Source: Salegentibacter salinarum (GTDB taxonomy: Bacteria > Bacteroidota > Bacteroidia > Flavobacteriales > Flavobacteriaceae). From it: DNA of 64,000 nt. The notes beneath the pieces were generated by a model. The model made no database searches. It was not told the origin of the DNA and was given only the letters and a program-made list of their open reading frames with translations. Location of the stretch: NCBI RefSeq assembly GCF_900168115.1, contig NZ_FUZC01000004.1, positions 1-64,000 on the forward strand, read 5' to 3'. How positions within the stretch are numbered: position 1 is the first letter of the stretch; the number at the start of each line of letters is the position of its first letter. Of the stretch, positions 1-64,000 are shown piece after piece. Both the position numbers and the translations under genes were made by a program.

Positions 1-292
1 GTTCTTTTCCTTTGCGGTGAATATCTGCAGGATTGACTACTAAAGATTTCCAGCCGTAGCTTTCAAAAGAACGATGGGCATAGTAGCCACAACATCCAGC
101 TTCATAAGCCGTGGAAACTTCGTACCCGTGAAAATGTTTGTTCACATACTGAAACAATTGTTCAGGAAAAGGTGGCATGGAAAAGGATTTACCTGCAAAA
201 AGATCGGTGCTGCAATGTATTTTCCAGCTTCTCTTGTGAATATCAATACCAACGTATAACTTTGGAATTGAAGCAGTAGATTGAGTGTCCAT
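1..292 (-). CDS. IS110-family transposase, N-terminal part (runs off the window)
   Basis: Reading the minus strand from an ATG at 292 gives an open frame of 97 codons that continues past the left edge. It begins MDTQSTASIPKLYVGIDIHK, and the YVGIDIHK stretch with its Asp, followed by YEAGCCGYYAHR with a Glu, matches the first two acidic residues of the RuvC-like DEDD domain of IS110-family transposases. These enzymes move insertion sequences with no classical terminal inverted repeats, and some are guided by a bridge RNA from a non-coding end of the element. Only the first third of the protein is visible, so the C-terminal serine-containing Tnp20 domain cannot be checked. Fewer than about 50 bases lie between its start codon and neighbouring cls-like codons, so this end of the element is short. 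Confidence 0.85.
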   Translation of the reverse strand, partial: MDTQSTASIPKLYVGIDIHKRSWKIHCSTDLFAGKSFSMPPFPEQLFQYVNKHFHGYEVSTAYEAGCCGYYAHRSFESYGWKSLVVNPADIHRKGKE

Positions 293-324
293 ATCTTATC
301 GTTTTTTTTATTTAAGATACTTGA

Positions 325-447
325 TTTACTGCTTTTTCATCGATGCTAAAAGAAACCACCCAGTTAACTTTAAATGAGTGGATGCAAAGACCTGCTTTAG
401 AAAAGATAAGAGAAGCTCTGGCAAGGCTTTGGGCTCCGTTGCTCTAA
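325..447 (+). pseudogene. C-terminal remnant of a cardiolipin synthase gene
   Basis: A short open frame ends ...WMQRPALEKIREALARL followed by WAPLL and a stop at 445-447. This is the typical end of phospholipase-D-type cardiolipin synthases (R-P ... R-L-x-x-P-L-L). The in-frame upstream stop at 322-324 and the IS110 transposase start at 292 show that the rest of the gene is not contiguous here. The simplest reading is that an IS110 element inserted in the 3' part of cls. The match rests on about 35 residues, so the family call is moderate. The remnant converges on the thioredoxin-like gene, whose stop codon begins at the next base. Confidence 0.55.
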
Positions 448-1161
448 TTAGTCAGGTGTAATGGCGCTCCATTGTACCTGTGCCTGCTTTTCTGAATTTC
501 CAATAAGATTATTTGTAATCGCCGAATTAATCGCTTCGTAATTCAGTTCAAAAGATTCCTCTTTAGATAAATTATAAGGATGAAAAATACTTCTTTTAAT
601 ATCCATAATTTCCCTATCACCCGCAATTAAATAGCAAGTAGGTAAACCTAAAGAATGTTTCAGGTTTTCTACAACATAAGCATGGTTGTTCCTGGTTTCA
701 TCTACATATAACACATTTATATGCGAATTGAATTGCTTAGACAGTTCTTTTACGGTTTCCTTTTTGTCCCAAAATACAATCACAAAATCAATTTTATCTC
801 TGTATTTATCGGCTAATTCATTAAGCGCCGGTATTTCGCCTTTTCCAGGAATACACCAGGAAGCATAAGTTAATAAATAAACAGGTTTTTTATAATCGTA
901 TAAGGCAACTTTTTTTCCTTTAAGATTTAGAAATTTAAAATTGTCTATATAAGTTCCCTGAATTTTATTTCTAACAAAGTTTTCAAATAACCGGTCGGCT
1001 TCTTCAAATCGCCTGTGTCTATACGCCGCTTTAGCTTCTTTGTTATATTCAGGTAAGTGCATAACAAGTGCATCAGAGAAATAAAGCTTGTCGCTTTTCT
1101 CTGTTTGGGCCTGAATATTTAGGCCAAGAATTATAAAAAAGAGGAGTAAAAGTCTCTTCAT
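448..1161 (-). CDS. Periplasmic thioredoxin-like (TlpA-type) protein with one cysteine
   Basis: The product has 237 residues from the ATG at 1161, which starts directly with a signal peptide (MKRLLLLFFIILGLNIQAQ). An upstream in-frame ATG at 1179 would put the start almost on the likely transcription start and add residues before the signal peptide, so 1161 is preferred. The fold is thioredoxin-like: a strand (VYLLTYASWC), a helix, VIVFWD, and a cis-Pro-like GLPTCYLI stretch. The active site reads W102-C103-I-P-G106 where TlpA/ResA proteins have WCxxC, so the resolving cysteine is missing. A role in classical disulphide reduction is therefore doubtful; single-cysteine redox chemistry or a binding role is possible. 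Confidence 0.75.
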   Translation of the reverse strand: MKRLLLLFFIILGLNIQAQTEKSDKLYFSDALVMHLPEYNKEAKAAYRHRRFEEADRLFENFVRNKIQGTYIDNFKFLNLKGKKVALYDYKKPVYLLTYASWCIPGKGEIPALNELADKYRDKIDFVIVFWDKKETVKELSKQFNSHINVLYVDETRNNHAYVVENLKHSLGLPTCYLIAGDREIMDIKRSIFHPYNLSKEESFELNYEAINSAITNNLIGNSEKQAQVQWSAITPD

Positions 1162-1186
1162 GCACTTTGTTGTGTTCATTTGAAAA

Positions 1187-1194
1187 CAAAGATA
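1187..1194 (-). promoter_or_regulatory. Candidate -7 element (TATCTTTG)
   Basis: On the minus strand the sequence is TATCTTTG, a perfect TAnnTTTG Bacteroidota -7 box, about 26 bases upstream of the chosen start codon at 1161. No clean TTG -33 element was found at the usual spacing, so this is a candidate only. Confidence 0.4.
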
Positions 1195-1301
1195 CTTCGG
1201 AAGAAACTAGCACTGAAATATTATCGCTGAAGGGTCAATATTTCGGCTAAAAGTTGCGGAAAAATTAAAGAAAGATGAAATTAACTCAATTTATGAAAAA
1301 A

Positions 1302-1817
1302 TTAAATTTTCTTCATTTGTTGCTTCATCATCTTAATCTGGTCTTTAAGCATTCCGTGCTTATCCAGTTTTTTAGCTTCAGCAAGTAAGTTGGTAGCTTC
1401 CCTTTTTCGACGTTTGGTCATTGCGATTCCTGCCAGGTTTAATTTAGCCATTGCCAAATCCTGATCCATTGCAAGGCCCAATTTAATAGCGCGTTTAAAG
1501 AATTTTTCGGCCTGGGTAATATTGGTTTGGGAAACCATTAGCCCATGTAAATACCAGTAATAACCCTGTTGTTTTTGTGTAAGGGCAGTTTCCGGATTTT
1601 TAATTTTATCTAACCACTTTTTTGCGCCGGGAAAATCTTGCTTTCTAAGTCTTAGAAAAGCAAGCAATATCATTTCATTTTTAAAATACAGGAATATAAA
1701 AATTAAGGAAAGGAGGATGTACATAATACCATTTCCAATGTTTCCTTCTATAAACTGCCAAATGGCAAGACCTATTACAGCTCCCGCTAAAACTAATTTG
1801 ATATTCTTGTTAAACAT
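1302..1817 (-). CDS. Membrane-anchored tetratricopeptide-like protein
   Basis: This 171-residue protein starts with two hydrophobic helices (about residues 8-24 and 30-45), followed by a cytoplasmic-looking helical part with TPR-like pairs: YYWYLHGLMVSQTNITQAEKFFKRA and an adjoining A-x-x-L-N-L-A-G-I-A repeat. The C-terminus is very basic (MKKI). No enzyme motif is visible. TPR proteins of this size in flavobacteria mostly have unknown roles, probably as protein-protein scaffolds at the inner membrane. It is transcribed away from rpmH, with the two promoters back to back. Confidence 0.6.
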   Translation of the reverse strand: MFNKNIKLVLAGAVIGLAIWQFIEGNIGNGIMYILLSLIFIFLYFKNEMILLAFLRLRKQDFPGAKKWLDKIKNPETALTQKQQGYYWYLHGLMVSQTNITQAEKFFKRAIKLGLAMDQDLAMAKLNLAGIAMTKRRKREATNLLAEAKKLDKHGMLKDQIKMMKQQMKKI

Positions 1818-1840
1818 AAATGCTTTTATTTTGGAAGCGG

Positions 1841-1848
1841 CAAAGGTA
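1841..1848 (-). promoter_or_regulatory. Candidate -7 element (TACCTTTG)
   Basis: The minus strand reads TACCTTTG, a full match to TAnnTTTG, 24 bases upstream of the start codon at 1817. It would give a leader of about 15-20 bases. No well-spaced TTG was identified. Confidence 0.4.
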
Positions 1849-1881
1849 AGAAAAACAATTAAAAATAATTTAAATTACCTC

Positions 1882-1911
1882 TTGTAATAGTTAAAAAGCT
1901 TTGTATATTTG
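1882..1911 (+). promoter_or_regulatory. rpmH promoter (TTG - 19 bp - TATATTTG)
   Basis: TTG at 1882-1884 is followed after 19 bases by TATATTTG at 1904-1911. This fits the Bacteroidota housekeeping sigma consensus TTG/TAnnTTTG. Transcription would start near 1918, leaving a leader of about 50 bases before the rpmH ATG at 1971. Confidence 0.65.
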
Positions 1912-1970
1912 CACGCAGTTTTACAGAGAGCTAAAAAAACGATTATTCAGAAGATTTAAAGATATTTAAA

Positions 1971-2129
1971 ATGAAAAGAACGTTTCAACCATCTAAGAGA
2001 AAAAGAAAGAACAAGCACGGTTTTCGAGAAAGAATGGCTAGTGCAAACGGAAGAAAAGTCCTCGCCAGAAGAAGGGCTAAAGGAAGAAAGAAAATATCTG
2101 TCTCTTCTGAAAACAGACATAAGCACTAA
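1971..2129 (+). CDS. rpmH: 50S ribosomal protein L34
   Basis: The 52-residue product begins [20 protein letters not shown] and continues with [20 protein letters not shown], which is the hallmark L34 sequence (KRTFQPS...HGFRxRM...GRxVLxxRRxKGR). L34 is a small, highly basic protein of the large ribosomal subunit. The C-terminal [12 protein letters not shown] extension is short and basic. The gene is monocistronic, with its own promoter and a strong terminator. In many bacteria rpmH lies next to rnpA and dnaA, but neither is nearby here. Confidence 0.97.
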
Positions 2130-2153
2130 TGAGAATTAGGATTTAAAATATTT

Positions 2154-2186
2154 AAAGGTGTTACTTTTTTAGTAACGCCTTTTTTT
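2154..2186 (+). terminator. Rho-independent terminator of rpmH
   Basis: The arms GGTGTTAC (2157-2164) and GTAACGCC (2172-2179) form an 8-bp stem with one G-T pair, flanked by AAA and a run of T residues. It lies 25 bases after the rpmH stop. Confidence 0.9.
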
Positions 2187-2239
2187 ATATCCAATCGCTT
2201 CCTTACTTTTATGTTTCATATGCTACAATCCTGATAAAA

Positions 2240-5092
2240 ATGCCCAAAAACAACAACCTCAAAAGTATCCTTATTATTGGCTCAGGACCTATTATTATAG
2301 GCCAGGCCTGCGAATTTGATTATGCCGGAACACAGTCTTTACGTTCATTGCGTGAAGATGGGATAGAAACTATCCTGCTAAATTCCAACCCGGCTACTAT
2401 CATGACTGATCCGTCTATGGCAGATCACGTCTATCTGAAACCTTTAACTACAAAATCTATTGTAGAAATTCTTAAAAAGCATCCTAATATAGATGCCGTT
2501 TTACCAACAATGGGAGGGCAAACAGCTCTAAATCTTTGTATTGAAGCCGATGAGAAAGGAATTTGGGAAGATTTCGGAATAAAATTAATTGGAGTTGATA
2601 TTGACGCTATTAATATTACCGAAGATCGTGAGAAGTTTAAACAACTTATGGGAAGAATTGGAATTCCCGTAGCTCCAGCCAAAACCGTAACTTCTTACCT
2701 TCAGGGAAAAGAAGTTGCCCAGGAATTTGGTTTTCCTTTAGTAATTCGTGCCTCTTTTACCTTAGGCGGAAGTGGCGCTTCTTTTGTACACGGCCCAGAC
2801 GAGTTTGATGAGAAACTTACTCACGGGCTGGAAGCTTCACCAATTCACGAGGTGCTAATTGATAAAGCGCTTTTAGGTTGGAAAGAATATGAGCTTGAGC
2901 TTTTAAGAGATAAGAACGATAATGTGGTAATTATCTGTTCTATTGAGAATATGGACCCTATGGGAATTCATACCGGGGATTCTATCACGGTAGCACCGGC
3001 TATGACCTTAAGCGATACCGCTTACCAGCGTATGCGTGATATGGCGATAAAAATGATGCGCAGCATTGGTGATTTCGCCGGGGGATGTAACGTGCAGTTT
3101 GCAGTAAGTCCAGATGAAAAAGAAGACATTATTGCTATTGAAATAAATCCAAGGGTTTCCAGGTCTTCTGCTTTGGCTTCAAAGGCTACCGGATATCCAA
3201 TTGCAAAAATTGCAACAAAACTGGCTATTGGTTACAATTTAGATGAATTAGAAAACCAAATCACTAAATCTACATCAGCTTTATTCGAGCCTACATTAGA
3301 TTACGTGATCGTAAAAATCCCACGTTGGAACTTTGATAAATTCGAGGGCGCAGATCGCACTTTAGGACTTCAAATGAAATCTGTGGGAGAAGTGATGGGA
3401 ATTGGACGTTCGTTCCAGGAAGCGCTTCATAAAGCTACCCAGTCCCTTGAAATTAAGAGAAACGGACTTGGTGCTGATGGAAAAAGTTACACCAAGTACG
3501 ACGAAATTATAGAAAAACTTACCTACGCCAGCTGGGATCGCGTTTTTGTAATCTATGATGCGATACAGGCGGGAATTCCGTTAAGCCGCATTCACGAGAT
3601 CACCAAAATAGATATGTGGTTCTTAAGACAATACGAGGAGCTTTACGCATTAGATGTAGAGATTTCTAAGTACGATAAAGATTCCCTGCCTAAAGATCTT
3701 TTGCTGGAAGCGAAACAAAAGGGATTTGCCGATAGGCAAATAGCACATATGCTGGATTGTTTGGAAAGTGAAGTTTATAATAAACGAGTAGATTTAGGAA
3801 TAAACCGGGTTTACAAACTCGTAGATACCTGTGCTGCTGAATTTAAAGCGGAAACTCCTTATTATTATTCCACTTTTGAAGCCGATATTGAAACTCCGGA
3901 TGGAAAACGGTATGTAGATAACGAAAGCAAAGTAAGCGATAGAAAGAAGATTGTAGTTCTTGGTTCGGGACCTAACCGAATAGGACAGGGAATTGAGTTT
4001 GACTACAGCTGTGTTCACGGCGTACTTGCCGCATCAGAATGTGGTTATGAAACTATAATGATTAACTGTAACCCTGAAACGGTTTCAACCGATTTTGATA
4101 TAGCCGACAAGCTTTATTTTGAGCCGGTTTTCTGGGAACATATTTATGACATTATTCGCCACGAAAAACCCGAAGGAGTGATCGTTCAGCTTGGTGGACA
4201 AACCGCGCTGAAATTAGCTGAAAAACTGGATCGCTACGGAATAAAAATTATGGGAACCAGCTTTGAAGCCTTAGATCTTGCTGAAGATCGCGGTAGTTTC
4301 TCTAAATTACTTCAGGCCAACGATATTCCTTATCCTGAATTTGGAACCGCTGAAACTGCAGAAGAAGCTTTAGCACTTGCCGACGAGCTTGATTTCCCAA
4401 TCCTGGTAAGACCGTCTTATGTATTGGGAGGCCAGGGAATGAAGATCGTGATCAATAAAGATGAGCTTGAAGAAACCGTAGTAGACCTGCTTAGAAAAAT
4501 TCCGAATAATAAATTATTACTGGATCATTATTTAGATGGTGCCATAGAAGCTGAAGCCGATGCAATTTGCGATGGGGAAGATGTTCATATTATCGGAATT
4601 ATGGAGCATATAGAGCCTTGCGGAATCCATTCGGGGGATTCTAATGCCTTGCTACCTCCTTTTAACCTTGGAAACCTTGTGATGCAGCAAATTAAGGATC
4701 ATACCCGTAAGATCGCTTTAGCGCTTAATACGGTTGGTTTAATCAATATCCAGTTCGCTATTAAGGATGATATGGTTTATATCATTGAAGCCAATCCTAG
4801 AGCATCTAGAACGGTACCATTTATCGCAAAGGCATATAAAGAGCCTTATGTGAATTATGCGACCAAAGTAATGCTGGGACATAAAAAAGTGAAAGATTTT
4901 AAATTTAATCCACAGTTGGAAGGTTACGCGATAAAGCAACCTGTGTTTTCTTTCAATAAATTTCATAAAGTGAACAAGCAACTTGGTCCTGAAATGAAAA
5001 GTACAGGAGAAAGCATTCTCTTTATAGATAGTTTAAAAGATGATGCCTTTTACGATCTTTACAGCAGAAGGAAAATGTATTTGAGTAAATAG
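2240..5092 (+). CDS. carB: Carbamoyl-phosphate synthase large subunit
   Basis: CarB makes carbamoyl phosphate from bicarbonate, ammonia (from CarA glutamine hydrolysis) and two ATP, feeding pyrimidine and arginine synthesis in the cytoplasm. The sequence shows the two homologous ATP-grasp halves: ILIIGSGPIIIGQACEFDYAG near the N-terminus and IVVLGSGPNRIGQGIEFDYS from about residue 573, each followed by N-P-E/N-S-N-P-A-T and GGQTALNL/GGQTALKL motifs and a terminal E-(I/A)-NPR-x-SR block. At 950 residues it is about 120 shorter than E. coli CarB and stops just after the second LGPEMKSTGE motif, so the C-terminal MGS-like allosteric domain is absent. carA is not adjacent. Confidence 0.96.
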   Translation: MPKNNNLKSILIIGSGPIIIGQACEFDYAGTQSLRSLREDGIETILLNSNPATIMTDPSMADHVYLKPLTTKSIVEILKKHPNIDAVLPTMGGQTALNLCIEADEKGIWEDFGIKLIGVDIDAINITEDREKFKQLMGRIGIPVAPAKTVTSYLQGKEVAQEFGFPLVIRASFTLGGSGASFVHGPDEFDEKLTHGLEASPIHEVLIDKALLGWKEYELELLRDKNDNVVIICSIENMDPMGIHTGDSITVAPAMTLSDTAYQRMRDMAIKMMRSIGDFAGGCNVQFAVSPDEKEDIIAIEINPRVSRSSALASKATGYPIAKIATKLAIGYNLDELENQITKSTSALFEPTLDYVIVKIPRWNFDKFEGADRTLGLQMKSVGEVMGIGRSFQEALHKATQSLEIKRNGLGADGKSYTKYDEIIEKLTYASWDRVFVIYDAIQAGIPLSRIHEITKIDMWFLRQYEELYALDVEISKYDKDSLPKDLLLEAKQKGFADRQIAHMLDCLESEVYNKRVDLGINRVYKLVDTCAAEFKAETPYYYSTFEADIETPDGKRYVDNESKVSDRKKIVVLGSGPNRIGQGIEFDYSCVHGVLAASECGYETIMINCNPETVSTDFDIADKLYFEPVFWEHIYDIIRHEKPEGVIVQLGGQTALKLAEKLDRYGIKIMGTSFEALDLAEDRGSFSKLLQANDIPYPEFGTAETAEEALALADELDFPILVRPSYVLGGQGMKIVINKDELEETVVDLLRKIPNNKLLLDHYLDGAIEAEADAICDGEDVHIIGIMEHIEPCGIHSGDSNALLPPFNLGNLVMQQIKDHTRKIALALNTVGLINIQFAIKDDMVYIIEANPRASRTVPFIAKAYKEPYVNYATKVMLGHKKVKDFKFNPQLEGYAIKQPVFSFNKFHKVNKQLGPEMKSTGESILFIDSLKDDAFYDLYSRRKMYLSK

Positions 5093-5133
5093 GAATTGAA
5101 TATAAAAGAGTGAGGCTCTTGGAAAGCACTCGT

Positions 5134-5200
5134 TTCGTCAAGCTGTTCCAGCTTCTAACTTGTTTATATCTTAGATTCTGAAATAAATTCAGAATGACGA
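5134..5200. repeat. Bipartite palindromic intergenic repeat, copy 1
   Basis: Two small hairpins lie in tandem: AAGCTG-ttc-CAGCTT (5140-5154) and ATTCTGAA-ATAAA-TTCAGAAT (5175-5195), beginning with TCGTCA and ending with TGACGA. A related copy is at 49446-49531, and the first half recurs inside the hairpin at 31654-31682. Short repeats containing CGTCA and TTCTGAA are abundant between genes in flavobacterial genomes. Confidence 0.6.
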
Positions 5201-5233
5201 TTTATCTACTTTTTTAGAAAGCCTAATAAACTA

Positions 5234-5270
5234 AAAAACCTGCAAGGTTTTCGAAATCTTGTAGGTTTTT
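5234..5270 (+). terminator. Hairpin with T-run after carB
   Basis: CCTGCAAG (5239-5246) pairs with CTTGTAGG (5258-5265) and is flanked by A and T runs, as in an intrinsic terminator. The same motif (ACCT-x-CAAGG / CCTTG-x-AGGT) recurs imperfectly at 5287-5313 and 8788-8812, so it is also one member of a small repeat family. Confidence 0.6.
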
Positions 5271-5328
5271 TCTATTTTAATATATACCTACGGGGTTAAA
5301 AGAAACCTCGCAGCAAATTGATAAACTT

Positions 5329-5721
5329 ATGAAGGAACTGGTACTTATAATTGGAGGAATTTACGGCACCCTAGCGGTTATTTTCGGTGCTTTTGGGGCG
5401 CACGCTTTAAAGAAACGCTTTTCTGAGGATCAGTTAAAAAGTTTTGAAACCGGCCTAAAATACCAAATGTACCACGCGATTATGCTAATAATTTCCGGCA
5501 TTGTTTTTCCGTTTATTGGAACTTCGCAGCAACTTATTGCCTGGTTTTTTATTATTGGGATTTTCTTATTTTCTTTTAGTATCTATGGCCTGACCTTAAG
5601 TGCTTCAGCAGGAAAGAAAATAAAGATTTTAGGACCAATCACGCCACTTGGCGGACTTTTACTTATTCTTGGCTGGATATTTTTCACTAAAAATATTGCT
5701 GAAATAGCAATTTACTTATAA
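5329..5721 (+). CDS. DUF423 family membrane protein
   Basis: The 130-residue protein has four predicted membrane helices and the DUF423 signature GAFGAHALKKRF near residues 22-33, followed by F-E-T-G-L-K-Y-Q-M-Y-H-A. Members such as E. coli YgdD are small inner-membrane proteins of unknown function. Its 3' end overlaps the convergent transporter gene by six bases. Confidence 0.85.
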   Translation: MKELVLIIGGIYGTLAVIFGAFGAHALKKRFSEDQLKSFETGLKYQMYHAIMLIISGIVFPFIGTSQQLIAWFFIIGIFLFSFSIYGLTLSASAGKKIKILGPITPLGGLLLILGWIFFTKNIAEIAIYL

Positions 5722-6690
5722 AGCTTTTTCTGAAGCTTCAACACTAAGCACACGTTTTCTATACTTTTCGGCATAAAAAGCGATTAGTATTAATTGCAAC
5801 GAATGATAGATCATTATAGGCAGTAATAAAAGCCCGGTATTTGCTGAATTTCCAAAAATCACCTTTACCATTACCGAACCGTGAACCAAGGATTTTTTAG
5901 TACCGCAAAATTGGGTAGTAATCTTGTCTTTTAAATCAAAGCCTAATAGATTACAGATTAAATTAAGTCCAAAATAAACCACGAAAAATATTAAAACAAC
6001 TATCGCGGTAAGTTTAAGTAAATCTACTGTTTCTACACTGCTAAATATATTGGATGTAAATGAGTTACTAAAGCTGGAGTAAACAATTAGTATAATGGTG
6101 GTTTTGTCTAATAATCCTAATTTTTTACTATGTTTTCTGGCAAAATCACCCAGGAATTTCTGTAGAAATAATCCTAGAATTAACGGGATAATTATCTGCC
6201 AGCATAATTTTATAAGTACATCCAGGAATTCAAAATCTGCATTTCCGCTCAGAAAAAAACTTAACCAGATGGGTGTGGCAAATATCCCGATTAAACCCGA
6301 AAGGCTGGCGTTAAAAATGGCGGTTGGAAGGTTCCCTTTTGCCAGGGAAACCATCACGATAGAAGAAGAAACTGTAGAGGGCAATGTTCCGAGGAAAAAT
6401 AAAGCAATCCACAAATCTGAACCTGTTCCTGTTTCAAAAAGCGGTAAACATAGCAATGCTAATAGGGGGAAAACAACAAAAGTGGTTAACTGAATCACAA
6501 TATGAACCTTATAATTTAGAAAGCCCAATTTGAATTCTGCGGGGGATAGTTTTAATCCGTAGAAAAAGAAAATAAAGCCAATCCCGATGTCGGTAATGGT
6601 TTTTAGCGGGAAGAGCACAATTCCTTCAGGGAATAAATAGGCGATAATTATCGCTACAAAAATAGTCGCTATAAATCCGTTGAACTTCAA
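5716..6690 (-). CDS. Bile acid:sodium symporter-like transporter
   Basis: This 324-residue protein contains about ten hydrophobic helices. The features GIGFIFFFYGLKLSPAEFK and FLGTLPSTVSSSIVMVSLAKGN, a discontinuous helix with a Thr-Ser-rich crossover, and a second crossover at CGTKKSLVHGS are characteristic of the SBF-like branch of the BASS superfamily (YfeH type). A sodium-coupled uptake of an organic anion is likely, but the substrate cannot be read from sequence. It is the last gene of a minus-strand operon with the thioesterase five bases upstream. Confidence 0.8.
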   Translation of the reverse strand: MKFNGFIATIFVAIIIAYLFPEGIVLFPLKTITDIGIGFIFFFYGLKLSPAEFKLGFLNYKVHIVIQLTTFVVFPLLALLCLPLFETGTGSDLWIALFFLGTLPSTVSSSIVMVSLAKGNLPTAIFNASLSGLIGIFATPIWLSFFLSGNADFEFLDVLIKLCWQIIIPLILGLFLQKFLGDFARKHSKKLGLLDKTTIILIVYSSFSNSFTSNIFSSVETVDLLKLTAIVVLIFFVVYFGLNLICNLLGFDLKDKITTQFCGTKKSLVHGSVMVKVIFGNSANTGLLLLPIMIYHSLQLILIAFYAEKYRKRVLSVEASEKAL

Positions 6691-6695
6691 ATTGT

Positions 6696-7238
6696 TTACT
6701 GCTCTATTTTAACCTTATATTTTTCCAAAAGATGCACATATTCTTTTGAAGAAAAATCGGTTTCGTGAAATTCCTGTTTACGATTCAGCTTCATTTTATT
6801 ACGTTTTATGCTCTTCGCAAACCGCCGGATATCGTGTTCATTTGTAAGAATTAACCCGGGAACCTGTAGTGATTTTCCGTCTTCAGCCTTAGCTACCATC
6901 GTGAAATAAGAAGAATTACAATGTTTCTTTTCGCCGGTTCTAATATTTTCGGCCTCCACACGAATCCCAATTACCATAGAGCTGTTTCCAACATAATTCA
7001 CAGAAGCTTTCATAGTAACCAGTTCGCCAATTTCAATTGGTTTTAGGAAATCTACCGTATCTACGCTGGCGGTTACACAATAGGCGCCAGAATGTTTGGA
7101 GGCGCAGGCAAAAGCTATGCGGTCCATTAGGGAGAGCACGTAGCCCCCGTGAATTTTTCCGTTAAAATTTGAATGAGAAGGCAGCATTAATTCTGAAATG
7201 TCTACCTGTGAGTCTTTTACGTGTTTAAATTGGGTCAT
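6696..7238 (-). CDS. Acyl-CoA thioesterase, hotdog fold (YciA/BFIT-like)
   Basis: The product (180 residues) carries the hotdog-fold signature LPSHSNFNGKIHGGYVLSLMDRIAFACA, with His-Gly-Gly at the loop before the central helix. A following D-T-V-D-F-L-K-P-I-E-x-G-E motif matches acyl-CoA hydrolases of the YciA/ACOT class. These cytoplasmic enzymes cleave acyl-CoA to free acid and CoA. A basic C-terminal tail (about residues 135-180) extends beyond the minimal domain. Only four bases separate it from the upstream small membrane protein, so co-transcription is likely. Confidence 0.88.
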   Translation of the reverse strand: MTQFKHVKDSQVDISELMLPSHSNFNGKIHGGYVLSLMDRIAFACASKHSGAYCVTASVDTVDFLKPIEIGELVTMKASVNYVGNSSMVIGIRVEAENIRTGEKKHCNSSYFTMVAKAEDGKSLQVPGLILTNEHDIRRFAKSIKRNKMKLNRKQEFHETDFSSKEYVHLLEKYKVKIEQ

Positions 7239-7242
7239 AAAA

Positions 7243-7611
7243 TTATCTATCTCTAAAATGAGGGGATTCTGATTTTTCTACTTCGGTTATAAAATATTTG
7301 GTGTCGCCCCAAAAGAAAAACGTAGCATAACGCTCCACATACCGAACTCTTACGTAATTTCCTTCGTTTTGTTGAAGCGCTTCAATTTCTTCCTGGTTAC
7401 TGTCTAAGACAGAAAATTGAAAGATCTGGGCACCGCTAATTCCCTGGCTAATTTCTCCTTCCCAGGTTTTTGAAATCACACCTTTTTTACTGAATTTAAT
7501 AAGTTCGCCACTTCGTGTACCCTCGCTATAAGGCACAAAGTAGATAAAAGCAAACCAGGCAATGAAGAGTAATAAAATACCTCCTAAAATACCAAAAAGT
7601 GTTTTTCTCAT
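7243..7611 (-). CDS. Small single-pass membrane protein of unknown function
   Basis: The 122-residue product has one N-terminal membrane helix (FGILGGILLLFIAWFAFIYF) and a beta-rich extracytoplasmic domain beginning YSEGTRSGELIKFSKKG. Similar flavobacterial proteins are often mislabelled 6-phosphogluconate dehydrogenase, but no dehydrogenase motif or Rossmann fold is present. It sits between the serine hydrolase and thioesterase genes with gaps of four bases on each side, so it is probably translated from the same transcript. No function can be assigned. Confidence 0.7.
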   Translation of the reverse strand: MRKTLFGILGGILLLFIAWFAFIYFVPYSEGTRSGELIKFSKKGVISKTWEGEISQGISGAQIFQFSVLDSNQEEIEALQQNEGNYVRVRYVERYATFFFWGDTKYFITEVEKSESPHFRDR

Positions 7612-7615
7612 AATT

Positions 7616-8758
7616 CTAGTTATAAATTTTCTGCACGAATTCTTCTACTTTAGAAGGCTCCAGCCAGCGGGTAACAATTACCAGGTTTTCTTTACGATCT
7701 ACAATAATAAAATTTCCGCCGAAACCAGCCGCATAAAAAATGTCTTTATCTATGTTTTTCCATTGTCTGGGCCCATCGACATTTAACCACCACATATATC
7801 CGTAGTTAGAATTTGTTACTGAAGGCTGCACCGCTTCTTCTATAAGATCCTCTGAAATTAATTGTTTTCCATTCCAGTTTCCATTATTCAAGAACAACAA
7901 ACCAAAGCGCGCCATATCTTCGGTATTGATAAAAATTCCACCGCCGGAATGCCCGCCACCGCTAACCGATTGCATTTTCAAGCCATCTATGGTAGTCCAG
8001 GAATTCTCATAGCCAAACCAGCGCCAACTGGAAGAAGCATTGATAGGATCCATAATTTCTTCTTTTAAAACTGTGGGAAGTGGTTTTCTAAAAACATTTA
8101 ATAATGAATAGGCGAGCACATTTACCCGAACATCGTTGTATTCAAAGTGTGTTCCGGGTTCGTTGAGTTGCCGATTTCTCCAATCGTCAATTCCGCCCTC
8201 CCGGGATGGCCTGTCGGCCCAATCGTAAGAACCCCAAAGTTCCCCGCTCCAATCAGAATTTTGCTCAAGCAAATGTTTCCACGTAATTTTTGAATTGTGG
8301 TCACCTTCAAAAGTATCGTCCCAAACATAATTAATTACCGGATCTTCAATATCTTTTATCAGACTTCTATCTCGCGCGAGCAGGGCAGTGGTAGAAAGAA
8401 AACTTTTAGTAACGCTAAAAGTCATATCCACACGTTTAGTATCGCCCCATTTTGCAACGAGATAGCCATCTTTTAAAATTATTCCTGCCGGACCACCACG
8501 GCGTTTTGTTGGTCCTAATATATCGTGATAGGGCTCGTTTTGAAAGCCTTTTAAAATTGCTTGGCGTAAATCTTTAGATTCTGAATATTCGTTGGTTTCA
8601 GCAAATTCTATTGCTTCAGAAAAATCTAAATTAAAAGCCGAGGGATCTTTTTCTTCCCAGGTTCCACTTGTCGGATAATAAATTTCCTGTGCAGAAAGAT
8701 TCAGCAGAAATAAACTGAAAATGAAAAGGCTCAAAAATGATTTTGTATTGATATTCAT
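7616..8758 (-). CDS. Exported serine hydrolase, beta-lactamase family
   Basis: The product has 380 residues, with a signal peptide (cleavage probably after LSAQ, near residue 24). The penicillin-binding/beta-lactamase class C fold shows as S115-V-T-K118 (SxxK nucleophile and base), a Tyr-Asn motif in FEYNDVRVN, and a glycine-rich SGGGHSGGGIFINTEDMARFG segment followed by Y-G-Y-M-W-W. Such enzymes include esterases, D-amino peptidases and beta-lactamase relatives, and the substrate cannot be predicted. It heads a four-gene minus-strand operon that continues into the small membrane protein, thioesterase and transporter. Confidence 0.85.
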   Translation of the reverse strand: MNINTKSFLSLFIFSLFLLNLSAQEIYYPTSGTWEEKDPSAFNLDFSEAIEFAETNEYSESKDLRQAILKGFQNEPYHDILGPTKRRGGPAGIILKDGYLVAKWGDTKRVDMTFSVTKSFLSTTALLARDRSLIKDIEDPVINYVWDDTFEGDHNSKITWKHLLEQNSDWSGELWGSYDWADRPSREGGIDDWRNRQLNEPGTHFEYNDVRVNVLAYSLLNVFRKPLPTVLKEEIMDPINASSSWRWFGYENSWTTIDGLKMQSVSGGGHSGGGIFINTEDMARFGLLFLNNGNWNGKQLISEDLIEEAVQPSVTNSNYGYMWWLNVDGPRQWKNIDKDIFYAAGFGGNFIIVDRKENLVIVTRWLEPSKVEEFVQKIYN

Positions 8759-8787
8759 TGATGGTTTTTTTATACTATTGGAAATAT

Positions 8788-8812
8788 ATCTACAAGGTTT
8801 TTAAAACCTCGC
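8788..8812. repeat. Short palindrome of the AGGTTTT/AAAACCT family
   Basis: TACAAGGTTTTTAAAACCTCG lies between the rmuC stop and the start of the serine hydrolase gene. It matches the repeat core seen at 5239-5265 and 5287-5313. Its position just upstream of the operon start could affect that promoter, but nothing shows this directly. Confidence 0.45.
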
Positions 8813-8822
8813 AAAAGAATTA

Positions 8823-10223
8823 TTATACATTATTTTCTTCAAATTCTTCTTCGTCTATAGCTGAAAGCATTTTAGGATCTATTTGTTTGCTGGCTTTAGC
8901 GCCAAGTTTCTTAAGTTTTTCTACCCGGCGTATTAAATTACCTTTTCCGGTGAGTTTTTTCATCGCACCTTCATAAGAATTTTGGACCGTTCCTAACTGC
9001 CGCCCGATTTTAGTTAATTCTTCGGTTAAAGCGGTAAAAGAATCATATAAAGCACCGGCCTGGGTCGCAATGGCAATGGCATTTTGTTTTTGTTTTTCGT
9101 TTTGCCACATACTGTCTATGGTCTTAAGCACGGCCAGCAGGGTAGTAGGCGTAACGATGATAATATTCTTGTCAAAAGCTTCAGAATACAGACCTGGGTA
9201 TTCGTTGGAAGCCACTGCAAAAGCTGCTTCAATCGGAATAAAAAGCAAGACGAAATCGGGGCTTTCCATCTGGTATAATTGATGGTAATTTTTGTTACCG
9301 AGCTCGTTTACTCGGTTTCTAATTGCTGCAAGATGATTTTTTAAATGCTGTTTTCTATCATTTTCTTCGGTTTCGTTGCTATAGCGTTCGTAAGCATTAA
9401 GTGAAACTTTAGAATCTACGATCATTTTTTTATCACCGGGCAGGTTAATTACCACATCGGGAAGAACGCGTTTGCCCTCGGCGTTAGTAAAACTTTGTTG
9501 AACGGTATATTCACTGCCTTTTTGAAGTCCGCTGCGTTCCAGTACACGCTCAAGGATCATTTCGCCCCAATTTCCCTGCGTTTTGGTATCGCCTTTAAGC
9601 GCTTTAGTGAGATTGGTGGCTTCCTTGCTCATTTGCTCGTTAAGCTCTTTTAAACCAATAATTTGCTGCCGTAGCATCGCGTGGCGGTCTATGCTTTCTT
9701 TATTTCCCTCTTCGATTCGTTTTTCAAAATGAAGGATTTTCTCCTGTAGCGGATTTAAGATATTCTGAATGTTTTCTTTATTCTGAAGGGTAAATTTCTC
9801 AGATTTTTGCTCTAAAATTTTATTGGCGAGGTTTTCAAATTCCTTTTCGAACTTCTTCTGAAGTTGCTCAACTTCGGTTTTTTGTTCTTTATTTCTTTGC
9901 TCTAAATTTTCAAATTCGGCATTCCTTCGGGTAAGTTCGGTGTTTAAAAAATCTTTTTCTCTTCTAATTTCTTCCCGTTCTTTTTCGAGTTTTTCGGTTT
10001 GCAGGTGGAGCGTATTTTTATAATCCGATAATTCAGATTTATAATTTTCTAAATTATTATTTATCTGTTTCTTAAGACCATCTATTTGAAGTGAAAATTG
10101 ATTATTTTTTTCCTCAAGAATAGCTTCTTTATTTTTACTTTTTAATCCTGAAATAAGTTTTCCGAGGTAAAGTCCGAGTAGGAGTGCGATAAAAATTAAA
10201 GCAAAGAGTAAATAATCGTTCAT
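8823..10223 (-). CDS. rmuC: DNA recombination protein RmuC
   Basis: This 466-residue protein has an N-terminal membrane helix (YLLFALIFIALLLGLYLGKL), a long charged coiled coil to about residue 190, and the RmuC nuclease-like domain, recognisable from TQGNWGEMILERVLERSGL and DKKMIVDSKVSLNAYERY. RmuC limits recombination between short inverted repeats in E. coli and is thought to be a PD-(D/E)xK-related nuclease. The length and domain order are those of the family. It is probably transcribed alone. Confidence 0.93.
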   Translation of the reverse strand: MNDYLLFALIFIALLLGLYLGKLISGLKSKNKEAILEEKNNQFSLQIDGLKKQINNNLENYKSELSDYKNTLHLQTEKLEKEREEIRREKDFLNTELTRRNAEFENLEQRNKEQKTEVEQLQKKFEKEFENLANKILEQKSEKFTLQNKENIQNILNPLQEKILHFEKRIEEGNKESIDRHAMLRQQIIGLKELNEQMSKEATNLTKALKGDTKTQGNWGEMILERVLERSGLQKGSEYTVQQSFTNAEGKRVLPDVVINLPGDKKMIVDSKVSLNAYERYSNETEENDRKQHLKNHLAAIRNRVNELGNKNYHQLYQMESPDFVLLFIPIEAAFAVASNEYPGLYSEAFDKNIIIVTPTTLLAVLKTIDSMWQNEKQKQNAIAIATQAGALYDSFTALTEELTKIGRQLGTVQNSYEGAMKKLTGKGNLIRRVEKLKKLGAKASKQIDPKMLSAIDEEEFEENNV

Positions 10224-10242
10224 TGAGAAACAGGAGTTTTCC

Positions 10243-10250
10243 CAAAGATA
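10243..10250 (-). promoter_or_regulatory. Candidate rmuC -7 element (TATCTTTG)
   Basis: The minus strand reads TATCTTTG, a full TAnnTTTG match, 20 bases upstream of the rmuC ATG, which would give a very short leader. No clear TTG was found at the expected spacing. Confidence 0.4.
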
Positions 10251-10304
10251 CTTATTTGCCCGAATTGTTTAAGAATTTAAGCCTTAGATTAGCAGAGGTT
10301 TTAA

Positions 10305-11285
10305 TTATTCTTGGGCCTCAAAATACTGATAACCGTCTATAATATCCAGGTAAACTCCGTCAAACCCGGCATTAATTATTTTACTAAGATAGGCATTATT
10401 GTTTTCGTAGATTAAATCTTTCCAATCCTGGTTCCAGTATTCTACTTTAAAATTTCCTTTCCAATCGGGGTTTTCTTCAACAAGCCAGTTTGGATATTCG
10501 GAACTCCATCTTTCTTCCCAATAGAAGCGATAATCTTCGGCTTCGCCAATAGACATATAAGCTATAACTAAACGTTCCCCACCATTTTTCTTCTTCTTTA
10601 ATTTTTTGATATCTTGAGCAGTAAAAGGTTGGTTACGAAAGAAAAGATCCATAACAATCAGGTCGTAGTTAGTGAAAGCTAGTTCAGCCAGAAGATCCTG
10701 TCTTGAAGAATATTCAGCGTAATTTAAAAGGTAGAGGAAGTTTTTAGCTTCAGCAAGCTCGGTTATATCTTTATTATTTTCATTAAAAACAGGATAAGCA
10801 GGAATTTGATCCAGTTTACGACTGGGTGCCGCGAAAGAAATATAATTGTTTTCCTCATTAAGCCGGTAAGATTTTTTCATAAGCTTAAAGTTGGAAGAAT
10901 AATCGGTTACCAATACTTGCTTGCCCTTGTCTTTTGCCAGATCAAGGTACTTTCTTAAATAGGTATTATCGGCTTTTGGGGTGATTTTATTTAACTTAGG
11001 ATAACCATAAAAAAGGTCTTCCTGGGCTACCGCGTTTATGGCATTTAAATATTCTAAAGCAGGAATTTGCTGTGAACTGCAATCTCTGGCGAGCAGCTGA
11101 ACCCCGTTTTGCGGAATTACTATGAAATTAGGGTCTTCAGCTTTCGCGGTTTCACTTATTTCAATAACAAACTCCCGCATTTCTTGGCGGTAATCAATAT
11201 TTTTATTTGATTCCTGAGCCTCGTATTCGCCGCAGGAAAACAATAAGCAGCAAAGCATATAAGTGCTTATTCTAAAGAAGTTCAT
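10305..11285 (-). CDS. Lipoprotein, MJ1477/TM1410-type putative glycosidase
   Basis: The product has 326 residues, with a lipobox ending at C18 (LLFSC). An N-terminal region of about 200 residues resembles a partial barrel, and the C-terminal half holds YMSIGEAEDYRFYW and a final GFDGVYLDIIDGYQYF (D309, D314, D317). These motifs belong to the COG2342/TM1410 family of TIM-barrel proteins related to endo-alpha-1,4-polygalactosaminidases (GH114 and the PelA hydrolase domain). It lies head to head with the pel-like operon starting at 11461, and a second barrel of the same superfamily is inside that operon. A role in trimming or turning over the exported polymer is likely but inferred. Confidence 0.75.
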   Translation of the reverse strand: MNFFRISTYMLCCLLFSCGEYEAQESNKNIDYRQEMREFVIEISETAKAEDPNFIVIPQNGVQLLARDCSSQQIPALEYLNAINAVAQEDLFYGYPKLNKITPKADNTYLRKYLDLAKDKGKQVLVTDYSSNFKLMKKSYRLNEENNYISFAAPSRKLDQIPAYPVFNENNKDITELAEAKNFLYLLNYAEYSSRQDLLAELAFTNYDLIVMDLFFRNQPFTAQDIKKLKKKKNGGERLVIAYMSIGEAEDYRFYWEERWSSEYPNWLVEENPDWKGNFKVEYWNQDWKDLIYENNNAYLSKIINAGFDGVYLDIIDGYQYFEAQE

Positions 11286-11436
11286 ATTTATGGGGCAATT
11301 TTAAGCAAAGATAAGTTAAATTACATTCTATAAATTACGCTTTATGGCAGGATTGTTATTCTATTTAAACAATTATAATTTTGGATTTGTTCAAAATTTT
11401 ATGACATCGAATTTTTTAAGTAATTGATTTTTAACA

Positions 11437-11444
11437 TATTTTTG
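11437..11444 (+). promoter_or_regulatory. Candidate -7 element of the pel-like operon (TATTTTTG)
   Basis: TATTTTTG matches TAnnTTTG and ends 16 bases before the ATG at 11461. The nearest TTG (11423-11425) is too close for a standard -33 box, so activation by another factor or a weaker promoter is possible. Confidence 0.4.
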
Positions 11445-11460
11445 GCCCAAAACATTTTAA

Positions 11461-12984
11461 ATGGCGAAACCATCTGTATTGCTTATTATGGAAGGCACCT
11501 ATCCTTTTAATGGAGGCGGCGTTTCTACCTGGGCACATATTTTATGTAACAGGGTTAGCAATGTAGATTTTAAACTATATTCTATAAATGCTTCCTTTGA
11601 GAAGGAGTATAAGTACACTTTAAGCGATAATATTAGCGAAGTGATACAGGTGCCGCTTTGGACTCCAGATGAACCTTATGACTATATAAGTTACGGCGAG
11701 GAATATTATAAAACTGTGGCTAAAAAAGAGTGGACTAATGATGATATAGTTGCTCAAAAGTTTATTCCTATTTTTAAAAGCTTGCTGGAATTTATTTATA
11801 GCGATGACCGTGATATTGAAGACCTGGATATAATTTTTCACCAGCTCTGGTTTTATTTTGAAGACTACGATTATAAAGAAACCATTAGGAATGAACGGGT
11901 TTGGCTAACTTACAGAGATACCCTTGCCAAATTTATTATTGGTGAGCGCAACCCTGACGCATCTTTAATAGATATCACCATAGGCCTACGCTGGATTTAC
12001 AGGTTTTTAATACCTCTTGCGATTGTCAATATTCCGAAAGTAGATGTATCTCATCTAACTCTGAGTGGTTTCCCGGTAATCCCGGCGCTTATTGCCAATT
12101 ACAAATACGGTACCCCGATAATCCTAACCGAACACGGAGTTTTTATCAGGGAAAGGTTATTGGCTATTAATAATTCAGAATATCCATATTTTTTAAAGAG
12201 TTTACTTATTAGGTTTTCTGAAGCTATTACCCGTTTGGTTTATCATAAGGCAGAGGTTATTATTTCTGTAAATAAATTCAATCAAAAATGGGAAAAATGG
12301 TATGGTGCAGATCCGGATAAATTCAGAATAATTTATAACGGGATTGACCCAGAAGTTTTTAAACCAGGCCCAAAACCTGCGCATTTAAAAGATATTCCTA
12401 CTGTAGTAGCATTGGCAAGAATTTTTGAGTTAAAAGATATCCTCACTATGATTAGATCTTGTGCGGTAGTTAAGAAAACTATACCGGAAGTGCAATATCT
12501 TGTATACGGGGATAATAATGCGGTACCTGAATATACCAAAGAATGTCTTGAGCTTATAGCCGAATTAGGGTTGAAAAACAATTTTAAACTCATGGGGCCA
12601 AGGAATAATCCTCAGGAAGTTTTTCTGGAAGGTGATATTTCTATTCTGACTTCTATTTCTGAAGGATTTCCTTATACCGTAATTGAGTCCATGGGTTGTG
12701 GAATTCCCGTGGTTTCTACCGATGTGGGCGGAGTTAAAGAAGCGCTTGACGATAGCTGCGGTTTTACCTGTAAACCAAAAGATGCTGAAGAAATTGGCAA
12801 CAATGTTTTAAAATTGCTTCTGAATGAAGATTTGCGGAAGAGTATGGGTAGAAATGCAAGGGAAAGAGTCTTAAATAATTTCACCTTATCCAAATTTATT
12901 GGCGAATATGAAGCAATTTATGATGATATTGTACAAATACCCAAGGCCGAAAAAAAGCTTACCAAGATTGAAGATTTTTCCTGA
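11461..12984 (+). CDS. PelF-like GT4 glycosyltransferase
   Basis: The 507-residue product has the same length as Pseudomonas PelF. It opens with a DUF3492-type N-terminus (LLIMEGTYPFNGGGVSTW, G18-W24) and ends with a GT-B nucleotide-sugar domain: an NGIDPEVF motif, and an EX7E motif, E401-GFPYTVI-E409, followed by GCGIPVVSTDVGG. PelF is the cytoplasmic enzyme that polymerises the Pel polysaccharide, a GalNAc-rich polymer, from UDP-sugars. The donor here is not provable from sequence. It is the first gene of a five-gene operon, and the transporter gene follows after two bases. The start is fixed by the -7 element just upstream. Confidence 0.85.
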   Translation: MAKPSVLLIMEGTYPFNGGGVSTWAHILCNRVSNVDFKLYSINASFEKEYKYTLSDNISEVIQVPLWTPDEPYDYISYGEEYYKTVAKKEWTNDDIVAQKFIPIFKSLLEFIYSDDRDIEDLDIIFHQLWFYFEDYDYKETIRNERVWLTYRDTLAKFIIGERNPDASLIDITIGLRWIYRFLIPLAIVNIPKVDVSHLTLSGFPVIPALIANYKYGTPIILTEHGVFIRERLLAINNSEYPYFLKSLLIRFSEAITRLVYHKAEVIISVNKFNQKWEKWYGADPDKFRIIYNGIDPEVFKPGPKPAHLKDIPTVVALARIFELKDILTMIRSCAVVKKTIPEVQYLVYGDNNAVPEYTKECLELIAELGLKNNFKLMGPRNNPQEVFLEGDISILTSISEGFPYTVIESMGCGIPVVSTDVGGVKEALDDSCGFTCKPKDAEEIGNNVLKLLLNEDLRKSMGRNARERVLNNFTLSKFIGEYEAIYDDIVQIPKAEKKLTKIEDFS

Positions 12985-12986
12985 TA

Positions 12987-14600
12987 ATGACTAAAGATCA
13001 AATTAAAGCTATTGCAAAACTTGTGGTTGCGGTTAAAGAACGTAACGGTAAGCCCGTGAATGTTTATGTAGTAGCCGCTACCATTGAATCTTTTGGAATT
13101 AGGGAAATAGATGCAAAAGAAGATTATGGGTTTGAAAGTATAATACATCTTTCAAATTATATTTATAAGGCTTACGATGCCATAACCCTGGCAAACCTTA
13201 AAAATAATAACCAGCGTGTTGCTGAAGCAAAAACTTATAAAAGGCTCGCTTTAACCGAATATATTACCACAAAAAATACCAAGCGCTTTATTGTAGATTA
13301 TACTTCGGGGCTTTTACATTTATTTCCGGTTTTTCTACAGGTGGTAGCTATAATTTTATTTGGATTTTCATTGTGGACATACTCTCACTTTAATAACCTG
13401 CAATCTACCGCAGTAGTGCTGGGTGTAATTATTGGTTTTATTAGCAGCGCGGGATTTGTACAGGTGCTGGGAAAGCAGGTCTCCTATTATTGGTATAACA
13501 AAGATTACCATATGGCGAGGCATTCTACCATTCAAATTATAAAAAACGGAACTATTGCCATCTTAGGTTTCTTTATATTCTCTATACTTATAAATTTTGT
13601 TATTCCGCTTTATAGTTTTCTTTTTGTGGTTATAACATTTATCTACGCCTTGTTTATAGGTTTTTTGTTACTGGTTTTAGCGCCTTTATATGCGTTAAAA
13701 CAAAGGTGGATGCTTTCATTTAGCGTTTTTGCCGGTACGGTTTTAGCACTTTTACTTCATTTTTATACAGATTTACATCCTTATTTTATCCATTGGACGG
13801 GGATTCTCGTTGCTTCATTAATATCAGTTGGTTATATCTATGCTTTCTTTCATTTTAAACTGAAAAATCAGACAACGGTAAAAAAGAAGCCTAAAGTAAT
13901 GCTTTCTTTATATCGAAATTTCAACTACTTTTTATACGGTACTTTTATTTTTCTTTTTGTTTTCCTAGATAGGATGGTGGCCTGGTCTTCTACCTTGAAC
14001 CGGGATATTCCCTATATAATTTATTACGAAAAAGATTATGAAATCGGAATGGATCTCGCTATCCTCATTTTCTTCTTGCTTGGTGGGGTAATGGAATATG
14101 CTATTCATTCTTACATACGACATATGGATTTTCATCAACTTCAAACAAAATATTCAGATTTTCAGGATTTCAATGACAAGATGAAAAGAATGTACTTTAA
14201 GCATCTACGTTTGTTTGCGGTTAGTGCCGCCGGAATTGCAGTGTTATTATATCTTATTGTTACCCAACCCTGGGGGTATTCCAGAGGTTTTGATGAGATT
14301 CTTAGTCCTTTGAGCATAAAAGTTTGTATTCTTGGTAGTATTGGTTACTTATTTCTTAGCCTGGGTATGTTAAATGTACTATATCTTTATACGCTGGGGC
14401 GACATAGAAAACCACTTGTGGCAATTATAAGTGCTTTCCTGGTGAATTTTATTATAGGCGTACTTTTAAGCAGATGGGTTTCTTATGAATACAGTGTTAT
14501 GGGAATGTTAGTGGGGTCTTTGCTATTTGCTATACTTACAACAAGAGAAACATACAGTTTCTTTAAAAAACTGGACTATTACTACTATGCATCTTATTAA
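12987..14600 (+). CDS. PelG-like polysaccharide transporter
   Basis: This 537-residue inner-membrane protein has a soluble N-terminal region of about 105 residues followed by about twelve membrane helices (first near residue 108). PelG belongs to the MOP/polysaccharide exporter superfamily and partners PelF; the family usually has about 450-460 residues. FLDRMVAWSS and the final FFKKLDYYYY region fit the PelG pattern. The N-terminal extension, with charged helices, is the difference from the Pseudomonas protein. It begins two bases after the PelF-like gene, and its last 14 bases overlap the next gene. Assignment rests partly on context. Confidence 0.75.
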   Translation: MTKDQIKAIAKLVVAVKERNGKPVNVYVVAATIESFGIREIDAKEDYGFESIIHLSNYIYKAYDAITLANLKNNNQRVAEAKTYKRLALTEYITTKNTKRFIVDYTSGLLHLFPVFLQVVAIILFGFSLWTYSHFNNLQSTAVVLGVIIGFISSAGFVQVLGKQVSYYWYNKDYHMARHSTIQIIKNGTIAILGFFIFSILINFVIPLYSFLFVVITFIYALFIGFLLLVLAPLYALKQRWMLSFSVFAGTVLALLLHFYTDLHPYFIHWTGILVASLISVGYIYAFFHFKLKNQTTVKKKPKVMLSLYRNFNYFLYGTFIFLFVFLDRMVAWSSTLNRDIPYIIYYEKDYEIGMDLAILIFFLLGGVMEYAIHSYIRHMDFHQLQTKYSDFQDFNDKMKRMYFKHLRLFAVSAAGIAVLLYLIVTQPWGYSRGFDEILSPLSIKVCILGSIGYLFLSLGMLNVLYLYTLGRHRKPLVAIISAFLVNFIIGVLLSRWVSYEYSVMGMLVGSLLFAILTTRETYSFFKKLDYYYYASY

Positions 14601-15399
14601 AATATTTATGGTTACAGCCGCAATCTGTTTAAATACTGCACAGTCAGTCGCACAGGAACTAACTCAGGAAAAGCAGATACTATTTACCTATGGCGATTTT
14701 TACCCCGCAGAAGTTTCGGGATACGAAATTTTAGTAATAGAGAGCGCTCATTTTGATAGTGAAGACATTGCAGTTTTAAAACAAAACAATACGACTGTTC
14801 TGGGTTATATAAGTCTGGGAGAAGTTAATGAAGCTGCTGCTCATTTTCCTGAAATAAAAGATTTCACCTTCGGAAAAAATGAAATTTGGAACAGCCATAT
14901 TTTAGATATTGCAAATGATGAAACCCGGGAAACTCTAATGGGTATTTTTGATTACAATATAAAAAAAGGCCTGGATGGGATGTTTTTAGACAATATAGAC
15001 AACTATACTGAATTTGGACCCACGCCAGGAAAGAAAGAGGCTTTAATAGACTTTCTACAGTTTTTAAATGTAGTTTATCCCAATATTCATTTAATGCAGA
15101 ATGCAGGTGTTTCCATTATAAAAGATACCCACCCATTTATAAAGTCAGTAGCAAAAGAGAGTATTGCTTCAGATTATAATTTTCAGCAGAAAAAATATCA
15201 ATTAAGAGATGAAGCGATCTTTCAGCAACTTTTAAAGGAGCTTAAAGAAGCGTATGATGAATATGAAGTCCCGGTTGTTTTAATTGAATATGCCGAAACA
15301 AGAAAATTAAAAAAAGATATTAAACATAGATTAGCACAAACCCCCTGGCCTTATTTTATTGGGAAAATAGATTTGCAGGGTATTCCCGAAAAAGGTTGA
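14587..15399 (+). CDS. Exported PelA-hydrolase-like TIM-barrel protein
   Basis: The ATG at 14587, which overlaps the transporter gene, is chosen because it starts a signal peptide (MHLIKIFMVTAAICL...SVAQ). A longer in-frame start at 14527 would bury that signal. The mature protein (270 residues with signal) has VLGYISLGEVNE at 71-82 and D130-GMFLD-NID138, typical of the COG3868-like hydrolase domain found at the N-terminus of PelA and in GH114. Those enzymes cleave alpha-1,4-galactosaminoglycans in the periplasm. In Pseudomonas this domain is fused to the deacetylase; here it is a separate gene. Catalytic acids are likely among the listed Asp and Glu residues. Confidence 0.8.
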   Translation: MHLIKIFMVTAAICLNTAQSVAQELTQEKQILFTYGDFYPAEVSGYEILVIESAHFDSEDIAVLKQNNTTVLGYISLGEVNEAAAHFPEIKDFTFGKNEIWNSHILDIANDETRETLMGIFDYNIKKGLDGMFLDNIDNYTEFGPTPGKKEALIDFLQFLNVVYPNIHLMQNAGVSIIKDTHPFIKSVAKESIASDYNFQQKKYQLRDEAIFQQLLKELKEAYDEYEVPVVLIEYAETRKLKKDIKHRLAQTPWPYFIGKIDLQGIPEKG

Positions 15400-15409
15400 A
15401 TTAAATAAT

Positions 15410-17401
15410 ATGTATTTAGAACCCTACCTATTAACCGGCCCGTTGAGGATTATCCTGTTGTTTGTATTAATTTTATTAATACATAGAATAGTTTCTACCC
15501 GAATTTCGGCACAATCTGCCTTAAATTTTCTGGTTCCAACCATAACACTCGTTATGGCTGCGGTATTACTCGGTAGTTTTATTTTAATTCTAATCGGCAT
15601 ATTTGATCTCTTTGTTATTATAAGTATTATAATTGGCCTGGCTATTTTGGCTTTTATGAACCTTAATTTTAATCAGCCGTTAAAAACACAATTGCGTAAA
15701 ATATATACTCGTTCCCTTTTGTACATTACTATAAAACTGGAAAAAGGACAGAAATTCCTGGATAGAGATAATATTATAAAACCAAAACATAAACATCCCG
15801 AACACGGGCTTTCACAATATCATAGAAACTGGCAATTGGCCATAGGATTATTGTTGCCGGTCCTTACCTATATCTCAAGAAGTTCACTTTTTCAAGAAGA
15901 TGTTTATACGCTTTCTTCAAGCTGGTTTAGTAAGCTTAATTTTATAAATGGGATTTCTGCCCATACCTGGTTTTTCCAAACCGGGGAAATGATGGGGGAT
16001 TATTTACTCATTAATTTATATGCAAAATTAACCCATATAACCAATGCGCAAGCTTTGCAATCTTTTGGATTGTTAGAATCTGCATTACTTTCTTTAATAA
16101 TTTACTGGCTCGTGTTCAAAATTTCACGAAAGCAAGCGCCCGGTATATTCGCAGGTTTAAGTTTTGCACTATTTTATGCATTCCTGCCAATCAATATCGA
16201 TTTAATTGCAGAGCATAAATCGGTATTTACCTCTTTAATTATTGCTTTGCCAACTATGTATTTCTGTATTTATCCGCAAAGTTTTAGTTTTAACAGAAAA
16301 GCGAAATTTTATTGGTTACTCACCCTGTTTACCGCAATTCTTTTATTAGATCTTTTTGTAGGTGTTTTACTTGTGTTTCCTTATTTGCTTATACTTTTCA
16401 TTTTTAAATTTCGGAAGAATTTTAGACAGATCACTCAAATTTTCCTGGCCTATTTCTTTTCGGTAGCCTTTATAGGAATAATATACGGAGCAGCTGCCTT
16501 GCTTACTAAAGAAGATTTTGGCGCATTTATTTTGTCTAACTTCTATTCTTTTGATACTTACACCTACAATCCTCACCTGGTCGCGCCATTTAGAGACCTA
16601 ATGAATTATTACCAGATAGCCGCGGTGGTTTTTTTACTTATTATAATTTATAATTATATCAAAAAATCGCAAAAATGGTTGGCCAGCCTTGTATTTCTCA
16701 GTTTTATCAATTTAATGATTGGGATCTATCAATTAGACACCGGTCTTGTTGACCTGGATATTTTGAGCCAGGTACTTTGCATATTTATTCCCATATTCTT
16801 CGGAATAATTGTCAATGTAATGGTTAACCTTTTTTCAGTATTTAATTTCTCTCCTAAAGTAGGCACGCGTTTGGAAGTTGTAATTGGTACCATAATAATT
16901 GCCGTGCTTACCATTTCTACATTTCCACGGGTGGCAACATTAAATTTTAAAGAGAATAAAACAGAAAATATGGTGTTTGAAGCCTATTCAAAGATTCAAT
17001 CGGGGAATTTGCCATACTCCTATGCGGTGGTGAATGCTTTGCCGTATTTCAGCTTTAGCAAGAACAGTCATTATTACTATAACTACGATTATTTTAATAA
17101 CACTTATATAGAGCGCGACAGAAGATTCAACAGGTATAAAGATAATTTACAATACCTGCAAAATAACCAGGATATTATTTTACCTGAAACTATGTTTGTA
17201 TTTGTATACAAGCAGATACAGGAAAGTAATCAGGGTAAAAAAGCCGTAGTAGAGAAGCAAAGAGATTTAACCCTGGAAAGGATTGAATTATTAAAATTGA
17301 AAGGAAGAAATGTTGATGTATATTATGAGGATAGAAATTTAGAAGTGTACCAGATTGAAAACAGGGAACGAGCCAGTAATATTAATCAACTATTATTTTG
17401 A
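15410..17401 (+). CDS. Large polytopic membrane protein in the pel-like operon
   Basis: I do not recognise this 663-residue protein. It has three hydrophobic helices in the first 85 residues, a basic loop, then about ten more helices between 140 and 520, and an extracytoplasmic C-terminal domain of about 140 residues rich in Tyr and Asn (YYYNYDYFNNTYIERDRRF). The loop after the fourth helix, SSLFQEDVY, followed by GDYLLINLYAKL, recalls the acidic first loop of GT-C glycosyltransferases, a weak resemblance. It does not look like PelD or PelE. The stop overlaps the next gene's start (TGATG), so the two are translationally coupled, and it probably belongs to the export machine. Confidence 0.7.
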   Translation: MYLEPYLLTGPLRIILLFVLILLIHRIVSTRISAQSALNFLVPTITLVMAAVLLGSFILILIGIFDLFVIISIIIGLAILAFMNLNFNQPLKTQLRKIYTRSLLYITIKLEKGQKFLDRDNIIKPKHKHPEHGLSQYHRNWQLAIGLLLPVLTYISRSSLFQEDVYTLSSSWFSKLNFINGISAHTWFFQTGEMMGDYLLINLYAKLTHITNAQALQSFGLLESALLSLIIYWLVFKISRKQAPGIFAGLSFALFYAFLPINIDLIAEHKSVFTSLIIALPTMYFCIYPQSFSFNRKAKFYWLLTLFTAILLLDLFVGVLLVFPYLLILFIFKFRKNFRQITQIFLAYFFSVAFIGIIYGAAALLTKEDFGAFILSNFYSFDTYTYNPHLVAPFRDLMNYYQIAAVVFLLIIIYNYIKKSQKWLASLVFLSFINLMIGIYQLDTGLVDLDILSQVLCIFIPIFFGIIVNVMVNLFSVFNFSPKVGTRLEVVIGTIIIAVLTISTFPRVATLNFKENKTENMVFEAYSKIQSGNLPYSYAVVNALPYFSFSKNSHYYYNYDYFNNTYIERDRRFNRYKDNLQYLQNNQDIILPETMFVFVYKQIQESNQGKKAVVEKQRDLTLERIELLKLKGRNVDVYYEDRNLEVYQIENRERASNINQLLF

Positions 17402-20400
17402 TGGAAAAATTATTACCAACTAAAATATTCAGTGCGGTTTTCGTAGTGTTTTCTTTTTTCCTAACAGGATGCGAAAAAGATATTGAAAATGAAGAGGTAG
17501 AAGGGGCAAATCCCAGGGTAGAGTATGATAACTTGAGTGAGAACCCGTGGGTAGTTTATCTGGTAGAACCGGGAAATGAGTTAAGTTTCAAAAACAGTAA
17601 CCATATTAGAAAAGCCCTTAATTATGCTAAAATTCCTTACAATGAAATAAATAGATTTGATTTTAATAAAAAACCGGAAGTAGGCAATTCGGTTAAAGTA
17701 ATTGTGATTTATGATCTTGAGCCTTTAAATAAAAATGCAATGAATTTTTTAATTGAATTTGTTGTAAAAGGCGGTCACATTTTTATTCCTTCGGTAGGGA
17801 CTAATAAAAATTTTGGTTTTTTAGCGGGAGTAAGGGGAGATGCAAACTTTGAAATAGATACGATATCCCAAGGATTTAAATTTCAGTCCAGTTTTCTTCC
17901 GGCCTTAAAAGGGAAACAATATAGAAATGAAAACAAACATTTTGGCCTGCAAGCAGACAATTATAGAGAAAATATAGAAATCCTGGCAACTTCAATTTCT
18001 GAAGAAAATTATCCTTTAATTATAAAAAATAAAATAGGGAATGGATCGGTAATTACTTTTAATACCGATCAATATTCTCAGAAGCAAGAACGCGGACTTT
18101 TCTTTGCGGCGATATTACAGGGTTTAGAAGGGGTTCCTTATCCAGTGGCTAATGCTTCAAGCATAATGTTAGACGATTTTCCCGCGCCGCTTTATAATGT
18201 AAAGATGGAACCTGTCACTTCAGAAATGGATATCAGTCAGGCGCGTTTTTATACTGAAGTTTGGTGGAAAGATATGCTTAAACTGGCCAGGGAAGAAGGA
18301 CTGGAATATTCGGCCTATGTATGTTTTGATTATTCTAACCGTACCTCGCCCCCGTTTAATTTCCCCGAATGGGAACAGTCTGTTTTAACCGGTTCTAATG
18401 GTAATAATGCAGCAGATAAACTTATGGTAGATTTTCAAAATTCTACGCATGAGGTAGCTTTGCACGGTTACAATCACGCTTCGCTGACCGGTGAAGTATG
18501 GCCCAATAAAAATTATATGGGCTTAAGTCTTAAGGCAGTTAAAAAACGTTGGGCAGCGCGTAATTATGGCCAATTACCGGTTTCTTATGTGCCGCCTTCA
18601 AATATTATAGACAGTACCGGTTTTGTGGCTCTGGAAGAAAATATCCCCGAAATTATATACAATGCCAGTATTTACCTGGGAAATTTTGAAGACGGTGGCG
18701 ATAGAGAATTTGATAGTGAACCTTATAACAATCATTTTTTCAATTTTCCACGAATTACCAGCGGCTTTTCTTTAACTTCTACCAGGCAATTCAATCAGCA
18801 ATCTTTATATCTCTATACGGGAGTGTGGACGCATTTTATTCACCCCGATGATATTTACCAGATTCCCGGGGAAGAACCTCGGGAAAGTGCGGGTGATTAT
18901 ACTCTAAGGAATATAAATTCTTATGGGTGGAGAGTTTCAGAAGATGGGTCTCCGGGCTTGTTTCCAAGGTTTCGCCAGTATATTAAAGATGTAAAGAAAA
19001 CCTTCCCTTTAATTCGATTTTTAAAAGTTTCCGAAGCAGCAAAAATCACTCAAAACTGGAGGGAAATTCCTTATAATTTTACTGAAAATGATAGTGAAGT
19101 TGAAGTTGCTGCAAGTATTCAGAATACCGAAAATCAAAACTTCTGGTTCGCCTATATCTCAGAAAAAAATACTACTGAGGCTGAAAGTTTTCTGAAAAGT
19201 AAGCAATTTAAATTTACAAAAACTCCTTTTTTAGACGGTTATCTTTTCAACATTCAAACCCGGGAGAAAAAATTAAGTTTACCCAAATTTGAAAATAATT
19301 ATTCTAAAGATTTTAGCGAAATCACCCATATCTATGAATCTTATCTTTTGATAGAACCTTCAGAAGATCTTGGAGATATTGACAAAGAAATTGATGAGCT
19401 AAAATCTAAAATTGCTGAAAGCAGCATATTTGAACGTGAAGATTGGTTGAAATTATTTCAATATTTAGGTTGGAATAATCGCCAAAATGAAATTTGGCCG
19501 TTGCTGGAAAGAAAATACAGTGAAAATAAATCTTCTGTCTACGTAAATCTTTCTTCAGAATTCACCACCCAGAATGATTATCCACATTTGGAAATCAGGA
19601 AACGCTGGATGCTGAGACAAATAGATTTGCAACCTGAAAACCTAAAACTTAGAAAGGATTTTATTGATTATTTTGGAAGCAATTCAGAGGTGCAGTTAAG
19701 TAAAGGAGAGTTGTTAACCTTAATTGAAAGGACTAAAGTAGATGCGGAGCTTTCCAGTTATTTATCCTTGCTAAATGAGAAACATCCGGAAGCAGCTTTA
19801 AATTTAGTTAAAGGCATAGAACCCTGCTGGGAGAATTTTCGGCTTGCAGCATCTACTATTTCCTGGATTTTTGCCGATGCTAAACAATACAGCCAGGCGC
19901 TTCAATGGTCTACTTGCAGCGATGATATTGCCGAAAGTGCAATAGACTACTGGCGTGTGCAAATGGGAGAATATGAATTTTTAAAAGAAGGGAACTTTCC
20001 GCTTTATATAGAATATCTTATTGCCGATAATAATAAAAAAGCGGCCCAGAAACTTCTGGAAATAGAAGCTTGTCGGGAAGATTTAAAGCATTTGGCTGCA
20101 ACAATCTCCTATACTTATAGCGACCAGGGAAGTTATAGAAAAGCCCTGGAATGGTCTTCCTGCGTGCCAGATTTCCCATTGGCCGAACGTATGCAATGGT
20201 TCTATTCACTGGAAAATTTTAGTGAGGTAGAGCGTTTATATGCTAATTATTCTAAGAAAGATAATCCAAAAGAAAAAGAAGCCATTCAGATTTTTATGAC
20301 CGAATATTACCTGGGTCGTAGCGAAATGCTCAAATCCTGGGAACTCGCTTCAGAATTGCCGGAATCAAACAATAAAGAGCGATTAAGAAGGCAACTAAAT

Positions 20401-21390
20401 AACACTGTGGTTTTTCTTAATACAAAACTAAAAAGACAACTTTTAGAAGAATATCCTTCAATTTTTTACCCTGAAGTTTCTTCTAAAATAAAGCAAAACT
20501 TAAGAATAACCGAAGGGGATTTTGTGCAAATTGGAAGTAATATTATTAGTGATAGGTTAGACCCCACCTCTGTTGGCTTAGAAGCGGTGTTTGGCACTCG
20601 AGATAAGAAATTAAATCAACATCAATTTGGGCTAAGCCGCTATAATGCCTATTCAATTCCGTTTCAGGGGGAACAGGAAAATAATGAAGATATGGAGTTA
20701 CACGGGCTGGTTTACAGGTTTAAAACCAGGGAGAGAATTGAAAAATTCAATTTTGGTTTGGGAAGCCGTCTGGAGTTTAATGAAACAGGGAGGGCATATC
20801 TTCATGTCGAAGCTTCGGCGTCTATTGCAAAAGATAGTTTATACAGTTCTTTTCAGTTTTTTAGAAAACCAGCAATAACCGGTCCCGCCTATATTCTGGA
20901 TATTTATCAAACGCAATTAAATGTCTATGAAGAACTTCAGTTTAAAGAGAAATTCCAGGCAGTTTTTTATATAGAAGGAAACCATTATAACGATGAAGAT
21001 ATAATGGATGTGCAGGCGCTTACCAGTTTATCTATGGATTTTAAGCTGAATAAAATGGCGAAATTTAGACCTTATACCGAATTTTCAGGAATGTTGGGTA
21101 ATTCTAACAGGTCTAATGGCTTTCCGTATTGGACTTTAGATGAACGTTTCTATGGCGGATTGGGGATGGCTTACGAATATGTAAATGAAAATAATTTTTG
21201 GAAGATTAATCTTGACGCCGGGTATTTTCTGGATACTTTTTCAGATGAATTTCAACGGTATCGCGGGAGTGTGGTATGGCCAGTCACGAAGTATCTTCAT
21301 CTAAATACCCAGGCCGAATTCTTTACACTTAAAAACTTTTACTCCAATAATTTCACTTTTGGATTAAAATATTTTTTGAAAGATAATTAA
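17401..21390 (+). CDS. Lipoprotein fusing Pel-type deacetylase, helical repeats and outer-membrane barrel
   Basis: The product has 1329 residues, with lipobox LTGC at C24. Residues 45-245 look like the Rossmann/flavodoxin-like domain of PelA. Residues 246-520 look like a DUF2194/CE4-like polysaccharide deacetylase: D258-D259 in SIMLDDFPAP, H355-GYN-H359, and a later THFIHPDD (477-484). Residues about 640-1010 are helical, TPR-like repeats. About 1030-1329 is strand-rich and ends with the aromatic F-G-L-K-Y-F pattern of an outer-membrane barrel. In Pseudomonas, PelA deacetylase works with PelB, a TPR plus porin. Here both appear in one polypeptide, which would deacetylate and export the polymer. 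The start is ATG 17401 in TGATG; the TTG three bases earlier is unlikely. Confidence 0.8.
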   Translation: MEKLLPTKIFSAVFVVFSFFLTGCEKDIENEEVEGANPRVEYDNLSENPWVVYLVEPGNELSFKNSNHIRKALNYAKIPYNEINRFDFNKKPEVGNSVKVIVIYDLEPLNKNAMNFLIEFVVKGGHIFIPSVGTNKNFGFLAGVRGDANFEIDTISQGFKFQSSFLPALKGKQYRNENKHFGLQADNYRENIEILATSISEENYPLIIKNKIGNGSVITFNTDQYSQKQERGLFFAAILQGLEGVPYPVANASSIMLDDFPAPLYNVKMEPVTSEMDISQARFYTEVWWKDMLKLAREEGLEYSAYVCFDYSNRTSPPFNFPEWEQSVLTGSNGNNAADKLMVDFQNSTHEVALHGYNHASLTGEVWPNKNYMGLSLKAVKKRWAARNYGQLPVSYVPPSNIIDSTGFVALEENIPEIIYNASIYLGNFEDGGDREFDSEPYNNHFFNFPRITSGFSLTSTRQFNQQSLYLYTGVWTHFIHPDDIYQIPGEEPRESAGDYTLRNINSYGWRVSEDGSPGLFPRFRQYIKDVKKTFPLIRFLKVSEAAKITQNWREIPYNFTENDSEVEVAASIQNTENQNFWFAYISEKNTTEAESFLKSKQFKFTKTPFLDGYLFNIQTREKKLSLPKFENNYSKDFSEITHIYESYLLIEPSEDLGDIDKEIDELKSKIAESSIFEREDWLKLFQYLGWNNRQNEIWPLLERKYSENKSSVYVNLSSEFTTQNDYPHLEIRKRWMLRQIDLQPENLKLRKDFIDYFGSNSEVQLSKGELLTLIERTKVDAELSSYLSLLNEKHPEAALNLVKGIEPCWENFRLAASTISWIFADAKQYSQALQWSTCSDDIAESAIDYWRVQMGEYEFLKEGNFPLYIEYLIADNNKKAAQKLLEIEACREDLKHLAATISYTYSDQGSYRKALEWSSCVPDFPLAERMQWFYSLENFSEVERLYANYSKKDNPKEKEAIQIFMTEYYLGRSEMLKSWELASELPESNNKERLRRQLNNTVVFLNTKLKRQLLEEYPSIFYPEVSSKIKQNLRITEGDFVQIGSNIISDRLDPTSVGLEAVFGTRDKKLNQHQFGLSRYNAYSIPFQGEQENNEDMELHGLVYRFKTRERIEKFNFGLGSRLEFNETGRAYLHVEASASIAKDSLYSSFQFFRKPAITGPAYILDIYQTQLNVYEELQFKEKFQAVFYIEGNHYNDEDIMDVQALTSLSMDFKLNKMAKFRPYTEFSGMLGNSNRSNGFPYWTLDERFYGGLGMAYEYVNENNFWKINLDAGYFLDTFSDEFQRYRGSVVWPVTKYLHLNTQAEFFTLKNFYSNNFTFGLKYFLKDN

Positions 21391-22181
21391 GGATTAATTT
21401 TAAATGAAGCTGAAGCTTTATCAAAAACGATTAATCCTTCCGGGAAAACAGTAGAAAATGCACCTGATTCCAATAATTCTTTTGGAGAACCGGTGGTCAC
21501 TTTTTTATTTTGCATTAATATAATCTTATCACAAAGCTGAATTGCCAAATTGATTTCGTGCGAAGCAAAAACAATGGCTTTATTGGTTTTTCGGGTGAGT
21601 TTTTTAAGCAGTTTTAGCACGTAAGCTTTATGATAAAGATCTAAATGGGTGGTGGGTTCATCTAAAATAACCAGCGGAGTGTTTTGTGCAATTGCCCGTG
21701 CAATTAATACTTTTTGCAGCTGACCGTCACTTAATTCATAACATTTTTTGTTTTGCAAATCTTCAATTCCAACATTTTGCAAAGACTTCTTGATTTGCCG
21801 CAAATCGTTTTTGCTCAACCTGCCAATCCAATTGGTGTAGGGTTGCCGGCCAAGCGCTACCAGTTCAAAAACGCTTAGGTTTTTAGAAATAGGTTGTTCT
21901 GTGAGCACGAGACTCACTAACGAAGCAAGTTCCAAAGAATCTATCTGCTGAATTTGTTCATTTTTAACCAGAACTTTTCCCTTCAGCGCATCCTGAACGC
22001 CACTTAGGGTTCGTAAAAATGTAGATTTTCCGACTCCGTTAACGCCAATAACAGCAACCAGTTCCCCTTCGTGAACTTCAATATTAATAGCTTCAGTAAT
22101 AATAGTTTTCGCGGTTTTATTACTGTACCCTATATCGAGATCAATGGTTTTAAGGATGCTATGTTTTTCAGGTGGGTTCAA
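21387..22181 (-). CDS. ABC transporter ATP-binding protein, BtuD/FecE type
   Basis: The 264-residue protein has Walker A GVNGVGKST, the Q-loop region LVLTEQP, the signature LSDGQLQKVLIARAI, and Walker B LVILDEPTTHLDL with a switch His in FASHEI. This is the energising subunit of a type II importer for vitamin B12, haem or siderophores. B12 is indicated by the riboswitch and btuB-like gene nearby. Its stop overlaps the end of the convergent pel-like lipoprotein gene by four bases, and the permease gene lies two bases upstream. Confidence 0.9.
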   Translation of the reverse strand: MNPPEKHSILKTIDLDIGYSNKTAKTIITEAINIEVHEGELVAVIGVNGVGKSTFLRTLSGVQDALKGKVLVKNEQIQQIDSLELASLVSLVLTEQPISKNLSVFELVALGRQPYTNWIGRLSKNDLRQIKKSLQNVGIEDLQNKKCYELSDGQLQKVLIARAIAQNTPLVILDEPTTHLDLYHKAYVLKLLKKLTRKTNKAIVFASHEINLAIQLCDKIILMQNKKVTTGSPKELLESGAFSTVFPEGLIVFDKASASFKINP

Positions 22182-22183
22182 CT

Positions 22184-23215
22184 TCAGAATAAAAATTTAC
22201 GTTTACGCACCAAAAGCCAAATTACTACCGGCGCGCCAATTAACGAAGTTATGGCATTTATAGGTAAAGTATATTCCTGTCCCGGCATTTGTGCCGCAAT
22301 ATCACAAATAAGCATTAAGGCCGCACCACCTAAAATAACCGCAGGCACCAAAATACTGTGATTATTGACGGGAATTATCTGCCTTATTAAATGCGGAACA
22401 GCTAAACCTACAAATGCAATTGGTCCTGCAAAGGCGGTAATACTTCCTGCAAGTAAACTGGTAGCAATTATAATAATCAACCTGTTTTTTCGAATACTTA
22501 CTCCAAGGCTTTTTGCGTACTGTTCACCCAGTAACAAGGTGTTGAGGTTTTTAATACAGGAAATGGCTAAAATTATTCCCACAAACCAAAACATTGCGAG
22601 AATCCCCACCTCGTTCCAAGAAAGATCGCCCAAACTTCCAAAAGACCAGAATACATACTGCTGAAGCTGTGCCGCCGGACTAAAATATGAAAGTACACTT
22701 ACCACGGCAGCGGTTAAACTGGCAAACATTAACCCGATGATAAGTATGGCCATAGTATCTCGAAGTCGGAGTGAAGCCAGCATAACGGCGATAAGTACAA
22801 GTAAACTCCCTAAACTGGAAGCAATAACCAAACTCCATTTTGAAAGCAAAATTCCGGCGAAAGCACCTCCAAAAACTGAAGCACCCATAATAACGATTGC
22901 CACACCCAAACTGGCACCACTACTCAAACCCAAAACATAGGGTCCCGCTAAGGGATTACGAAATAAGGTTTGCATTAAAAGTCCACTAATGGCAAGTCCC
23001 GAGCCTGTAATTATTGCTGTAATTGCTTTTGGGAGCCGGTATTCTACAATGATATAACGCCAGGTTTCTTTTGAAACCTCAAGGTTAAAAATTGAGGCAA
23101 AAACATCTTTAAACGGAATGTTGACGGACCCCAAACTAATATTTAAAAAACCCAGAATAATTACTCCTAAAAAAAGGAGTAGAAGTGGAAGTGCATATTT
23201 TTGGGATTGCAACAA
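22184..23215 (-). CDS. FecCD/BtuC-family ABC permease
   Basis: This is a 343-residue, roughly ten-helix permease. LPKAITAIITGSGLAISGLLMQTLFRNPLAGPYVLGLSSGAS is the FecCD/BtuC hallmark region, and a later AFVGLAVPHLIRQI segment contains the coupling-helix motif. It forms the inner-membrane channel for the importer, as a homodimer in BtuCD. It precedes the ATPase gene on the minus strand. A 152-base gap separates it from the binding-protein gene, so a separate promoter is possible. Confidence 0.92.
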   Translation of the reverse strand: MLQSQKYALPLLLLFLGVIILGFLNISLGSVNIPFKDVFASIFNLEVSKETWRYIIVEYRLPKAITAIITGSGLAISGLLMQTLFRNPLAGPYVLGLSSGASLGVAIVIMGASVFGGAFAGILLSKWSLVIASSLGSLLVLIAVMLASLRLRDTMAILIIGLMFASLTAAVVSVLSYFSPAAQLQQYVFWSFGSLGDLSWNEVGILAMFWFVGIILAISCIKNLNTLLLGEQYAKSLGVSIRKNRLIIIIATSLLAGSITAFAGPIAFVGLAVPHLIRQIIPVNNHSILVPAVILGGAALMLICDIAAQMPGQEYTLPINAITSLIGAPVVIWLLVRKRKFLF

Positions 23216-23367
23216 GGCCGGTGATTTATTTCTGTGTAAATATCTAAAATAAATTGAGTAGATAAAATTAAAGAAGAACGATAATGAAATTATAGCTAAG
23301 ATCCATAATTATAAAGATGATTTGTAACCTTAAACTTTAATCCTTAAACACACCATATTATTCTTCA

Positions 23368-24522
23368 TTATTCTTCCAATGCCTTAAAAAACCTGTTTTC
23401 ATAATCTGGCAGTAGTTCCGAGTGAAAAATAGAAACCAGATCTTTCAGTACTAAATCTGGGCGTTGGGGCCCGAGCTCAAAGTAAAGTACACCGCCCGTT
23501 TCGCCTTTGGTTAGGCTTACGCTGTAGACATTTTTATTTTGTACCGCTTCAAACTGCTCATAATGTTGCGATTCTTCTAAAAGTTGAGTAAAAGAAGTAT
23601 ACTGTCCCACGCTTATCCAAAATTTCGCATCCTGGGCTTTATCCAGGACATTTTCAAAAGAAAGAGCCATACTTCCGTTGCCCTCTGTATCAGCATAAAT
23701 ATAATTCGCATTGGCATCTTTAATAAATTGCGCCTGCCAGGAATTCCCATATGGTAAATACCATTGATCTTTATACATAGCACCGCTCAATACTTTTGGA
23801 GTTTCTGCTGATGATTTAGCTAATTCTTTCGCTTCTGAATAATCGGTTTCTATTTGATTAAAAATCTGTTCAGCTTCGTCTAATTTATCGTAAAATACGC
23901 CAAAGAATTTAATCCATTCGGCTTTTCCCAGCGGGGTTTGTTCGGTCCAATCACCATTGTACATAACTTGAATACCGGTTTTTTGAATGGTTTCAAATGT
24001 TTTATTATTTCCGTCTATCGCAAAGCCAATTACCACTTCTGGATCGAGATCAATAAGAACCTCAGTATTTATATTTTCATTTTTGCCCAATTCCTTAATT
24101 TTTCCTGAATTAATTAATTTCCTGGTTTTTTCTGAAGAAATATAATCGAGGCCGGGAAATCCTATTAAGCTGTTTTCTTCATTTAAAGCTTCTAAAGCCG
24201 GAATATGCGTGGTAGAAGTGACCACCATTTTCTCTACAGGAATTTGAACTTGTTGATCATATTCTAAACCGGAAGGAATTTCAGCATTTTCTTTTGCGAG
24301 AAGATAAGTAAACGCTTCTTCGGCATCGGGCCAGGGGGTTTCAATTATTAAGAGATAATAATCGCCAAAATCACTGATGCTAAAATTAGCAGCGTGGTTT
24401 AATTTAACCGTTTTTTCAGATGTTGTTGAAACAGTATTTTGATCTTTTTGCCCGTTTTTACAGGCGGAAAATACTAAAAGAAGGATTAAGAAGTTAAGTG
24501 CTTTTAAAGTCTTTATTTTCAT
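23368..24522 (-). CDS. Periplasmic binding lipoprotein of the B12/Fe importer family (BtuF-like)
   Basis: This 384-residue lipoprotein (lipobox FSAC) belongs to the TroA-like/FecB-BtuF binding-protein fold: two lobes joined by a helix, with VVTSTTHIPALEAL and LIDLDPEVVIGFAI in the first lobe and KNVYSVSLTKGETGGVLYFELGPQRPDL near the end. It would deliver substrate to the permease and ATPase. The gene points away from the cobalamin riboswitch and the btuB-like gene. No riboswitch was found on the minus strand, so its control may differ from that of the receptor. Confidence 0.85.
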   Translation of the reverse strand: MKIKTLKALNFLILLLVFSACKNGQKDQNTVSTTSEKTVKLNHAANFSISDFGDYYLLIIETPWPDAEEAFTYLLAKENAEIPSGLEYDQQVQIPVEKMVVTSTTHIPALEALNEENSLIGFPGLDYISSEKTRKLINSGKIKELGKNENINTEVLIDLDPEVVIGFAIDGNNKTFETIQKTGIQVMYNGDWTEQTPLGKAEWIKFFGVFYDKLDEAEQIFNQIETDYSEAKELAKSSAETPKVLSGAMYKDQWYLPYGNSWQAQFIKDANANYIYADTEGNGSMALSFENVLDKAQDAKFWISVGQYTSFTQLLEESQHYEQFEAVQNKNVYSVSLTKGETGGVLYFELGPQRPDLVLKDLVSIFHSELLPDYENRFFKALEE

Positions 24523-24685
24523 TTTTACAATATTAATGAATTAATTTATTGGAATGTCGCCTTCATCAACTACGCGAAATAAATTCGACCCGATGAAAAT
24601 TTTTAATAGGAATTTTCAAAAGTAAGATTAATTAGAATTTTATAGTCGCAACCCAAATAAATGTTTAATTTCGCATTGAAATTTT

Positions 24686-24896
24686 TGGTTCGGATGTGTT
24701 TTTTCACGCCGATTAAAAGGGAATCAGGAAGAAGTTGTTTTTCACTTCGCAAAGCCTGAGCTGTTCCCGCAACTGTAAGCTAAGTTCCGGTTTTTTATCG
24801 GAATGTTTGTTGTTATCACTTCAAAAACCACTGTTCCTTTTGGGATGGGAAGGTAAACAACAAGACGCGAGCCAGGAGACCTGCCAGAATATAACC
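24686..24896 (+). promoter_or_regulatory. Cobalamin riboswitch
   Basis: The region upstream of the btuB-like gene contains the conserved cobalamin (AdoCbl-type) elements in order: AAAAGGGAATCAGG, GAGCTGTTCCCGCAACTGTAA, a B12-box-like CCACTG followed by GGGATGGGAAGG, and GCGAGCCAGGAGACCTGCC. It ends about 40 bases before the ATG at 24937. A weak -7-like sequence, TAATTTCG, lies at 24666-24673. In this class, bound cobalamin reduces expression of the downstream gene, here on the plus strand. The exact ends are approximate. Confidence 0.92.
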
Positions 24897-24936
24897 AATA
24901 AATTCTTAGACTTTCGGGATAAAAGTCAGAGGGCAG

Positions 24937-26778
24937 ATGAAAAAAACGCAATTTTATATACTATTCCTTGGTCTGCTATGCAGCCTGACCTCCCTTGCTC
25001 AAAACGATACAGTTAACGTTTTAGATGAGGTATTCCTGACCGATAAAAAACTGAAAGATTTTTCTACCGGCCAGCAGGTTACTGTTTTAAATGATTCAGT
25101 TTTAAAGAAAAACGGGGCACTACTTACTTCAGCCTTAAATTTTAATACCAATATTTATTTTAAGGAAAATGGCCTTGGGATGGTTTCCTCACCTTCCTTC
25201 CGTGGAACAACAGCTTCGCAAACCGCGGTATTGTGGAACGGAATCAATATTAATTCGCAGTTTAATGGGCAAACCGATTTTAATACGCTGAATGCCGGCG
25301 GTTTTGATAATATAAGTGTTCGTGGAGGAGGCGGAAGTGTAATTTACGGCACGGGAGCTATTGGTGGAACCGTTCACTTAAATACCAATCTTGATTTTAC
25401 CGAAAAAACAACCCAGGATATTTTCGTACAATACGGGAGTTTTAATACCCTAGATGCCCGGTATAAAATTAAAACTTCTGGAAAGAAGTGGAGTTTGAGT
25501 GTGGCGACGGCAAGAAATTCATCAGATAATGATTATGAATGGCCCATTGAAGGTAGAGAGAATGAAAATGGTGAATTCTACAATAGCAATTTAAACCTGG
25601 GGTTTGCTTATCGTTTAAATAAAAAAAACACCTTAAAATTTTACAGCGAAATTTTTGACGGGGAAAGGCATTTCTCCTTGATTCGCCCGTCTGAAACCAA
25701 AACAAAATACCAAAATTTTGATACCCGAAATTTATTGGAATGGGTAGGTGAGTTTGATGATTTCATTTCTGTGGCGAGGTTAGCCCATTTAAATGAAAAT
25801 TATAAGTTCTACGGAAATATAGCTTCCGACAATCCTTCTTTTGGGGAAGCACAAACCCTGATTGGCAAATATGATTTAAATTATTCGGTGTCCAAAACCC
25901 TGGAGTTTAATGCCGTATTGACCAATACTTATACAGATGGTACCGGGTCAGGAATTGAAGAAAATACCCGAAATATATTTTCTTCAGCATTATTAATGAA
26001 GCACAAACCGTTTCAGAAATTTCAATACGAACTGGGAATCAGGAAAGAGATAACCAATAATTATAAGAGTCCGTTTTTGTTTTCTGCAGGAACAAATTAT
26101 GATTTTACCGATTTCTATAGTTTAAAAATGAATATTTCCAGGAATTTTAGAATTCCAACTTACAACGATCTTTACTGGGCAGGAGCCGGAAACCTGAATT
26201 TACGTCCTGAAACTTCCAATCAGGTTGAGCTTGGAAACCATTTTAAGCATAAAGACTTCAAGTTTAGTCTCACCGGCTATTATATTCATATTGATGAAAT
26301 GATACGCTGGTTACCATCAGAAGGAGGGGTTTGGCGCCCCATAAACGAAGAGAAGGTAGAAACTTACGGCCTTGAGGTCCTTGGCGGCTGGGAAAGGGAA
26401 ATTTTGAAAAATCACCAGCTAAGATTTTCTGGTACTTATGCTTATACGGTTTCAGAAAATATGAATACCGGTTACCAGCTAATTTATGTGCCTTTCCATA
26501 AAACTACAGGAGCACTTACTTATGCTTTTAAAGATTTCAGTATAGATTATCAATTGCTATATAATGGCGAAGTTTTTACCAGATCTGATAATAATTCCCG
26601 TTATAATATGGATGCCTATATGGTTTCAAACCTGGGAATAGCTTATGATTTGGGTGAAAAGAACATTTATAAAATTGGAGGAAGAGTGCTCAATATTTTT
26701 GATGAAGAATACCAAAGTGTAGAAAACCGGTGGATGCCCGGCAGAAATTTTAATATATATCTAAACCTTAATTTTTAA
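24937..26778 (+). CDS. btuB: TonB-dependent vitamin B12 receptor (BtuB-like)
   Basis: The product has 613 residues, with a signal peptide and LDEVFLTDKK as a likely TonB-interacting segment. A plug domain follows, with SFRGTTASQTAVLWNGININ and GGGGSVIYGTGAIGGTVHLN, then a 22-strand-type barrel closing with RVLNIFDEEYQSVENRWMPG and a terminal aromatic NLNF. The cobalamin riboswitch directly upstream assigns B12 or a related corrinoid as substrate. It is shorter than many plug-barrel receptors but within the range for BtuB. A surface lipoprotein gene follows after 19 bases. Confidence 0.9.
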   Translation: MKKTQFYILFLGLLCSLTSLAQNDTVNVLDEVFLTDKKLKDFSTGQQVTVLNDSVLKKNGALLTSALNFNTNIYFKENGLGMVSSPSFRGTTASQTAVLWNGININSQFNGQTDFNTLNAGGFDNISVRGGGGSVIYGTGAIGGTVHLNTNLDFTEKTTQDIFVQYGSFNTLDARYKIKTSGKKWSLSVATARNSSDNDYEWPIEGRENENGEFYNSNLNLGFAYRLNKKNTLKFYSEIFDGERHFSLIRPSETKTKYQNFDTRNLLEWVGEFDDFISVARLAHLNENYKFYGNIASDNPSFGEAQTLIGKYDLNYSVSKTLEFNAVLTNTYTDGTGSGIEENTRNIFSSALLMKHKPFQKFQYELGIRKEITNNYKSPFLFSAGTNYDFTDFYSLKMNISRNFRIPTYNDLYWAGAGNLNLRPETSNQVELGNHFKHKDFKFSLTGYYIHIDEMIRWLPSEGGVWRPINEEKVETYGLEVLGGWEREILKNHQLRFSGTYAYTVSENMNTGYQLIYVPFHKTTGALTYAFKDFSIDYQLLYNGEVFTRSDNNSRYNMDAYMVSNLGIAYDLGEKNIYKIGGRVLNIFDEEYQSVENRWMPGRNFNIYLNLNF

Positions 26779-26797
26779 CCAGAATAAATTCTAACCA

Positions 26798-27886
26798 ATG
26801 AAGAGAATCAGTAAATTATTAACAATGGCCATTCTAATTGGCTTTTTTTTGAATTCCTGTAGCAGTGACGATGACAATATTGACCCTGAACCACAGCCGG
26901 AAGAAAGCTACGCTGAGGGATTATTCGTGCTTAATGAAGGTGGTTTTGGTAAAAATAATAGTTCAATATCATATATTGACAATAATTTTTCTAATCTAGA
27001 GTCCGATATATTTTCCACAGTAAATGGTTCTCCTTTAGGTGATACAGGACAGAGTATCACATTTGATGATAGTTATGCATATATTGTTATGAATGCTTCT
27101 AATATAGTTCAAATTGTTAACAGGTATACTTTTGAGCATATTCATACAATTGAGGAGGGATTAAGTAATCCACGCTATCTTACTCTGGTAGATGATAATA
27201 TATATGTTACCAATTGGGGAGATGCATCGAATGATACAGATGATTATATCGCTATATATAATGCAGATACCTATGAATCTACGGAAACTATTCGTGTAGG
27301 AGAAGGGCCAGAAAAGATTATTAGTGATAACAATAAAGTATATGTGGCATTACAGGGCGGGTATAATTATAATGATAAGATTGTGATTATAGATCTTATT
27401 TCCAATACCGTAGAGACAAGTATAGAAATTGGTGATGCTCCTAATTCAATAGAGATATCAAATGGCTACTTGTGGGTTATGTCTGGAGGAGTACCTAGCT
27501 ATGCTGAAGGAATTGATGAAACAGCTGGGAGTATTTCTAAAGTAGACTTATCAACCAATGAAATAACCGAAGAGTTTATTTTTCCGAATTCAACAGATCA
27601 TCCTTCAAATTTTGAAATTGAAGATGATACTATTTATTATACTCTCAATGGATCTGTCTACTCCATGGAGGAATCGGCCACAGAGTTACCTGAGGAGAGT
27701 CTTTTCACTTTTACTGGTATTACTTCTTTTTATGGATTTGAAATCGAGAATGGATATTTATATACTGGGGATGCAGGAGATTATAGCTCAAATGGGGTGG
27801 TAAGAATATATAATTTTGAAGGAGAAATAATTTCAGAATTTGATTCAGGAGGCGTAAGCCCAAATGGTTTCTACTTTAACGATTAA
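26798..27886 (+). CDS. Surface beta-propeller lipoprotein, BtuG-like
   Basis: This 362-residue lipoprotein (lipobox NSC, C21) has SSDDD right after the cysteine, a Bacteroidota surface-export signal. The rest consists of repeated blade-like motifs (YIVMNASNIVQIVNRYTFE, DDNIYVTNWGD, NNKVYVALQGG, NGYLWVMSGG), a YncE-like propeller. In Bacteroides, BtuG is a surface propeller that binds B12 extremely tightly and sits on BtuB. The location directly after a riboswitch-controlled btuB makes this the likely counterpart. Identity with BtuG rests on fold and context, not on a measured similarity. Confidence 0.8.
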   Translation: MKRISKLLTMAILIGFFLNSCSSDDDNIDPEPQPEESYAEGLFVLNEGGFGKNNSSISYIDNNFSNLESDIFSTVNGSPLGDTGQSITFDDSYAYIVMNASNIVQIVNRYTFEHIHTIEEGLSNPRYLTLVDDNIYVTNWGDASNDTDDYIAIYNADTYESTETIRVGEGPEKIISDNNKVYVALQGGYNYNDKIVIIDLISNTVETSIEIGDAPNSIEISNGYLWVMSGGVPSYAEGIDETAGSISKVDLSTNEITEEFIFPNSTDHPSNFEIEDDTIYYTLNGSVYSMEESATELPEESLFTFTGITSFYGFEIENGYLYTGDAGDYSSNGVVRIYNFEGEIISEFDSGGVSPNGFYFND

Positions 27887-27916
27887 AACCGTTTTTCTGT
27901 TTATTTAAATTTGAAT

Positions 27917-27951
27917 AAAAAGCCCCGTTTCACTTAAGAAACAGGGCTTTT
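27917..27951. terminator. Bidirectional terminator between the btuG-like and S41 genes
   Basis: AAAAGCCCcGTTTC pairs with GAAACaGGGCTTTT around a six-base loop, with A and T runs outside the stem. It lies between two converging genes (ends at 27886 and 27973) and can serve both strands. Confidence 0.9.
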
Positions 27952-27972
27952 GCATTAAATATCCTTTTAAAA

Positions 27973-29445
27973 TTACTGTTTTAATTCAGCAGCTTTTTTC
28001 CTTATTTCTTCAGGAATCTCATCTACGTACATTCTCTGATAATCAATATCAGTATCGCCACTTTCACCAATCTTGGTAAAGCGAGAATCGTGAGAAATTG
28101 CCGGGATTGCCATTCTATTACCGGTAATATCGGCTAAAGCTGTGGCAAGTAAAGGATCTTCAGGAGAACCAAATTCTTTTAATGCTACAATGTTTTCTTC
28201 CGCTTCAATATCGGGAATTAAACCTTCTTCAGAATAAGCATCTTCATTCGCATTAACAGATTCATAAATTAATGGCTGAATCACATATTTATGATTTGGG
28301 TTTCTATTTTGTCTGTCCCAATCAGGAGAATCATATAAAGGGGCAGCAGCCTGAAATTTTCCAACCGTATTGCTTCCCACGTGTACTACCTCTATATAAG
28401 GAGCAAGACCATTTATTACTAACTCGCTGGCAGAAGCCGTGGAAGCCGTACCAATAATATAAACCTTGCTAAGGTTTAAGCTATTGATCATTTCGCCAGT
28501 TCTAATCTCATCGTTGAATCTATCTACTAATCGATCTTCAGATAATTGAGACTGTAAGAAATTGTTCCAGGTTTGTTTAGAAAATATTTCACCATCAAAT
28601 TGTCCGGTAATCATACTGGAAAGATCAACTGCAGTTTCAACATTACCACCGCCGTTGTACCTTAGGTCTAATACCAATTCGTCAATACCTTCAGCTTTTA
28701 GCTCTCCAAAGGCAGCATTTAATTCACCATCAAAATCTGCGGTAAAACTATTATAAACAATATAACCTACATTAATTCCGTCAGCATTAATAGTGGTATT
28801 TAACAAAACAGGATTTTCCGTGATTTCTATTCTATTTAGTGATATAGTTTCATCGGTATTACTAACAATATTATCATTAATTTCAGCTACTGTTAGGTCA
28901 TAACCATTTCTTGCTAGAAGAGATTGATAATTATCAAGCGTCATTGATTCTCCATCAATATCAGTAAAAATTACACCGCGTGTTACACCTGCTTCATCGG
29001 CAGGGCTTCCGGGAATTACATAACGTACATAGGCTAAAACACCATTGTCACCAAATCTTACCAAACCATAATCCATACCGGTTGTAGTACTTATACCGCT
29101 CTGGTTGTTTTCCAGGATTGTATAGTCATCTAGAATAAAACTAAATCGGTCTTTTGGTTCCGGCACCTTAAGTCCGTTTTCAAAAAGATCTTCAGGAGAA
29201 TCGAAACTAGCCAACCATTCTTCTTTATCGGCTTCAGAATCAAAATAATCATCGCCTAATTCAGGAACATCTGCTTCATAGACATACCATAAGCTCATAG
29301 CATCATAAATATAGTTTTCGATTTCCAAATTAGGATTTTCACCACCGGGCTCAACCGGGAAGCGTTCATCATCATCATCTTTGAAGCAGCTACTCAAGAT
29401 TCCGGTAGCCAGAAATAAAAATAAAATTAGTTTATTAATCTTCAT
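27973..29445 (-). CDS. S41 family C-terminal-processing peptidase lipoprotein
   Basis: The product has 490 residues, with lipobox SSC at C20 followed by FKDDDDE, an export signal to the cell surface. A PDZ region covers about residues 120-200 (AYVRYVIPGSPADEAGV), and the S41 domain has LDLRYNGGGN at 259-268. The catalytic Ser338 lies in TASASE and Lys363 in VGKF, with the 25-residue spacing of the Ser-Lys dyad in Prc/CtpA. Such proteases process or degrade envelope proteins. It is divergent from the sigma-factor operon and is probably independent of it. Confidence 0.9.
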   Translation of the reverse strand: MKINKLILFLFLATGILSSCFKDDDDERFPVEPGGENPNLEIENYIYDAMSLWYVYEADVPELGDDYFDSEADKEEWLASFDSPEDLFENGLKVPEPKDRFSFILDDYTILENNQSGISTTTGMDYGLVRFGDNGVLAYVRYVIPGSPADEAGVTRGVIFTDIDGESMTLDNYQSLLARNGYDLTVAEINDNIVSNTDETISLNRIEITENPVLLNTTINADGINVGYIVYNSFTADFDGELNAAFGELKAEGIDELVLDLRYNGGGNVETAVDLSSMITGQFDGEIFSKQTWNNFLQSQLSEDRLVDRFNDEIRTGEMINSLNLSKVYIIGTASTASASELVINGLAPYIEVVHVGSNTVGKFQAAAPLYDSPDWDRQNRNPNHKYVIQPLIYESVNANEDAYSEEGLIPDIEAEENIVALKEFGSPEDPLLATALADITGNRMAIPAISHDSRFTKIGESGDTDIDYQRMYVDEIPEEIRKKAAELKQ

Positions 29446-29565
29446 AAATTTAAGTTTGTTTTAGACTGCTAAAAATACCCACATTAAATTAAATTTAAAA
29501 TCCTATTGTAACAAATATTACCGCTAATCGTTTTAAAGGTAAGAAGGTTATTAAACCAGCAATAC

Positions 29566-30081
29566 ATGAAACAACAAGCCTTCCTGGAAAAAATAAACCC
29601 GGTAAAAGATAAAATGTACCGACTTGCATTGAGACTGCTTATTTCTAAAGAAGCTGCCGAAGATGCTACCCAGGAAGTAATCTTTAAACTATGGGCTCGG
29701 AAAGATAAACTCAAGGATTATACCAATGTTGAAGCTTTTGCAATGACAACGACAAAAAATTACTGTTTAGATGAATTAAAAGCGAAAAAGAATAATAATT
29801 TAAGAATTGTCCACCAGAATTACGAAAATAATTCAATTTCCCTCCAACGAGAACTGGAAGTTAAAGATGAAATGTTGTTGATAAACCAAATTGTGGATGA
29901 CCTGCCAGAACAGCAAAAAATTATTTTTCAGCTTAGAGATATTGAGCAACTGGAGTTTGACGAGATTATTGAAATAACTAAAATGAAATCTACTGCCATT
30001 AGGGTAGCATTGTCCAGAGCAAGAAAAAAAATAAGAGAGAGCTTAACAAACAAGCACAACTATGGAATTACAAAAAATTAG
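29566..30081 (+). CDS. ECF-type RNA polymerase sigma factor
   Basis: The 171-residue protein has a region 2 (MYRLALRLLISKEAAEDATQEVIFKLW) and a region 4 helix-turn-helix (LPEQQKIIFQLRDIEQLEFDEI...TAIRVALSRARKKIRE), the pattern of group 4 (ECF) sigma factors. It would direct RNA polymerase to a small regulon, probably including its own operon. The next gene overlaps its end by 20 bases, a common arrangement for sigma and anti-sigma pairs. The signal it responds to is not evident. Confidence 0.92.
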   Translation: MKQQAFLEKINPVKDKMYRLALRLLISKEAAEDATQEVIFKLWARKDKLKDYTNVEAFAMTTTKNYCLDELKAKKNNNLRIVHQNYENNSISLQRELEVKDEMLLINQIVDDLPEQQKIIFQLRDIEQLEFDEIIEITKMKSTAIRVALSRARKKIRESLTNKHNYGITKN

Positions 30082-30514
30082 AGGATTACTCGAAAAATAT
30101 GATGCAGGGGAAACATCTCTGGCTGAAGAAAACACGCTTCGGGAGTATTTTCAGCATAACGAGGTACCAGCTGATTTAGAAAGTTATCGGTTAATATTTA
30201 CTTTTTCAGAAAAAACCGGAAGACAAAAAATGGAGCGGGAAGTGGAACTTCCGTCGCAAACGAAGGGGAAAAAATACCTTTGGACGGCCATTGCGGCAAG
30301 TATAATTGTAGTAGTGGGACTTTTCTTTTTTCAGAATAAACCTTTGGAAATGAATCACAGCGATCTTGGTACTGTTCAGGATAAAGAAGAAGCCTTGCAA
30401 AAAAGCATGGAAGCTCTAAAAATGGTTTCCGAATTAATGAACGAGGGCAAAGAAGACCTTATTTACCTAAAAGAATTTAATAACACCAAAGATAAATTTA
30501 TAAAAACCGAATAA
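30062..30514 (+). CDS. Putative anti-sigma factor, single-pass membrane protein
   Basis: The product (150 residues) has a short cytoplasmic N-terminal helical part (MELQKIRGLLEKYDAGETSL, resembling the E-x-Y-x-x-G-E-x-S motif of flavobacterial anti-sigma-like proteins), a membrane helix near residues 75-92 (YLWTAIAASIIVVVGLFFF), and a small extracytoplasmic tail. Position and overlap with the sigma gene support an anti-sigma role; the binding domain itself was not confirmed. It is followed after two bases by the first DUF4252 gene. Confidence 0.65.
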   Translation: MELQKIRGLLEKYDAGETSLAEENTLREYFQHNEVPADLESYRLIFTFSEKTGRQKMEREVELPSQTKGKKYLWTAIAASIIVVVGLFFFQNKPLEMNHSDLGTVQDKEEALQKSMEALKMVSELMNEGKEDLIYLKEFNNTKDKFIKTE

Positions 30515-30516
30515 CC

Positions 30517-31044
30517 ATGAAAAAGATAGCAATAGTAATTATTATTGGCCTTTTACCAGTAATAACACAGGCCCAGTCGTTTGCCAAATACGAAAATATG
30601 AAGGATGTAGATGCGATGGTAATGACCAGCAAGATGTTTAAAATGCTTGCAAAAGTAGATTTAAGCGAAGATAACCCTGAAGCCCGGGAATACCTCAAAC
30701 TCATTGAAAACCTTGATGAGATTAAGATGTTTACCAGCACTACCGCTTCGGTAAGAAATGAAATGCAAAAAGATGTGGAGAGCTATTTAAACTCAAATTC
30801 TTTAGAGCAATTAATGCGCGTAAATGAAGACGGTAAGAACATTCGGTTTTATTCCAAAGGAGGAAAAAACGATAATTACGTAAGCGAGCTGTTTATGTTT
30901 ATGGAAGGTGAAAAAGAAGGAGAATTAATTTCTGTGATCTTAAGTATTACGGGAGAAATAGACCTTTCGCAATTATCGCGTTTAACATCAGACCTTAAAA
31001 TTCCGGGTGCTGAAGAGCTTAAAAATGTAGAAAATAAATCTTAG
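30517..31044 (+). CDS. Exported DUF4252 protein
   Basis: The 175-residue product has a signal peptide (cleavage near TQAQS) and a DUF4252-type domain: a helical start, then S-x-S-x-x-E-Q-L-M-R-V-N-E-D-G-K, and a strand-rich middle with a hydrophobic LSRLTSDLKIPG end. DUF4252 proteins of Bacteroidota are of unknown function and are typically encoded with ECF sigma factors. Here the sigma/anti-sigma pair immediately upstream suggests that this protein is the regulated output or the sensed envelope component. Confidence 0.8.
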   Translation: MKKIAIVIIIGLLPVITQAQSFAKYENMKDVDAMVMTSKMFKMLAKVDLSEDNPEAREYLKLIENLDEIKMFTSTTASVRNEMQKDVESYLNSNSLEQLMRVNEDGKNIRFYSKGGKNDNYVSELFMFMEGEKEGELISVILSITGEIDLSQLSRLTSDLKIPGAEELKNVENKS

Positions 31045-31067
31045 ATCAACTTAAAATCAATAAAAAA

Positions 31068-31613
31068 ATGAAATCAATAAAAATTTTAGGCCTGGCACTG
31101 GCGGCTGCAGCTTTTGTTTCTTGTTCCAACGAGCCGAGTTTACAGGAATACTATGTAGAAAATCAGCAGGACAATAAATTCATCGCTTTAGATGTACCTA
31201 CCAGTATGTTTACCAACGCTGAAGAACTAGACGAAAATCAAAGAGCTACGCTGGAAAGTGTGAAGAAAATAAATGTTTTGGCTTTACCGGTTAAAGAAAA
31301 CAAAGAGGAATATGAAGCTGAAAAGACAAAACTAAATAGTATACTCCAGGATGAAAAGTACCAGCTTTTAATGAAATACGGATCAAATGATCGTAAAGCC
31401 GAAATTTATTTTACCGGAGATGAAGAAGCTATAGACGAAATTATTGTGTATGGTTATGATGACACCAAAGGTGTGGGGGTAGCTCGTGTATTAGGTGATG
31501 ATATGAATCCGAAGAAATTGATGGAATTAATGAAATCGCTTGAAAAAGGAGATGTAGACGTAGATGGTCTAAAAGGAATTACCGGAATGTTTAAAACAGA
31601 AATTGAAGAATAG
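31068..31613 (+). CDS. Second DUF4252 protein, lipoprotein
   Basis: The 181-residue paralogue of the preceding gene has lipobox FVSC (C19) in place of a cleaved signal. It shares the same helical first half and strand-rich second half: LEKIR-like helices, Y-G-S-N-D-R-K-A-E-I-Y-F-T-G-D, and VARVLGDDMNPKKLMELMKSL. Having one soluble and one lipidated copy in one operon suggests two related envelope proteins working together. The gene is the last of the operon and ends 19 bases before a long hairpin terminator. Confidence 0.8.
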   Translation: MKSIKILGLALAAAAFVSCSNEPSLQEYYVENQQDNKFIALDVPTSMFTNAEELDENQRATLESVKKINVLALPVKENKEEYEAEKTKLNSILQDEKYQLLMKYGSNDRKAEIYFTGDEEAIDEIIVYGYDDTKGVGVARVLGDDMNPKKLMELMKSLEKGDVDVDGLKGITGMFKTEIEE

Positions 31614-31632
31614 TTTTTAGTTGAAACTATTG

Positions 31633-31703
31633 AAGAGGTTGTTTGAAGGTGATTCGTCACCCTTAACTTGTTTCAGGGTCTACCTTCAAACAACCTCTTT
31701 TTT
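31633..31703 (+). terminator. Long nested hairpin terminator with repeat-derived loop
   Basis: The 18-base arms at 31633-31650 and 31682-31699 (containing GAGGTTGTTTGAAGG and its complement) pair perfectly and are followed by seven T residues. The 31-base loop itself holds a smaller hairpin, ACCCT...AGGGT, that matches the first half of the bipartite intergenic repeat. It ends four bases before the convergent purB stop at 31708. Confidence 0.75.
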
Positions 31704-31707
31704 TATT

Positions 31708-33045
31708 TTAAATCCCCGTATAGTTTTGCGGGGTTATTTTTTTAAGCTCTTCTTTTACTTCTTTTGAAACATCTAACGTTTCAATAAAATCGGCGATACT
31801 TTTTTTATTGATCTTTTCGTTGGTTCGGGTAAGACCTTTTAAAGTTTCATAAGGATTTTTAAAACCTTCCCGGCGTAAAATTGTTTGAATTGCTTCGGCT
31901 ACCACTGCCCAATTTGCTTCCAGGTCTTCATTGAGTTTTTCTTCATTCAGCAACAATTTATCAAGGCCTTTTAAGGTACTTTTAAAAGCAATACTTGTGT
32001 GACCCATGGGTACACCAATATTTCTTAGAACCGTACTATCGGTAAGATCTCTTTGCAGACGGCTAAGTGGTAATTTCGCTGAAAGGTGTTCAAAAATAGC
32101 ATTGGCAATTCCTAAATTTCCTTCACTGTTTTCAAAATCTATCGGGTTTACTTTATGCGGCATTGCCGAAGAACCAATTTCTCCTTTTTTAATTTTCTGC
32201 TTAAAATAATCCATAGAAACATAGGTCCAGATATCCCTATCTAAATCTATTAAAATAGTGTTGATTCTTTTTAACCCGTCAAATAAAGCAGCCATATGGT
32301 CGTAATGCTCAATTTGAGTAGTGGGGAAAGAATGGTGCAACCCAAGTTTTTCCTGAACAAAATTACTTCCAAACTCCTTCCAGTCTGTATTTGGATAAGC
32401 TACTTTATGCGCATTAAAATTTCCGGTAGCACCGCCAAATTTAGCAGCGTGAGGTACTTTATTTAAAAGATCCAGTTGAGCCTCCAAACGGGTGATAAAA
32501 ACCTCTAATTCTTTTCCTAAGCGAGTAGGGGAAGCCGGTTGCCCATGCGTTCTTGCCAGCAAAGGCACATTTGCCCAATCCTGTGATAGTTGGGTAAGTT
32601 TTGAAATAATTTGTTCTATTTCAGGAATATACTCGGCTTCAATTGCATCTTTTAAACTTAATGGAACCGCGGTATTGTTGATGTCCTGAGATGTGAGGCC
32701 GAAATGGATAAATTCTTTATGAGCTTCCAGGCCTAATTCATCAAACTTATTTTTTATAAGGTATTCTACCGCTTTTACATCGTGATTGGTAGTTTTTTCA
32801 ATCTCTTTTACCGCCTGCGCATCAATCGTAGTAAAATTTTTATAAATAGCACGAAGGTCACTAAAAACCGAATGATTTACATCTTTAAGTTGGGGTAGTG
32901 GTAATTCACAAAGTGCGATAAAATATTCAACTTCAACCTTTACACGATATTTTATTAGCGCTTCTTCGCTAAAATACTGCGATAGCTGCTTGGTTTTAGA
33001 ATGATATCTTCCGTCTATTGGAGAAATGGCGGTTAGCGGTGTCAT
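31708..33045 (-). CDS. purB: Adenylosuccinate lyase
   Basis: This is a 445-residue member of the fumarase/aspartase superfamily. It cleaves SAICAR and adenylosuccinate to release fumarate in purine synthesis. The signature GSSAMPHKVNPIDFENSEGN is present near residue 280, along with HDVKAVEYL and GLTSQDINNTA. The length is typical. The gene ends against the terminator hairpin of the DUF4252 operon and has an upstream region of about 100 bases with a near-consensus TATATTTA sequence. Confidence 0.95.
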   Translation of the reverse strand: MTPLTAISPIDGRYHSKTKQLSQYFSEEALIKYRVKVEVEYFIALCELPLPQLKDVNHSVFSDLRAIYKNFTTIDAQAVKEIEKTTNHDVKAVEYLIKNKFDELGLEAHKEFIHFGLTSQDINNTAVPLSLKDAIEAEYIPEIEQIISKLTQLSQDWANVPLLARTHGQPASPTRLGKELEVFITRLEAQLDLLNKVPHAAKFGGATGNFNAHKVAYPNTDWKEFGSNFVQEKLGLHHSFPTTQIEHYDHMAALFDGLKRINTILIDLDRDIWTYVSMDYFKQKIKKGEIGSSAMPHKVNPIDFENSEGNLGIANAIFEHLSAKLPLSRLQRDLTDSTVLRNIGVPMGHTSIAFKSTLKGLDKLLLNEEKLNEDLEANWAVVAEAIQTILRREGFKNPYETLKGLTRTNEKINKKSIADFIETLDVSKEVKEELKKITPQNYTGI

Positions 33046-33142
33046 GTATTTGATTTAGAAATTAAAAACCGTAAATATACTGCTTCCAAATATTCTTTAA
33101 AACCGCTGCAGCATTTCTTTTTCTCTCAGTAGTATGAAAATT

Positions 33143-33826
33143 TTATGCGGAATTATTTAAATCATCAACCAGTTTTGGAACTCCCACCGAAGCCTTTTCA
33201 GCAATAATATGAAGATTTCCTTTTTCTGAAATATTAGGTTTAGGATCTATAAAATAAACCGGAATTCCGTTTGGAGCAAAATCCACCAGGCCGGCCGCCG
33301 GGTAGACCTGCATAGAAGTACCAATAATGATAAGTATCTCGGCTTCAGCTACAATTTCCATAGCTTTCTCAAACATCGGAACTGCTTCGCCAAACCAAAC
33401 AACGTGGGGCCTGAGTTGATAATTAAACTCACAGAAATCTCCCGGTTTTAGATCCTGTTTCCAGTCCATCACCAGGTTTTCATTAAAAGTACTCCTGACT
33501 TTTAAGAGTTCACCATGTAAATGGGTAACCTTAGTACTTCCGGCTCTTTCATGTAAATCGTCTATATTTTGCGTAATTATTTCGACATCAAAAATTTCTT
33601 CCAACCGGGCTAAAGCTATATGCGCCGCATTGGGTTGTACCGTTAGTAACTGCCGGCGCCTTTTATTGTAAAAATCTAAAACCAATTTCTGGTTGTTCTC
33701 CCACCCCATAGGTGAGGCTACTTCCATTACGTCGTGGCCTTCCCACAAGCCATCAACGTCCCGAAAGGTTTGAATACCACTTTCTGCACTTATCCCGGCA
33801 CCTGTAAGAATTACTATTTTTTTCAT
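33143..33826 (-). CDS. cobB: Sir2-family NAD-dependent protein deacylase without zinc cysteines
   Basis: The 227-residue protein has the Sir2 motifs GAGISAESGIQTFRD, TQNIDDLHERAG, HLHGELLKVRS and RPHVVWFGEAVP, and catalyses NAD-dependent removal of acyl groups from lysine. Y53-N-K-R56 matches the YxxR motif linked to desuccinylase/demalonylase activity in the CobB/SIRT5 class. The segment between HGELLKV and the RPHVVW motif has only one cysteine (CEFN), so the usual four-Cys zinc module is missing. The rest of the Rossmann fold is complete. It seems to be a single-gene transcription unit. Confidence 0.9.
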   Translation of the reverse strand: MKKIVILTGAGISAESGIQTFRDVDGLWEGHDVMEVASPMGWENNQKLVLDFYNKRRRQLLTVQPNAAHIALARLEEIFDVEIITQNIDDLHERAGSTKVTHLHGELLKVRSTFNENLVMDWKQDLKPGDFCEFNYQLRPHVVWFGEAVPMFEKAMEIVAEAEILIIIGTSMQVYPAAGLVDFAPNGIPVYFIDPKPNISEKGNLHIIAEKASVGVPKLVDDLNNSA

Positions 33827-33975
33827 ATTAACATAGTTTGGGTGCTATTTTTATAAACCTTAACATCCGTTAAATCCAGCTCCCTCGTATCTATATATAG
33901 ATTTGATAAGGTAAAAAGCGTTTTGTTGCTTTTTTCTTATCTCTAATTTACTAATAATTTAAAAATTTTAAACTT

Positions 33976-35940
33976 ATGAAAAAATTCTTACTTGCTATTT
34001 TTATAGCACTACCGTTTATGTTTATGAGCTGCAGCAGCGATGATGATGCAGTTGATTCCGATGGCGATGGTGATGACTTTGAAGGTGAAACAAAATCTTT
34101 TGAACTTTACTCTGTTGCCGATCCTGCAATTTCAGGTACAGCTACTTTTATGGAAAATGAAGATAACAGTACCACCGTTGAACTTGAATTAGACGGAACT
34201 CCAGATGGAGGAATGCACCCGGCACATATTCATTATAATACAGCTGCTGAAGGTGGAGATATCGCAGTTTCTTTTGAACCTGTAGATGGATCTACCGGGA
34301 TGAGTACTACTACCTTTTCTACTTTAGATGATGGAACAAGTATTACTTATGAAGAAGCTATAAATTTTGATGGATATATCAATGTGCACATTAGTGCCGA
34401 CGATCTTGGTACTTTGGTGGCACAAGGAGATATCGGTGAAAATGAACTTACCGGAGAGTCTAAAAACTACATGCTTGAAGAAAGAGCGGTAGAAGGAATT
34501 TCCGGAAATGTAATGTTTCAGGAAAGAGTAAATGGTGAGGCTTTGGCAACTATTATGCTTGAAGGAACTCCAGAAGACGTTGAGCATCCGGCACACATCC
34601 ATATGGGATCTGTGGTTGAAGCACCTGGAGATATTGCTTTTACCTTTACTCCGGTTAACGGAGCAACAGGAATGAGTAAAACAAATGTAGCTGCACTAGA
34701 CGATGGTACTGCATTTATGTATAGCGATGTTCTTGATTACGATGGATATGTAAATGTACACTTAAGCGCAGATGACCTTGGAACTCTAGTTGCTCAAAAT
34801 GATATTGGCGGCAACGAACTTACCGGTGAAACTAAATCGTACGAGCTTGACCAAAGAGCTGTTGAAGGAATTAGTGGAACCGTAATGTTTGAAGAGCGTG
34901 TAAGCGGTGCTGCACTCGCAACTATAATGATAGATAATACTCCTGAAGATGGAATGCACCCTGCACATATTCATATGGGTTCTTTTTCTGAAGGTCCCGG
35001 CGATATCGCATTTACTTTTAACCCTGTAAACGGAGCAACCGGAATGAGTATGACTCAGGTTGAAATGTTAGACGACGATACCGAATTTGGTTACGAAGAA
35101 GTGCTGAATTACGACGGTTACGTTAACGTTCACCTTAGTGCCGAAGATTTGGGAACTGTTGTTGCACAAGGAGATATAGGAGCAAATGAATTAACCGGAG
35201 AAAGCAAAACCTACGAATTAGGTGAAAGAGCTGTTGAAGGAATTAGTGGTTCTGTAATTTTTGAAGAAAGAATGAGTGGAGAAGCTTTGGCTACTATTAT
35301 GTTAGATGGAACTCCCGAAGATGGAATGCATCCGGCTCATATTCATATGGGAACTGCATCTGAAGGTGGTGATATTGCCTTTACTTTTAATCCGGTAAAT
35401 GGAGCAACCGGAATGAGTATGACTCACGTAGGAATGCTTGATGATGATACAGAATTCGGTTACGAAGATGTATTAAATTATGATGGTTATGTAAATGTTC
35501 ATTTAAATGCAGATCAACTTGGAGTTATTGTAGCTCAGGGTGATATAGGCCAAAATGAATTAACCGGTGAATCTGCTTCGTATGATCTTGCAGGCGTAGA
35601 TGTTGATGGAATAATGGGAACCGCAATGTTTGAAGAACGTGTTAACGGAGAGACTTTGGTAACTATTATGTTAGAAGGAACTCCTGACGGTGGAACGCAT
35701 CCGGCGCATATTCACGTTGGATCTGTTGAAGATGCACCCGGAGATATCGCTATTTCTTTAAATTCAGTTGATGGCGATACCGGAATGAGTATGACCAATG
35801 TATCAGCTTTTGATGGGGAAGATGCAGATATGATTGACTATAACGGACTTTTGGAATATAACGGTTATCTAAATGTGCACTTAAGTGCAGACGATTTAGA
35901 AACCCTTGTAGCTCAAGGAAATGTTGGTTCTAATTCTTAG
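33976..35940 (+). CDS. Acidic surface lipoprotein with five CHRD-like repeats
   Basis: The product has 654 residues, with lipobox MSC at C19 followed by SSDDDAVDSDGDG, a surface-export signal. Five tandem units of about 120-124 residues start near positions 40, 161, 285, 409 and 532. Each contains (H)PAHIH followed by G-D-I-A-x-x-x-x-x-V-x-G and G-Y-x-N-V-H-L-x-A-D-x-L-G-T-x-V-A-Q. This is the CHRD domain pattern (chordin-type, also found in bacteria). Repeats 2-4 are closer to one another than repeat 5 is, pointing to recent duplication. It is probably a surface adhesion or scaffold protein; conserved histidines could bind metal. Confidence 0.85.
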   Translation: MKKFLLAIFIALPFMFMSCSSDDDAVDSDGDGDDFEGETKSFELYSVADPAISGTATFMENEDNSTTVELELDGTPDGGMHPAHIHYNTAAEGGDIAVSFEPVDGSTGMSTTTFSTLDDGTSITYEEAINFDGYINVHISADDLGTLVAQGDIGENELTGESKNYMLEERAVEGISGNVMFQERVNGEALATIMLEGTPEDVEHPAHIHMGSVVEAPGDIAFTFTPVNGATGMSKTNVAALDDGTAFMYSDVLDYDGYVNVHLSADDLGTLVAQNDIGGNELTGETKSYELDQRAVEGISGTVMFEERVSGAALATIMIDNTPEDGMHPAHIHMGSFSEGPGDIAFTFNPVNGATGMSMTQVEMLDDDTEFGYEEVLNYDGYVNVHLSAEDLGTVVAQGDIGANELTGESKTYELGERAVEGISGSVIFEERMSGEALATIMLDGTPEDGMHPAHIHMGTASEGGDIAFTFNPVNGATGMSMTHVGMLDDDTEFGYEDVLNYDGYVNVHLNADQLGVIVAQGDIGQNELTGESASYDLAGVDVDGIMGTAMFEERVNGETLVTIMLEGTPDGGTHPAHIHVGSVEDAPGDIAISLNSVDGDTGMSMTNVSAFDGEDADMIDYNGLLEYNGYLNVHLSADDLETLVAQGNVGSNS

Positions 35941-35965
35941 AACTTAAATGTTAATGTTAGAGTGA

Positions 35966-36001
35966 AGAACCCGGTCCCGATGAGGCCGGGTTTTCTTTTT
36001 T
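35966..36001 (+). terminator. Terminator after the CHRD protein gene
   Basis: AACCCGG pairs with CCGGGTT around an 11-base loop, followed by TTTTCTTTTTT. It lies about 25 bases after the stop at 35940. Confidence 0.9.
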
Positions 36002-36092
36002 CGATATTTTTTTTAACCTAAAAGTATATTGATCAGTCCATTGGATTTTAAAACATTTCAGTAGAAAAAAAATAAAATATTTCCTTTCAAAA

Positions 36093-36115
36093 CGCCCGAC
36101 TTCAAGTCGGGTTTT
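36093..36115 (+). repeat. Short palindrome CCCGACTT-c-AAGTCGGG
   Basis: An eight-base inverted repeat with almost no loop, followed by TTTTAT, lies 14 bases upstream of the trmH start. It may act as a small terminator for read-through or be part of an intergenic repeat; the short distance to the ATG is unusual for either. Confidence 0.5.
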
Positions 36116-36128
36116 ATAATTTTAGCCT

Positions 36129-36788
36129 ATGCAAGAAACCAGCCTTATAGATCATCTTGAAACATTTCTTACACCACGACGAATTGCTTTATTCGATAAG
36201 GTGATTGCAGCACGAACCAATCATTTTACTGTCGCAACGCAAGATGTTTATCAATTACATAATACCAGCGCGGTAATTAGGAGCTGTGAGATTTTTGGAA
36301 TTCAAAATGTCCACGTAATAGAAGAACGCAAGCCTAAGCGAATTGACCGTGAGATTGCAATGGGTGCCCAAAAATGGGTAGATGTCAACAGGTATTCCAC
36401 TTCAAAAGAATGCATAAAAGAATTACGAGCTAAAGGTTATCAAATTGTAGCCACCACACCCTATGGAGAAAGCACTGCCCTTAAAGATTTTGATATAGAA
36501 AAACCTTCGGCTTTTTTCTTCGGAACCGAAAAAGATGGTTTAAGCGATGAAATTTTGAATGAAGCCGATTGCAGATTAAATATTCCGATGTTTGGTTTTA
36601 CTGAAAGTCTTAATATTTCGGTTTCTGCAGCTATTATTCTACAGAGCATTACTTCAAGACTAAAAAGTAGTGAAATTAACTGGCAACTTTCTGAAGAAGA
36701 TAAAATTAAGCTGAAATATGAATGGCTAAAAAAATGTATTAAAAATTCAGATTCAATTATAGCGCAATTCAAAACAGAAAATCATTAA
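36129..36788 (+). CDS. trmH: TrmH-family tRNA/rRNA 2'-O-methyltransferase
   Basis: The 219-residue SPOUT methyltransferase shows motif 1 NTSAVIRSCEIFGIQNVHVI, motif 2 FFFGTEKDGLSDEI and motif 3 NIPMFGFTESLNISVSAAI, whose knot forms the S-adenosylmethionine site. The overall length and the N-terminal RIALFDKVIAAR match TrmH, which methylates the ribose of G18 in the tRNA D-loop. A related 23S rRNA target cannot be excluded. Its C-terminal helix is shorter than in E. coli. It is followed by a small membrane-anchored protein after 22 bases. Confidence 0.85.
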   Translation: MQETSLIDHLETFLTPRRIALFDKVIAARTNHFTVATQDVYQLHNTSAVIRSCEIFGIQNVHVIEERKPKRIDREIAMGAQKWVDVNRYSTSKECIKELRAKGYQIVATTPYGESTALKDFDIEKPSAFFFGTEKDGLSDEILNEADCRLNIPMFGFTESLNISVSAAIILQSITSRLKSSEINWQLSEEDKIKLKYEWLKKCIKNSDSIIAQFKTENH

Positions 36789-36810
36789 ATTAGTTAAATA
36801 TTTTTTTCTA

Positions 36811-37353
36811 ATGACCCTCTTTTTTTACCTACTTATAGCGTTTATCACTTTTATAGCTTTTCTGCACGCCTGGGCAAAGAAAAGGTATGACATTAGCCGA
36901 ACAATGGTGATCAATACTCCGCGCGACGTGGTTTTTAGCTATGTACGGCAGTTAAAGAAACATCCGCTTTGGGTGCCCTGGTTTGCAAAACATCCTGAAG
37001 CTGTTTTAAAACATAAAGGTGAAGATGGAAAATTAGGCGCGGCTATTTACTGGAAAAGTAAAAATAACGAAATAGGGGAAGGGCTTCAAAAGATTATAAA
37101 AGTAAAACACCCAAGAGTTTTTGAAACAAGGGTGTTGTTTGTGAAACCGGTAAAAGTTAGTATGCTTACTTATTTTGCGGCAAAAGAACTGGAACCGGGA
37201 AAATCTAAAGTAGTGTGGGGAATTCGCGGTAATTTACCTTTTCCGCTTTCAGTAATAAGCCTGTTTTATAGTGCCGATAAATTATTGGGGCAGGATCTTG
37301 AAAAAGGACTTATTAATTTAAAAACCAAAATGGAAAAAGGAGTAAAGGTCTAG
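36811..37353 (+). CDS. Membrane-anchored SRPBCC-fold protein
   Basis: This 180-residue protein has one N-terminal membrane helix (LFFYLLIAFITFIAFLHAWA) and a domain resembling START/SRPBCC (polyketide-cyclase-like) folds: INTPRDVVFSYVRQLKKHPLWVPW at the start, and a later FPLSVISLFYSADKLLGQDLEKGL helix. Such domains bind hydrophobic ligands or act as small lipid-binding modules. The specific role is unknown. Its 3' end overlaps the convergent gene by four bases. Confidence 0.7.
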   Translation: MTLFFYLLIAFITFIAFLHAWAKKRYDISRTMVINTPRDVVFSYVRQLKKHPLWVPWFAKHPEAVLKHKGEDGKLGAAIYWKSKNNEIGEGLQKIIKVKHPRVFETRVLFVKPVKVSMLTYFAAKELEPGKSKVVWGIRGNLPFPLSVISLFYSADKLLGQDLEKGLINLKTKMEKGVKV

Positions 37354-38096
37354 TTTCTCTGTAAAACCCTGTATTCTTCATAGCAGCCGCTTAGAGCATC
37401 TAAAATTTGCAGGTCGTTTGCAGATCTTAAAAAATCTTTAGAATAGCTACAGCGCTGTAAGATTTCATCAATTTCAACTTTATTAATCGGAAGTAGGGCG
37501 ATAAGAGTTTCCCTGTCAAATTTATTTCTAAGTAGGGTTCTAATTTCATCATCTTCTTTCATCTGCCTTAATTTTCGCATTTGTTTTGGTTTCTTACCAA
37601 AAATATTATGCATTAAATCAGCAGGATTAAAGATGGCTCCAATAGTTCGGGAAATGGAACTCTCTCCTCCTTCATAGCCGGAATTTAAGCCCGAAATACT
37701 ATAGCGGTTATTTTCATAAATAGGAATATTACGCGCATCAATTTCAAGATAACCGGTAAGTGTTACCGGTTTTAGAACTACCTCTTCCAAAGCAATTCCC
37801 AACTCGGTCATTTTAACCTTTACATTTCCATATTTAAGCCAGTCATTGGTTACCCTAACTTTTATAGGTCTAAACCCAAGATAGGAAAAATAGAGAGTAT
37901 CGTTAACCGTAGCTTGAAGTTCAAAAGATCCGTCTTCTTCACTAACGGCACCTTTAACCTGGTTTAGGTTTACAATATGAACTTTTTCAATGGGTTTGTC
38001 ATCGGCCGCATTCATAACGGTACCAGATACAACATCCTGTGAAAAGGCTTGGAGACTTAAAAAAAGTAGTAAAAAGGTAAAAAGGAATTTCTTCAT
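37350..38096 (-). CDS. Exported carboxypeptidase-regulatory-like domain protein
   Basis: The 248-residue product has a signal peptide (SLQAFSQ) followed by a CarboxypepD_reg-like domain: VSGTVMNAADDKPIEKVHIVN, then GAVSEEDGSFEL and DTLYFSYLGFRP. That domain is an N-terminal module of TonB-dependent receptors, but no barrel follows. The rest is a basic helical region with ERYSISGLNS-like and GAIFNPADLMHNIFGKKPKQ segments. Such stand-alone proteins are common in flavobacteria and have no known role. It is separated from the helicase gene upstream by a large inverted repeat. Confidence 0.75.
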   Translation of the reverse strand: MKKFLFTFLLLFLSLQAFSQDVVSGTVMNAADDKPIEKVHIVNLNQVKGAVSEEDGSFELQATVNDTLYFSYLGFRPIKVRVTNDWLKYGNVKVKMTELGIALEEVVLKPVTLTGYLEIDARNIPIYENNRYSISGLNSGYEGGESSISRTIGAIFNPADLMHNIFGKKPKQMRKLRQMKEDDEIRTLLRNKFDRETLIALLPINKVEIDEILQRCSYSKDFLRSANDLQILDALSGCYEEYRVLQRN

Positions 38097-38102
38097 AACA
38101 AT

Positions 38103-38163
38103 TGGCGCCTAAATTATAAAATACTTATAAAAAACAATGCCATAATTGAAAATTTAGGCGCCA
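38103..38163. repeat. Inverted repeat, 13-base perfect arms, 35-base loop
   Basis: TGGCGCCTAAATT (38103-38115) and AATTTAGGCGCCA (38151-38163) are exact complements, separated by an AT-rich 35-base loop. It lies in the 76 bases between the deaD stop and the next gene's start on the minus strand. It may terminate or attenuate transcription, or be a protein site, but there is no clean T-run. Confidence 0.7.
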
Positions 38164-38172
38164 GATGTGAAT

Positions 38173-39963
38173 TTAATTTTTGCTGCGTCTTCTTTTAATA
38201 GAGCTTTCAATGTTTTTGCTTCGGTTACCGGATTTTTTTCCTTTTCCCGAATCACCAAAACCTTCTGAACGCCTACGGCCACCACTTTTAAAATCTGGTT
38301 TTCCGCCGCCTTTGTTGAATTTTCCGCCTTTTCGGCCACCGCCACCGCCGCCACCGCGTTTTCCACGTCCGCCGGTATCAGTAGTTTCTTCAACATTTAT
38401 AAATCTACCTTGATGCTTAAAGTCTTTAAATGTGCTTAAAACAGTTTCGGTATTTTTTGAATCGGTATTAAAGAAGGAGAAGCTGTCTTTTACATCAACT
38501 TTGTAAACATCGTCACGACCAAGATCCAGGGTTGCTTTAAGGAAATCCTTTAAGCTCATCCAGTCGAATCCGTCTTTAGAACCTACGTTAATAAAGTATC
38601 GTGTAGAATCTCCAGAACCACCACCATCTGCAGGAGCGGATGGAGAACTTAATCCTTCAGAATTTTTATAATAATTGAAGAATCTGGTAAATTCTACAGA
38701 AAAGAATTTTTTTATAAGCTCTTCTTTGGTAAAATCTTCCAAAACTTCATTAATCCCGGGTAGATAAGCATCTATATCGTGGTTAATCTTAGTCTCTTTA
38801 ATATCGTTTGCCAGGTGAAACAACTGTACACGGCAAATTTCCATCCCATCAGGAATATCTTTTTGTTCGAATTTCTGCTGAATAATACGCTCTATACTTT
38901 TGATCTTACGCATTTCACTTTTGGTAACAATAACCATAGAAACTCCACTCTTACCAGCACGACCGGTACGACCACTACGGTGAGTATACGTTTCAATCTC
39001 ATCGGGTAACTGGTAGTTGATTACGTGAGTAATATCGTCTACGTCAATTCCGCGGGCAGCAACATCTGTAGCTACCAACATTTGAATTTGCTTATTTCTA
39101 AAACTTTTCATAACCAAATCACGTTGATTCTGGCTAAGGTCACCGTGCAAAGCTGCAGCGCTATAACCGTCTTCAATAAGTTTTTCAGCTACTTTTTGAG
39201 TATCTCTTTTTGTTCGGCAAAAAATTACTGAAAAGATATCTGGATTGGCATCTGCCAGTCTTTTTAAAGCTTCGTAACGTTGTCTTGAATTTACCAGGTA
39301 AAACTCGTGGGAAACATTAGATGTACCCTGGTTTTTAGATCCTACGGTAATTTCAATAGGAGTACGCATAAATTTCTTGGCAATTGTTGCAACTTCTTTT
39401 GGCATAGTTGCAGAAAATAACCAGGTATGCTTTTCTTTTGGAGTATGCGATAAAATGGCCTTAATGTCTTCAAAGAAACCCATATTAAGCATCTCATCGG
39501 CTTCATCTAAAACACAGTATTCTATTTTAGAAATATCTACAAGATTACGATTAATCATATCCTGCATACGCCCGGGAGTAGCTACAATAATTTGCGCTCC
39601 ACGTTCTATTTGACGTGCCTGGTCTGTAATGCTGGCGCCACCATAGATAGCAACCGGAGTTAGACCTTTTTCAAATTTCGCGTAATTCTTTATTTCGTTG
39701 GTAATTTGCAGGCAAAGTTCACGTGTGGGTGAAAGAATTAATGCCTGGGTATGCTTTTTACTTACGTTTATTTTCTGGATAAGCGGGAATCCAAAAGCAG
39801 CTGTCTTTCCTGTACCGGTTTGGGCTAATGCCACCATATCGGTATCTTCGTTTAATAAAACAGGAATCGCTTTTTCCTGTATCTCACTTGGGTCTGTAAA
39901 ACCCATTTCTTCGACTGCTTTAAGAATAGAAGGGTTTAAACCTAATTGTTCAAATTTGTTCAT
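38173..39963 (-). CDS. deaD: DEAD-box RNA helicase with RGG-rich tail
   Basis: The product has 596 residues with motifs Q (EIQEKAIPVLL), I (AQTGTGKT), II (VLDEADEM), III (FSATMP) and VI (HRSGRTGRAG), so it is an ATP-dependent RNA unwinding enzyme. A DbpA/CsdA-type RNA-binding domain follows near residues 445-525 (FINVGSKDGFDWMSLKDF). The last 65 residues are Gly/Arg/Lys-rich, typical of CsdA/DeaD-like helicases that act in ribosome assembly and cold adaptation. It may be the upstream gene of a short operon ending in the gene at 37350. Confidence 0.92.
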   Translation of the reverse strand: MNKFEQLGLNPSILKAVEEMGFTDPSEIQEKAIPVLLNEDTDMVALAQTGTGKTAAFGFPLIQKINVSKKHTQALILSPTRELCLQITNEIKNYAKFEKGLTPVAIYGGASITDQARQIERGAQIIVATPGRMQDMINRNLVDISKIEYCVLDEADEMLNMGFFEDIKAILSHTPKEKHTWLFSATMPKEVATIAKKFMRTPIEITVGSKNQGTSNVSHEFYLVNSRQRYEALKRLADANPDIFSVIFCRTKRDTQKVAEKLIEDGYSAAALHGDLSQNQRDLVMKSFRNKQIQMLVATDVAARGIDVDDITHVINYQLPDEIETYTHRSGRTGRAGKSGVSMVIVTKSEMRKIKSIERIIQQKFEQKDIPDGMEICRVQLFHLANDIKETKINHDIDAYLPGINEVLEDFTKEELIKKFFSVEFTRFFNYYKNSEGLSSPSAPADGGGSGDSTRYFINVGSKDGFDWMSLKDFLKATLDLGRDDVYKVDVKDSFSFFNTDSKNTETVLSTFKDFKHQGRFINVEETTDTGGRGKRGGGGGGGRKGGKFNKGGGKPDFKSGGRRRSEGFGDSGKGKKSGNRSKNIESSIKRRRSKN

Positions 39964-39983
39964 ATAAAAAATTAAATAAGCGG

Positions 39984-39991
39984 CAAAGGTA
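39984..39991 (-). promoter_or_regulatory. Candidate deaD -7 element (TACCTTTG)
   Basis: The minus strand reads TACCTTTG, a full match to TAnnTTTG, 21 bases upstream of the deaD ATG. No TTG at normal spacing was found, so this is a candidate. Confidence 0.4.
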
Positions 39992-40026
39992 CGGCTTACA
40001 TAGCAATATATACCTATCTACTTCTT

Positions 40027-40599
40027 TTATTTTGAAAGATAGGCGATTAGCTCTCTAAAGGCTTTCCCGCGATGACTTATTTCTGATTTTTCTCCCAGGC
40101 TCATTTCGGCAAAAGTCTTCTCAAAATCATTTGGTTTAAATACAGGATCGTAGCCAAAACCCTTTTCGCCGCGTGTTTCTTTTATTATTTCTCCTTTACA
40201 AATTCCGGTAAAGAGGTTTTGCCTATCGTTTAAATTTAAAGCAATGGTAGTTTTAAATTGAGCATTTCGGTTTTCTTTATTTTCTAACTCGCTAAGCAAT
40301 TTTCTGACATTTGCTGCATCATCCTTATTTTCTCCTGCATAACGGGCAGAGAAAACGCCGGGTTTACCGTTTAACACTTCAACTTCCAGCCCGGTATCAT
40401 CGGCAAAACAATCATAGCCATATCGGTTTTTCACGTATTCTGCTTTTAAAATTGCATTACCTTCTATTGTATCGGCAGTTTCGGGAATATCTTCCTTACA
40501 ACCAATATCGTCCAAAGACAGTAGTTTGATGTAATGTGGCAAAAGTGCTTTAATTTCAATTAGCTTATTTTTATTATGCGTAGCGAATACAAGTTCCAT
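40027..40599 (-). CDS. rdgB: RdgB/HAM1 non-canonical purine NTP pyrophosphatase
   Basis: The 190-residue product begins MELVFATHNKNKLIEI and contains FADDTGLEVEVLNGKPGVFSARYAGE plus RGEKGFGYDPVF and ISHRGKAF, the Ham1/RdgB signature. It hydrolyses ITP, dITP and XTP to monophosphates so that inosine and xanthine are not incorporated into nucleic acids. It is ten bases downstream of rlmH on the minus strand, so the two are probably co-transcribed. Length and motif set are standard. Confidence 0.93.
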   Translation of the reverse strand: MELVFATHNKNKLIEIKALLPHYIKLLSLDDIGCKEDIPETADTIEGNAILKAEYVKNRYGYDCFADDTGLEVEVLNGKPGVFSARYAGENKDDAANVRKLLSELENKENRNAQFKTTIALNLNDRQNLFTGICKGEIIKETRGEKGFGYDPVFKPNDFEKTFAEMSLGEKSEISHRGKAFRELIAYLSK

Positions 40600-40609
40600 A
40601 GATTGGGTT

Positions 40610-41083
40610 TTAGCGGTGGTGGTAGGGTTCGTTTTTCAAAATAGTGAAAGCACGGTATAATTGTTCGGTAAAAAATAATCGCACCATTTGGTGAGAGAAT
40701 GTCATTTGTGAAAGCGCGACTTTTGCATCAGCTCTTGTATAAACAGTTTTAGAAAAACCATAAGGACCGCCAATTATAAAAATTAGCTGTTTGAGGCCGC
40801 TATTTAATCGTTTTTGAATATATACTGAAAATTTTTCGGAAGAAAATTCTTTTCCATTTTCATCTAAAAGCACCAGGAAATCTGAATTCTGCACTTTAGC
40901 CAGAATTAATTCCCCTTCTTTTTCCTTTTGTTGATTTTCATCAAGGTTTTTCGTCTTTTTAAGGTTGGGAATAATTTCAATTTCAAATTTATTATAAAAC
41001 TGAAGTCGTTTTTTATAAACCTCAATTAGCTGTTTTAGCTCCCTATTATCGGTCTTTCCTATGCAGAGTAATTTTATGGTCAT
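40610..41083 (-). CDS. rlmH: 23S rRNA pseudouridine-1915 N3-methyltransferase
   Basis: The 157-residue SPOUT methyltransferase carries FLVLLDENGKEFSSEKF, IIGGPYGFS and a C-terminal LSQMTFSHQMVRLFFTEQLY motif, the pattern of RlmH. It methylates pseudouridine 1915 in helix 69 of the 23S rRNA. It is divergent from nadC, with about 50 bases between the start codons. Confidence 0.93.
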   Translation of the reverse strand: MTIKLLCIGKTDNRELKQLIEVYKKRLQFYNKFEIEIIPNLKKTKNLDENQQKEKEGELILAKVQNSDFLVLLDENGKEFSSEKFSVYIQKRLNSGLKQLIFIIGGPYGFSKTVYTRADAKVALSQMTFSHQMVRLFFTEQLYRAFTILKNEPYHHR

Positions 41084-41116
41084 TCGGTATATTTAACGCA
41101 GACTTTGCTACATTTA

Positions 41117-41124
41117 CAAAAATA
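41117..41124 (-). promoter_or_regulatory. Candidate rlmH -7 element (TATTTTTG)
   Basis: The minus strand reads TATTTTTG, a TAnnTTTG match, 34 bases upstream of the rlmH start codon in the narrow divergent region shared with nadC. A matching -33 TTG was not seen. Confidence 0.35.
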
Positions 41125-41134
41125 AGTATTGCAA

Positions 41135-41992
41135 ATGATCTCAAAAGAACAATTTGAAAAAGAAATAGATCTTATTATTGAAAATGCGCTTAGGGAAGAC
41201 GTTGGAGAAGGTGATCACAGCTCCTTAGCCTGTATTCCTGCTGATGCTAAAGGAAAAGCCAAACTCCTGGTAAAAGATAAAGGAATACTAGCGGGTGTAG
41301 ATTTTGCCCTGCAGGTTTTTGAAAAAGTAGATCCTGAATTAAAAATAGAAGTTTTTCTTAAAGATGGTAAAACCATAGAAAGGGGAGATGTTGCTTTTTT
41401 TGTTGAAGGGAGTTCACAATCAATTTTAAAAGCTGAAAGATTGGTATTAAACGCGATGCAAAGAATGAGTGCAATTGCGACAAAAACAAACACGTTTGTT
41501 CAAAAACTGGAAGGTACCAATACCAAGATTTTGGATACCCGAAAAACCACTCCCGGGATTCGCGCATTAGAAAAATGGGCGGTAAAGATTGGTGGAGGAG
41601 AGAATCATAGATTCGCATTGTACGATATGATCATGTTAAAGGACAATCATATAGATTTTGCCGGCGGGATTTCTAAGGCAATTAACAAAACTAAAGATTA
41701 CCTTAAAAGCAATAAACTTGATCTTAAAATAATTGTTGAGGCCAGAAATTTAAAGGAAATTGAAGAAATTCTTGAAAGTGAAGGTGTGTACCGTATACTA
41801 ATAGATAATTTTAATTATGAAGATACGCGTAGAGCAGTAAAGCTTATAAATGGAAAATGCCAAACGGAATCCAGTGGTGGAATCACCCTGGATACCGCAC
41901 GTAAATATGCAGAATGCGGGGTAGATTATATTTCCAGTGGTGCTTTAACGCATTCGGTTTATAACTTAGATCTTAGCTTAAAAGCAATATAA
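41135..41992 (+). CDS. nadC: Nicotinate-nucleotide pyrophosphorylase (carboxylating)
   Basis: The 285-residue product contains ILDTRKTTPGIRALEKWAVK, GGGENHRFALYDMIMLKDNH and GGITLDTARKYAECGVDYIS, all NadC hallmarks. It converts quinolinate and PRPP to nicotinate mononucleotide in NAD synthesis. The ATG at 41135 is preferred to a TTG six bases upstream. A YihY-family gene follows after three bases and is probably co-transcribed. nadA and nadB are not adjacent. Confidence 0.94.
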   Translation: MISKEQFEKEIDLIIENALREDVGEGDHSSLACIPADAKGKAKLLVKDKGILAGVDFALQVFEKVDPELKIEVFLKDGKTIERGDVAFFVEGSSQSILKAERLVLNAMQRMSAIATKTNTFVQKLEGTNTKILDTRKTTPGIRALEKWAVKIGGGENHRFALYDMIMLKDNHIDFAGGISKAINKTKDYLKSNKLDLKIIVEARNLKEIEEILESEGVYRILIDNFNYEDTRRAVKLINGKCQTESSGGITLDTARKYAECGVDYISSGALTHSVYNLDLSLKAI

Positions 41993-41995
41993 TGT

Positions 41996-42913
41996 ATGGC
42001 TGCAAAGAAAGCCTTTCTGTCTAAATTAGAACAATTTTCAAATTGGTGGGAGAGAAAAACCAAGGCAGTAATTTTGCCCGGCTTTGATGGGTTATCGCTA
42101 TATGATCTTTGGGAGATTTATTCCGGTGGAATTATAAAAGGAACTTTCTCTACCAGGGCTAGTGCTATTGCGTTTAGTTTCTTTATGGCACTGTTTCCGT
42201 TTTTGCTGTTTATGCTTAACCTAATTCCCTATATCCAATTTATAGACGATTTCCAGCTGCAGTTCCTGCTTTTTATGGAATCTTTATTACCGCCAGATAC
42301 CCAGGAATATTTTAACGATATTTTGCTGGATATTGCCAATACACCCAGGGGTGGACTACTTTCTATAGCTTTTCTCGTTTCCATATTTTTAATGACAAAT
42401 GGAATAAATGCAATCTTTACCGGGTTTGAATTTTCATACCATACCAATGCCAACCGATCTATAATTAGGCAATACCTTGTAGCGGTGGGCATATCACTTA
42501 TTATGGCATTGTTGTTGCTTCTTACCATTATACTGGTCGTTTATTTAACTTATGCAATGGACGATTTAAAGGAGTTAGGGCTGGCCACCGATGGAAGCTC
42601 TGCTTTTGTGAAATATGCCGGTTTTGTTTTATTAATATATATTGTGGTTGCAATGCTTTATTATTTTGGAACCAAGGAAGCCAGGCAGGCGAAATTCTTT
42701 TCTATAGGAGCCCTTTTTACAACCTTATTGATAATTATAACTACTTATTTCTTTGGCTTGTATATAGAAAATTTTTCAGCGTATAACGAATTATATGGTT
42801 CTATTGGAGCATTGCTAATTTTAATGGTGTATATCTGGTTAAATTCTAATATATTGCTCTTAGGATTTGAATTAAATGCTTCTTTAATAAAAATGAAGAA
42901 AAAAATTAAATAA
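41996..42913 (+). CDS. YihY/BrkB-family inner-membrane protein
   Basis: This 305-residue protein has about six membrane helices. The motif ASAIAFSFFMALFPFLLFMLNLIPYI and the later YGSIGALLILMVYIWLNSNILLLGFELNA are the YihY/UPF0761 signature. It was once thought to be ribonuclease BN, but the family is a membrane protein of unknown function. The ATG at 41996 gives the right family start. It follows nadC closely and precedes a chalcone isomerase-like gene by 26 bases. Confidence 0.88.
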   Translation: MAAKKAFLSKLEQFSNWWERKTKAVILPGFDGLSLYDLWEIYSGGIIKGTFSTRASAIAFSFFMALFPFLLFMLNLIPYIQFIDDFQLQFLLFMESLLPPDTQEYFNDILLDIANTPRGGLLSIAFLVSIFLMTNGINAIFTGFEFSYHTNANRSIIRQYLVAVGISLIMALLLLLTIILVVYLTYAMDDLKELGLATDGSSAFVKYAGFVLLIYIVVAMLYYFGTKEARQAKFFSIGALFTTLLIIITTYFFGLYIENFSAYNELYGSIGALLILMVYIWLNSNILLLGFELNASLIKMKKKIK

Positions 42914-42939
42914 CTTAACAACCTAAAACCACATTGAAA

Positions 42940-43503
42940 ATGAAAAAACTATTAGTCCTATTAGTGGCCGTTTTCGGCTTAAATTTAACTTCAGCGCAAA
43001 CCGAAATTGGTGGTGCTACATTGCCTCAAACATTAGAATATGGTTCTGAAGAAATGACCCTTAATGGGGCCGGGGTAAGAGAAAAATTCTGGATGGATAT
43101 GTATGCCGGCGGACTTTACCTTAAAAATAAATCTGGAAATGCTTCAGAAATAATGAATGAAGATGAAGCTATGGCAATAAGATTGCATATAGTTTCAAAA
43201 ATGATTACCAGCGACCGAATGATTGACGCAGTTACTGAAGGTTTTGAAAGCTCAACCGGGGGAAATACCGCACCAATTTCAGCAGAAATTAAAAAATTCA
43301 TTAGCTTTTTTAAAGAGGAAATTAATAAAGAAGATGTTTTTGATATCGTTTATTTGCCATCAAGAGGTTCAGTAATTTATAAAAATGGAAAAGAAAGTGG
43401 CTCAATTGAGGGAATGGAGTTTAAAAAGGCTTTATTTGGAATATGGCTTTCTAATGAACCTGCAGACGATGACCTTAAAGAAGGTATGCTGGGTAAACAA
43501 TAA
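42940..43503 (+). CDS. Exported chalcone isomerase-like protein
   Basis: The product has 187 residues from the ATG at 42940 (a TTG six bases earlier is unlikely), with signal peptide LNLTSAQ. GAGVREKFWMDMYAGGLYL and RLHIVSKMITSDRMIDAVTEGF followed by FDIVYLPSRGSVIYKNGKESGSIEG match the bacterial chalcone isomerase-like domain. Bacterial members lack known flavonoid activity and may bind fatty acids or other hydrophobic ligands in the periplasm. It precedes a DUF2147 gene by 12 bases. Confidence 0.85.
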   Translation: MKKLLVLLVAVFGLNLTSAQTEIGGATLPQTLEYGSEEMTLNGAGVREKFWMDMYAGGLYLKNKSGNASEIMNEDEAMAIRLHIVSKMITSDRMIDAVTEGFESSTGGNTAPISAEIKKFISFFKEEINKEDVFDIVYLPSRGSVIYKNGKESGSIEGMEFKKALFGIWLSNEPADDDLKEGMLGKQ

Positions 43504-43515
43504 AACAATAAGATA

Positions 43516-43953
43516 ATGACAACCAAATTCAACTTACTTAACCTACTACTTTTTGGATTTATCCTGATTTCTTCAGGAATCCACGCGCAAGGGGTATTTG
43601 GTAAATGGAAGGTAGTAAACGATGCCGGCCGTGTGAATTCTATAATAGAGATTTACGAAGAAGACGATGCAGTCCACGGTAAAGTGATAAAGATTACCAA
43701 AGAAGAAGATCGTGACCAAAAATGTACCGAGTGCCCGGGAGAGCTTAAAAATAAACCTATAGAGGGCCTAAATGTGATTCGTGACTTTGTAAAAGATGGT
43801 GATGAATATATAGATGGAACTTTAATAGACCCGAAGTCCGGGAAAGAATATAAAGGTAAAATTTGGGTTGATGAAAACAATCCCGATAAACTAAATGTTA
43901 GAGGTTATATCGCTTTTTTCTACAAAACGAAAATTTGGGAAAGAGCAGAATAA
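43516..43953 (+). CDS. Exported DUF2147 protein
   Basis: The 145-residue product has a signal peptide (SSGIHAQG) and the DUF2147 core: GKWKVVNDAGRVNSIIEIYE, KCTECPGELKNKPIEGLNVIRDF, DGTLIDPKSGKEYKGKIWV and RGYIAFFYKTKIWER. It is a lipocalin-like barrel found widely in proteobacteria and Bacteroidota, of unknown function. It is the last gene of a likely nadC-YihY-chalcone-DUF2147 unit ending at a clear terminator. Confidence 0.88.
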   Translation: MTTKFNLLNLLLFGFILISSGIHAQGVFGKWKVVNDAGRVNSIIEIYEEDDAVHGKVIKITKEEDRDQKCTECPGELKNKPIEGLNVIRDFVKDGDEYIDGTLIDPKSGKEYKGKIWVDENNPDKLNVRGYIAFFYKTKIWERAE

Positions 43954-43975
43954 AACTTTCTAAAATTTAAAACAC

Positions 43976-44012
43976 TAAAAACCATTCTTATTTAAGGATG
44001 GTTTTTATTTTT
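43976..44012 (+). terminator. Terminator after the DUF2147 gene
   Basis: AAAAACCATTCTT pairs with AAGGATGGTTTTT around a four-base loop (one G-T pair), followed by ATTTTT. It lies about 23 bases after the DUF2147 stop and 22 bases before the priA ATG at 44034. Confidence 0.88.
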
Positions 44013-44033
44013 GATTAAACTTTCAATTTCCAT

Positions 44034-46487
44034 ATGGCCTATTTTATAGATGTAATTTTGCCGTTGCCGTTACAAAAACGCTTCACGTATTCAATAACTA
44101 AAGCTGAAGCAGAATTTTTGGAAGAAGGAATGCGTGTTGCAGTTCCCTTTGGAAAATCGAAAGTATATACCGCTATTGTTGGTAAAATTCATCAAAATCC
44201 GCCGCAGGTTTACGAGGCCAAGCCTATTAACCAGATTTTAGATAAAAGTCCGCTGGTCACCGCGTACCAGTTAAAATTCTGGAAGTGGATTGCTTCCTAT
44301 TATATGTGTGCCGAAGGAGATGTGCTAAAAGCTGCATTACCCGGCGCGTTTTTATTGGAAAGTGAAAGTATTGTTCAGCTAATTAAAGATGCTGAAGTTG
44401 ATGAAAATCAACTTAAAGATGAAGAGTTTCTGGTGATTGAAGCTTTACAGCGACAGTCTTCGGTGAAAATTCAGGAAGTGATGAAAATCCTGGATAAAAA
44501 AGCAGTATTACCGGTAATAAATGCTTTGGTAGAAAAAGGTTTGGTCGTTCTTAATCAGGAAATTTATGAACAGTATAAGCCGAAAAAAATACGCTTCGTA
44601 AAATTAAACCCGGTTTATGATAATGAAGCCGAAATGCACCGTCTTCTGGATGACTTAGAAAAAGCACCAAAGCAGAAAGAAGCTTTGCTAAGCTTTTTCA
44701 GCATTAAAGCACAACATAAAAAGCCTTTAAAAGTAAAAGATTTAAGCGAAAAATCGGGAGTTTCTGCAGCGATTATAAAAAACCTGATCACTAAGAAAAT
44801 TCTCGAGGAATATTATGAAAAAACCGATAGGGTAACTTTTACCGGAGATGCTTCAGAAAGCGGGATTCAGTTAAGTGAAATTCAGCAGAAAGCTTTTTCA
44901 GAAATAGAAGCCGGTTTCAAAGAATTGGATGTTTGTTTATTCCACGGAATAACCTCCTCCGGAAAAACCGAAATTTATATTAAACTCATTGAAAAAGTAA
45001 TAAATCAAGGTCAGCAGGCACTTTATGTTTTGCCTGAAATTGCCTTAACCACCCAATTAATTGAACGATTAAGAGCTTATTTTGGAGATAAAGTTCTGGT
45101 TTATCACAGTAAATATTCGGTAAACGAAAGGGTAGAGGTATACCGGCATATTTTAGAAGATTCAGCAAAAGCGAGAATTGTAATTGGCGCACGATCTTCA
45201 ATATTTCTTCCTTTTTCTAATTTAGGATTAGTGGTTGTAGACGAAGAACATGAAACCTCTTTTAAACAATTTGATCCTGCACCGCGATACCATGCGCGTG
45301 ATGCTGCCGTGGTTTTAGCGAATTTCTTTAAAGCTAAAACTATATTAGGATCGGCCACTCCTTCTTTAGAATCCTATTTTAACGCGCAGCATCATAAATA
45401 TGCTTTGGTAGAATTAAACAGAAGATATGGCGACGTTCTGGAACCGGAGATTGAAATTGTAGATATAAAAACGAAATATAAAAAGAAGGAGATGAAGGGG
45501 CATTTTTCTGACAGAATGCTAGCCGAAATTAAAGATACCCTGAATGCTGGGGAGCAGGTAATTTTATTTCAAAACCGTCGAGGTTTCTCTCCTGTGCTGG
45601 AGTGCAATACCTGTGGTCACTCGCCTCAATGTCCCAATTGCGATGTGAGCTTAACTTATCACAGCCATAATAACCAGTTGCGCTGCCATTATTGCGGCTA
45701 TCATATTGCGATGCAAAAGAAATGTATGGCCTGTGATAGTTCAGAAATTACTACCAAAGGATTTGGAACCGAACAGATTGAAACCGAATTGAAAGCCATT
45801 TTTTCCGAATATAAGACTGCGAGAATGGACCAGGATACCACCCGCGGAAAATATGCTTACGAAAAACTGATTAATTCTTTTGAGCAACAGGAAATAGATA
45901 TTTTAATTGGTACCCAAATGCTTACCAAAGGTCTTGATTTTAGAAAGGTGAACCTGGTAGGAATTATGAATGCCGATAATTTACTGAATTTCCCCGATTT
46001 TAGAGCGCACGAACGCAGTTTTCAACTGATGCTTCAGGTTGCTGGTAGAGCAGGAAGAACAAAAAAGAGAGGGAAAGTTTTAATTCAAAGTTATAATCCG
46101 CATCACCAGATTATCCAGCAGGTTTCCATGGGTGATTATGCAGGAATGTATAAAGATCAATTGGAAGAGCGCTATAATTATAAATACCCGCCTTTTCATC
46201 GATTGATAAGAATTACACTAAAATGCCGGGATTTTTCCAAAACCAATGACGCTGCAGATTGGTTGGCAGTAGGAATGAAAAATGTTTTTAAGGAAAACGT
46301 CCTTGGTCCGGAATTTCCTCCAGTAGCGAGAATAAGAAACGAGTATTATAAGAATATTTTGCTTAAAATTCCGCAGCAACAATCATTAGGAAAAACAAAA
46401 GAAGTACTGCAGCGAATTATGAGAAGTTTTAATGCTATTGGCGCTTTTAGAAGCGTGAAAGTGGTGATTAATGTAGATCCCATATAA
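44034..46487 (+). CDS. priA: Primosomal replication restart helicase PriA
   Basis: The product has 817 residues. The N-terminal DNA-binding region is followed by a superfamily 2 helicase with GITSSGKTEIY (Walker A), VVVDEEHETSFKQ (DEEH) and GSATPSLESYF. Two zinc modules follow, with eight cysteines in CNTCGHSPQCPNCDVSLTY and LRCHYCGYHIAMQKKC, and then the C-terminal helicase half with LTKGLDFRKV and VAGRAGR. PriA restarts stalled replication forks. Length and domain order match the family. The gene appears monocistronic. Confidence 0.95.
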   Translation: MAYFIDVILPLPLQKRFTYSITKAEAEFLEEGMRVAVPFGKSKVYTAIVGKIHQNPPQVYEAKPINQILDKSPLVTAYQLKFWKWIASYYMCAEGDVLKAALPGAFLLESESIVQLIKDAEVDENQLKDEEFLVIEALQRQSSVKIQEVMKILDKKAVLPVINALVEKGLVVLNQEIYEQYKPKKIRFVKLNPVYDNEAEMHRLLDDLEKAPKQKEALLSFFSIKAQHKKPLKVKDLSEKSGVSAAIIKNLITKKILEEYYEKTDRVTFTGDASESGIQLSEIQQKAFSEIEAGFKELDVCLFHGITSSGKTEIYIKLIEKVINQGQQALYVLPEIALTTQLIERLRAYFGDKVLVYHSKYSVNERVEVYRHILEDSAKARIVIGARSSIFLPFSNLGLVVVDEEHETSFKQFDPAPRYHARDAAVVLANFFKAKTILGSATPSLESYFNAQHHKYALVELNRRYGDVLEPEIEIVDIKTKYKKKEMKGHFSDRMLAEIKDTLNAGEQVILFQNRRGFSPVLECNTCGHSPQCPNCDVSLTYHSHNNQLRCHYCGYHIAMQKKCMACDSSEITTKGFGTEQIETELKAIFSEYKTARMDQDTTRGKYAYEKLINSFEQQEIDILIGTQMLTKGLDFRKVNLVGIMNADNLLNFPDFRAHERSFQLMLQVAGRAGRTKKRGKVLIQSYNPHHQIIQQVSMGDYAGMYKDQLEERYNYKYPPFHRLIRITLKCRDFSKTNDAADWLAVGMKNVFKENVLGPEFPPVARIRNEYYKNILLKIPQQQSLGKTKEVLQRIMRSFNAIGAFRSVKVVINVDPI

Positions 46488-46550
46488 GTTTGATTTAATT
46501 TTTCACAGGTTTAGATTAAAATTCTTTATTTGAAGATGATGCATATTTGG

Positions 46551-46562
46551 TGTAAATTTACA
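46551..46562. promoter_or_regulatory. Palindrome likely to be the antitoxin operator
   Basis: TGTAAATTTACA is a perfect 12-base palindrome lying 12 bases before the antitoxin ATG. ParD-type ribbon-helix-helix antitoxins repress their own operon at such palindromes, so it is a plausible operator. Confidence 0.5.
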
Positions 46563-46574
46563 TCAATAAAAACT

Positions 46575-46820
46575 ATGACTCGACAAAGTATTTCTTTTAC
46601 AGAACCAAATAATGAATGGTTGAAGGATCAAATCAGGAATAAAGAATATTCAAGTAAAAGTGAATTGGTTAATGATCTAATAAGACAGGCGCGAAAACAA
46701 CAAGTTCAAGTAGACTGGATTAATACGAAACTGGATAGAGCTGAAAAAAGTGGATTTACGCTGGATGGTAAGGAAGATATTTTAACTCAATCAAAGTCTC
46801 AACTTGAGGGCTGTTTATAA
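46575..46820 (+). CDS. ParD-like ribbon-helix-helix antitoxin
   Basis: The 81-residue product starts MTRQSISFTEPNNEWLKDQI, then a helix K-S-E-L-V-N-D-L-I-R-Q-A-R, a fold and size typical of type II antitoxins of the ParD (CC2985) family. An in-frame start at 46530 would add 15 unrelated residues, so ATG 46575 is used. The antitoxin would bind DNA as a dimer and neutralise the ParE toxin encoded immediately downstream, whose reading frame overlaps its end. The toxin gene is disrupted. Confidence 0.85.
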   Translation: MTRQSISFTEPNNEWLKDQIRNKEYSSKSELVNDLIRQARKQQVQVDWINTKLDRAEKSGFTLDGKEDILTQSKSQLEGCL

Positions 46821-47107
46821 ACTGAGTGAAGTAGCTAAAGAAGATTTAATTAGAATTCACCATTACGGTGTGCATAAATTTGGGATGGCTCAATGGGATG
46901 GCTCAAGCTGATAAATTTTTTAATTCCTTTTTTGAATATTTTGATATAATTGCCCATCAGCCATATTCTTTTGAAGCTGTAAATTTTATACGAGAAGGTT
47001 ACAGACGCTGCGTTTGTGGTTCCGATAGTATTTATTGTAGAAAAGGGAAAGTAGAAATAATGACAATAATAGTTAGACAGGATTTACCCAATTATTTTCA
47101 TGATTAA
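46804..47107 (+). pseudogene. ParE-like toxin with a 13-bp duplication frameshift
   Basis: From TTG at 46804 the frame reads (M)RAVYKLSEVAKEDLIRIHHY and GVHKFGMAQ, then hits a stop shortly after the direct repeat TGGGATGGCTCAA at 46881-46893 and 46894-46906. Removing one copy restores an unbroken 96-residue protein that continues ADKFFNSFFEYFDIIAHQPY and ends with KVEIMTIIVRQDLPNYFHD, the normal ParE length and C-terminal strand. ParE toxins act on DNA gyrase. As sequenced the product is truncated to about 34 residues. The weak TTG start and missing ribosome-binding site also suggest low expression or translational coupling to the antitoxin. Confidence 0.85.
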
Positions 47108-47135
47108 GCGAAAATGAATTTTTAAGACTAAAAAA

Positions 47136-47849
47136 CTACTGAATCGCACTTAAAGCCTCAACCAGGTTGCTTTTCTTGTGACGGCTAAGTGGTAATTTCT
47201 GTTTATCTATTTCTATATTCTTGGAATTGTATCGCTCAATTTTATCAAGATTTACAATATAAGATTTATGGGTTCTAAGAAATTTATCGTTGGGTAGTTG
47301 CTCTTCAAAAGATTTCATTGTAGCGAGAACTACAAAATTTTCTTTTTCTGTAACAAATTTTACGTAATCTCCCAAAGCCTGGATATATTTCAGTTTATTC
47401 AGGAAAACCTTTCGATTTTTAAGATTGCTTTTTACAAAAATATAATCTTCATCTTCTGGTGGAGCAGAGATTTGGTGCTTTAACTTGTATAGATTTATTG
47501 CCTTATTTACCGCGTTATTAAAGCGCTCTTTAGTTACCGGTTTATGAATATAATCTACGGCATCATAATCAAAAGCTTTAAAAGCATACTGTGTTTTCCC
47601 GGTTACGAAGATAATCTGTGGTTTATTGGGTAAATCGTCAAGAAGTTCAAAACCTGTTAGGACCGGCATTTCAATATCAAGAAATATCAAATCTATTTCA
47701 TTATCGAGAAGGCCATTTTTTGTTTCAATAGCGTTATTGTACTCAGCAACCAATTTAAGATTAGAATGGTCTTTAATCAACTTCACGATAGATAATCGTT
47801 GCAAGCTGGAATCATCAACAACAATACATTTGAGTAAAATTTCTTCCAC
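47136..47849 (-). CDS. LytTR-type response regulator
   Basis: The product has about 237 residues from the GTG at 47849. An upstream TTG (47873) is possible, but the receiver begins at LLKCIVVDDSS. The receiver domain has the Asp pocket VVDD, the phospho-acceptor in IDLIFLDIEMPVLTGFEL, and K in IHKPVTKERF. The LytTR DNA-binding domain follows (FLRTHKSYIVNLDKIERYNSKNIEI). Such regulators control envelope and surface genes in Bacteroidota. No histidine kinase gene is next to it. Confidence 0.88.
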   Translation of the reverse strand: MEEILLKCIVVDDSSLQRLSIVKLIKDHSNLKLVAEYNNAIETKNGLLDNEIDLIFLDIEMPVLTGFELLDDLPNKPQIIFVTGKTQYAFKAFDYDAVDYIHKPVTKERFNNAVNKAINLYKLKHQISAPPEDEDYIFVKSNLKNRKVFLNKLKYIQALGDYVKFVTEKENFVVLATMKSFEEQLPNDKFLRTHKSYIVNLDKIERYNSKNIEIDKQKLPLSRHKKSNLVEALSAIQ

Positions 47850-48202
47850 AGTAGTTAGGTTAAGTAATAACAATATTAAACATAAAATACTTAAATCACA
47901 AGATAAACTTTAAATTCATCTGTGAAATTACAACCTTATCCTTCAATAATACGGTAAGAAATGAATTCCTTCAACCCTGGTATTAAAATATTCTAATTTT
48001 TGTATTTCAAATACTGATTGTGAAAACTTGTGTTGGTTAATTCAATAATTGAGATTTAGGTACTTCAAGGAATATCTTAAGAATTAAACAAATGTTCTCT
48101 ATTAATAGGTTGCGAGCTTGCTTCGAGTAGTTTACTTTTAAGCTTTGATAATAGAAATAATTGAGTTACTTTTGCAGCCAAATAAATTTAAAGTAAATTT
48201 TT
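47850..48202. other. Gene-free region upstream of rpsF
   Basis: About 350 bases hold no convincing gene. The right end contains the rpsF promoter. Apart from AT-rich sequence, nothing else of structure was noticed. Confidence 0.6.
48145..48174 (+). promoter_or_regulatory. rpsF promoter (TTG - 19 bp - TACTTTTG)
   Basis: TTG at 48145-48147 and TACTTTTG at 48167-48174 match TTG/TAnnTTTG with a 19-base spacer, identical in spacing to the rpmH promoter. The distance to the rpsF ATG is 28 bases. Confidence 0.6.
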
Positions 48203-48544
48203 ATGAACACTTATGAAACTGTTTTCATCTTGAATCCCGTTTTATCTGATGAGCAGATAAAGGAGACAGTTCAGAAATACGAAGAATTTCTTGTTTCTAA
48301 AGGGGCCGAGATGGTATCGAAAGAAGATTGGGGGCTTAGAAAATTAGCCTATCCAATTCAACACAAAAAAAGCGGGTTTTACCACCTGTTTGAATTCAAA
48401 GCTCCAGGAGAGGCTATAGAGCCGTTGGAACTTGCTTTTAGAAGAGACGAGCGTATGATGCGTTATTTAACAGTAAGGTTAGACAAGCACGCTATCGCCT
48501 GGGCTGAGAAAAGAAGAAATAGAAGACAACAAGAAAAAGCGTAA
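48203..48544 (+). CDS. rpsF: 30S ribosomal protein S6
   Basis: The 113-residue product begins [20 protein letters not shown] and includes [20 protein letters not shown] and [18 protein letters not shown], the S6 pattern. S6 binds S18 and 16S rRNA in the small subunit platform. The neighbouring rpsR and rplI genes complete the usual rpsF-rpsR-rplI arrangement, with a gap of two bases to rpsR. Confidence 0.96.
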
Positions 48545-48546
48545 GT

Positions 48547-48846
48547 ATGGCTACATCTATTGAACAACAAGCAAAAGGAAAAAAAGACGGAGAGATCAGG
48601 TATCTTACTCCTCTTAATATAGAGACCAGTAAAACGAAAAAGTATTGTCGTTTTAAAAGATCTGGAATTAAGTATATAGATTACAAAGATCCAGACTGGT
48701 TAATGAGTTTCGTAAACGAACAAGGGAAATTATTGCCTCGTCGTCTAACCGGTACTTCTTTAAAATACCAAAGGAAAGTGGCTGTTGCTGTGAAAAGAGC
48801 ACGTCATCTTGCGTTAATGCCATATGTTGGTGATTTACTAAAATAA
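48547..48846 (+). CDS. rpsR: 30S ribosomal protein S18
   Basis: The 99-residue protein contains [20 protein letters not shown] and the conserved [29 protein letters not shown] core of S18. The N-terminus ([20 protein letters not shown]) is longer than in E. coli S18, as is usual in Bacteroidota. S18 forms a heterodimer with S6 on the small subunit. It starts two bases after rpsF, and rplI follows after 12 bases. Confidence 0.96.
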
Positions 48847-48858
48847 AAAGAGGCAATT

Positions 48859-49308
48859 ATGGAATTGATACTTAAACAAGACGTAGATAATTTAGGCTTT
48901 AAAGATGATTTAGTAAACGTGAAGAACGGTTACGGCAGAAATTATCTTATACCTCAGGGATATGCACATCTTGCAACCCCTTCAGCTAAAAAAGTATTGG
49001 CTGAAACCCTGAAACAAAGAGCTTATAAAGAACAGAAACATATCGACGAAGCTAAAAAGCAAGCTGAAAAACTTAACAATGTAGAAGTTAAGTTAACTGC
49101 TAAAGCTGGTGCAGGAGACAAATTATTTGGATCTATCACTAATGCTGATTTAGCCGATGCCCTTGCTAAAGAAGGCATTGAAATCGATAAGAAATTTATT
49201 ACTATAGCTGGTGGAAACATCAAGAGATTAGGACAGTACGAAGCAACTTTACGTTTTCATCGTGAAGTAATTTCTACTTACAATTTTGATGTTGTAGCTG
49301 AAGCTTAA
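48859..49308 (+). CDS. rplI: 50S ribosomal protein L9
   Basis: The 149-residue protein starts MELILKQDVDNLGFKDDLVN, followed by VKNGYGRNYLIPQGYA, the L9 N-terminal signature, a long connecting helix and a C-terminal domain. L9 spans the large subunit and affects reading-frame accuracy. Its terminator lies at 49328-49354. Confidence 0.96.
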   Translation: MELILKQDVDNLGFKDDLVNVKNGYGRNYLIPQGYAHLATPSAKKVLAETLKQRAYKEQKHIDEAKKQAEKLNNVEVKLTAKAGAGDKLFGSITNADLADALAKEGIEIDKKFITIAGGNIKRLGQYEATLRFHREVISTYNFDVVAEA

Positions 49309-49327
49309 ATTATTTTATTACAAAGTT

Positions 49328-49354
49328 AAAAGCCCGCTCCAGTAGTGGGCTTTT
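49328..49354 (+). terminator. Terminator of the rpsF-rpsR-rplI operon
   Basis: AAAAGCCCgC pairs with GtGGGCTTTT around a short loop, with T residues after the stem. It is 20 bases after the rplI stop. Confidence 0.88.
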
Positions 49355-49445
49355 CTTATTTTAGTGAGAACCTAATGTATGGTGACGAAGCCACACATAA
49401 ATTAGTTGTTCGAACTAATCCCGACCCAGGTTAGGATCCTTATTT

Positions 49446-49531
49446 TCGTCAAGCTGAACTTGTTTCAGCTTCTAACATGTTTGGATACATTAACAACTTA
49501 GCTCCTGAAATAGATTAAGGATAACGATTTT
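49446..49531. repeat. Bipartite palindromic intergenic repeat, copy 2
   Basis: TCGTCAAGCTGAACTTGTTT begins a hairpin (AAGCTGAA / TTCAGCTT at 49451-49471). A degenerate version of the second hairpin follows, with TCCTGAAATAGATTAAGGA near 49503-49521, ending in TAACGA. The order and end sequences match 5134-5200. Confidence 0.6.
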
Positions 49532-49555
49532 TCGATTTTATTTAATTTTACCAAA

Positions 49556-50032
49556 ATGAAATATTCCAGATTAACCAAAGAACAGTTTGAAGAGATGAAG
49601 CAGGAATTTATTAATTTCCTCGCTACACAATCTATTACAGCTGAAGAGTGGGAAGATATTAAGAAAAACCAACCAAAAGCTGCAGAGCAGGAGTTGGATG
49701 TTTTTAGCGACCTTATTTGGGAAGGTGTTCTTAATAAAGTAGAATACCTGGAACACTTTTCTCCAAATCAAATCTACTTATTTCATATAACCGAAGTTAC
49801 TATTCATCTTATAGCGATAAAAGTAGAACACCAAGGGGTAGATCTAACCACCCGAAAAGGATACAGCTGGTTACAAACTAATTTGCTGGATGAATCTGTT
49901 AATATTTATACGTCCTCGAAAGCTTTAAGTGAAGACAGGAATAAGGATATTTTTGCGCTTATAAAACAAGGAGCGAATATAACTAAAGGAGATCTTTACC
50001 GCTATTTTGATAATATGGTGGAGAGTAAATAG
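49556..50032 (+). CDS. DUF6495-like protein
   Basis: The 158-residue cytoplasmic-looking protein begins MKYSRLTKEQFEEMKQEFIN and contains ELDVFSDLIWEGVLNKVEYL and a RKGYSWLQTNLLDESVNIYT segment, conserved in an uncharacterised flavobacterial family. No catalytic motif is visible. It is isolated, following a repeat-rich intergenic region and preceding a lipoprotein gene on the opposite strand. Family naming is from memory of similar sequences and is not a verified match. Confidence 0.7.
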   Translation: MKYSRLTKEQFEEMKQEFINFLATQSITAEEWEDIKKNQPKAAEQELDVFSDLIWEGVLNKVEYLEHFSPNQIYLFHITEVTIHLIAIKVEHQGVDLTTRKGYSWLQTNLLDESVNIYTSSKALSEDRNKDIFALIKQGANITKGDLYRYFDNMVESK

Positions 50033-50127
50033 TTTAATCTGACTCTTTCCTGTTGATAGCTACTTAGATGGAGACATGCGAATGGTTTGCCTTTTGATAG
50101 AAACGGCATTTACCTTATTGTCTATAA

Positions 50128-50583
50128 TTATTTTATAACTTCAATAATTCTTTCTGAATTATTATCGGTTTCCCATTTTAATTCGTCATTATACCAAACT
50201 TTGGTTACAAAAGTATTTGCGTTTTGGCTTGAAATCTCAGTTTTAAGAATATCGAATTCATTATCAGGAAACTCTAATTTTAATTCTGAAATTTGGGTAT
50301 CAGTACTTTCAAGGTTGGCAAATACCCTTAAATAATCTTCATTTTCTCTTTCAACCAAAAAGGTATTTTCCGGACTAATTTTCCATTCCCCATCAATTTT
50401 ATTATAAACCGATATATCAGTTTCCTCAAATTGGTTTTCTTCTCCTAAAAGATTATTTCCTTCACTATCTATAAATTTAATATCTATAGAACTGTCAATT
50501 ATTGTACAGCAATAAGTGGGTTCATCTTTTTCACATGAAATTATAAAAAAGCTGAAAATCAGGAGGAAAAGTGTCTTTTTCAT
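50128..50583 (-). CDS. Small hypothetical lipoprotein
   Basis: This 151-residue product has lipobox ISC (C17) followed by EKDEPTYCC. The mature part has beta-sandwich-like alternations (SIDIKFIDSEGNNLLGEEN, DISVYNKIDGEWKISPENTF, KLEFPDNEFDILKTEIS) without a recognisable family. The acidic EKDE near the lipidated cysteine could be a surface-export signal. No neighbours suggest a function. Confidence 0.7.
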   Translation of the reverse strand: MKKTLFLLIFSFFIISCEKDEPTYCCTIIDSSIDIKFIDSEGNNLLGEENQFEETDISVYNKIDGEWKISPENTFLVERENEDYLRVFANLESTDTQISELKLEFPDNEFDILKTEISSQNANTFVTKVWYNDELKWETDNNSERIIEVIK

Positions 50584-50716
50584 TTTTGGGACTTAGGTTA
50601 GTATTATTTAGATGCAAAAATGATCAAAAGGTTGCGTAAAAAAGCTTACAAATTCAGTTCTAAATAACTTCAGTTTACTTTTTCTGTTTTTACATTTTAC
50701 ACTATACCTTACATTC

Positions 50717-51964
50717 TTACTCATATCTAAGTGACTCGATAGGATCCTGCCTGGCAGCTTTAGCTGCGGGATAACTTCCTGCGAGAATAGCTACTAAAAT
50801 CGTTATAGCAGTTGCCCAGATCATTGCGACCCAGGGCGTGGTAAAGTCAAAATCGGCTGCGGCAGAGACTGCCATCCCGATTAATATTCCGAAAATAATA
50901 CCTACAATTCCCCCAATCTGGCCAATAATAAGGGTTTCCATAAAAAATTGGGTAGCGATAGTTTTTCGCTTGGCCCCCAGGGCTTTTCTTACTCCAATTT
51001 CACGAGTCCTTTCAGTTACGCTTACCAACATAATATTCATTAAAGCTATTGATGAACCAAAAATGGTGATTATAGAAATTATCCAGGCTGCAAAATTAAG
51101 GTAACTGGTAATAGAGAATATTCGGTTAATAAGATCGTCGCTGCGTTCCATGCCAAAATTATTCTCTTCCATAGGATTTAGTTTCCTGATATTCCTGAAA
51201 GTCAGGATCGCTTCATCCTGTGCGCCTTCCAGTAATTCCTTATCGTCAACTTTAACGCTTACCGCATAATTTATCTGTGGTTGGGTGAACATAGAACGCG
51301 CCACCTGTATAGGCATTAAAACGCGTAAATCCTGGTTGTTTCCAAAAGTTGAACCTTTTGATTCCAGGACGCCAATAACCCTGAATTTCGCCCCACGAAT
51401 ACTAACAATTTTGTCTATAGGATCTGACCCTTTAAAGAGTCCTTCAGGCTTGGCGAAATCGGCTCCAAGAATTACCACGTTATTGTTATTCTGAATATCA
51501 AAAATGTTGAATTCACGTCCTTCTTCAACATTAAGACCGGAATTTTCCATGAAATTTTCGTTGACACCTATTACACTTACTTCGGGGTCGGTTTTTTCAT
51601 TAATGTATTTCACTTCTGCCGCAGAAGTTCCGGTAAAAGAAACCGCGGTTTGTGCCTGGGGATACTGAAAATTTTCTTCAAATTTTTTCACTTCCCGGTA
51701 GCTGATTATCGGGTTAATTTTTTCGACTTCCCCGCCGCCTTGTCGCTGGGAATTAAATTCGTACCGCTGAATATTAAAAGTATTGGCGCCCATTGAGGCA
51801 AAATCGCTGCTAATAGTGTTTTCCAGCGCAGTAACCGCACTTAAAATCCCAACTAATGCAGTAATTCCAATAGCGATAATTAAAACTGTAAGAATGGTTC
51901 TAAGTAGCTGACTTTTAATGGAATTAAAAGCGATGCTTATATTTTCTTTTAATAACCCGAACAT
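50717..51964 (-). CDS. MacB/FtsX-family ABC transporter permease
   Basis: The 415-residue protein has one N-terminal helix (LRTILTVLIIAIGITALVGI), a periplasmic core of about 230 residues (GREFNIFDIQNNNNVVILGADFA), and a C-terminal three-helix FtsX domain with SVTERTREIGVRKALGAKRK and ending SYPAAKAARQDPIESLRYE. This matches MacB-type permeases that move lipoproteins, peptides or drugs mechanically. A partner ATPase gene is not adjacent. Confidence 0.9.
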   Translation of the reverse strand: MFGLLKENISIAFNSIKSQLLRTILTVLIIAIGITALVGILSAVTALENTISSDFASMGANTFNIQRYEFNSQRQGGGEVEKINPIISYREVKKFEENFQYPQAQTAVSFTGTSAAEVKYINEKTDPEVSVIGVNENFMENSGLNVEEGREFNIFDIQNNNNVVILGADFAKPEGLFKGSDPIDKIVSIRGAKFRVIGVLESKGSTFGNNQDLRVLMPIQVARSMFTQPQINYAVSVKVDDKELLEGAQDEAILTFRNIRKLNPMEENNFGMERSDDLINRIFSITSYLNFAAWIISIITIFGSSIALMNIMLVSVTERTREIGVRKALGAKRKTIATQFFMETLIIGQIGGIVGIIFGILIGMAVSAAADFDFTTPWVAMIWATAITILVAILAGSYPAAKAARQDPIESLRYE

Positions 51965-52132
51965 AGAATGTTTTTTCAGTGCTATTTAATTAGACTTCAT
52001 AAGTCCCGGAATGTTACTTAAAATCTGAAATTTGTTTGGGTTCGGGTAAAATTTATGATATTTGCAGCATTATTTAAGCCGGTTTGCGGCGCTAAATTTA
52101 AACCAAAAACGGAAAGTACTCCCAAAAATTTT

Positions 52133-53503
52133 ATGGCACAAAAACCTTCTATCCCAAAAGGAACTCGAGATTTTAACCCGGCCGAAGTTGCCAAAAGAAA
52201 TTATATTTTTGATGTTGTTAAAACCGAATTTAAAAAGTTTGGTTTTCAGCCTATCGAGACGCCAAGTTTTGAGAATTCTGATACACTGATGGGGAAATAC
52301 GGGGAAGAAGGTGACCGTTTAATTTTTAAGATTCTCAACTCTGGTGATTTTCTAAAAAAAGCCAGTCTGGAAGCTTATGAAGCAAAAGATAGCTTAAAGA
52401 TCACTTCTTCAATTAGCGAAAAAGCTTTGCGTTACGATCTTACTGTGCCTTTTGCCCGGTACGTGGTACAGCATCAAAATGAGATAGATTTTCCGTTTAA
52501 GCGATATCAAATTCAACCGGTTTGGCGAGCCGACAGACCACAAAAAGGTCGCTTTAGAGAGTTTTTTCAATGTGATGCCGATGTGGTTGGAAGTAAAAGT
52601 CTTTGGCAGGAAGTAGAATTTGTACAATTATATGATGCAGTTTTTTCAAATTTAAAATTAGAAGGTGTCACTATAAAGATCAATAATAGAAAAGTTCTTT
52701 CCGGTTTTGCCGAAGTGATTGGGGAAAAAGATAAACTCATAGATTTTACCGTTGCCCTGGATAAACTGGATAAAATAGGGGAAGAGGGCGTGAAAAAAGA
52801 AATGCTGCAAAAAGGTATTTCTGAAAGTGCTATCGAAAAAATCCAGCCTATTTTTAGTTTACAGGGAAATTTCGCTGAAAAAATTGCAGGGATCAAAGAA
52901 ATCTTGAGTGCATCAGAAACCGGAATGGAAGGAATTAAAGAATTGGAATTTGTTGAAAAAGCTATTCAGGAGATGCCTTTAAAAACCGCGAAACTGGATC
53001 TTGATGTTACCCTGGCCCGCGGACTCAATTATTATACAGGAGCGATTTTTGAAGTTTCTGCGCCAGAAAATATAAATATGGGCTCTATTGGAGGCGGTGG
53101 CCGTTACGACGATCTTACCGGAATTTTTGGATTAAAGGATATGAGCGGTGTGGGAATTTCCTTTGGCCTGGACCGTATTTACCTGGTCCTGGAGGAACTC
53201 GGTCTTTTCCCGATAGCCGTGACCCAAAATACCAAAGCACTTTTTATCAATTTTGGGGACAAGGAAGCGCTGTATGCTTTAAAAGCCGTGAATCGTTTAC
53301 GAGCAGAAAATGTGACTGCCGAATTATTTCCTGATGCCGCGAAGATGAAAAAACAAATGAATTACGCTAACAAACGCGAAATACCATTTGTGATTCTTGC
53401 CGGGGGCGAAGAAATACAAGCTGAAAAATTTACCCTTAAAAATATGAAATCTGGCGAGCAACAAAAAGTTGATTTCGCCGAATTGGTGAAAGCTTTAGAT
53501 TAA
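52133..53503 (+). CDS. hisS: Histidyl-tRNA synthetase
   Basis: The product has 456 residues from the ATG at 52133, which begins MAQKPSIPKGTRDFNPAEVA. A longer in-frame start at 52055 would place the start in the probable promoter region and adds unrelated residues. Class II motifs are visible: FREFFQCDADVVG (motif 2), LDVTLARGLNYYTGAIFEV (HisA) and GSIGGGGRYDDLTG, then the motif 3-like GVGISFGLDRIY. It charges tRNA-His. The gene precedes a palindromic repeat. Confidence 0.95.
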   Translation: MAQKPSIPKGTRDFNPAEVAKRNYIFDVVKTEFKKFGFQPIETPSFENSDTLMGKYGEEGDRLIFKILNSGDFLKKASLEAYEAKDSLKITSSISEKALRYDLTVPFARYVVQHQNEIDFPFKRYQIQPVWRADRPQKGRFREFFQCDADVVGSKSLWQEVEFVQLYDAVFSNLKLEGVTIKINNRKVLSGFAEVIGEKDKLIDFTVALDKLDKIGEEGVKKEMLQKGISESAIEKIQPIFSLQGNFAEKIAGIKEILSASETGMEGIKELEFVEKAIQEMPLKTAKLDLDVTLARGLNYYTGAIFEVSAPENINMGSIGGGGRYDDLTGIFGLKDMSGVGISFGLDRIYLVLEELGLFPIAVTQNTKALFINFGDKEALYALKAVNRLRAENVTAELFPDAAKMKKQMNYANKREIPFVILAGGEEIQAEKFTLKNMKSGEQQKVDFAELVKALD

Positions 53504-53578
53504 AAATCGTCCTTGCAAGAAATAATTCGACTTGTGGGGAATTAAGAGGTTGCAATCTTTTTGTTAGATAAATTGGAA

Positions 53579-53672
53579 GAGATTGCTTCAGCCGCCAAAA
53601 AACGTGGCTTCGCAATGAGGCATGGCTTTGTATTTAATTGATCATTGCGAAGCTTTTGGTTGAAGCAATCTC
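53579..53672. repeat. Double palindrome after hisS (REP-like)
   Basis: GAGATTGCTTCA (53579-53590) pairs exactly with TGAAGCAATCTC (53661-53672), and the inner GCTTCGCAATGA (53607-53618) pairs exactly with TCATTGCGAAGC (53642-53653). The sequence type (GATTGCTTC ... GCAATGA) recurs in many bacterial genomes as an extragenic palindrome. It lies between convergent genes. Confidence 0.75.
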
Positions 53673-53682
53673 CTGGAAACAT

Positions 53683-54639
53683 CTACTCAGTTTCACCGGC
53701 TTTATTTAAAACCTCCATATCTTCATTAGAAAGCGAAACTTTAACCGCTTCGGTAAAAGATTTAAGATGGGAAGACTTGGTAGCACTAGCAATTGGAGCA
53801 CTTACTCCAGGCCTGTTCATAAGCCAGGCAAGTGCAACCCCAGCCTGAGAAATACCGTGTTTTTCTGAAATTTTATCTAGAGATTTCAGAATTTTTTCAC
53901 CACGATTATTCAGGAATTTATCGGCAAACATTTTGCGTTCTTTACCTTCAAAATCTTCCTTTTTTCGGTATTTTCCGGTTAGAAATCCGCTGGCAAGGGA
54001 GAAGTAGGGAGTGACTCCTAAATTATTCTTCGTGCAAATTTCTTCAATTTCGCCTTCAAATTTATATCGTACCATTAAATTGTATTCAGGCTGAAAAACT
54101 TCATAAGCCAGTATTTTTTTTTCATTAGCTATATCAAGGGCTTTTTGTAATCTTTCCGAAGAAAAATTTGAAGCCCCAATATGCTTTATTTCCCTGTTTT
54201 CCCTAAACTTCTGATATGCTTCCAGGGCTTCTTCTACCGGAGTTTCTCCATCATCAAAATGGGTGAAATAGAGGTCTATATAATCGGTTTGAAGTCTTAA
54301 AAGTGAATCTTTCACCGCTCCGGTAAGATAATCGCGAGTATTGTTTTTAGGTCCGCCGGGTTGTAAACTGGAACCGCCCTTGGTGATTAAAGTGATTTTA
54401 TCCCGCAGTTTTCGTTCTTTCATCCATTTACCAATAATCCTTTCTGAAGTACCATGCGGAACGCCATTTGCCCAGCGGGAATAAACATCTGCGGTATCTA
54501 TGGTGTTGAAACCAAGCTCAAAAAGCTCGTCCAGTATTTTAAAAGATTCCTTTTCATTTAAAGTCCATCCAAAAACATTTCCTCCAAATATAATTGGTGC
54601 CGATTTTAAACCAGATTTACCTAATTCTACTTTTTCCAT
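53683..54639 (-). CDS. Aldo/keto reductase
   Basis: The 318-residue NADPH-dependent oxidoreductase has FNTIDTADVYS with Asp and Tyr, LITKGGSS (the Lys region of the tetrad), HIGASNFS, and YFSLASGFLTGKYR, placing it among the aldo/keto reductases closest to the YajO/Tas type. The C-terminal GVSAPIASATKSSHL motif is the nucleotide-binding segment. It reduces aldehydes or ketones; the substrate is unknown. It appears monocistronic. Confidence 0.9.
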   Translation of the reverse strand: MEKVELGKSGLKSAPIIFGGNVFGWTLNEKESFKILDELFELGFNTIDTADVYSRWANGVPHGTSERIIGKWMKERKLRDKITLITKGGSSLQPGGPKNNTRDYLTGAVKDSLLRLQTDYIDLYFTHFDDGETPVEEALEAYQKFRENREIKHIGASNFSSERLQKALDIANEKKILAYEVFQPEYNLMVRYKFEGEIEEICTKNNLGVTPYFSLASGFLTGKYRKKEDFEGKERKMFADKFLNNRGEKILKSLDKISEKHGISQAGVALAWLMNRPGVSAPIASATKSSHLKSFTEAVKVSLSNEDMEVLNKAGETE

Positions 54640-54788
54640 TGCTATACTTTTTGCTTAAAATTAGCCATCAGTTGGGAGAAAGGAGAATTCTAATACGGGT
54701 TTTAGAAAGATTTAACTTTGTAAAAAATCGAAGGAATAACTAAAAAAAATTTTTTGGAAGAAGGGAAGTAGAAAGAAAGTTGAGAAGT

Positions 54789-55001
54789 TTAATAATCGGT
54801 ACTATTTTCATCTTCAGTAGTTAGGGATTTTCGGCGCCATATTATGTAAATGGCAGCAATTGTTCCCAGACCTAAAACTAAAGCAAAAATTTTGGGAGGC
54901 GCGTCTACAATGTTTTCCTGGTCAAAGGTAAAAGAACCAATCATTATGAAACTTCCTGCTAAAACGCCGAGTGTCAATAGTATTTTTGCTATAAGTTTCA
55001 T
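54789..55001 (-). CDS. Small two-helix membrane protein
   Basis: The 70-residue product has an N-terminal hydrophobic helix (ILLTLGVLAGSFIMIG), a short extracytoplasmic loop, a second helix (IFALVLGLGTIAAIYII) and a basic then acidic tail WRRKSLTTEDENSTDY. It has no recognised family. The topology looks genuine, with the ends consistent with an inner-membrane protein. Confidence 0.55.
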   Translation of the reverse strand: MKLIAKILLTLGVLAGSFIMIGSFTFDQENIVDAPPKIFALVLGLGTIAAIYIIWRRKSLTTEDENSTDY

Positions 55002-55275
55002 AGGGTTTTATTTTTAAAAATTTATAAACACGCTGGTATTTTTTTGCTCCCTTTAGACCAGATTTCTCGACTTAATTATCACTTAAATAGAGAATTCAAT
55101 ATAAAGGATAAGATTTAGCGCAAGGTTAATTTAAAGTCAATTAATTGTTAAGCCTCGATTTCATTTTCGAAACAATGGTTATCTTACTTTTTATATAGAT
55201 TTCAGGGAGATATTTAGATGAATCCATCGGCCGTGGATTAATTTCATTTATTGGTATTGAAACAAAGAAAAAGTA

Positions 55276-55713
55276 ATGGAAGTATTTATTATTTTAATCT
55301 CGGGATTAGTTGCCACAACGTCGATGACCTTGTTTAGCTATTTGGTATCTAATTTTAAATCTAAGCAATTCCGGGAACCGGAGTTGCTAAACTCTTTAAT
55401 TTCACGCTCTGAAATTATTGAACTGAGACCTTCGAAAAATCATTTTCTGGGATGGGTTATACATTATTTAATCGGTTGGTTTTTTGTCGTAGTTTTTAGT
55501 TTAATATGGGAATACACTCAATTTTCAACTAATATAATTTCTGGGGCTGTACTTGGTTTGGCAGCGGGAATTATTGGTATTTTTGGTTGGAAAACGATGT
55601 TTAAATTAAATCAAAATCCACCAGAGATAGATTTCAGCCAATTTTATATTCAATTAATCATTGCGCATATTTTATTCGGATTAAGTGCGGCTATTGTATA
55701 TGCCTATCTTTAA
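55276..55713 (+). CDS. Four-helix membrane protein of unknown function
   Basis: The 145-residue protein has hydrophobic segments at about residues 3-24, 59-78, 85-104 and 122-142, with HFLGWVIHYLIGWFFVVVFSLIW and GAVLGLAAGIIGIFGWKTMF in the middle. No family is recognised with confidence. Its 3' end overlaps the HAD hydrolase gene by four bases. Confidence 0.65.
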   Translation: MEVFIILISGLVATTSMTLFSYLVSNFKSKQFREPELLNSLISRSEIIELRPSKNHFLGWVIHYLIGWFFVVVFSLIWEYTQFSTNIISGAVLGLAAGIIGIFGWKTMFKLNQNPPEIDFSQFYIQLIIAHILFGLSAAIVYAYL

Positions 55714-56372
55714 CCGATTTTCTCTAAAATTTCAGTAATTTTTGAAACCAAAAAATCAGGTTTTTCTGCTAAATAATAAAGCTTTTTTCCGGGTCTTTCT
55801 ACAAAGCAGGTTTGAAGGTTTGCCCCGTGTGCCCCAATAATATCCCAGGCATGGGCTGCCACCATAATTGCTCTTTTTGGAATTGCATCGTATTTTTTGA
55901 GAATATACTTGTAACTTTCGGGATGTGGTTTATACTTTTTTATTTCTTCCACACTATGGATTCCATCGAAATAAGAATCGATTTCAGCAAATGCCAATTG
56001 TGCTTTGAGAACATCGGGCTTCCCGTTACTAAATGCGATAAGCGTATATCCTTCATTTTTTAATTGTTCCAGGCCCGGTTTTACATCGGGATAGGGTGGA
56101 AGTCTGGTAATTTCAGAAAGAATATTCTTGATTTCGGAATCTGAGAATTCCTTGTCAAATTTCCCTGAGATCATTTTAAAAGTAGCCGCGGCAATTTCAC
56201 TAAAATTTTGGTAGTTGCCGGTAATTGTTTCCACCAGGGAATAATGCAGCAATTCTGGAAACCAAACATCAAAACCCATCTCGTTTTCCAGCGCCGCATT
56301 TACCTCTTCCTTTAACGGAATAAGGTTTAAAAGGGTTTCATTTACATCAAAAATTATGATTTTTGGTTTCAT
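55710..56372 (-). CDS. HAD superfamily, haloacid dehalogenase type II-like
   Basis: The 220-residue protein has IIIFDVNETL (motif I, with the nucleophilic Asp), SNGKP (motif II), KPHPESY (motif III, Lys) and VAAHAWDIIGAHGANL (motif IV), the (S)-2-haloacid dehalogenase-like pattern. Many members are phosphatases rather than dehalogenases, so the substrate is open. It is the last gene before the tRNA fragment and the decayed island. Confidence 0.88.
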   Translation of the reverse strand: MKPKIIIFDVNETLLNLIPLKEEVNAALENEMGFDVWFPELLHYSLVETITGNYQNFSEIAAATFKMISGKFDKEFSDSEIKNILSEITRLPPYPDVKPGLEQLKNEGYTLIAFSNGKPDVLKAQLAFAEIDSYFDGIHSVEEIKKYKPHPESYKYILKKYDAIPKRAIMVAAHAWDIIGAHGANLQTCFVERPGKKLYYLAEKPDFLVSKITEILEKIG

Positions 56373-56459
56373 TATTAATCATTGTTAGAAAAAGAAAGAT
56401 AAGTTTTCTTTAGATAAAAACATAAAAAAAATCCCTCCTGAAAAAGATGGAATTTCTAG

Positions 56460-56500
56460 TAGTGAGCCCAAGATTTGAACTCGGGACCTCCGGGTTATGA
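56460..56500 (-). other. 3' half of a CAT-anticodon tRNA, probable att site
   Basis: On the minus strand the sequence reads from the anticodon loop TCATAA through stem CCCGG, variable AGGTC, T-arm CCGAG-TTCAAAT-CTTGG, acceptor GCTCACT and discriminator A, all with correct lengths. The 5' half (acceptor AGTGAGC, D-arm) is missing; the bases beyond 56500 do not pair. Such a 3' fragment beside an integrase is the typical trace of integration into a tRNA gene, and its truncated side faces the island. Confidence 0.7.
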
Positions 56501-56652
56501 AAATTTAAAAGGATAACTTAAAACACTCATACAAGTCTCAAGATCAATTAAATTTAAATATTTTAATAGCATTTGATTTCAAAAAAATTGTTAAAAATAG
56601 CTAAAATGTCGTACCTAATTTCTTTATGTACTTTATTTTTAAATAAATACAA

Positions 56653-57687
56653 ATGTCGTCGGTAAATGTATTTTTAAGAAATAAGGTAAACAAATCTGGT
56701 CAATTTCCAATTGCTATAAGAATTTCACGAAACAGACGTTCGATTTATTTGTATACCGGGCAGTATATTGAAAAAAAATATAGGGATGGTAAAAAAACAA
56801 TGTAAGATTTTCTCACCTTATTTACATGCGGTTAAATCACCTTATTCTTACAAAGCTTACCGAAGCCAGTGAAAAACTTCTTGAGAATGAATCTACTCAA
56901 AGAAAACTTTCAGTTGGAAAACTTAAAGAATCTATACAAAGGCAAAACTCCTGTGATTTTAAATCTATGGCAGATGTCTATTTAAATAATATAAAAGTCA
57001 GAAAAAAAATCAAATCAATACCTCACCGAAAAAAATAGGGTGGACCTATTTCTCAGTTATGCGGGTAATAGCATCGAATTTCATGAGATCGATGTTCCTT
57101 TACTTAAGAATTTTGCGGCTTATATTGAGTTTAAAAAGAAAAGAGCTAAGCGGACTGTAGTTAATTATATGATATGTATTCGGGCCATTTATAATTTAGC
57201 ATTAGTTGCTAATAAGGCTGATCGAAATGATTATCCATTTGGAAAAGGGAAATATCAAATTAAGATACCTGATGCTAAAAAAATAGGATTAACAATCGAA
57301 GAACTGAAGAAGTTAGAAAACGCCAAGGATTTAAATGAGGCTAATCAACATGTTTTAAGTGTGTGGTTACTTAGTTTATTTTTCAGGAGTACGGATAACA
57401 GATATTATTCAATTAAAATGGACCGACTTAAAGGATTACCGATTATACTATCGGATGAAGAAAAATGATAAACTGGTGTCTCTGCAAATTCCTACTAAAG
57501 CTCAGGAAATTTTAAACTTGTACCTGCCAAAGAAAAGTACCACCAGTGATTTAGTTTTTCCAGAACTAAGGGGGTACTAATTTGGATGATGAAATAGAAG
57601 TCTGAACAAGAGTAAAATCCATAACACGTAATTTTAATAGACAATTAGGTCGAATTGCAAAATATTTGGGGATTGAGAAGAAGCTAT
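56653..57687 (+). pseudogene. Tyrosine recombinase (integrase), multiply frameshifted
   Basis: From ATG 56653 the frame MSSVNVFLRNKVNKSGQFPI reads the Bacteroidota arm-binding domain, then stops at 56802. Pieces in other frames continue the same protein: RLNHLILTKLTEASEKLLEN (about 56827-57036), then LKNFAAYIEFKKKRAKRTVV (from about 57040), then SGVRITDIIQLKWTDLKDYR with the catalytic Arg, and finally RQLGRIAKYLGIEKKL. At least three frame changes are needed, and the catalytic H-x-x-R and Tyr segments are gone. It was probably the integrase of the element now decayed. Confidence 0.85.
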
Positions 57688-57825
57688 TTAATCGATTCCG
57701 CCGTTCCAAAAGATATTTTTTCTGTTTTCAGATTTTAGTTGTTCTACCAATTCGGTCAAATTTCCGGTGTAAAAGGCTGCTCTCTTAATATTTGGTTTTT
57801 GGGTTTTGGTAATAATATAAGCATT
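57688..57825 (-). pseudogene. Fragment of a RibD/dihydrofolate-reductase-like protein
   Basis: The minus strand reads a 45-residue open stretch, NAYIITKTQKPNIKRAAFYT followed by GNLTELVEQLKSENRKNIFW and NGGID, then stop. This resembles the middle of Bacteroidota 'dihydrofolate reductase family' proteins (G-N-L-x-x-L-V-x-x-L-K ... K-N-I-x-x-x-G-G). No start codon or catalytic N-terminus is present, and an upstream stop confirms truncation. It abuts the integrase remnant directly, marking a recombination junction. Confidence 0.5.
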
Positions 57826-57845
57826 TTAGGAGTTTCCACCTGCGA

Positions 57846-58067
57846 TTAATCAATTGGTTCAATACCACAACGGTACGTGGCTAGACAGAAAATAACAATT
57901 TCTGCATGGTATGCTTCCTGGTTGTAATCACTGATTAGGGTCAAGACACATAAATACCTTTTGATGATCTCTTTTACCATTGGATCACCAAGGGATAGGT
58001 TGGCGGACATCTGCTTCTGCCTTCGGATTTTCTTTTCAAGATCATTAGATGATAAGAATTTTACCAT
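57846..58067 (-). CDS. Short hypothetical ORF
   Basis: The 73-residue open frame (MVKFLSSNDLEKKIRRQKQM...) has no family I recognise. Just upstream, an overlapping frame ending GKGITAERLSREFSCILQAA and GILCRFEW stops one base into its start region, so this may be a fragment of a longer broken gene. It lies in a decayed stretch, and coding status is uncertain. Confidence 0.25.
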   Translation of the reverse strand: MVKFLSSNDLEKKIRRQKQMSANLSLGDPMVKEIIKRYLCVLTLISDYNQEAYHAEIVIFCLATYRCGIEPID

Positions 58068-58635
58068 TCAAAACGACATAGTATTCCCGCTGCTTGTAGA
58101 ATGCAGCTAAATTCGCGGCTGAGCCTTTCGGCCGTTATTCCTTTACCAAATTCCTTTAAAATATTTGTTAATTTCTCTGATTACTATTTACTCTAACTAG
58201 TTCTCACCCAATAGAAACTTTCTTTCATATTTTTTTTTTTACCTGGAGAGATGGATTTTGAATTTTTTATAGAGAGGTAAATCGAGATTTTTTATTAAAT
58301 AATTTTTAGGATTTCTTAGATTCTGATATGATATTTCTAAAGAAAGGAAAAAAAATGTATAATGTACATTTATTTAGAAATAATATTTATATATTCATTT
58401 CCTAAAATTTATGTTAACTTAATATTAAATGTGTTTTAAAACCAGTTCTTATTGTATACTTAGGCAAAATTTTCAGAATAAATTTAGCTTATACATTGAT
58501 AATTACAAGTCATTTTGGAATAGTACTAATTATTTCATTCTTGTTTTTCCCTTCACTCGAGTTAGGCTTGAATACAATAGGAAATTGGCTTATCGAATTC
58601 CCGGTCAAGTTTTTTAACCAATTAAAAATTTAAAT
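58068..58635. other. Gene-free, AT-rich stretch before the island cargo
   Basis: About 570 bases hold only short, unsupported frames. The composition is very AT-rich, in keeping with degraded island DNA. The right end includes the region just before the DUF1080 gene; no clear promoter, operator or terminator was found. Confidence 0.55.
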
Positions 58636-59451
58636 ATGTTTAGAACATCTATAACCCTAACATTTGGCCTTATATTAGGATGCATACTATGTTCTTCACA
58701 AGAGAATCTTCAATGGAATCCTCTTTTTAATGGACAGGACCTAAATAATTGGGATTTTAAAATACGAGGATATAAGCTTGGTAATAATTATGGTAACACT
58801 TTTAGGGTGGAAGATGGGATTATGCAAGTTAGATATGACCAATATAAGGATGGGTTCGAAAATAGGTTTGGACATATTTTTTATAAGGATCCTTTCTCAT
58901 CTTATCTTCTAGGAGTAGAATATCGCTTTAGCGGCGAGCAAGTGAATAACAATCCTGGTCTCTGGGCTCATCGAAATAATGGAATCATGTTACATGGGCA
59001 GGATCCGCAAACAATGGATAAAGATCAGGATTTTCCTCATTCCTTAGAAGTACAATTGCTTGGGGGGAATGGTGAATATGATCGCCCCACAGCTAATCTT
59101 TGTACTCCTGGGACCCAATATGTAAGGGATGAGAAACTTATTAAAACTCATTGTAGTATGTCTTCTTCTAAAACCTATCACGGAAATCAATGGGTCCGAG
59201 TAGAAGTGCTGGTTCTAAGAGATTCATTACTGGTTCACTTTGTAAACGGGGAAGAAGTAATGCGTTATGGTCAGCCGCAAAGAGATGATGGGAAACTTAT
59301 AAGAAAAGGGACTATTTCCTTACAAAGTGAAAGTCATCCTACCGATTTTCGAAAAGTGGAAATTATTGATTTAAGTGCGTATGAAGATAAGCCAGGGAAA
59401 CTTCAAAAAATGGTGAACAGAATTATCAACGAAAAGAATGTAGTCAAATAG
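58636..59451 (+). CDS. DUF1080 (3-keto-disaccharide hydrolase-type) exported protein
   Basis: The product has 271 residues, with a signal peptide or lipobox-like segment (ILGCILC, SSQ). LFNGQDLNNWDFKIRG, the repeated N-x-W, YRFSGEQVNNNPGLWAHRNNGIMLHGQDP and WVRVEVLVLRDSLLVHFVNGEEVMRYGQP match the DUF1080 concanavalin-like domain, found in 3-keto-glycoside hydrolases and carbohydrate-binding proteins. It could bind or cleave an oxidised sugar; catalytic residues were not identified with certainty. It starts the cargo operon, 40 bases before the FG-GAP gene. Confidence 0.85.
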   Translation: MFRTSITLTFGLILGCILCSSQENLQWNPLFNGQDLNNWDFKIRGYKLGNNYGNTFRVEDGIMQVRYDQYKDGFENRFGHIFYKDPFSSYLLGVEYRFSGEQVNNNPGLWAHRNNGIMLHGQDPQTMDKDQDFPHSLEVQLLGGNGEYDRPTANLCTPGTQYVRDEKLIKTHCSMSSSKTYHGNQWVRVEVLVLRDSLLVHFVNGEEVMRYGQPQRDDGKLIRKGTISLQSESHPTDFRKVEIIDLSAYEDKPGKLQKMVNRIINEKNVVK

Positions 59452-59491
59452 TAGTAGAAACCGTTAGGAAATTAACTCCCCAAAGAGCCAT

Positions 59492-62400
59492 ATGAAATCA
59501 GGTATATTTATAAGAAAAACAGCATTAAGTATTACTCTTCTCTTATTTATGGTCATACAGGCCTGTGAGAAACCTACTATGTTTACTGAATTGACCCCCG
59601 ATAAAACGGGAATAAAGTTTTCAAATACTATTACAGAAGATGGTCATAATAATATTATGACTTATGAGTATACATATAACGGAGCAGGAGTGGCGGTGGG
59701 AGACGTGAATAATGATGGTTTGACAGACATTTATTTTGTAGGCAATCAGGTACCAAATAAATTATTTCTTAATCTAGGCGACTGGAAGTTTGAGGAAATT
59801 ACCCTCCAGGCAGGTGTTCAAGGAAGAAGTGACTGGAAAACCGGGGTCACCATGGTGGATGTAAATGGAGACGGCTGGTTAGATATTTATGTTTCATATT
59901 CTGGAAATGCCCCTTCAGAAGGATATAATAAGGGCATTGTAAAAGAATATTCCGCCAGGTCAAACCAACTCTTTATAAATGACGGTGGGCAAAAAGGTAG
60001 AATTCCTACATTTACGGAGCGTGCTCAGGAATACGGTATTGATGCCAGGGGTACATTTACTTCGCAAGCCTACTTTTTTGACTACGACCTGGATGGTGAC
60101 CTTGATATGTTCCTTTTGAACCATGCAAATATGTTTTATTCGGCCTTTTTTAACGTGCAAAAATTGAGAAGTCTAAGACACCCTTATTTCGGTAATAAAT
60201 TGTATCGAAATGACAATCAAAGATTTACGGAAGTAACTGAAACAACTGGCATACATGGCAGTGGTCTTAATTTTGGGTTAAGTGCATCAATTTCTGATAT
60301 TAACAAGGATGGGTGGCCAGATATATATGTTACTAATGATTACGAGGAACAGGATTTTTGTTATTTAAATAACGGAGATGGTACTTTTATGGAAATTTCC
60401 CATATCGCTATGGGACACCTTTCAAAATACGGTATGGGATCAGATATTGCTGATGTTAATAATGATGGCCTTCCTGATATTTATGTAGCGGATATGCTTC
60501 CTGAAGATAATTATAGACAAAAAATTTTGAAAGGACCCGATGAATATAATAAATTCTCCAAAGCGGTGGATAGCGGTTATCATCACCAATATATGAGAAA
60601 TACTTTTCAGCTTAATCGTGGATTGGCAAAGGATTCAATACCGCGGTTCAGTGAAATCGCACAATTTTCTGGAATTTCGAATACCGATTGGAGCTGGGCC
60701 ACACTCTTCGCAGATTTTGATAATGATGGGATGAAAGATCTTTTTATTACTAACGGCTATCTCCGGGATGTAACCAATCTTGATTTTGTAAACTTCACTA
60801 CCAGTAAAGAAATATCTCAAGCTAATTCGAAAAATCAAGAAGTTGATTTGTTACCATTAATCAGCAAAATGCCAGCTACTAAAATTTCAAATTACTCTTT
60901 TAGAAACACCAATGGAATTCAATTTGAGAACAGAACATCAAACTGGGGATTGGATAAACCCTCTGTTTCTACCGGAGCAGCTTATGCAGACTTGGATAAT
61001 GATGGGGACCTGGACCTAATAGTTAGCAATTTAAATGCTCCTGCCACTATTTTTCAGAACAATCAGCAGGATTTTTACAAAAACAATTATATTAAAATAA
61101 AACTGGAAGGTGAAGGCAACAATACATTCGGTCTGGGTGCAAAAATCATCACTACTTTAGAAGATCAGAAGCAACTTTATCATGAAGCCTATTACACCCG
61201 CGGATATTTATCTGCTGTTGAACCTCTATTAACCATAGGGATAGGTGAGGAGAAAATTCTTAAAAAGGTTGAGGTTGTCTGGCCCGATGGAGGGGTATCT
61301 GTTCACCACAACATTGAAGCTAATCAAGAATTAATTATTAAACAGGTTGATGCGGTCGATAGGTCCCGATCACTAATAGAAATTGAACCACCCTTATTTG
61401 AGGATGTGACTACAGTTTCAGGATTAGATTTTGTTCATAGGGAGAATGATTACGTGGACTTTCTGCACCAAGGACTGGTGCCGTATCAGTTGTCTCGCTT
61501 AGGAGGCCGATTAGCTGTTGGGGATGTAAATGGAGACGGTAATGATGATGTCTTTTTTGGAGGGGCTGCTGGTCAATCAGGACAGTTATATCTTGGCAGA
61601 GATGATGGAACTTTGGTAAAAGGACCAAGGGAACAGCCCTGGACAGCACCAGAAGATGTAGCGAGAGAGGATATAGACATACTCTTTTTTGATGCTGATT
61701 CTGATAATGATCTTGATATGTATGTTGTTAGTGGTGGAAATGAAAAACCTTCAGGATCTTCCTTTTATAAAGATCGGCTTTATCTCAATGATGGAACAGG
61801 GAACTTTGTAAAAACATTAAACTCACTGCCCCATACTTCTTTCAGTGGGGGTGTGGTGGTTTCAGCCGATTATGATAAGGACGGAGATATTGACCTCTTT
61901 GTAGGCGGACGGCATAAAGCGAAGAATTATCCATTTGCTTCACAAAGTATTTTACTGAGAAATGACACCCAGGATGGTATAGTGAAATTTACCAATACCG
62001 AAGAAAAAGCACTGCAAAAACTAGGAATGGTAACTGATGCGGTTTGGACGGATTCAGATAAGGATTCCTGGCCAGAACTTTTTATAGTGGGCGAATGGAT
62101 GCCCCTGACCCTACTTAAAAACAACCGGGGAATTCTTACCAATAAAACTAAAGAACTAGACCTGGACACAACGCAGGGATGGTGGAGTAGTATAGATGCA
62201 GAGGATTATGACGGGGATGGGGATGTTGATTTTCTTCTGGGAAATGCTGGGCTTAATACACAACTGTTTGCCTCAAAAGCAGAACCTATGGTATATTACG
62301 TCCAGGATTTTAATAAGGACGGGAATTTTGATCCAGTACTATCCTATTATATCGACGGAGAAAGTTATCCTCTTCCTAGTAGAGATGAAATGCTTGGACA

Positions 62401-62878
62401 GGTAGCATCATTGCGCAAGAAATATACCTCTTATGATAAATATGCTAAAGCAACTATGGAAGATTTGCTTAAAGCAGGAAATGTTACAACTACATCGATT
62501 CTGGAGATTAATGAGCTAAGATCATTGTACCTCAATAATCTTGGTGATGGTAATTTTAATTTGTCGCCTTTACCAGGGATGTCCCAGATATCCATGATAA
62601 ATGCTTTTGCTTTTGACGATTTTACAGGGAACGGGGTTAGTGATATCGTAGCGGTAGGTAATTTTTCTCCCTATAGGGTGAATTTTGGAAAATCTGATGC
62701 CTTAATGGGTGTTCTTTTAAATGTAATGGAAAATGAAGTTACCGTAGATAACCAGTTTTCGAATTTATGGCTAAGCGGTGATATTCGTGACGTCAGTATT
62801 ATGGAATTTAATAGCGGGGCAAAAAGGATAATCCTCTCGCGGAATGACGACAAGGCAAGTCTCTATAAGTATAATTAG
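59492..62878 (+). CDS. Large FG-GAP/VCBS lipoprotein with ASPIC/UnbV domain
   Basis: The product has 1128 residues, with a lipobox near VIQAC. Many FG-GAP-like units with calcium-binding D-x-N-x-D-G-x-x-D motifs are seen (DVNNDGLTDIYF, DVNGDGWLDIYV, DYDLDGDLDMF, DINKDGWPDIYV, DLDNDGDLDLI, DVNGDGNDDVFF, DADSDNDLDMY). The ASPIC/UnbV domain lies near residues 530-630 (NNTFGLGAKII, and KKVEVVWPDGG). Proteins of the CRTAC1 family are extracellular propellers of unclear function, often found near SusC/SusD genes in Bacteroidota. Co-transcription with the DUF1080 gene is likely. Confidence 0.88.
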   Translation: MKSGIFIRKTALSITLLLFMVIQACEKPTMFTELTPDKTGIKFSNTITEDGHNNIMTYEYTYNGAGVAVGDVNNDGLTDIYFVGNQVPNKLFLNLGDWKFEEITLQAGVQGRSDWKTGVTMVDVNGDGWLDIYVSYSGNAPSEGYNKGIVKEYSARSNQLFINDGGQKGRIPTFTERAQEYGIDARGTFTSQAYFFDYDLDGDLDMFLLNHANMFYSAFFNVQKLRSLRHPYFGNKLYRNDNQRFTEVTETTGIHGSGLNFGLSASISDINKDGWPDIYVTNDYEEQDFCYLNNGDGTFMEISHIAMGHLSKYGMGSDIADVNNDGLPDIYVADMLPEDNYRQKILKGPDEYNKFSKAVDSGYHHQYMRNTFQLNRGLAKDSIPRFSEIAQFSGISNTDWSWATLFADFDNDGMKDLFITNGYLRDVTNLDFVNFTTSKEISQANSKNQEVDLLPLISKMPATKISNYSFRNTNGIQFENRTSNWGLDKPSVSTGAAYADLDNDGDLDLIVSNLNAPATIFQNNQQDFYKNNYIKIKLEGEGNNTFGLGAKIITTLEDQKQLYHEAYYTRGYLSAVEPLLTIGIGEEKILKKVEVVWPDGGVSVHHNIEANQELIIKQVDAVDRSRSLIEIEPPLFEDVTTVSGLDFVHRENDYVDFLHQGLVPYQLSRLGGRLAVGDVNGDGNDDVFFGGAAGQSGQLYLGRDDGTLVKGPREQPWTAPEDVAREDIDILFFDADSDNDLDMYVVSGGNEKPSGSSFYKDRLYLNDGTGNFVKTLNSLPHTSFSGGVVVSADYDKDGDIDLFVGGRHKAKNYPFASQSILLRNDTQDGIVKFTNTEEKALQKLGMVTDAVWTDSDKDSWPELFIVGEWMPLTLLKNNRGILTNKTKELDLDTTQGWWSSIDAEDYDGDGDVDFLLGNAGLNTQLFASKAEPMVYYVQDFNKDGNFDPVLSYYIDGESYPLPSRDEMLGQVASLRKKYTSYDKYAKATMEDLLKAGNVTTTSILEINELRSLYLNNLGDGNFNLSPLPGMSQISMINAFAFDDFTGNGVSDIVAVGNFSPYRVNFGKSDALMGVLLNVMENEVTVDNQFSNLWLSGDIRDVSIMEFNSGAKRIILSRNDDKASLYKYN

Positions 62879-63174
62879 AGAAGGTAGTAAGTAAAAGACA
62901 TTGCTGTTCGAAAAATTCGGGGAATTGGTTAAAACTGGCTTTTTTAATCAGTTATTACGAAAACGATTGATTAAAACCTCGTGTTGCAAATAGTTGAATA
63001 TAGATATTAAAATTTTAGAATGATTATTAATTAAAACAATTACGCCAATGAAATGAAATCACCAAAATCAAGTGAGTAAAAGAAAAAAATCAGAAAAAGA
63101 AAATTCATTCATTTAATTAACCAGAAACGCGACCGGAGATAAAATCAGGTACGTTTTGAAATTTAAATTTAAAT

Positions 63175-64000
63175 ATGAATAAACTACTAATACTATTTTT
63201 TTATTTACCATTTATTATCTCTCCGGAGGTAGTTTTTGCAACAGGAGATAGTCCGGGTGTAGAAACGCTAAACCGGGAAGAATTCGTTTCGGATTTAAAA
63301 CTTATAGATAATAATGAATTAGAACCACTGGAGCATTCCTCTAGAATAACACCCCCTGAGATACAACAGACCGTACGGGGTATCGTAACAGACCCAACCG
63401 GGATGCCAATACCCGGCGCCAATGTAATAGAGAAAGGAACTACAAATGGAGTAGTCACCGATTTTGATGGAAATTATGAAATTACCGTTGCTCCCGATGC
63501 TGTTTTAATTTTCTCCTATGTGGGTTTTTTGACTCAGGAGATGAGTGTAGATGGACAATCTACTTTGGAAGTAGAACTTCAGGAGGATCAGGCTCAATTG
63601 GATGAGGTTGTCGTCGTCGGATATGGCACCCAAAAAAGAGAAAATATAGTTGGATCAGTTGCCACGGTGGGTGGTGAAGAAATCCAAAAATCTGCAAACC
63701 TAAATGTCTCTAATGCGCTAACAGGTAGGATTCCAGGAGTGGTTGCTACTCAAGGTAGTGGTGAACCAGGCTATGATGGCTCTAATATTCGAATTCGAGG
63801 AACCAATACGTTGGGGGATAGTAGCCCATTAGTTGTAATTGACGGTATTCCTGCCAGAGCTGGCGGGTTTGAGCGATTAAACCCGGCGGATATTGCTGAT
63901 ATTTCGGTTCTTAAAGATGCTTCTGGAGCTATATATGGAGCTAGAGCAGCAAATGGTGTTATTTTAGTGACAACTAAAAGGGGAAGAGAAGGCAAGGCTC
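63175..64000 (+). CDS. SusC/RagA TonB-linked outer-membrane protein, N-terminal part
   Basis: From ATG 63175 the frame runs through the right edge (275 codons visible). The order is signal peptide (MNKLLILFFYLPFIISPEVV), a linker, a carboxypeptidase-regulatory-like domain (QTVRGIVTDPTGMPIPGANV and GVVTDFDGNYEI), then the plug start with the TonB-interacting box and DEVVVVGYGTQKRENIVGSV, and NVSNALTGRIPGVVATQGSG, a full SusC/RagA signature. Such receptors import glycans with a SusD partner, which would lie beyond the window. It is 296 bases after the FG-GAP gene, so it may have its own promoter. Confidence 0.9.
   Translation, partial: MNKLLILFFYLPFIISPEVVFATGDSPGVETLNREEFVSDLKLIDNNELEPLEHSSRITPPEIQQTVRGIVTDPTGMPIPGANVIEKGTTNGVVTDFDGNYEITVAPDAVLIFSYVGFLTQEMSVDGQSTLEVELQEDQAQLDEVVVVGYGTQKRENIVGSVATVGGEEIQKSANLNVSNALTGRIPGVVATQGSGEPGYDGSNIRIRGTNTLGDSSPLVVIDGIPARAGGFERLNPADIADISVLKDASGAIYGARAANGVILVTTKRGREGKA

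Follow-up and report, generated by a model that had tools for sequence, protein, structure and literature searches.

A Pel-like polysaccharide operon of Salegentibacter salinarum and other Bacteroidota, with a deacetylase fused to its outer-membrane exporter and no recognisable PelD

Pel is the textbook example of an exopolysaccharide secretion system controlled by c-di-GMP, and in Pseudomonas its PelC component is essential. The P. aeruginosa pelABCDEFG operon has several parts in common with the locus described here, namely a PelF polymerase, a PelG exporter, a GH166 hydrolase, an N-deacetylase, and an exporter made of TPRs and a 16-strand barrel. The two differ in the partner of the deacetylase, which is fused to the hydrolase in P. 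aeruginosa and to the barrel in Salegentibacter, in the lack of PelD and, within the operon, of PelC or PelE, and in the addition of a predicted GT-C protein, an N-terminal PelG domain and a host genome without any GGDEF protein. The deacetylase is also of the CE26 type, and not of the CE21 type of Pseudomonas PelA (PMC13254593). Concerning the Bacillus cereus pelDEA(DA)FG operon, the shared features are PelF, PelG, a CE26/CBM114 deacetylase without a fused GH166 domain, and a separate hydrolase gene, whereas the Salegentibacter locus has no PelD/PelE, carries an outer-membrane part fused onto the deacetylase and possesses the GT-C protein. BcsC and PgaA share the single-chain TPR and 16-strand barrel fold (Z about 22), but they have no deacetylase, whereas the Salegentibacter chain carries fused CBM and CE26 domains at its N-terminal end. 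According to published surveys, pel loci occur in Proteobacteria, Gram-positives, Thermotogae and other groups, and the main texts searched do not mention Bacteroidota (PMC7112168, PMC7112194). A literature search on pel loci of Bacteroidota, on DUF2194 and on the absence of GGDEF, with subscription papers and most preprints outside its scope, found no description of the arrangement. The original prediction had called this arrangement new, which holds for the searchable texts and not for the sequence collections, where it is widespread.

The window, i.e. the whole analysed stretch of 64,000 nucleotides, starts at position 1 of contig NZ_FUZC01000004.1. Six open reading frames were confirmed in it at about the places first proposed, five on the plus strand (11461-21390) and one divergent lipoprotein gene upstream:

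10305..11285, minus strand: putative circularly permuted GH191-type endo-galactosaminidase lipoprotein, 326 aa (TIGR01370; out-of-order TM1410 matches)
11437..11444, plus strand: TATTTTTG, candidate Bacteroidota -7 promoter box, 17 bases before pelF (upstream alignment)
11461..12984, plus strand: PelF-like GT4 glycosyltransferase (polymerase), 507 aa (NF038011, DUF3492)
12987..14600, plus strand: PelG-like inner-membrane exporter with an extra N-terminal domain of ~80 residues, 537 aa (PF16933)
14587..15399, plus strand: GH166 PelA-hydrolase-like periplasmic enzyme, 270 aa (profile match to 5tcb/9cgy)
15410..17401, plus strand: membrane protein with a predicted GT-C fold, 663 aa, GT-C core at about residues 133-654 (AF2, Foldseek, VIA)
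17401..21390, plus strand: fusion lipoprotein (lipidation predicted) with CBM114-like and CE26 deacetylase domains, TPR superhelix and 16-strand outer-membrane barrel, 1329 aa (DUF2194, 9ZAU, AF2)
17554..19080, plus strand: CBM114-like and CE26 deacetylase region of the fusion, about residues 52-560 (alignment to B. cereus PelADA 9ZAU)
19378..20514, plus strand: TPR-like helical repeats of the fusion, about residues 660-1038 (AF2 helices, pLDDT mostly 82-96)
20521..21375, plus strand: 16-strand beta-barrel of the fusion, about residues 1041-1325 (AF2 strands; structural matches to polysaccharide secretins)

The gaps between the five plus-strand genes are, in order, +2, -14, +10 and -1 bp; since the frames touch or overlap, they leave no space for PelC, PelD or PelE, and the compact, tightly coupled set of five genes that had been proposed is borne out. 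Two starts were corrected: the GH166 gene begins at ATG 14587 and encodes 270 aa, the TTG at 14527 being a mechanical start, and the fusion gene begins at ATG 17401 (1329 aa). As to gene content, profile searches directly assigned five of the six proteins: PelF, PelG, two hydrolases of the GH114 clan, both matched by PF03537, and the DUF2194 protein. The TATTTTTG box is conserved among seven close relatives and fits TAnnTTTG, which we take to be the Bacteroidota -7 promoter consensus; it remains a putative promoter, the upstream alignment being its only support. Taken together, the locus is probably a Bacteroidota variant of Pel synthase-dependent secretion, independent of c-di-GMP in the Salegentibacter lineage, with the identity of the polymer being inferred. 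It meets most defining features of Pel and is named a Pel-like variant, not a canonical pel operon, because PelD was looked for and not found.

The PelF protein reaches 176.3 bits with the NF038011 equivalog (cut-off 100) and 185 bits with DUF3492, so that its best match does not lie with unrelated GT4 groups, which would have refuted the original prediction. It is 96% identical to PelF of S. agarivorans, and the NF038011 cut-off was also passed by the PelF of all seven relatives tested. Its EX7E residues E401 and E409, as well as K325, are kept in 88/88 homologues, and R320 in 86/88. The PelF proteins tested score 161-184 bits with NF038011, vs. 688 for one canonical PelF. The predicted PelG-like transporter was likewise recovered, with PF16933 at 31.7 bits, just above the cut-off of 29 that most relatives' PelG miss; the match spans residues 108-534, and pelG adjoins pelF. 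Canonical PelG lacks the N-terminal extension of ~80 residues (window 12987-13310), which is conserved phylum-wide in 82 homologues and for which a Pfam search found no known family. A separate locus (L034, 13563-14516) carries an extra protein of 317 aa resembling the C-terminal half of PelG, located beside its GH191 gene.

The profiles bear out both hydrolase calls. The barrel enzyme of the operon matches the hydrolase domain of Pseudomonas PelA (5tcb/9cgy) with a profile E-value of about 1e-23, far above the other GH114-clan structures, and its catalytic Asp and Glu are invariant among 81 homologues. The divergent lipoprotein, first described only as a second hydrolase-like protein, passes TIGR01370 (183.5 bits, cut-off 181.25). 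Its residues 240-323 align to positions 60-139 of the TM1410 chain and its residues 34-155 to positions 151-269, i.e. the half that follows the strand of the catalytic Asp in TM1410 stands first in the lipoprotein, and the canonical beta1-beta8 order of GH191 is not met. When the sequence was rotated in silico, a single contiguous match to TM1410 was obtained (120 vs. 104 bits), and the score against an environmental GH191 rose from 53 to 60 bits. The catalytic Asp and Glu of GH191, and the activity of one member, have been described (PMC12054363). The lipoprotein has the same pair and motifs as TM1410 and the environmental enzyme: its Asp314 and Glu89, both invariant in 23 homologues, correspond to TM1410 Asp156 and Glu225, with the Glu coming first in the chain. 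A Thermus homologue matched by the lipoprotein profile retains the canonical order. On these alignments, the protein is a circular permutant of GH191 that keeps both catalytic residues.

The fusion protein, anticipated as a deacetylase-repeat-porin chain, reaches 239 bits with DUF2194, a family that covers B. cereus PelADA, and its residues 52-487 match the PelADA structure 9ZAU (E 7e-39). PelADA, which founded CE26 and CBM114, deacetylates alpha-1,4-GalNAc oligomers (PMC13254593). The alignment to 9ZAU shows the catalytic and metal-binding motifs to be kept (DDFP, HGYNH, PPSN, FPR, THF..HPDD), and D258, D259, H355, H359, P399, R451 and H478 are found in 77-78 of 78 homologues. All copies that lie in an operon retain these residues; the single copy that has lost them is a lone one (L035, 2630-6577), a DUF2194-TPR-barrel protein of a genome that lacks PelF (G075). 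It is the only one of the 78 without the metal-binding His pair (HxxxH), and its following His-Pro is also gone. This copy is probably a relic or a repurposed exporter, and a loss confined to a PelF-less genome is what would be expected if the deacetylase acts on the product of PelF. Downstream of the deacetylase, the AF2 model (pLDDT 89.9) forms a TPR superhelix followed by a barrel of 16 strands; the lack of both deacetylase and barrel folds, the other outcome that would have refuted the original prediction, did not occur. Against solved structures, the five best matches are three BcsC entries, PgaA and PelB, with Z between 21.7 and 22.8 (BcsC 22.8, PgaA 22.7, PelB 21.9), vs. 15 or less for other porins; profile comparison detected no sequence homology to PelB. 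The N-terminus is probably lipidated, judging from a lipobox-like motif, the strict pattern of which occurs in 53/78 homologues, with a Cys at about the same place in the 15 non-matching sequences listed. The protein thus joins a Gram-positive-type Pel deacetylase to a Gram-negative-type polysaccharide channel. By "Rosetta stone" logic, this fusion supports the proposed PelA-PelB coupling, contacts between the proteins being inferred.

The membrane protein of 663 aa, previously listed as unknown, is indeed present and no longer wholly so. Profile searches gave it no family, and its sequence profile found no match in the PDB. Its fold was predicted by AlphaFold2 from 47 sequences (pLDDT 81.7, pTM 0.82). 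With this model, the top 18 Foldseek matches are all GT-C enzymes, and the best 45 rows of VIA-align (Z of at least 9.3) are all proteins of the GT-C superfamily, led by STT3 (19.8), DPY19 (18.6) and ArnT (16). According to the model, the protein has a GT-C fold, common to STT3/PglB, DPY19 and ArnT over residues 133-654; it differs from these enzymes by an identity of only ~10%, extra N-terminal helices and a first-loop Asp that is not universal. Arg157, Pro260 and Tyr566 are invariant among its homologues, whereas Asp164 of the first periplasmic loop occurs in 73/79 and is replaced by Asn or His in the other six. As Asp164 is not universal, the activity of the protein stays undecided. A literature search found no GT-C protein in any described Pel system, and the presence of such a protein among the core components points to a modification or assembly step that has gone unrecognised. 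The profile of the protein was also compared with the proteins of a canonical pel operon, as it might have been a diverged PelD/PelE, and matched none, a weak test in that the PelG profile misses canonical PelG as well.

The role of this protein can only be inferred. It could sit in the inner membrane as a transferase that decorates the chain with a lipid-linked sugar, or it could stand in for PelD/PelE as a partner in assembly. That it is a non-enzymatic scaffold replacing both is a serious possibility, to which we nevertheless lend slightly less than even credence: its gene always lies between the hydrolase and exporter genes, PelD was not found and no PelE gene exists in the operon, and distant branches align Asn or His with the loop Asp, but in Flavobacteriaceae/Roseivirga both Asp164 and Arg157 show strong conservation, and the GT-C fold is complete, its C-terminal periplasmic part included.

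In the proposed working of the Pel-like variant, PelF would build the chain in the cytoplasm from a UDP-amino sugar, GalNAc being the likeliest, and PelG would carry it across the inner membrane. In the periplasm, the chain would be deacetylated by the lipid-anchored CE26 domain, after which the same polypeptide may guide it along the TPR superhelix and release it through the 16-strand barrel that it carries itself. Modification and export, which involve separate PelA, PelB and PelC proteins in Pseudomonas, would thus be united in one protein. The free GH166 enzyme may trim or release chains, and the permuted GH191 lipoprotein may remodel the deacetylated polymer in some lineages. What speaks for Pel is that one locus combines CE26, GH166 and GH191, three independent types of enzyme that act on alpha-1,4-GalNAc/GalN polymers. 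The proposal of a Bacteroidota variant of Pel biosynthesis is supported, all the signs that it had asked for (profile hits for PelF and PelG, and a deacetylase with a PelB-type barrel) having been obtained; that the polymer itself is Pel stays an inference.

Several points weigh against the Pel reading. Both PelF and PelG have strongly diverged, which leaves room for a different sugar; the barrel lumen is neutral by a crude estimate, unlike the interior of Pseudomonas PelB, which is anionic (PMC12141448); the GT-C protein is an extra component; there is no PelC at the locus, and experimental data are lacking. The operon might therefore use a merely Pel-like machinery to make another cationic or neutral polymer, built from another amino sugar or consisting of a GalNAc chain branched by the GT-C protein from a polyprenyl-phosphate-linked donor. 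The divergence of PelF and PelG, the retention of Asp164 in 73/79 GT-C proteins and the neutral lumen would agree with this, but the deacetylase and hydrolase domains, shown elsewhere to act on alpha-1,4-GalNAc/GalN, have intact catalytic residues, and we consider another polymer unlikely without ruling it out. Equally tentative is the most far-reaching form of the hypothesis, in which the loci would represent a phylum-wide, c-di-GMP-independent Pel-type branch. Here, a GT-C glycosyltransferase would draw on a lipid-linked donor to modify the growing chain on the periplasmic side, the single lipidated deacetylase-TPR-barrel protein would modify and export it, and the resulting Pel-like polymers, branched or capped, would form a new class.

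Returning to the Pel-like variant and its control, a profile search found no GGDEF domain in the Salegentibacter genome, the control genomes being positive. GGDEF was absent from 14 of the 17 panel genomes (16 with the cluster and one with the lone fusion gene, Salegentibacter included), and the three genomes that have it belong to families f13 and f31. The PelD model (PF16963), positive in a canonical Pseudoalteromonas operon, detected nothing at the Salegentibacter locus, nor in any of 395 Bacteroidota with a working positive control. The reported lack of PelD therefore stands; for PelC and PelE it stands in or beside the operon, a scope that does not extend to the whole genome. The locus offers a natural system for asking why PelC, PelD and PelE are needed. 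The idea of control without the known inner-membrane sensor is strengthened by the joint absence of PelD and of GGDEF proteins from the genome. As neither c-di-GMP synthesis nor PelD is recognisable in these lineages, c-di-GMP control of the operon is unlikely there, and close counterparts of the Pel machine thus exist in lineages without detectable c-di-GMP synthesis. The actual mode of control is inferred; in the Salegentibacter lineage it would probably be transcriptional or at the substrate level, without c-di-GMP.

An unrecognised receptor for c-di-GMP or another dinucleotide might still be at work, given that families f13, f24 and f31 carry an HD-GYP-like gene inside the operon and that two of them have GGDEF proteins. 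We judge this very improbable, for no GGDEF was found in Salegentibacter or in any tested genome of f1, f8 and f24, and the HD-GYP-like gene is missing from the whole genomes of every f1 and f8 member tested. The three families keep PelF, PelG, the GT-C protein and DUF2194, and add a second PelF-like gene together with an HD-domain gene of ~530 aa, which is flanked by pelG and the hydrolase gene in f13 and f24. In f31, the HD protein combines a GAF domain with a full HD-GYP-like motif and is accompanied by SpoIIE, STAS and anti-sigma-like genes. Five loci (L145, L146, L147, L149 and L150) have GSP, GTP or GMP instead of GYP in the HD-GYP-like gene between pelG and the hydrolase, with a second PelF-like gene upstream and, in most of them, a response regulator. 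The f31 cluster L148 (genome G385), where the Pel-like set is joined by genes for an anti-sigma-like ATPase, STAS, GAF-SpoIIE and GAF-HD-GYP proteins, suggests partner-switching control of polysaccharide synthesis.

The genome scan gave 80 PelF loci, 15 of which are cut by a contig end. In all the other 65, the five genes have the same order and strand, without a single deviation, so that the arrangement cannot be due to chance. Among these 65 loci, 10 have the GH191 gene upstream in the same direction and 7 have it in divergent orientation, and in the other 48 no such gene was found. The five-gene operon is common to many marine and freshwater Bacteroidota, including Salegentibacter, Mesonia, Christiangramia, Flavobacterium, Maribacter, Cellulophaga, Aquimarina and Roseivirga, and may be a source of matrix polymer for many aquatic Flavobacteriaceae, in which little is known of the genetics of biofilms. 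At the phylum level, the GT-C gene was found in 27 of 395 genomes. In the PelF phylogeny, where long branches were noted, the Bacteroidota proteins form one clade (100/98), inside which those from loci without the HD gene form another (100/99); older branches carry the HD-GYP-like gene in the operon, while Flavobacteriaceae and Roseivirga are without it. A decayed or horizontally moved fragment devoid of function can be practically dismissed, as the patchy distribution (27/395), the Roseivirga nesting, the lone degenerate copy L035 and the decayed duplicate L149 are outweighed by reading frames that are intact, genes that are tightly coupled and catalytic residues that stay invariant throughout a deep phylogeny.

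Some minor observations were made during the scan. PelF of two Roseivirga loci (L085 and L099) is nested among Flavobacteriaceae sequences, hinting at horizontal transfer of the operon. Beside its intact cluster, genome G506 has a decayed second copy (L149, 15274-19089) with fragments of the PelF, PelG, GH166 and GT-C genes. Finally, plasmids of Deinococcus (L154) and Thermus (L155) possess Pel-like loci with deacetylase domains of the Agd3 type (fungal GAG) and hydrolases of the GH114 clan.
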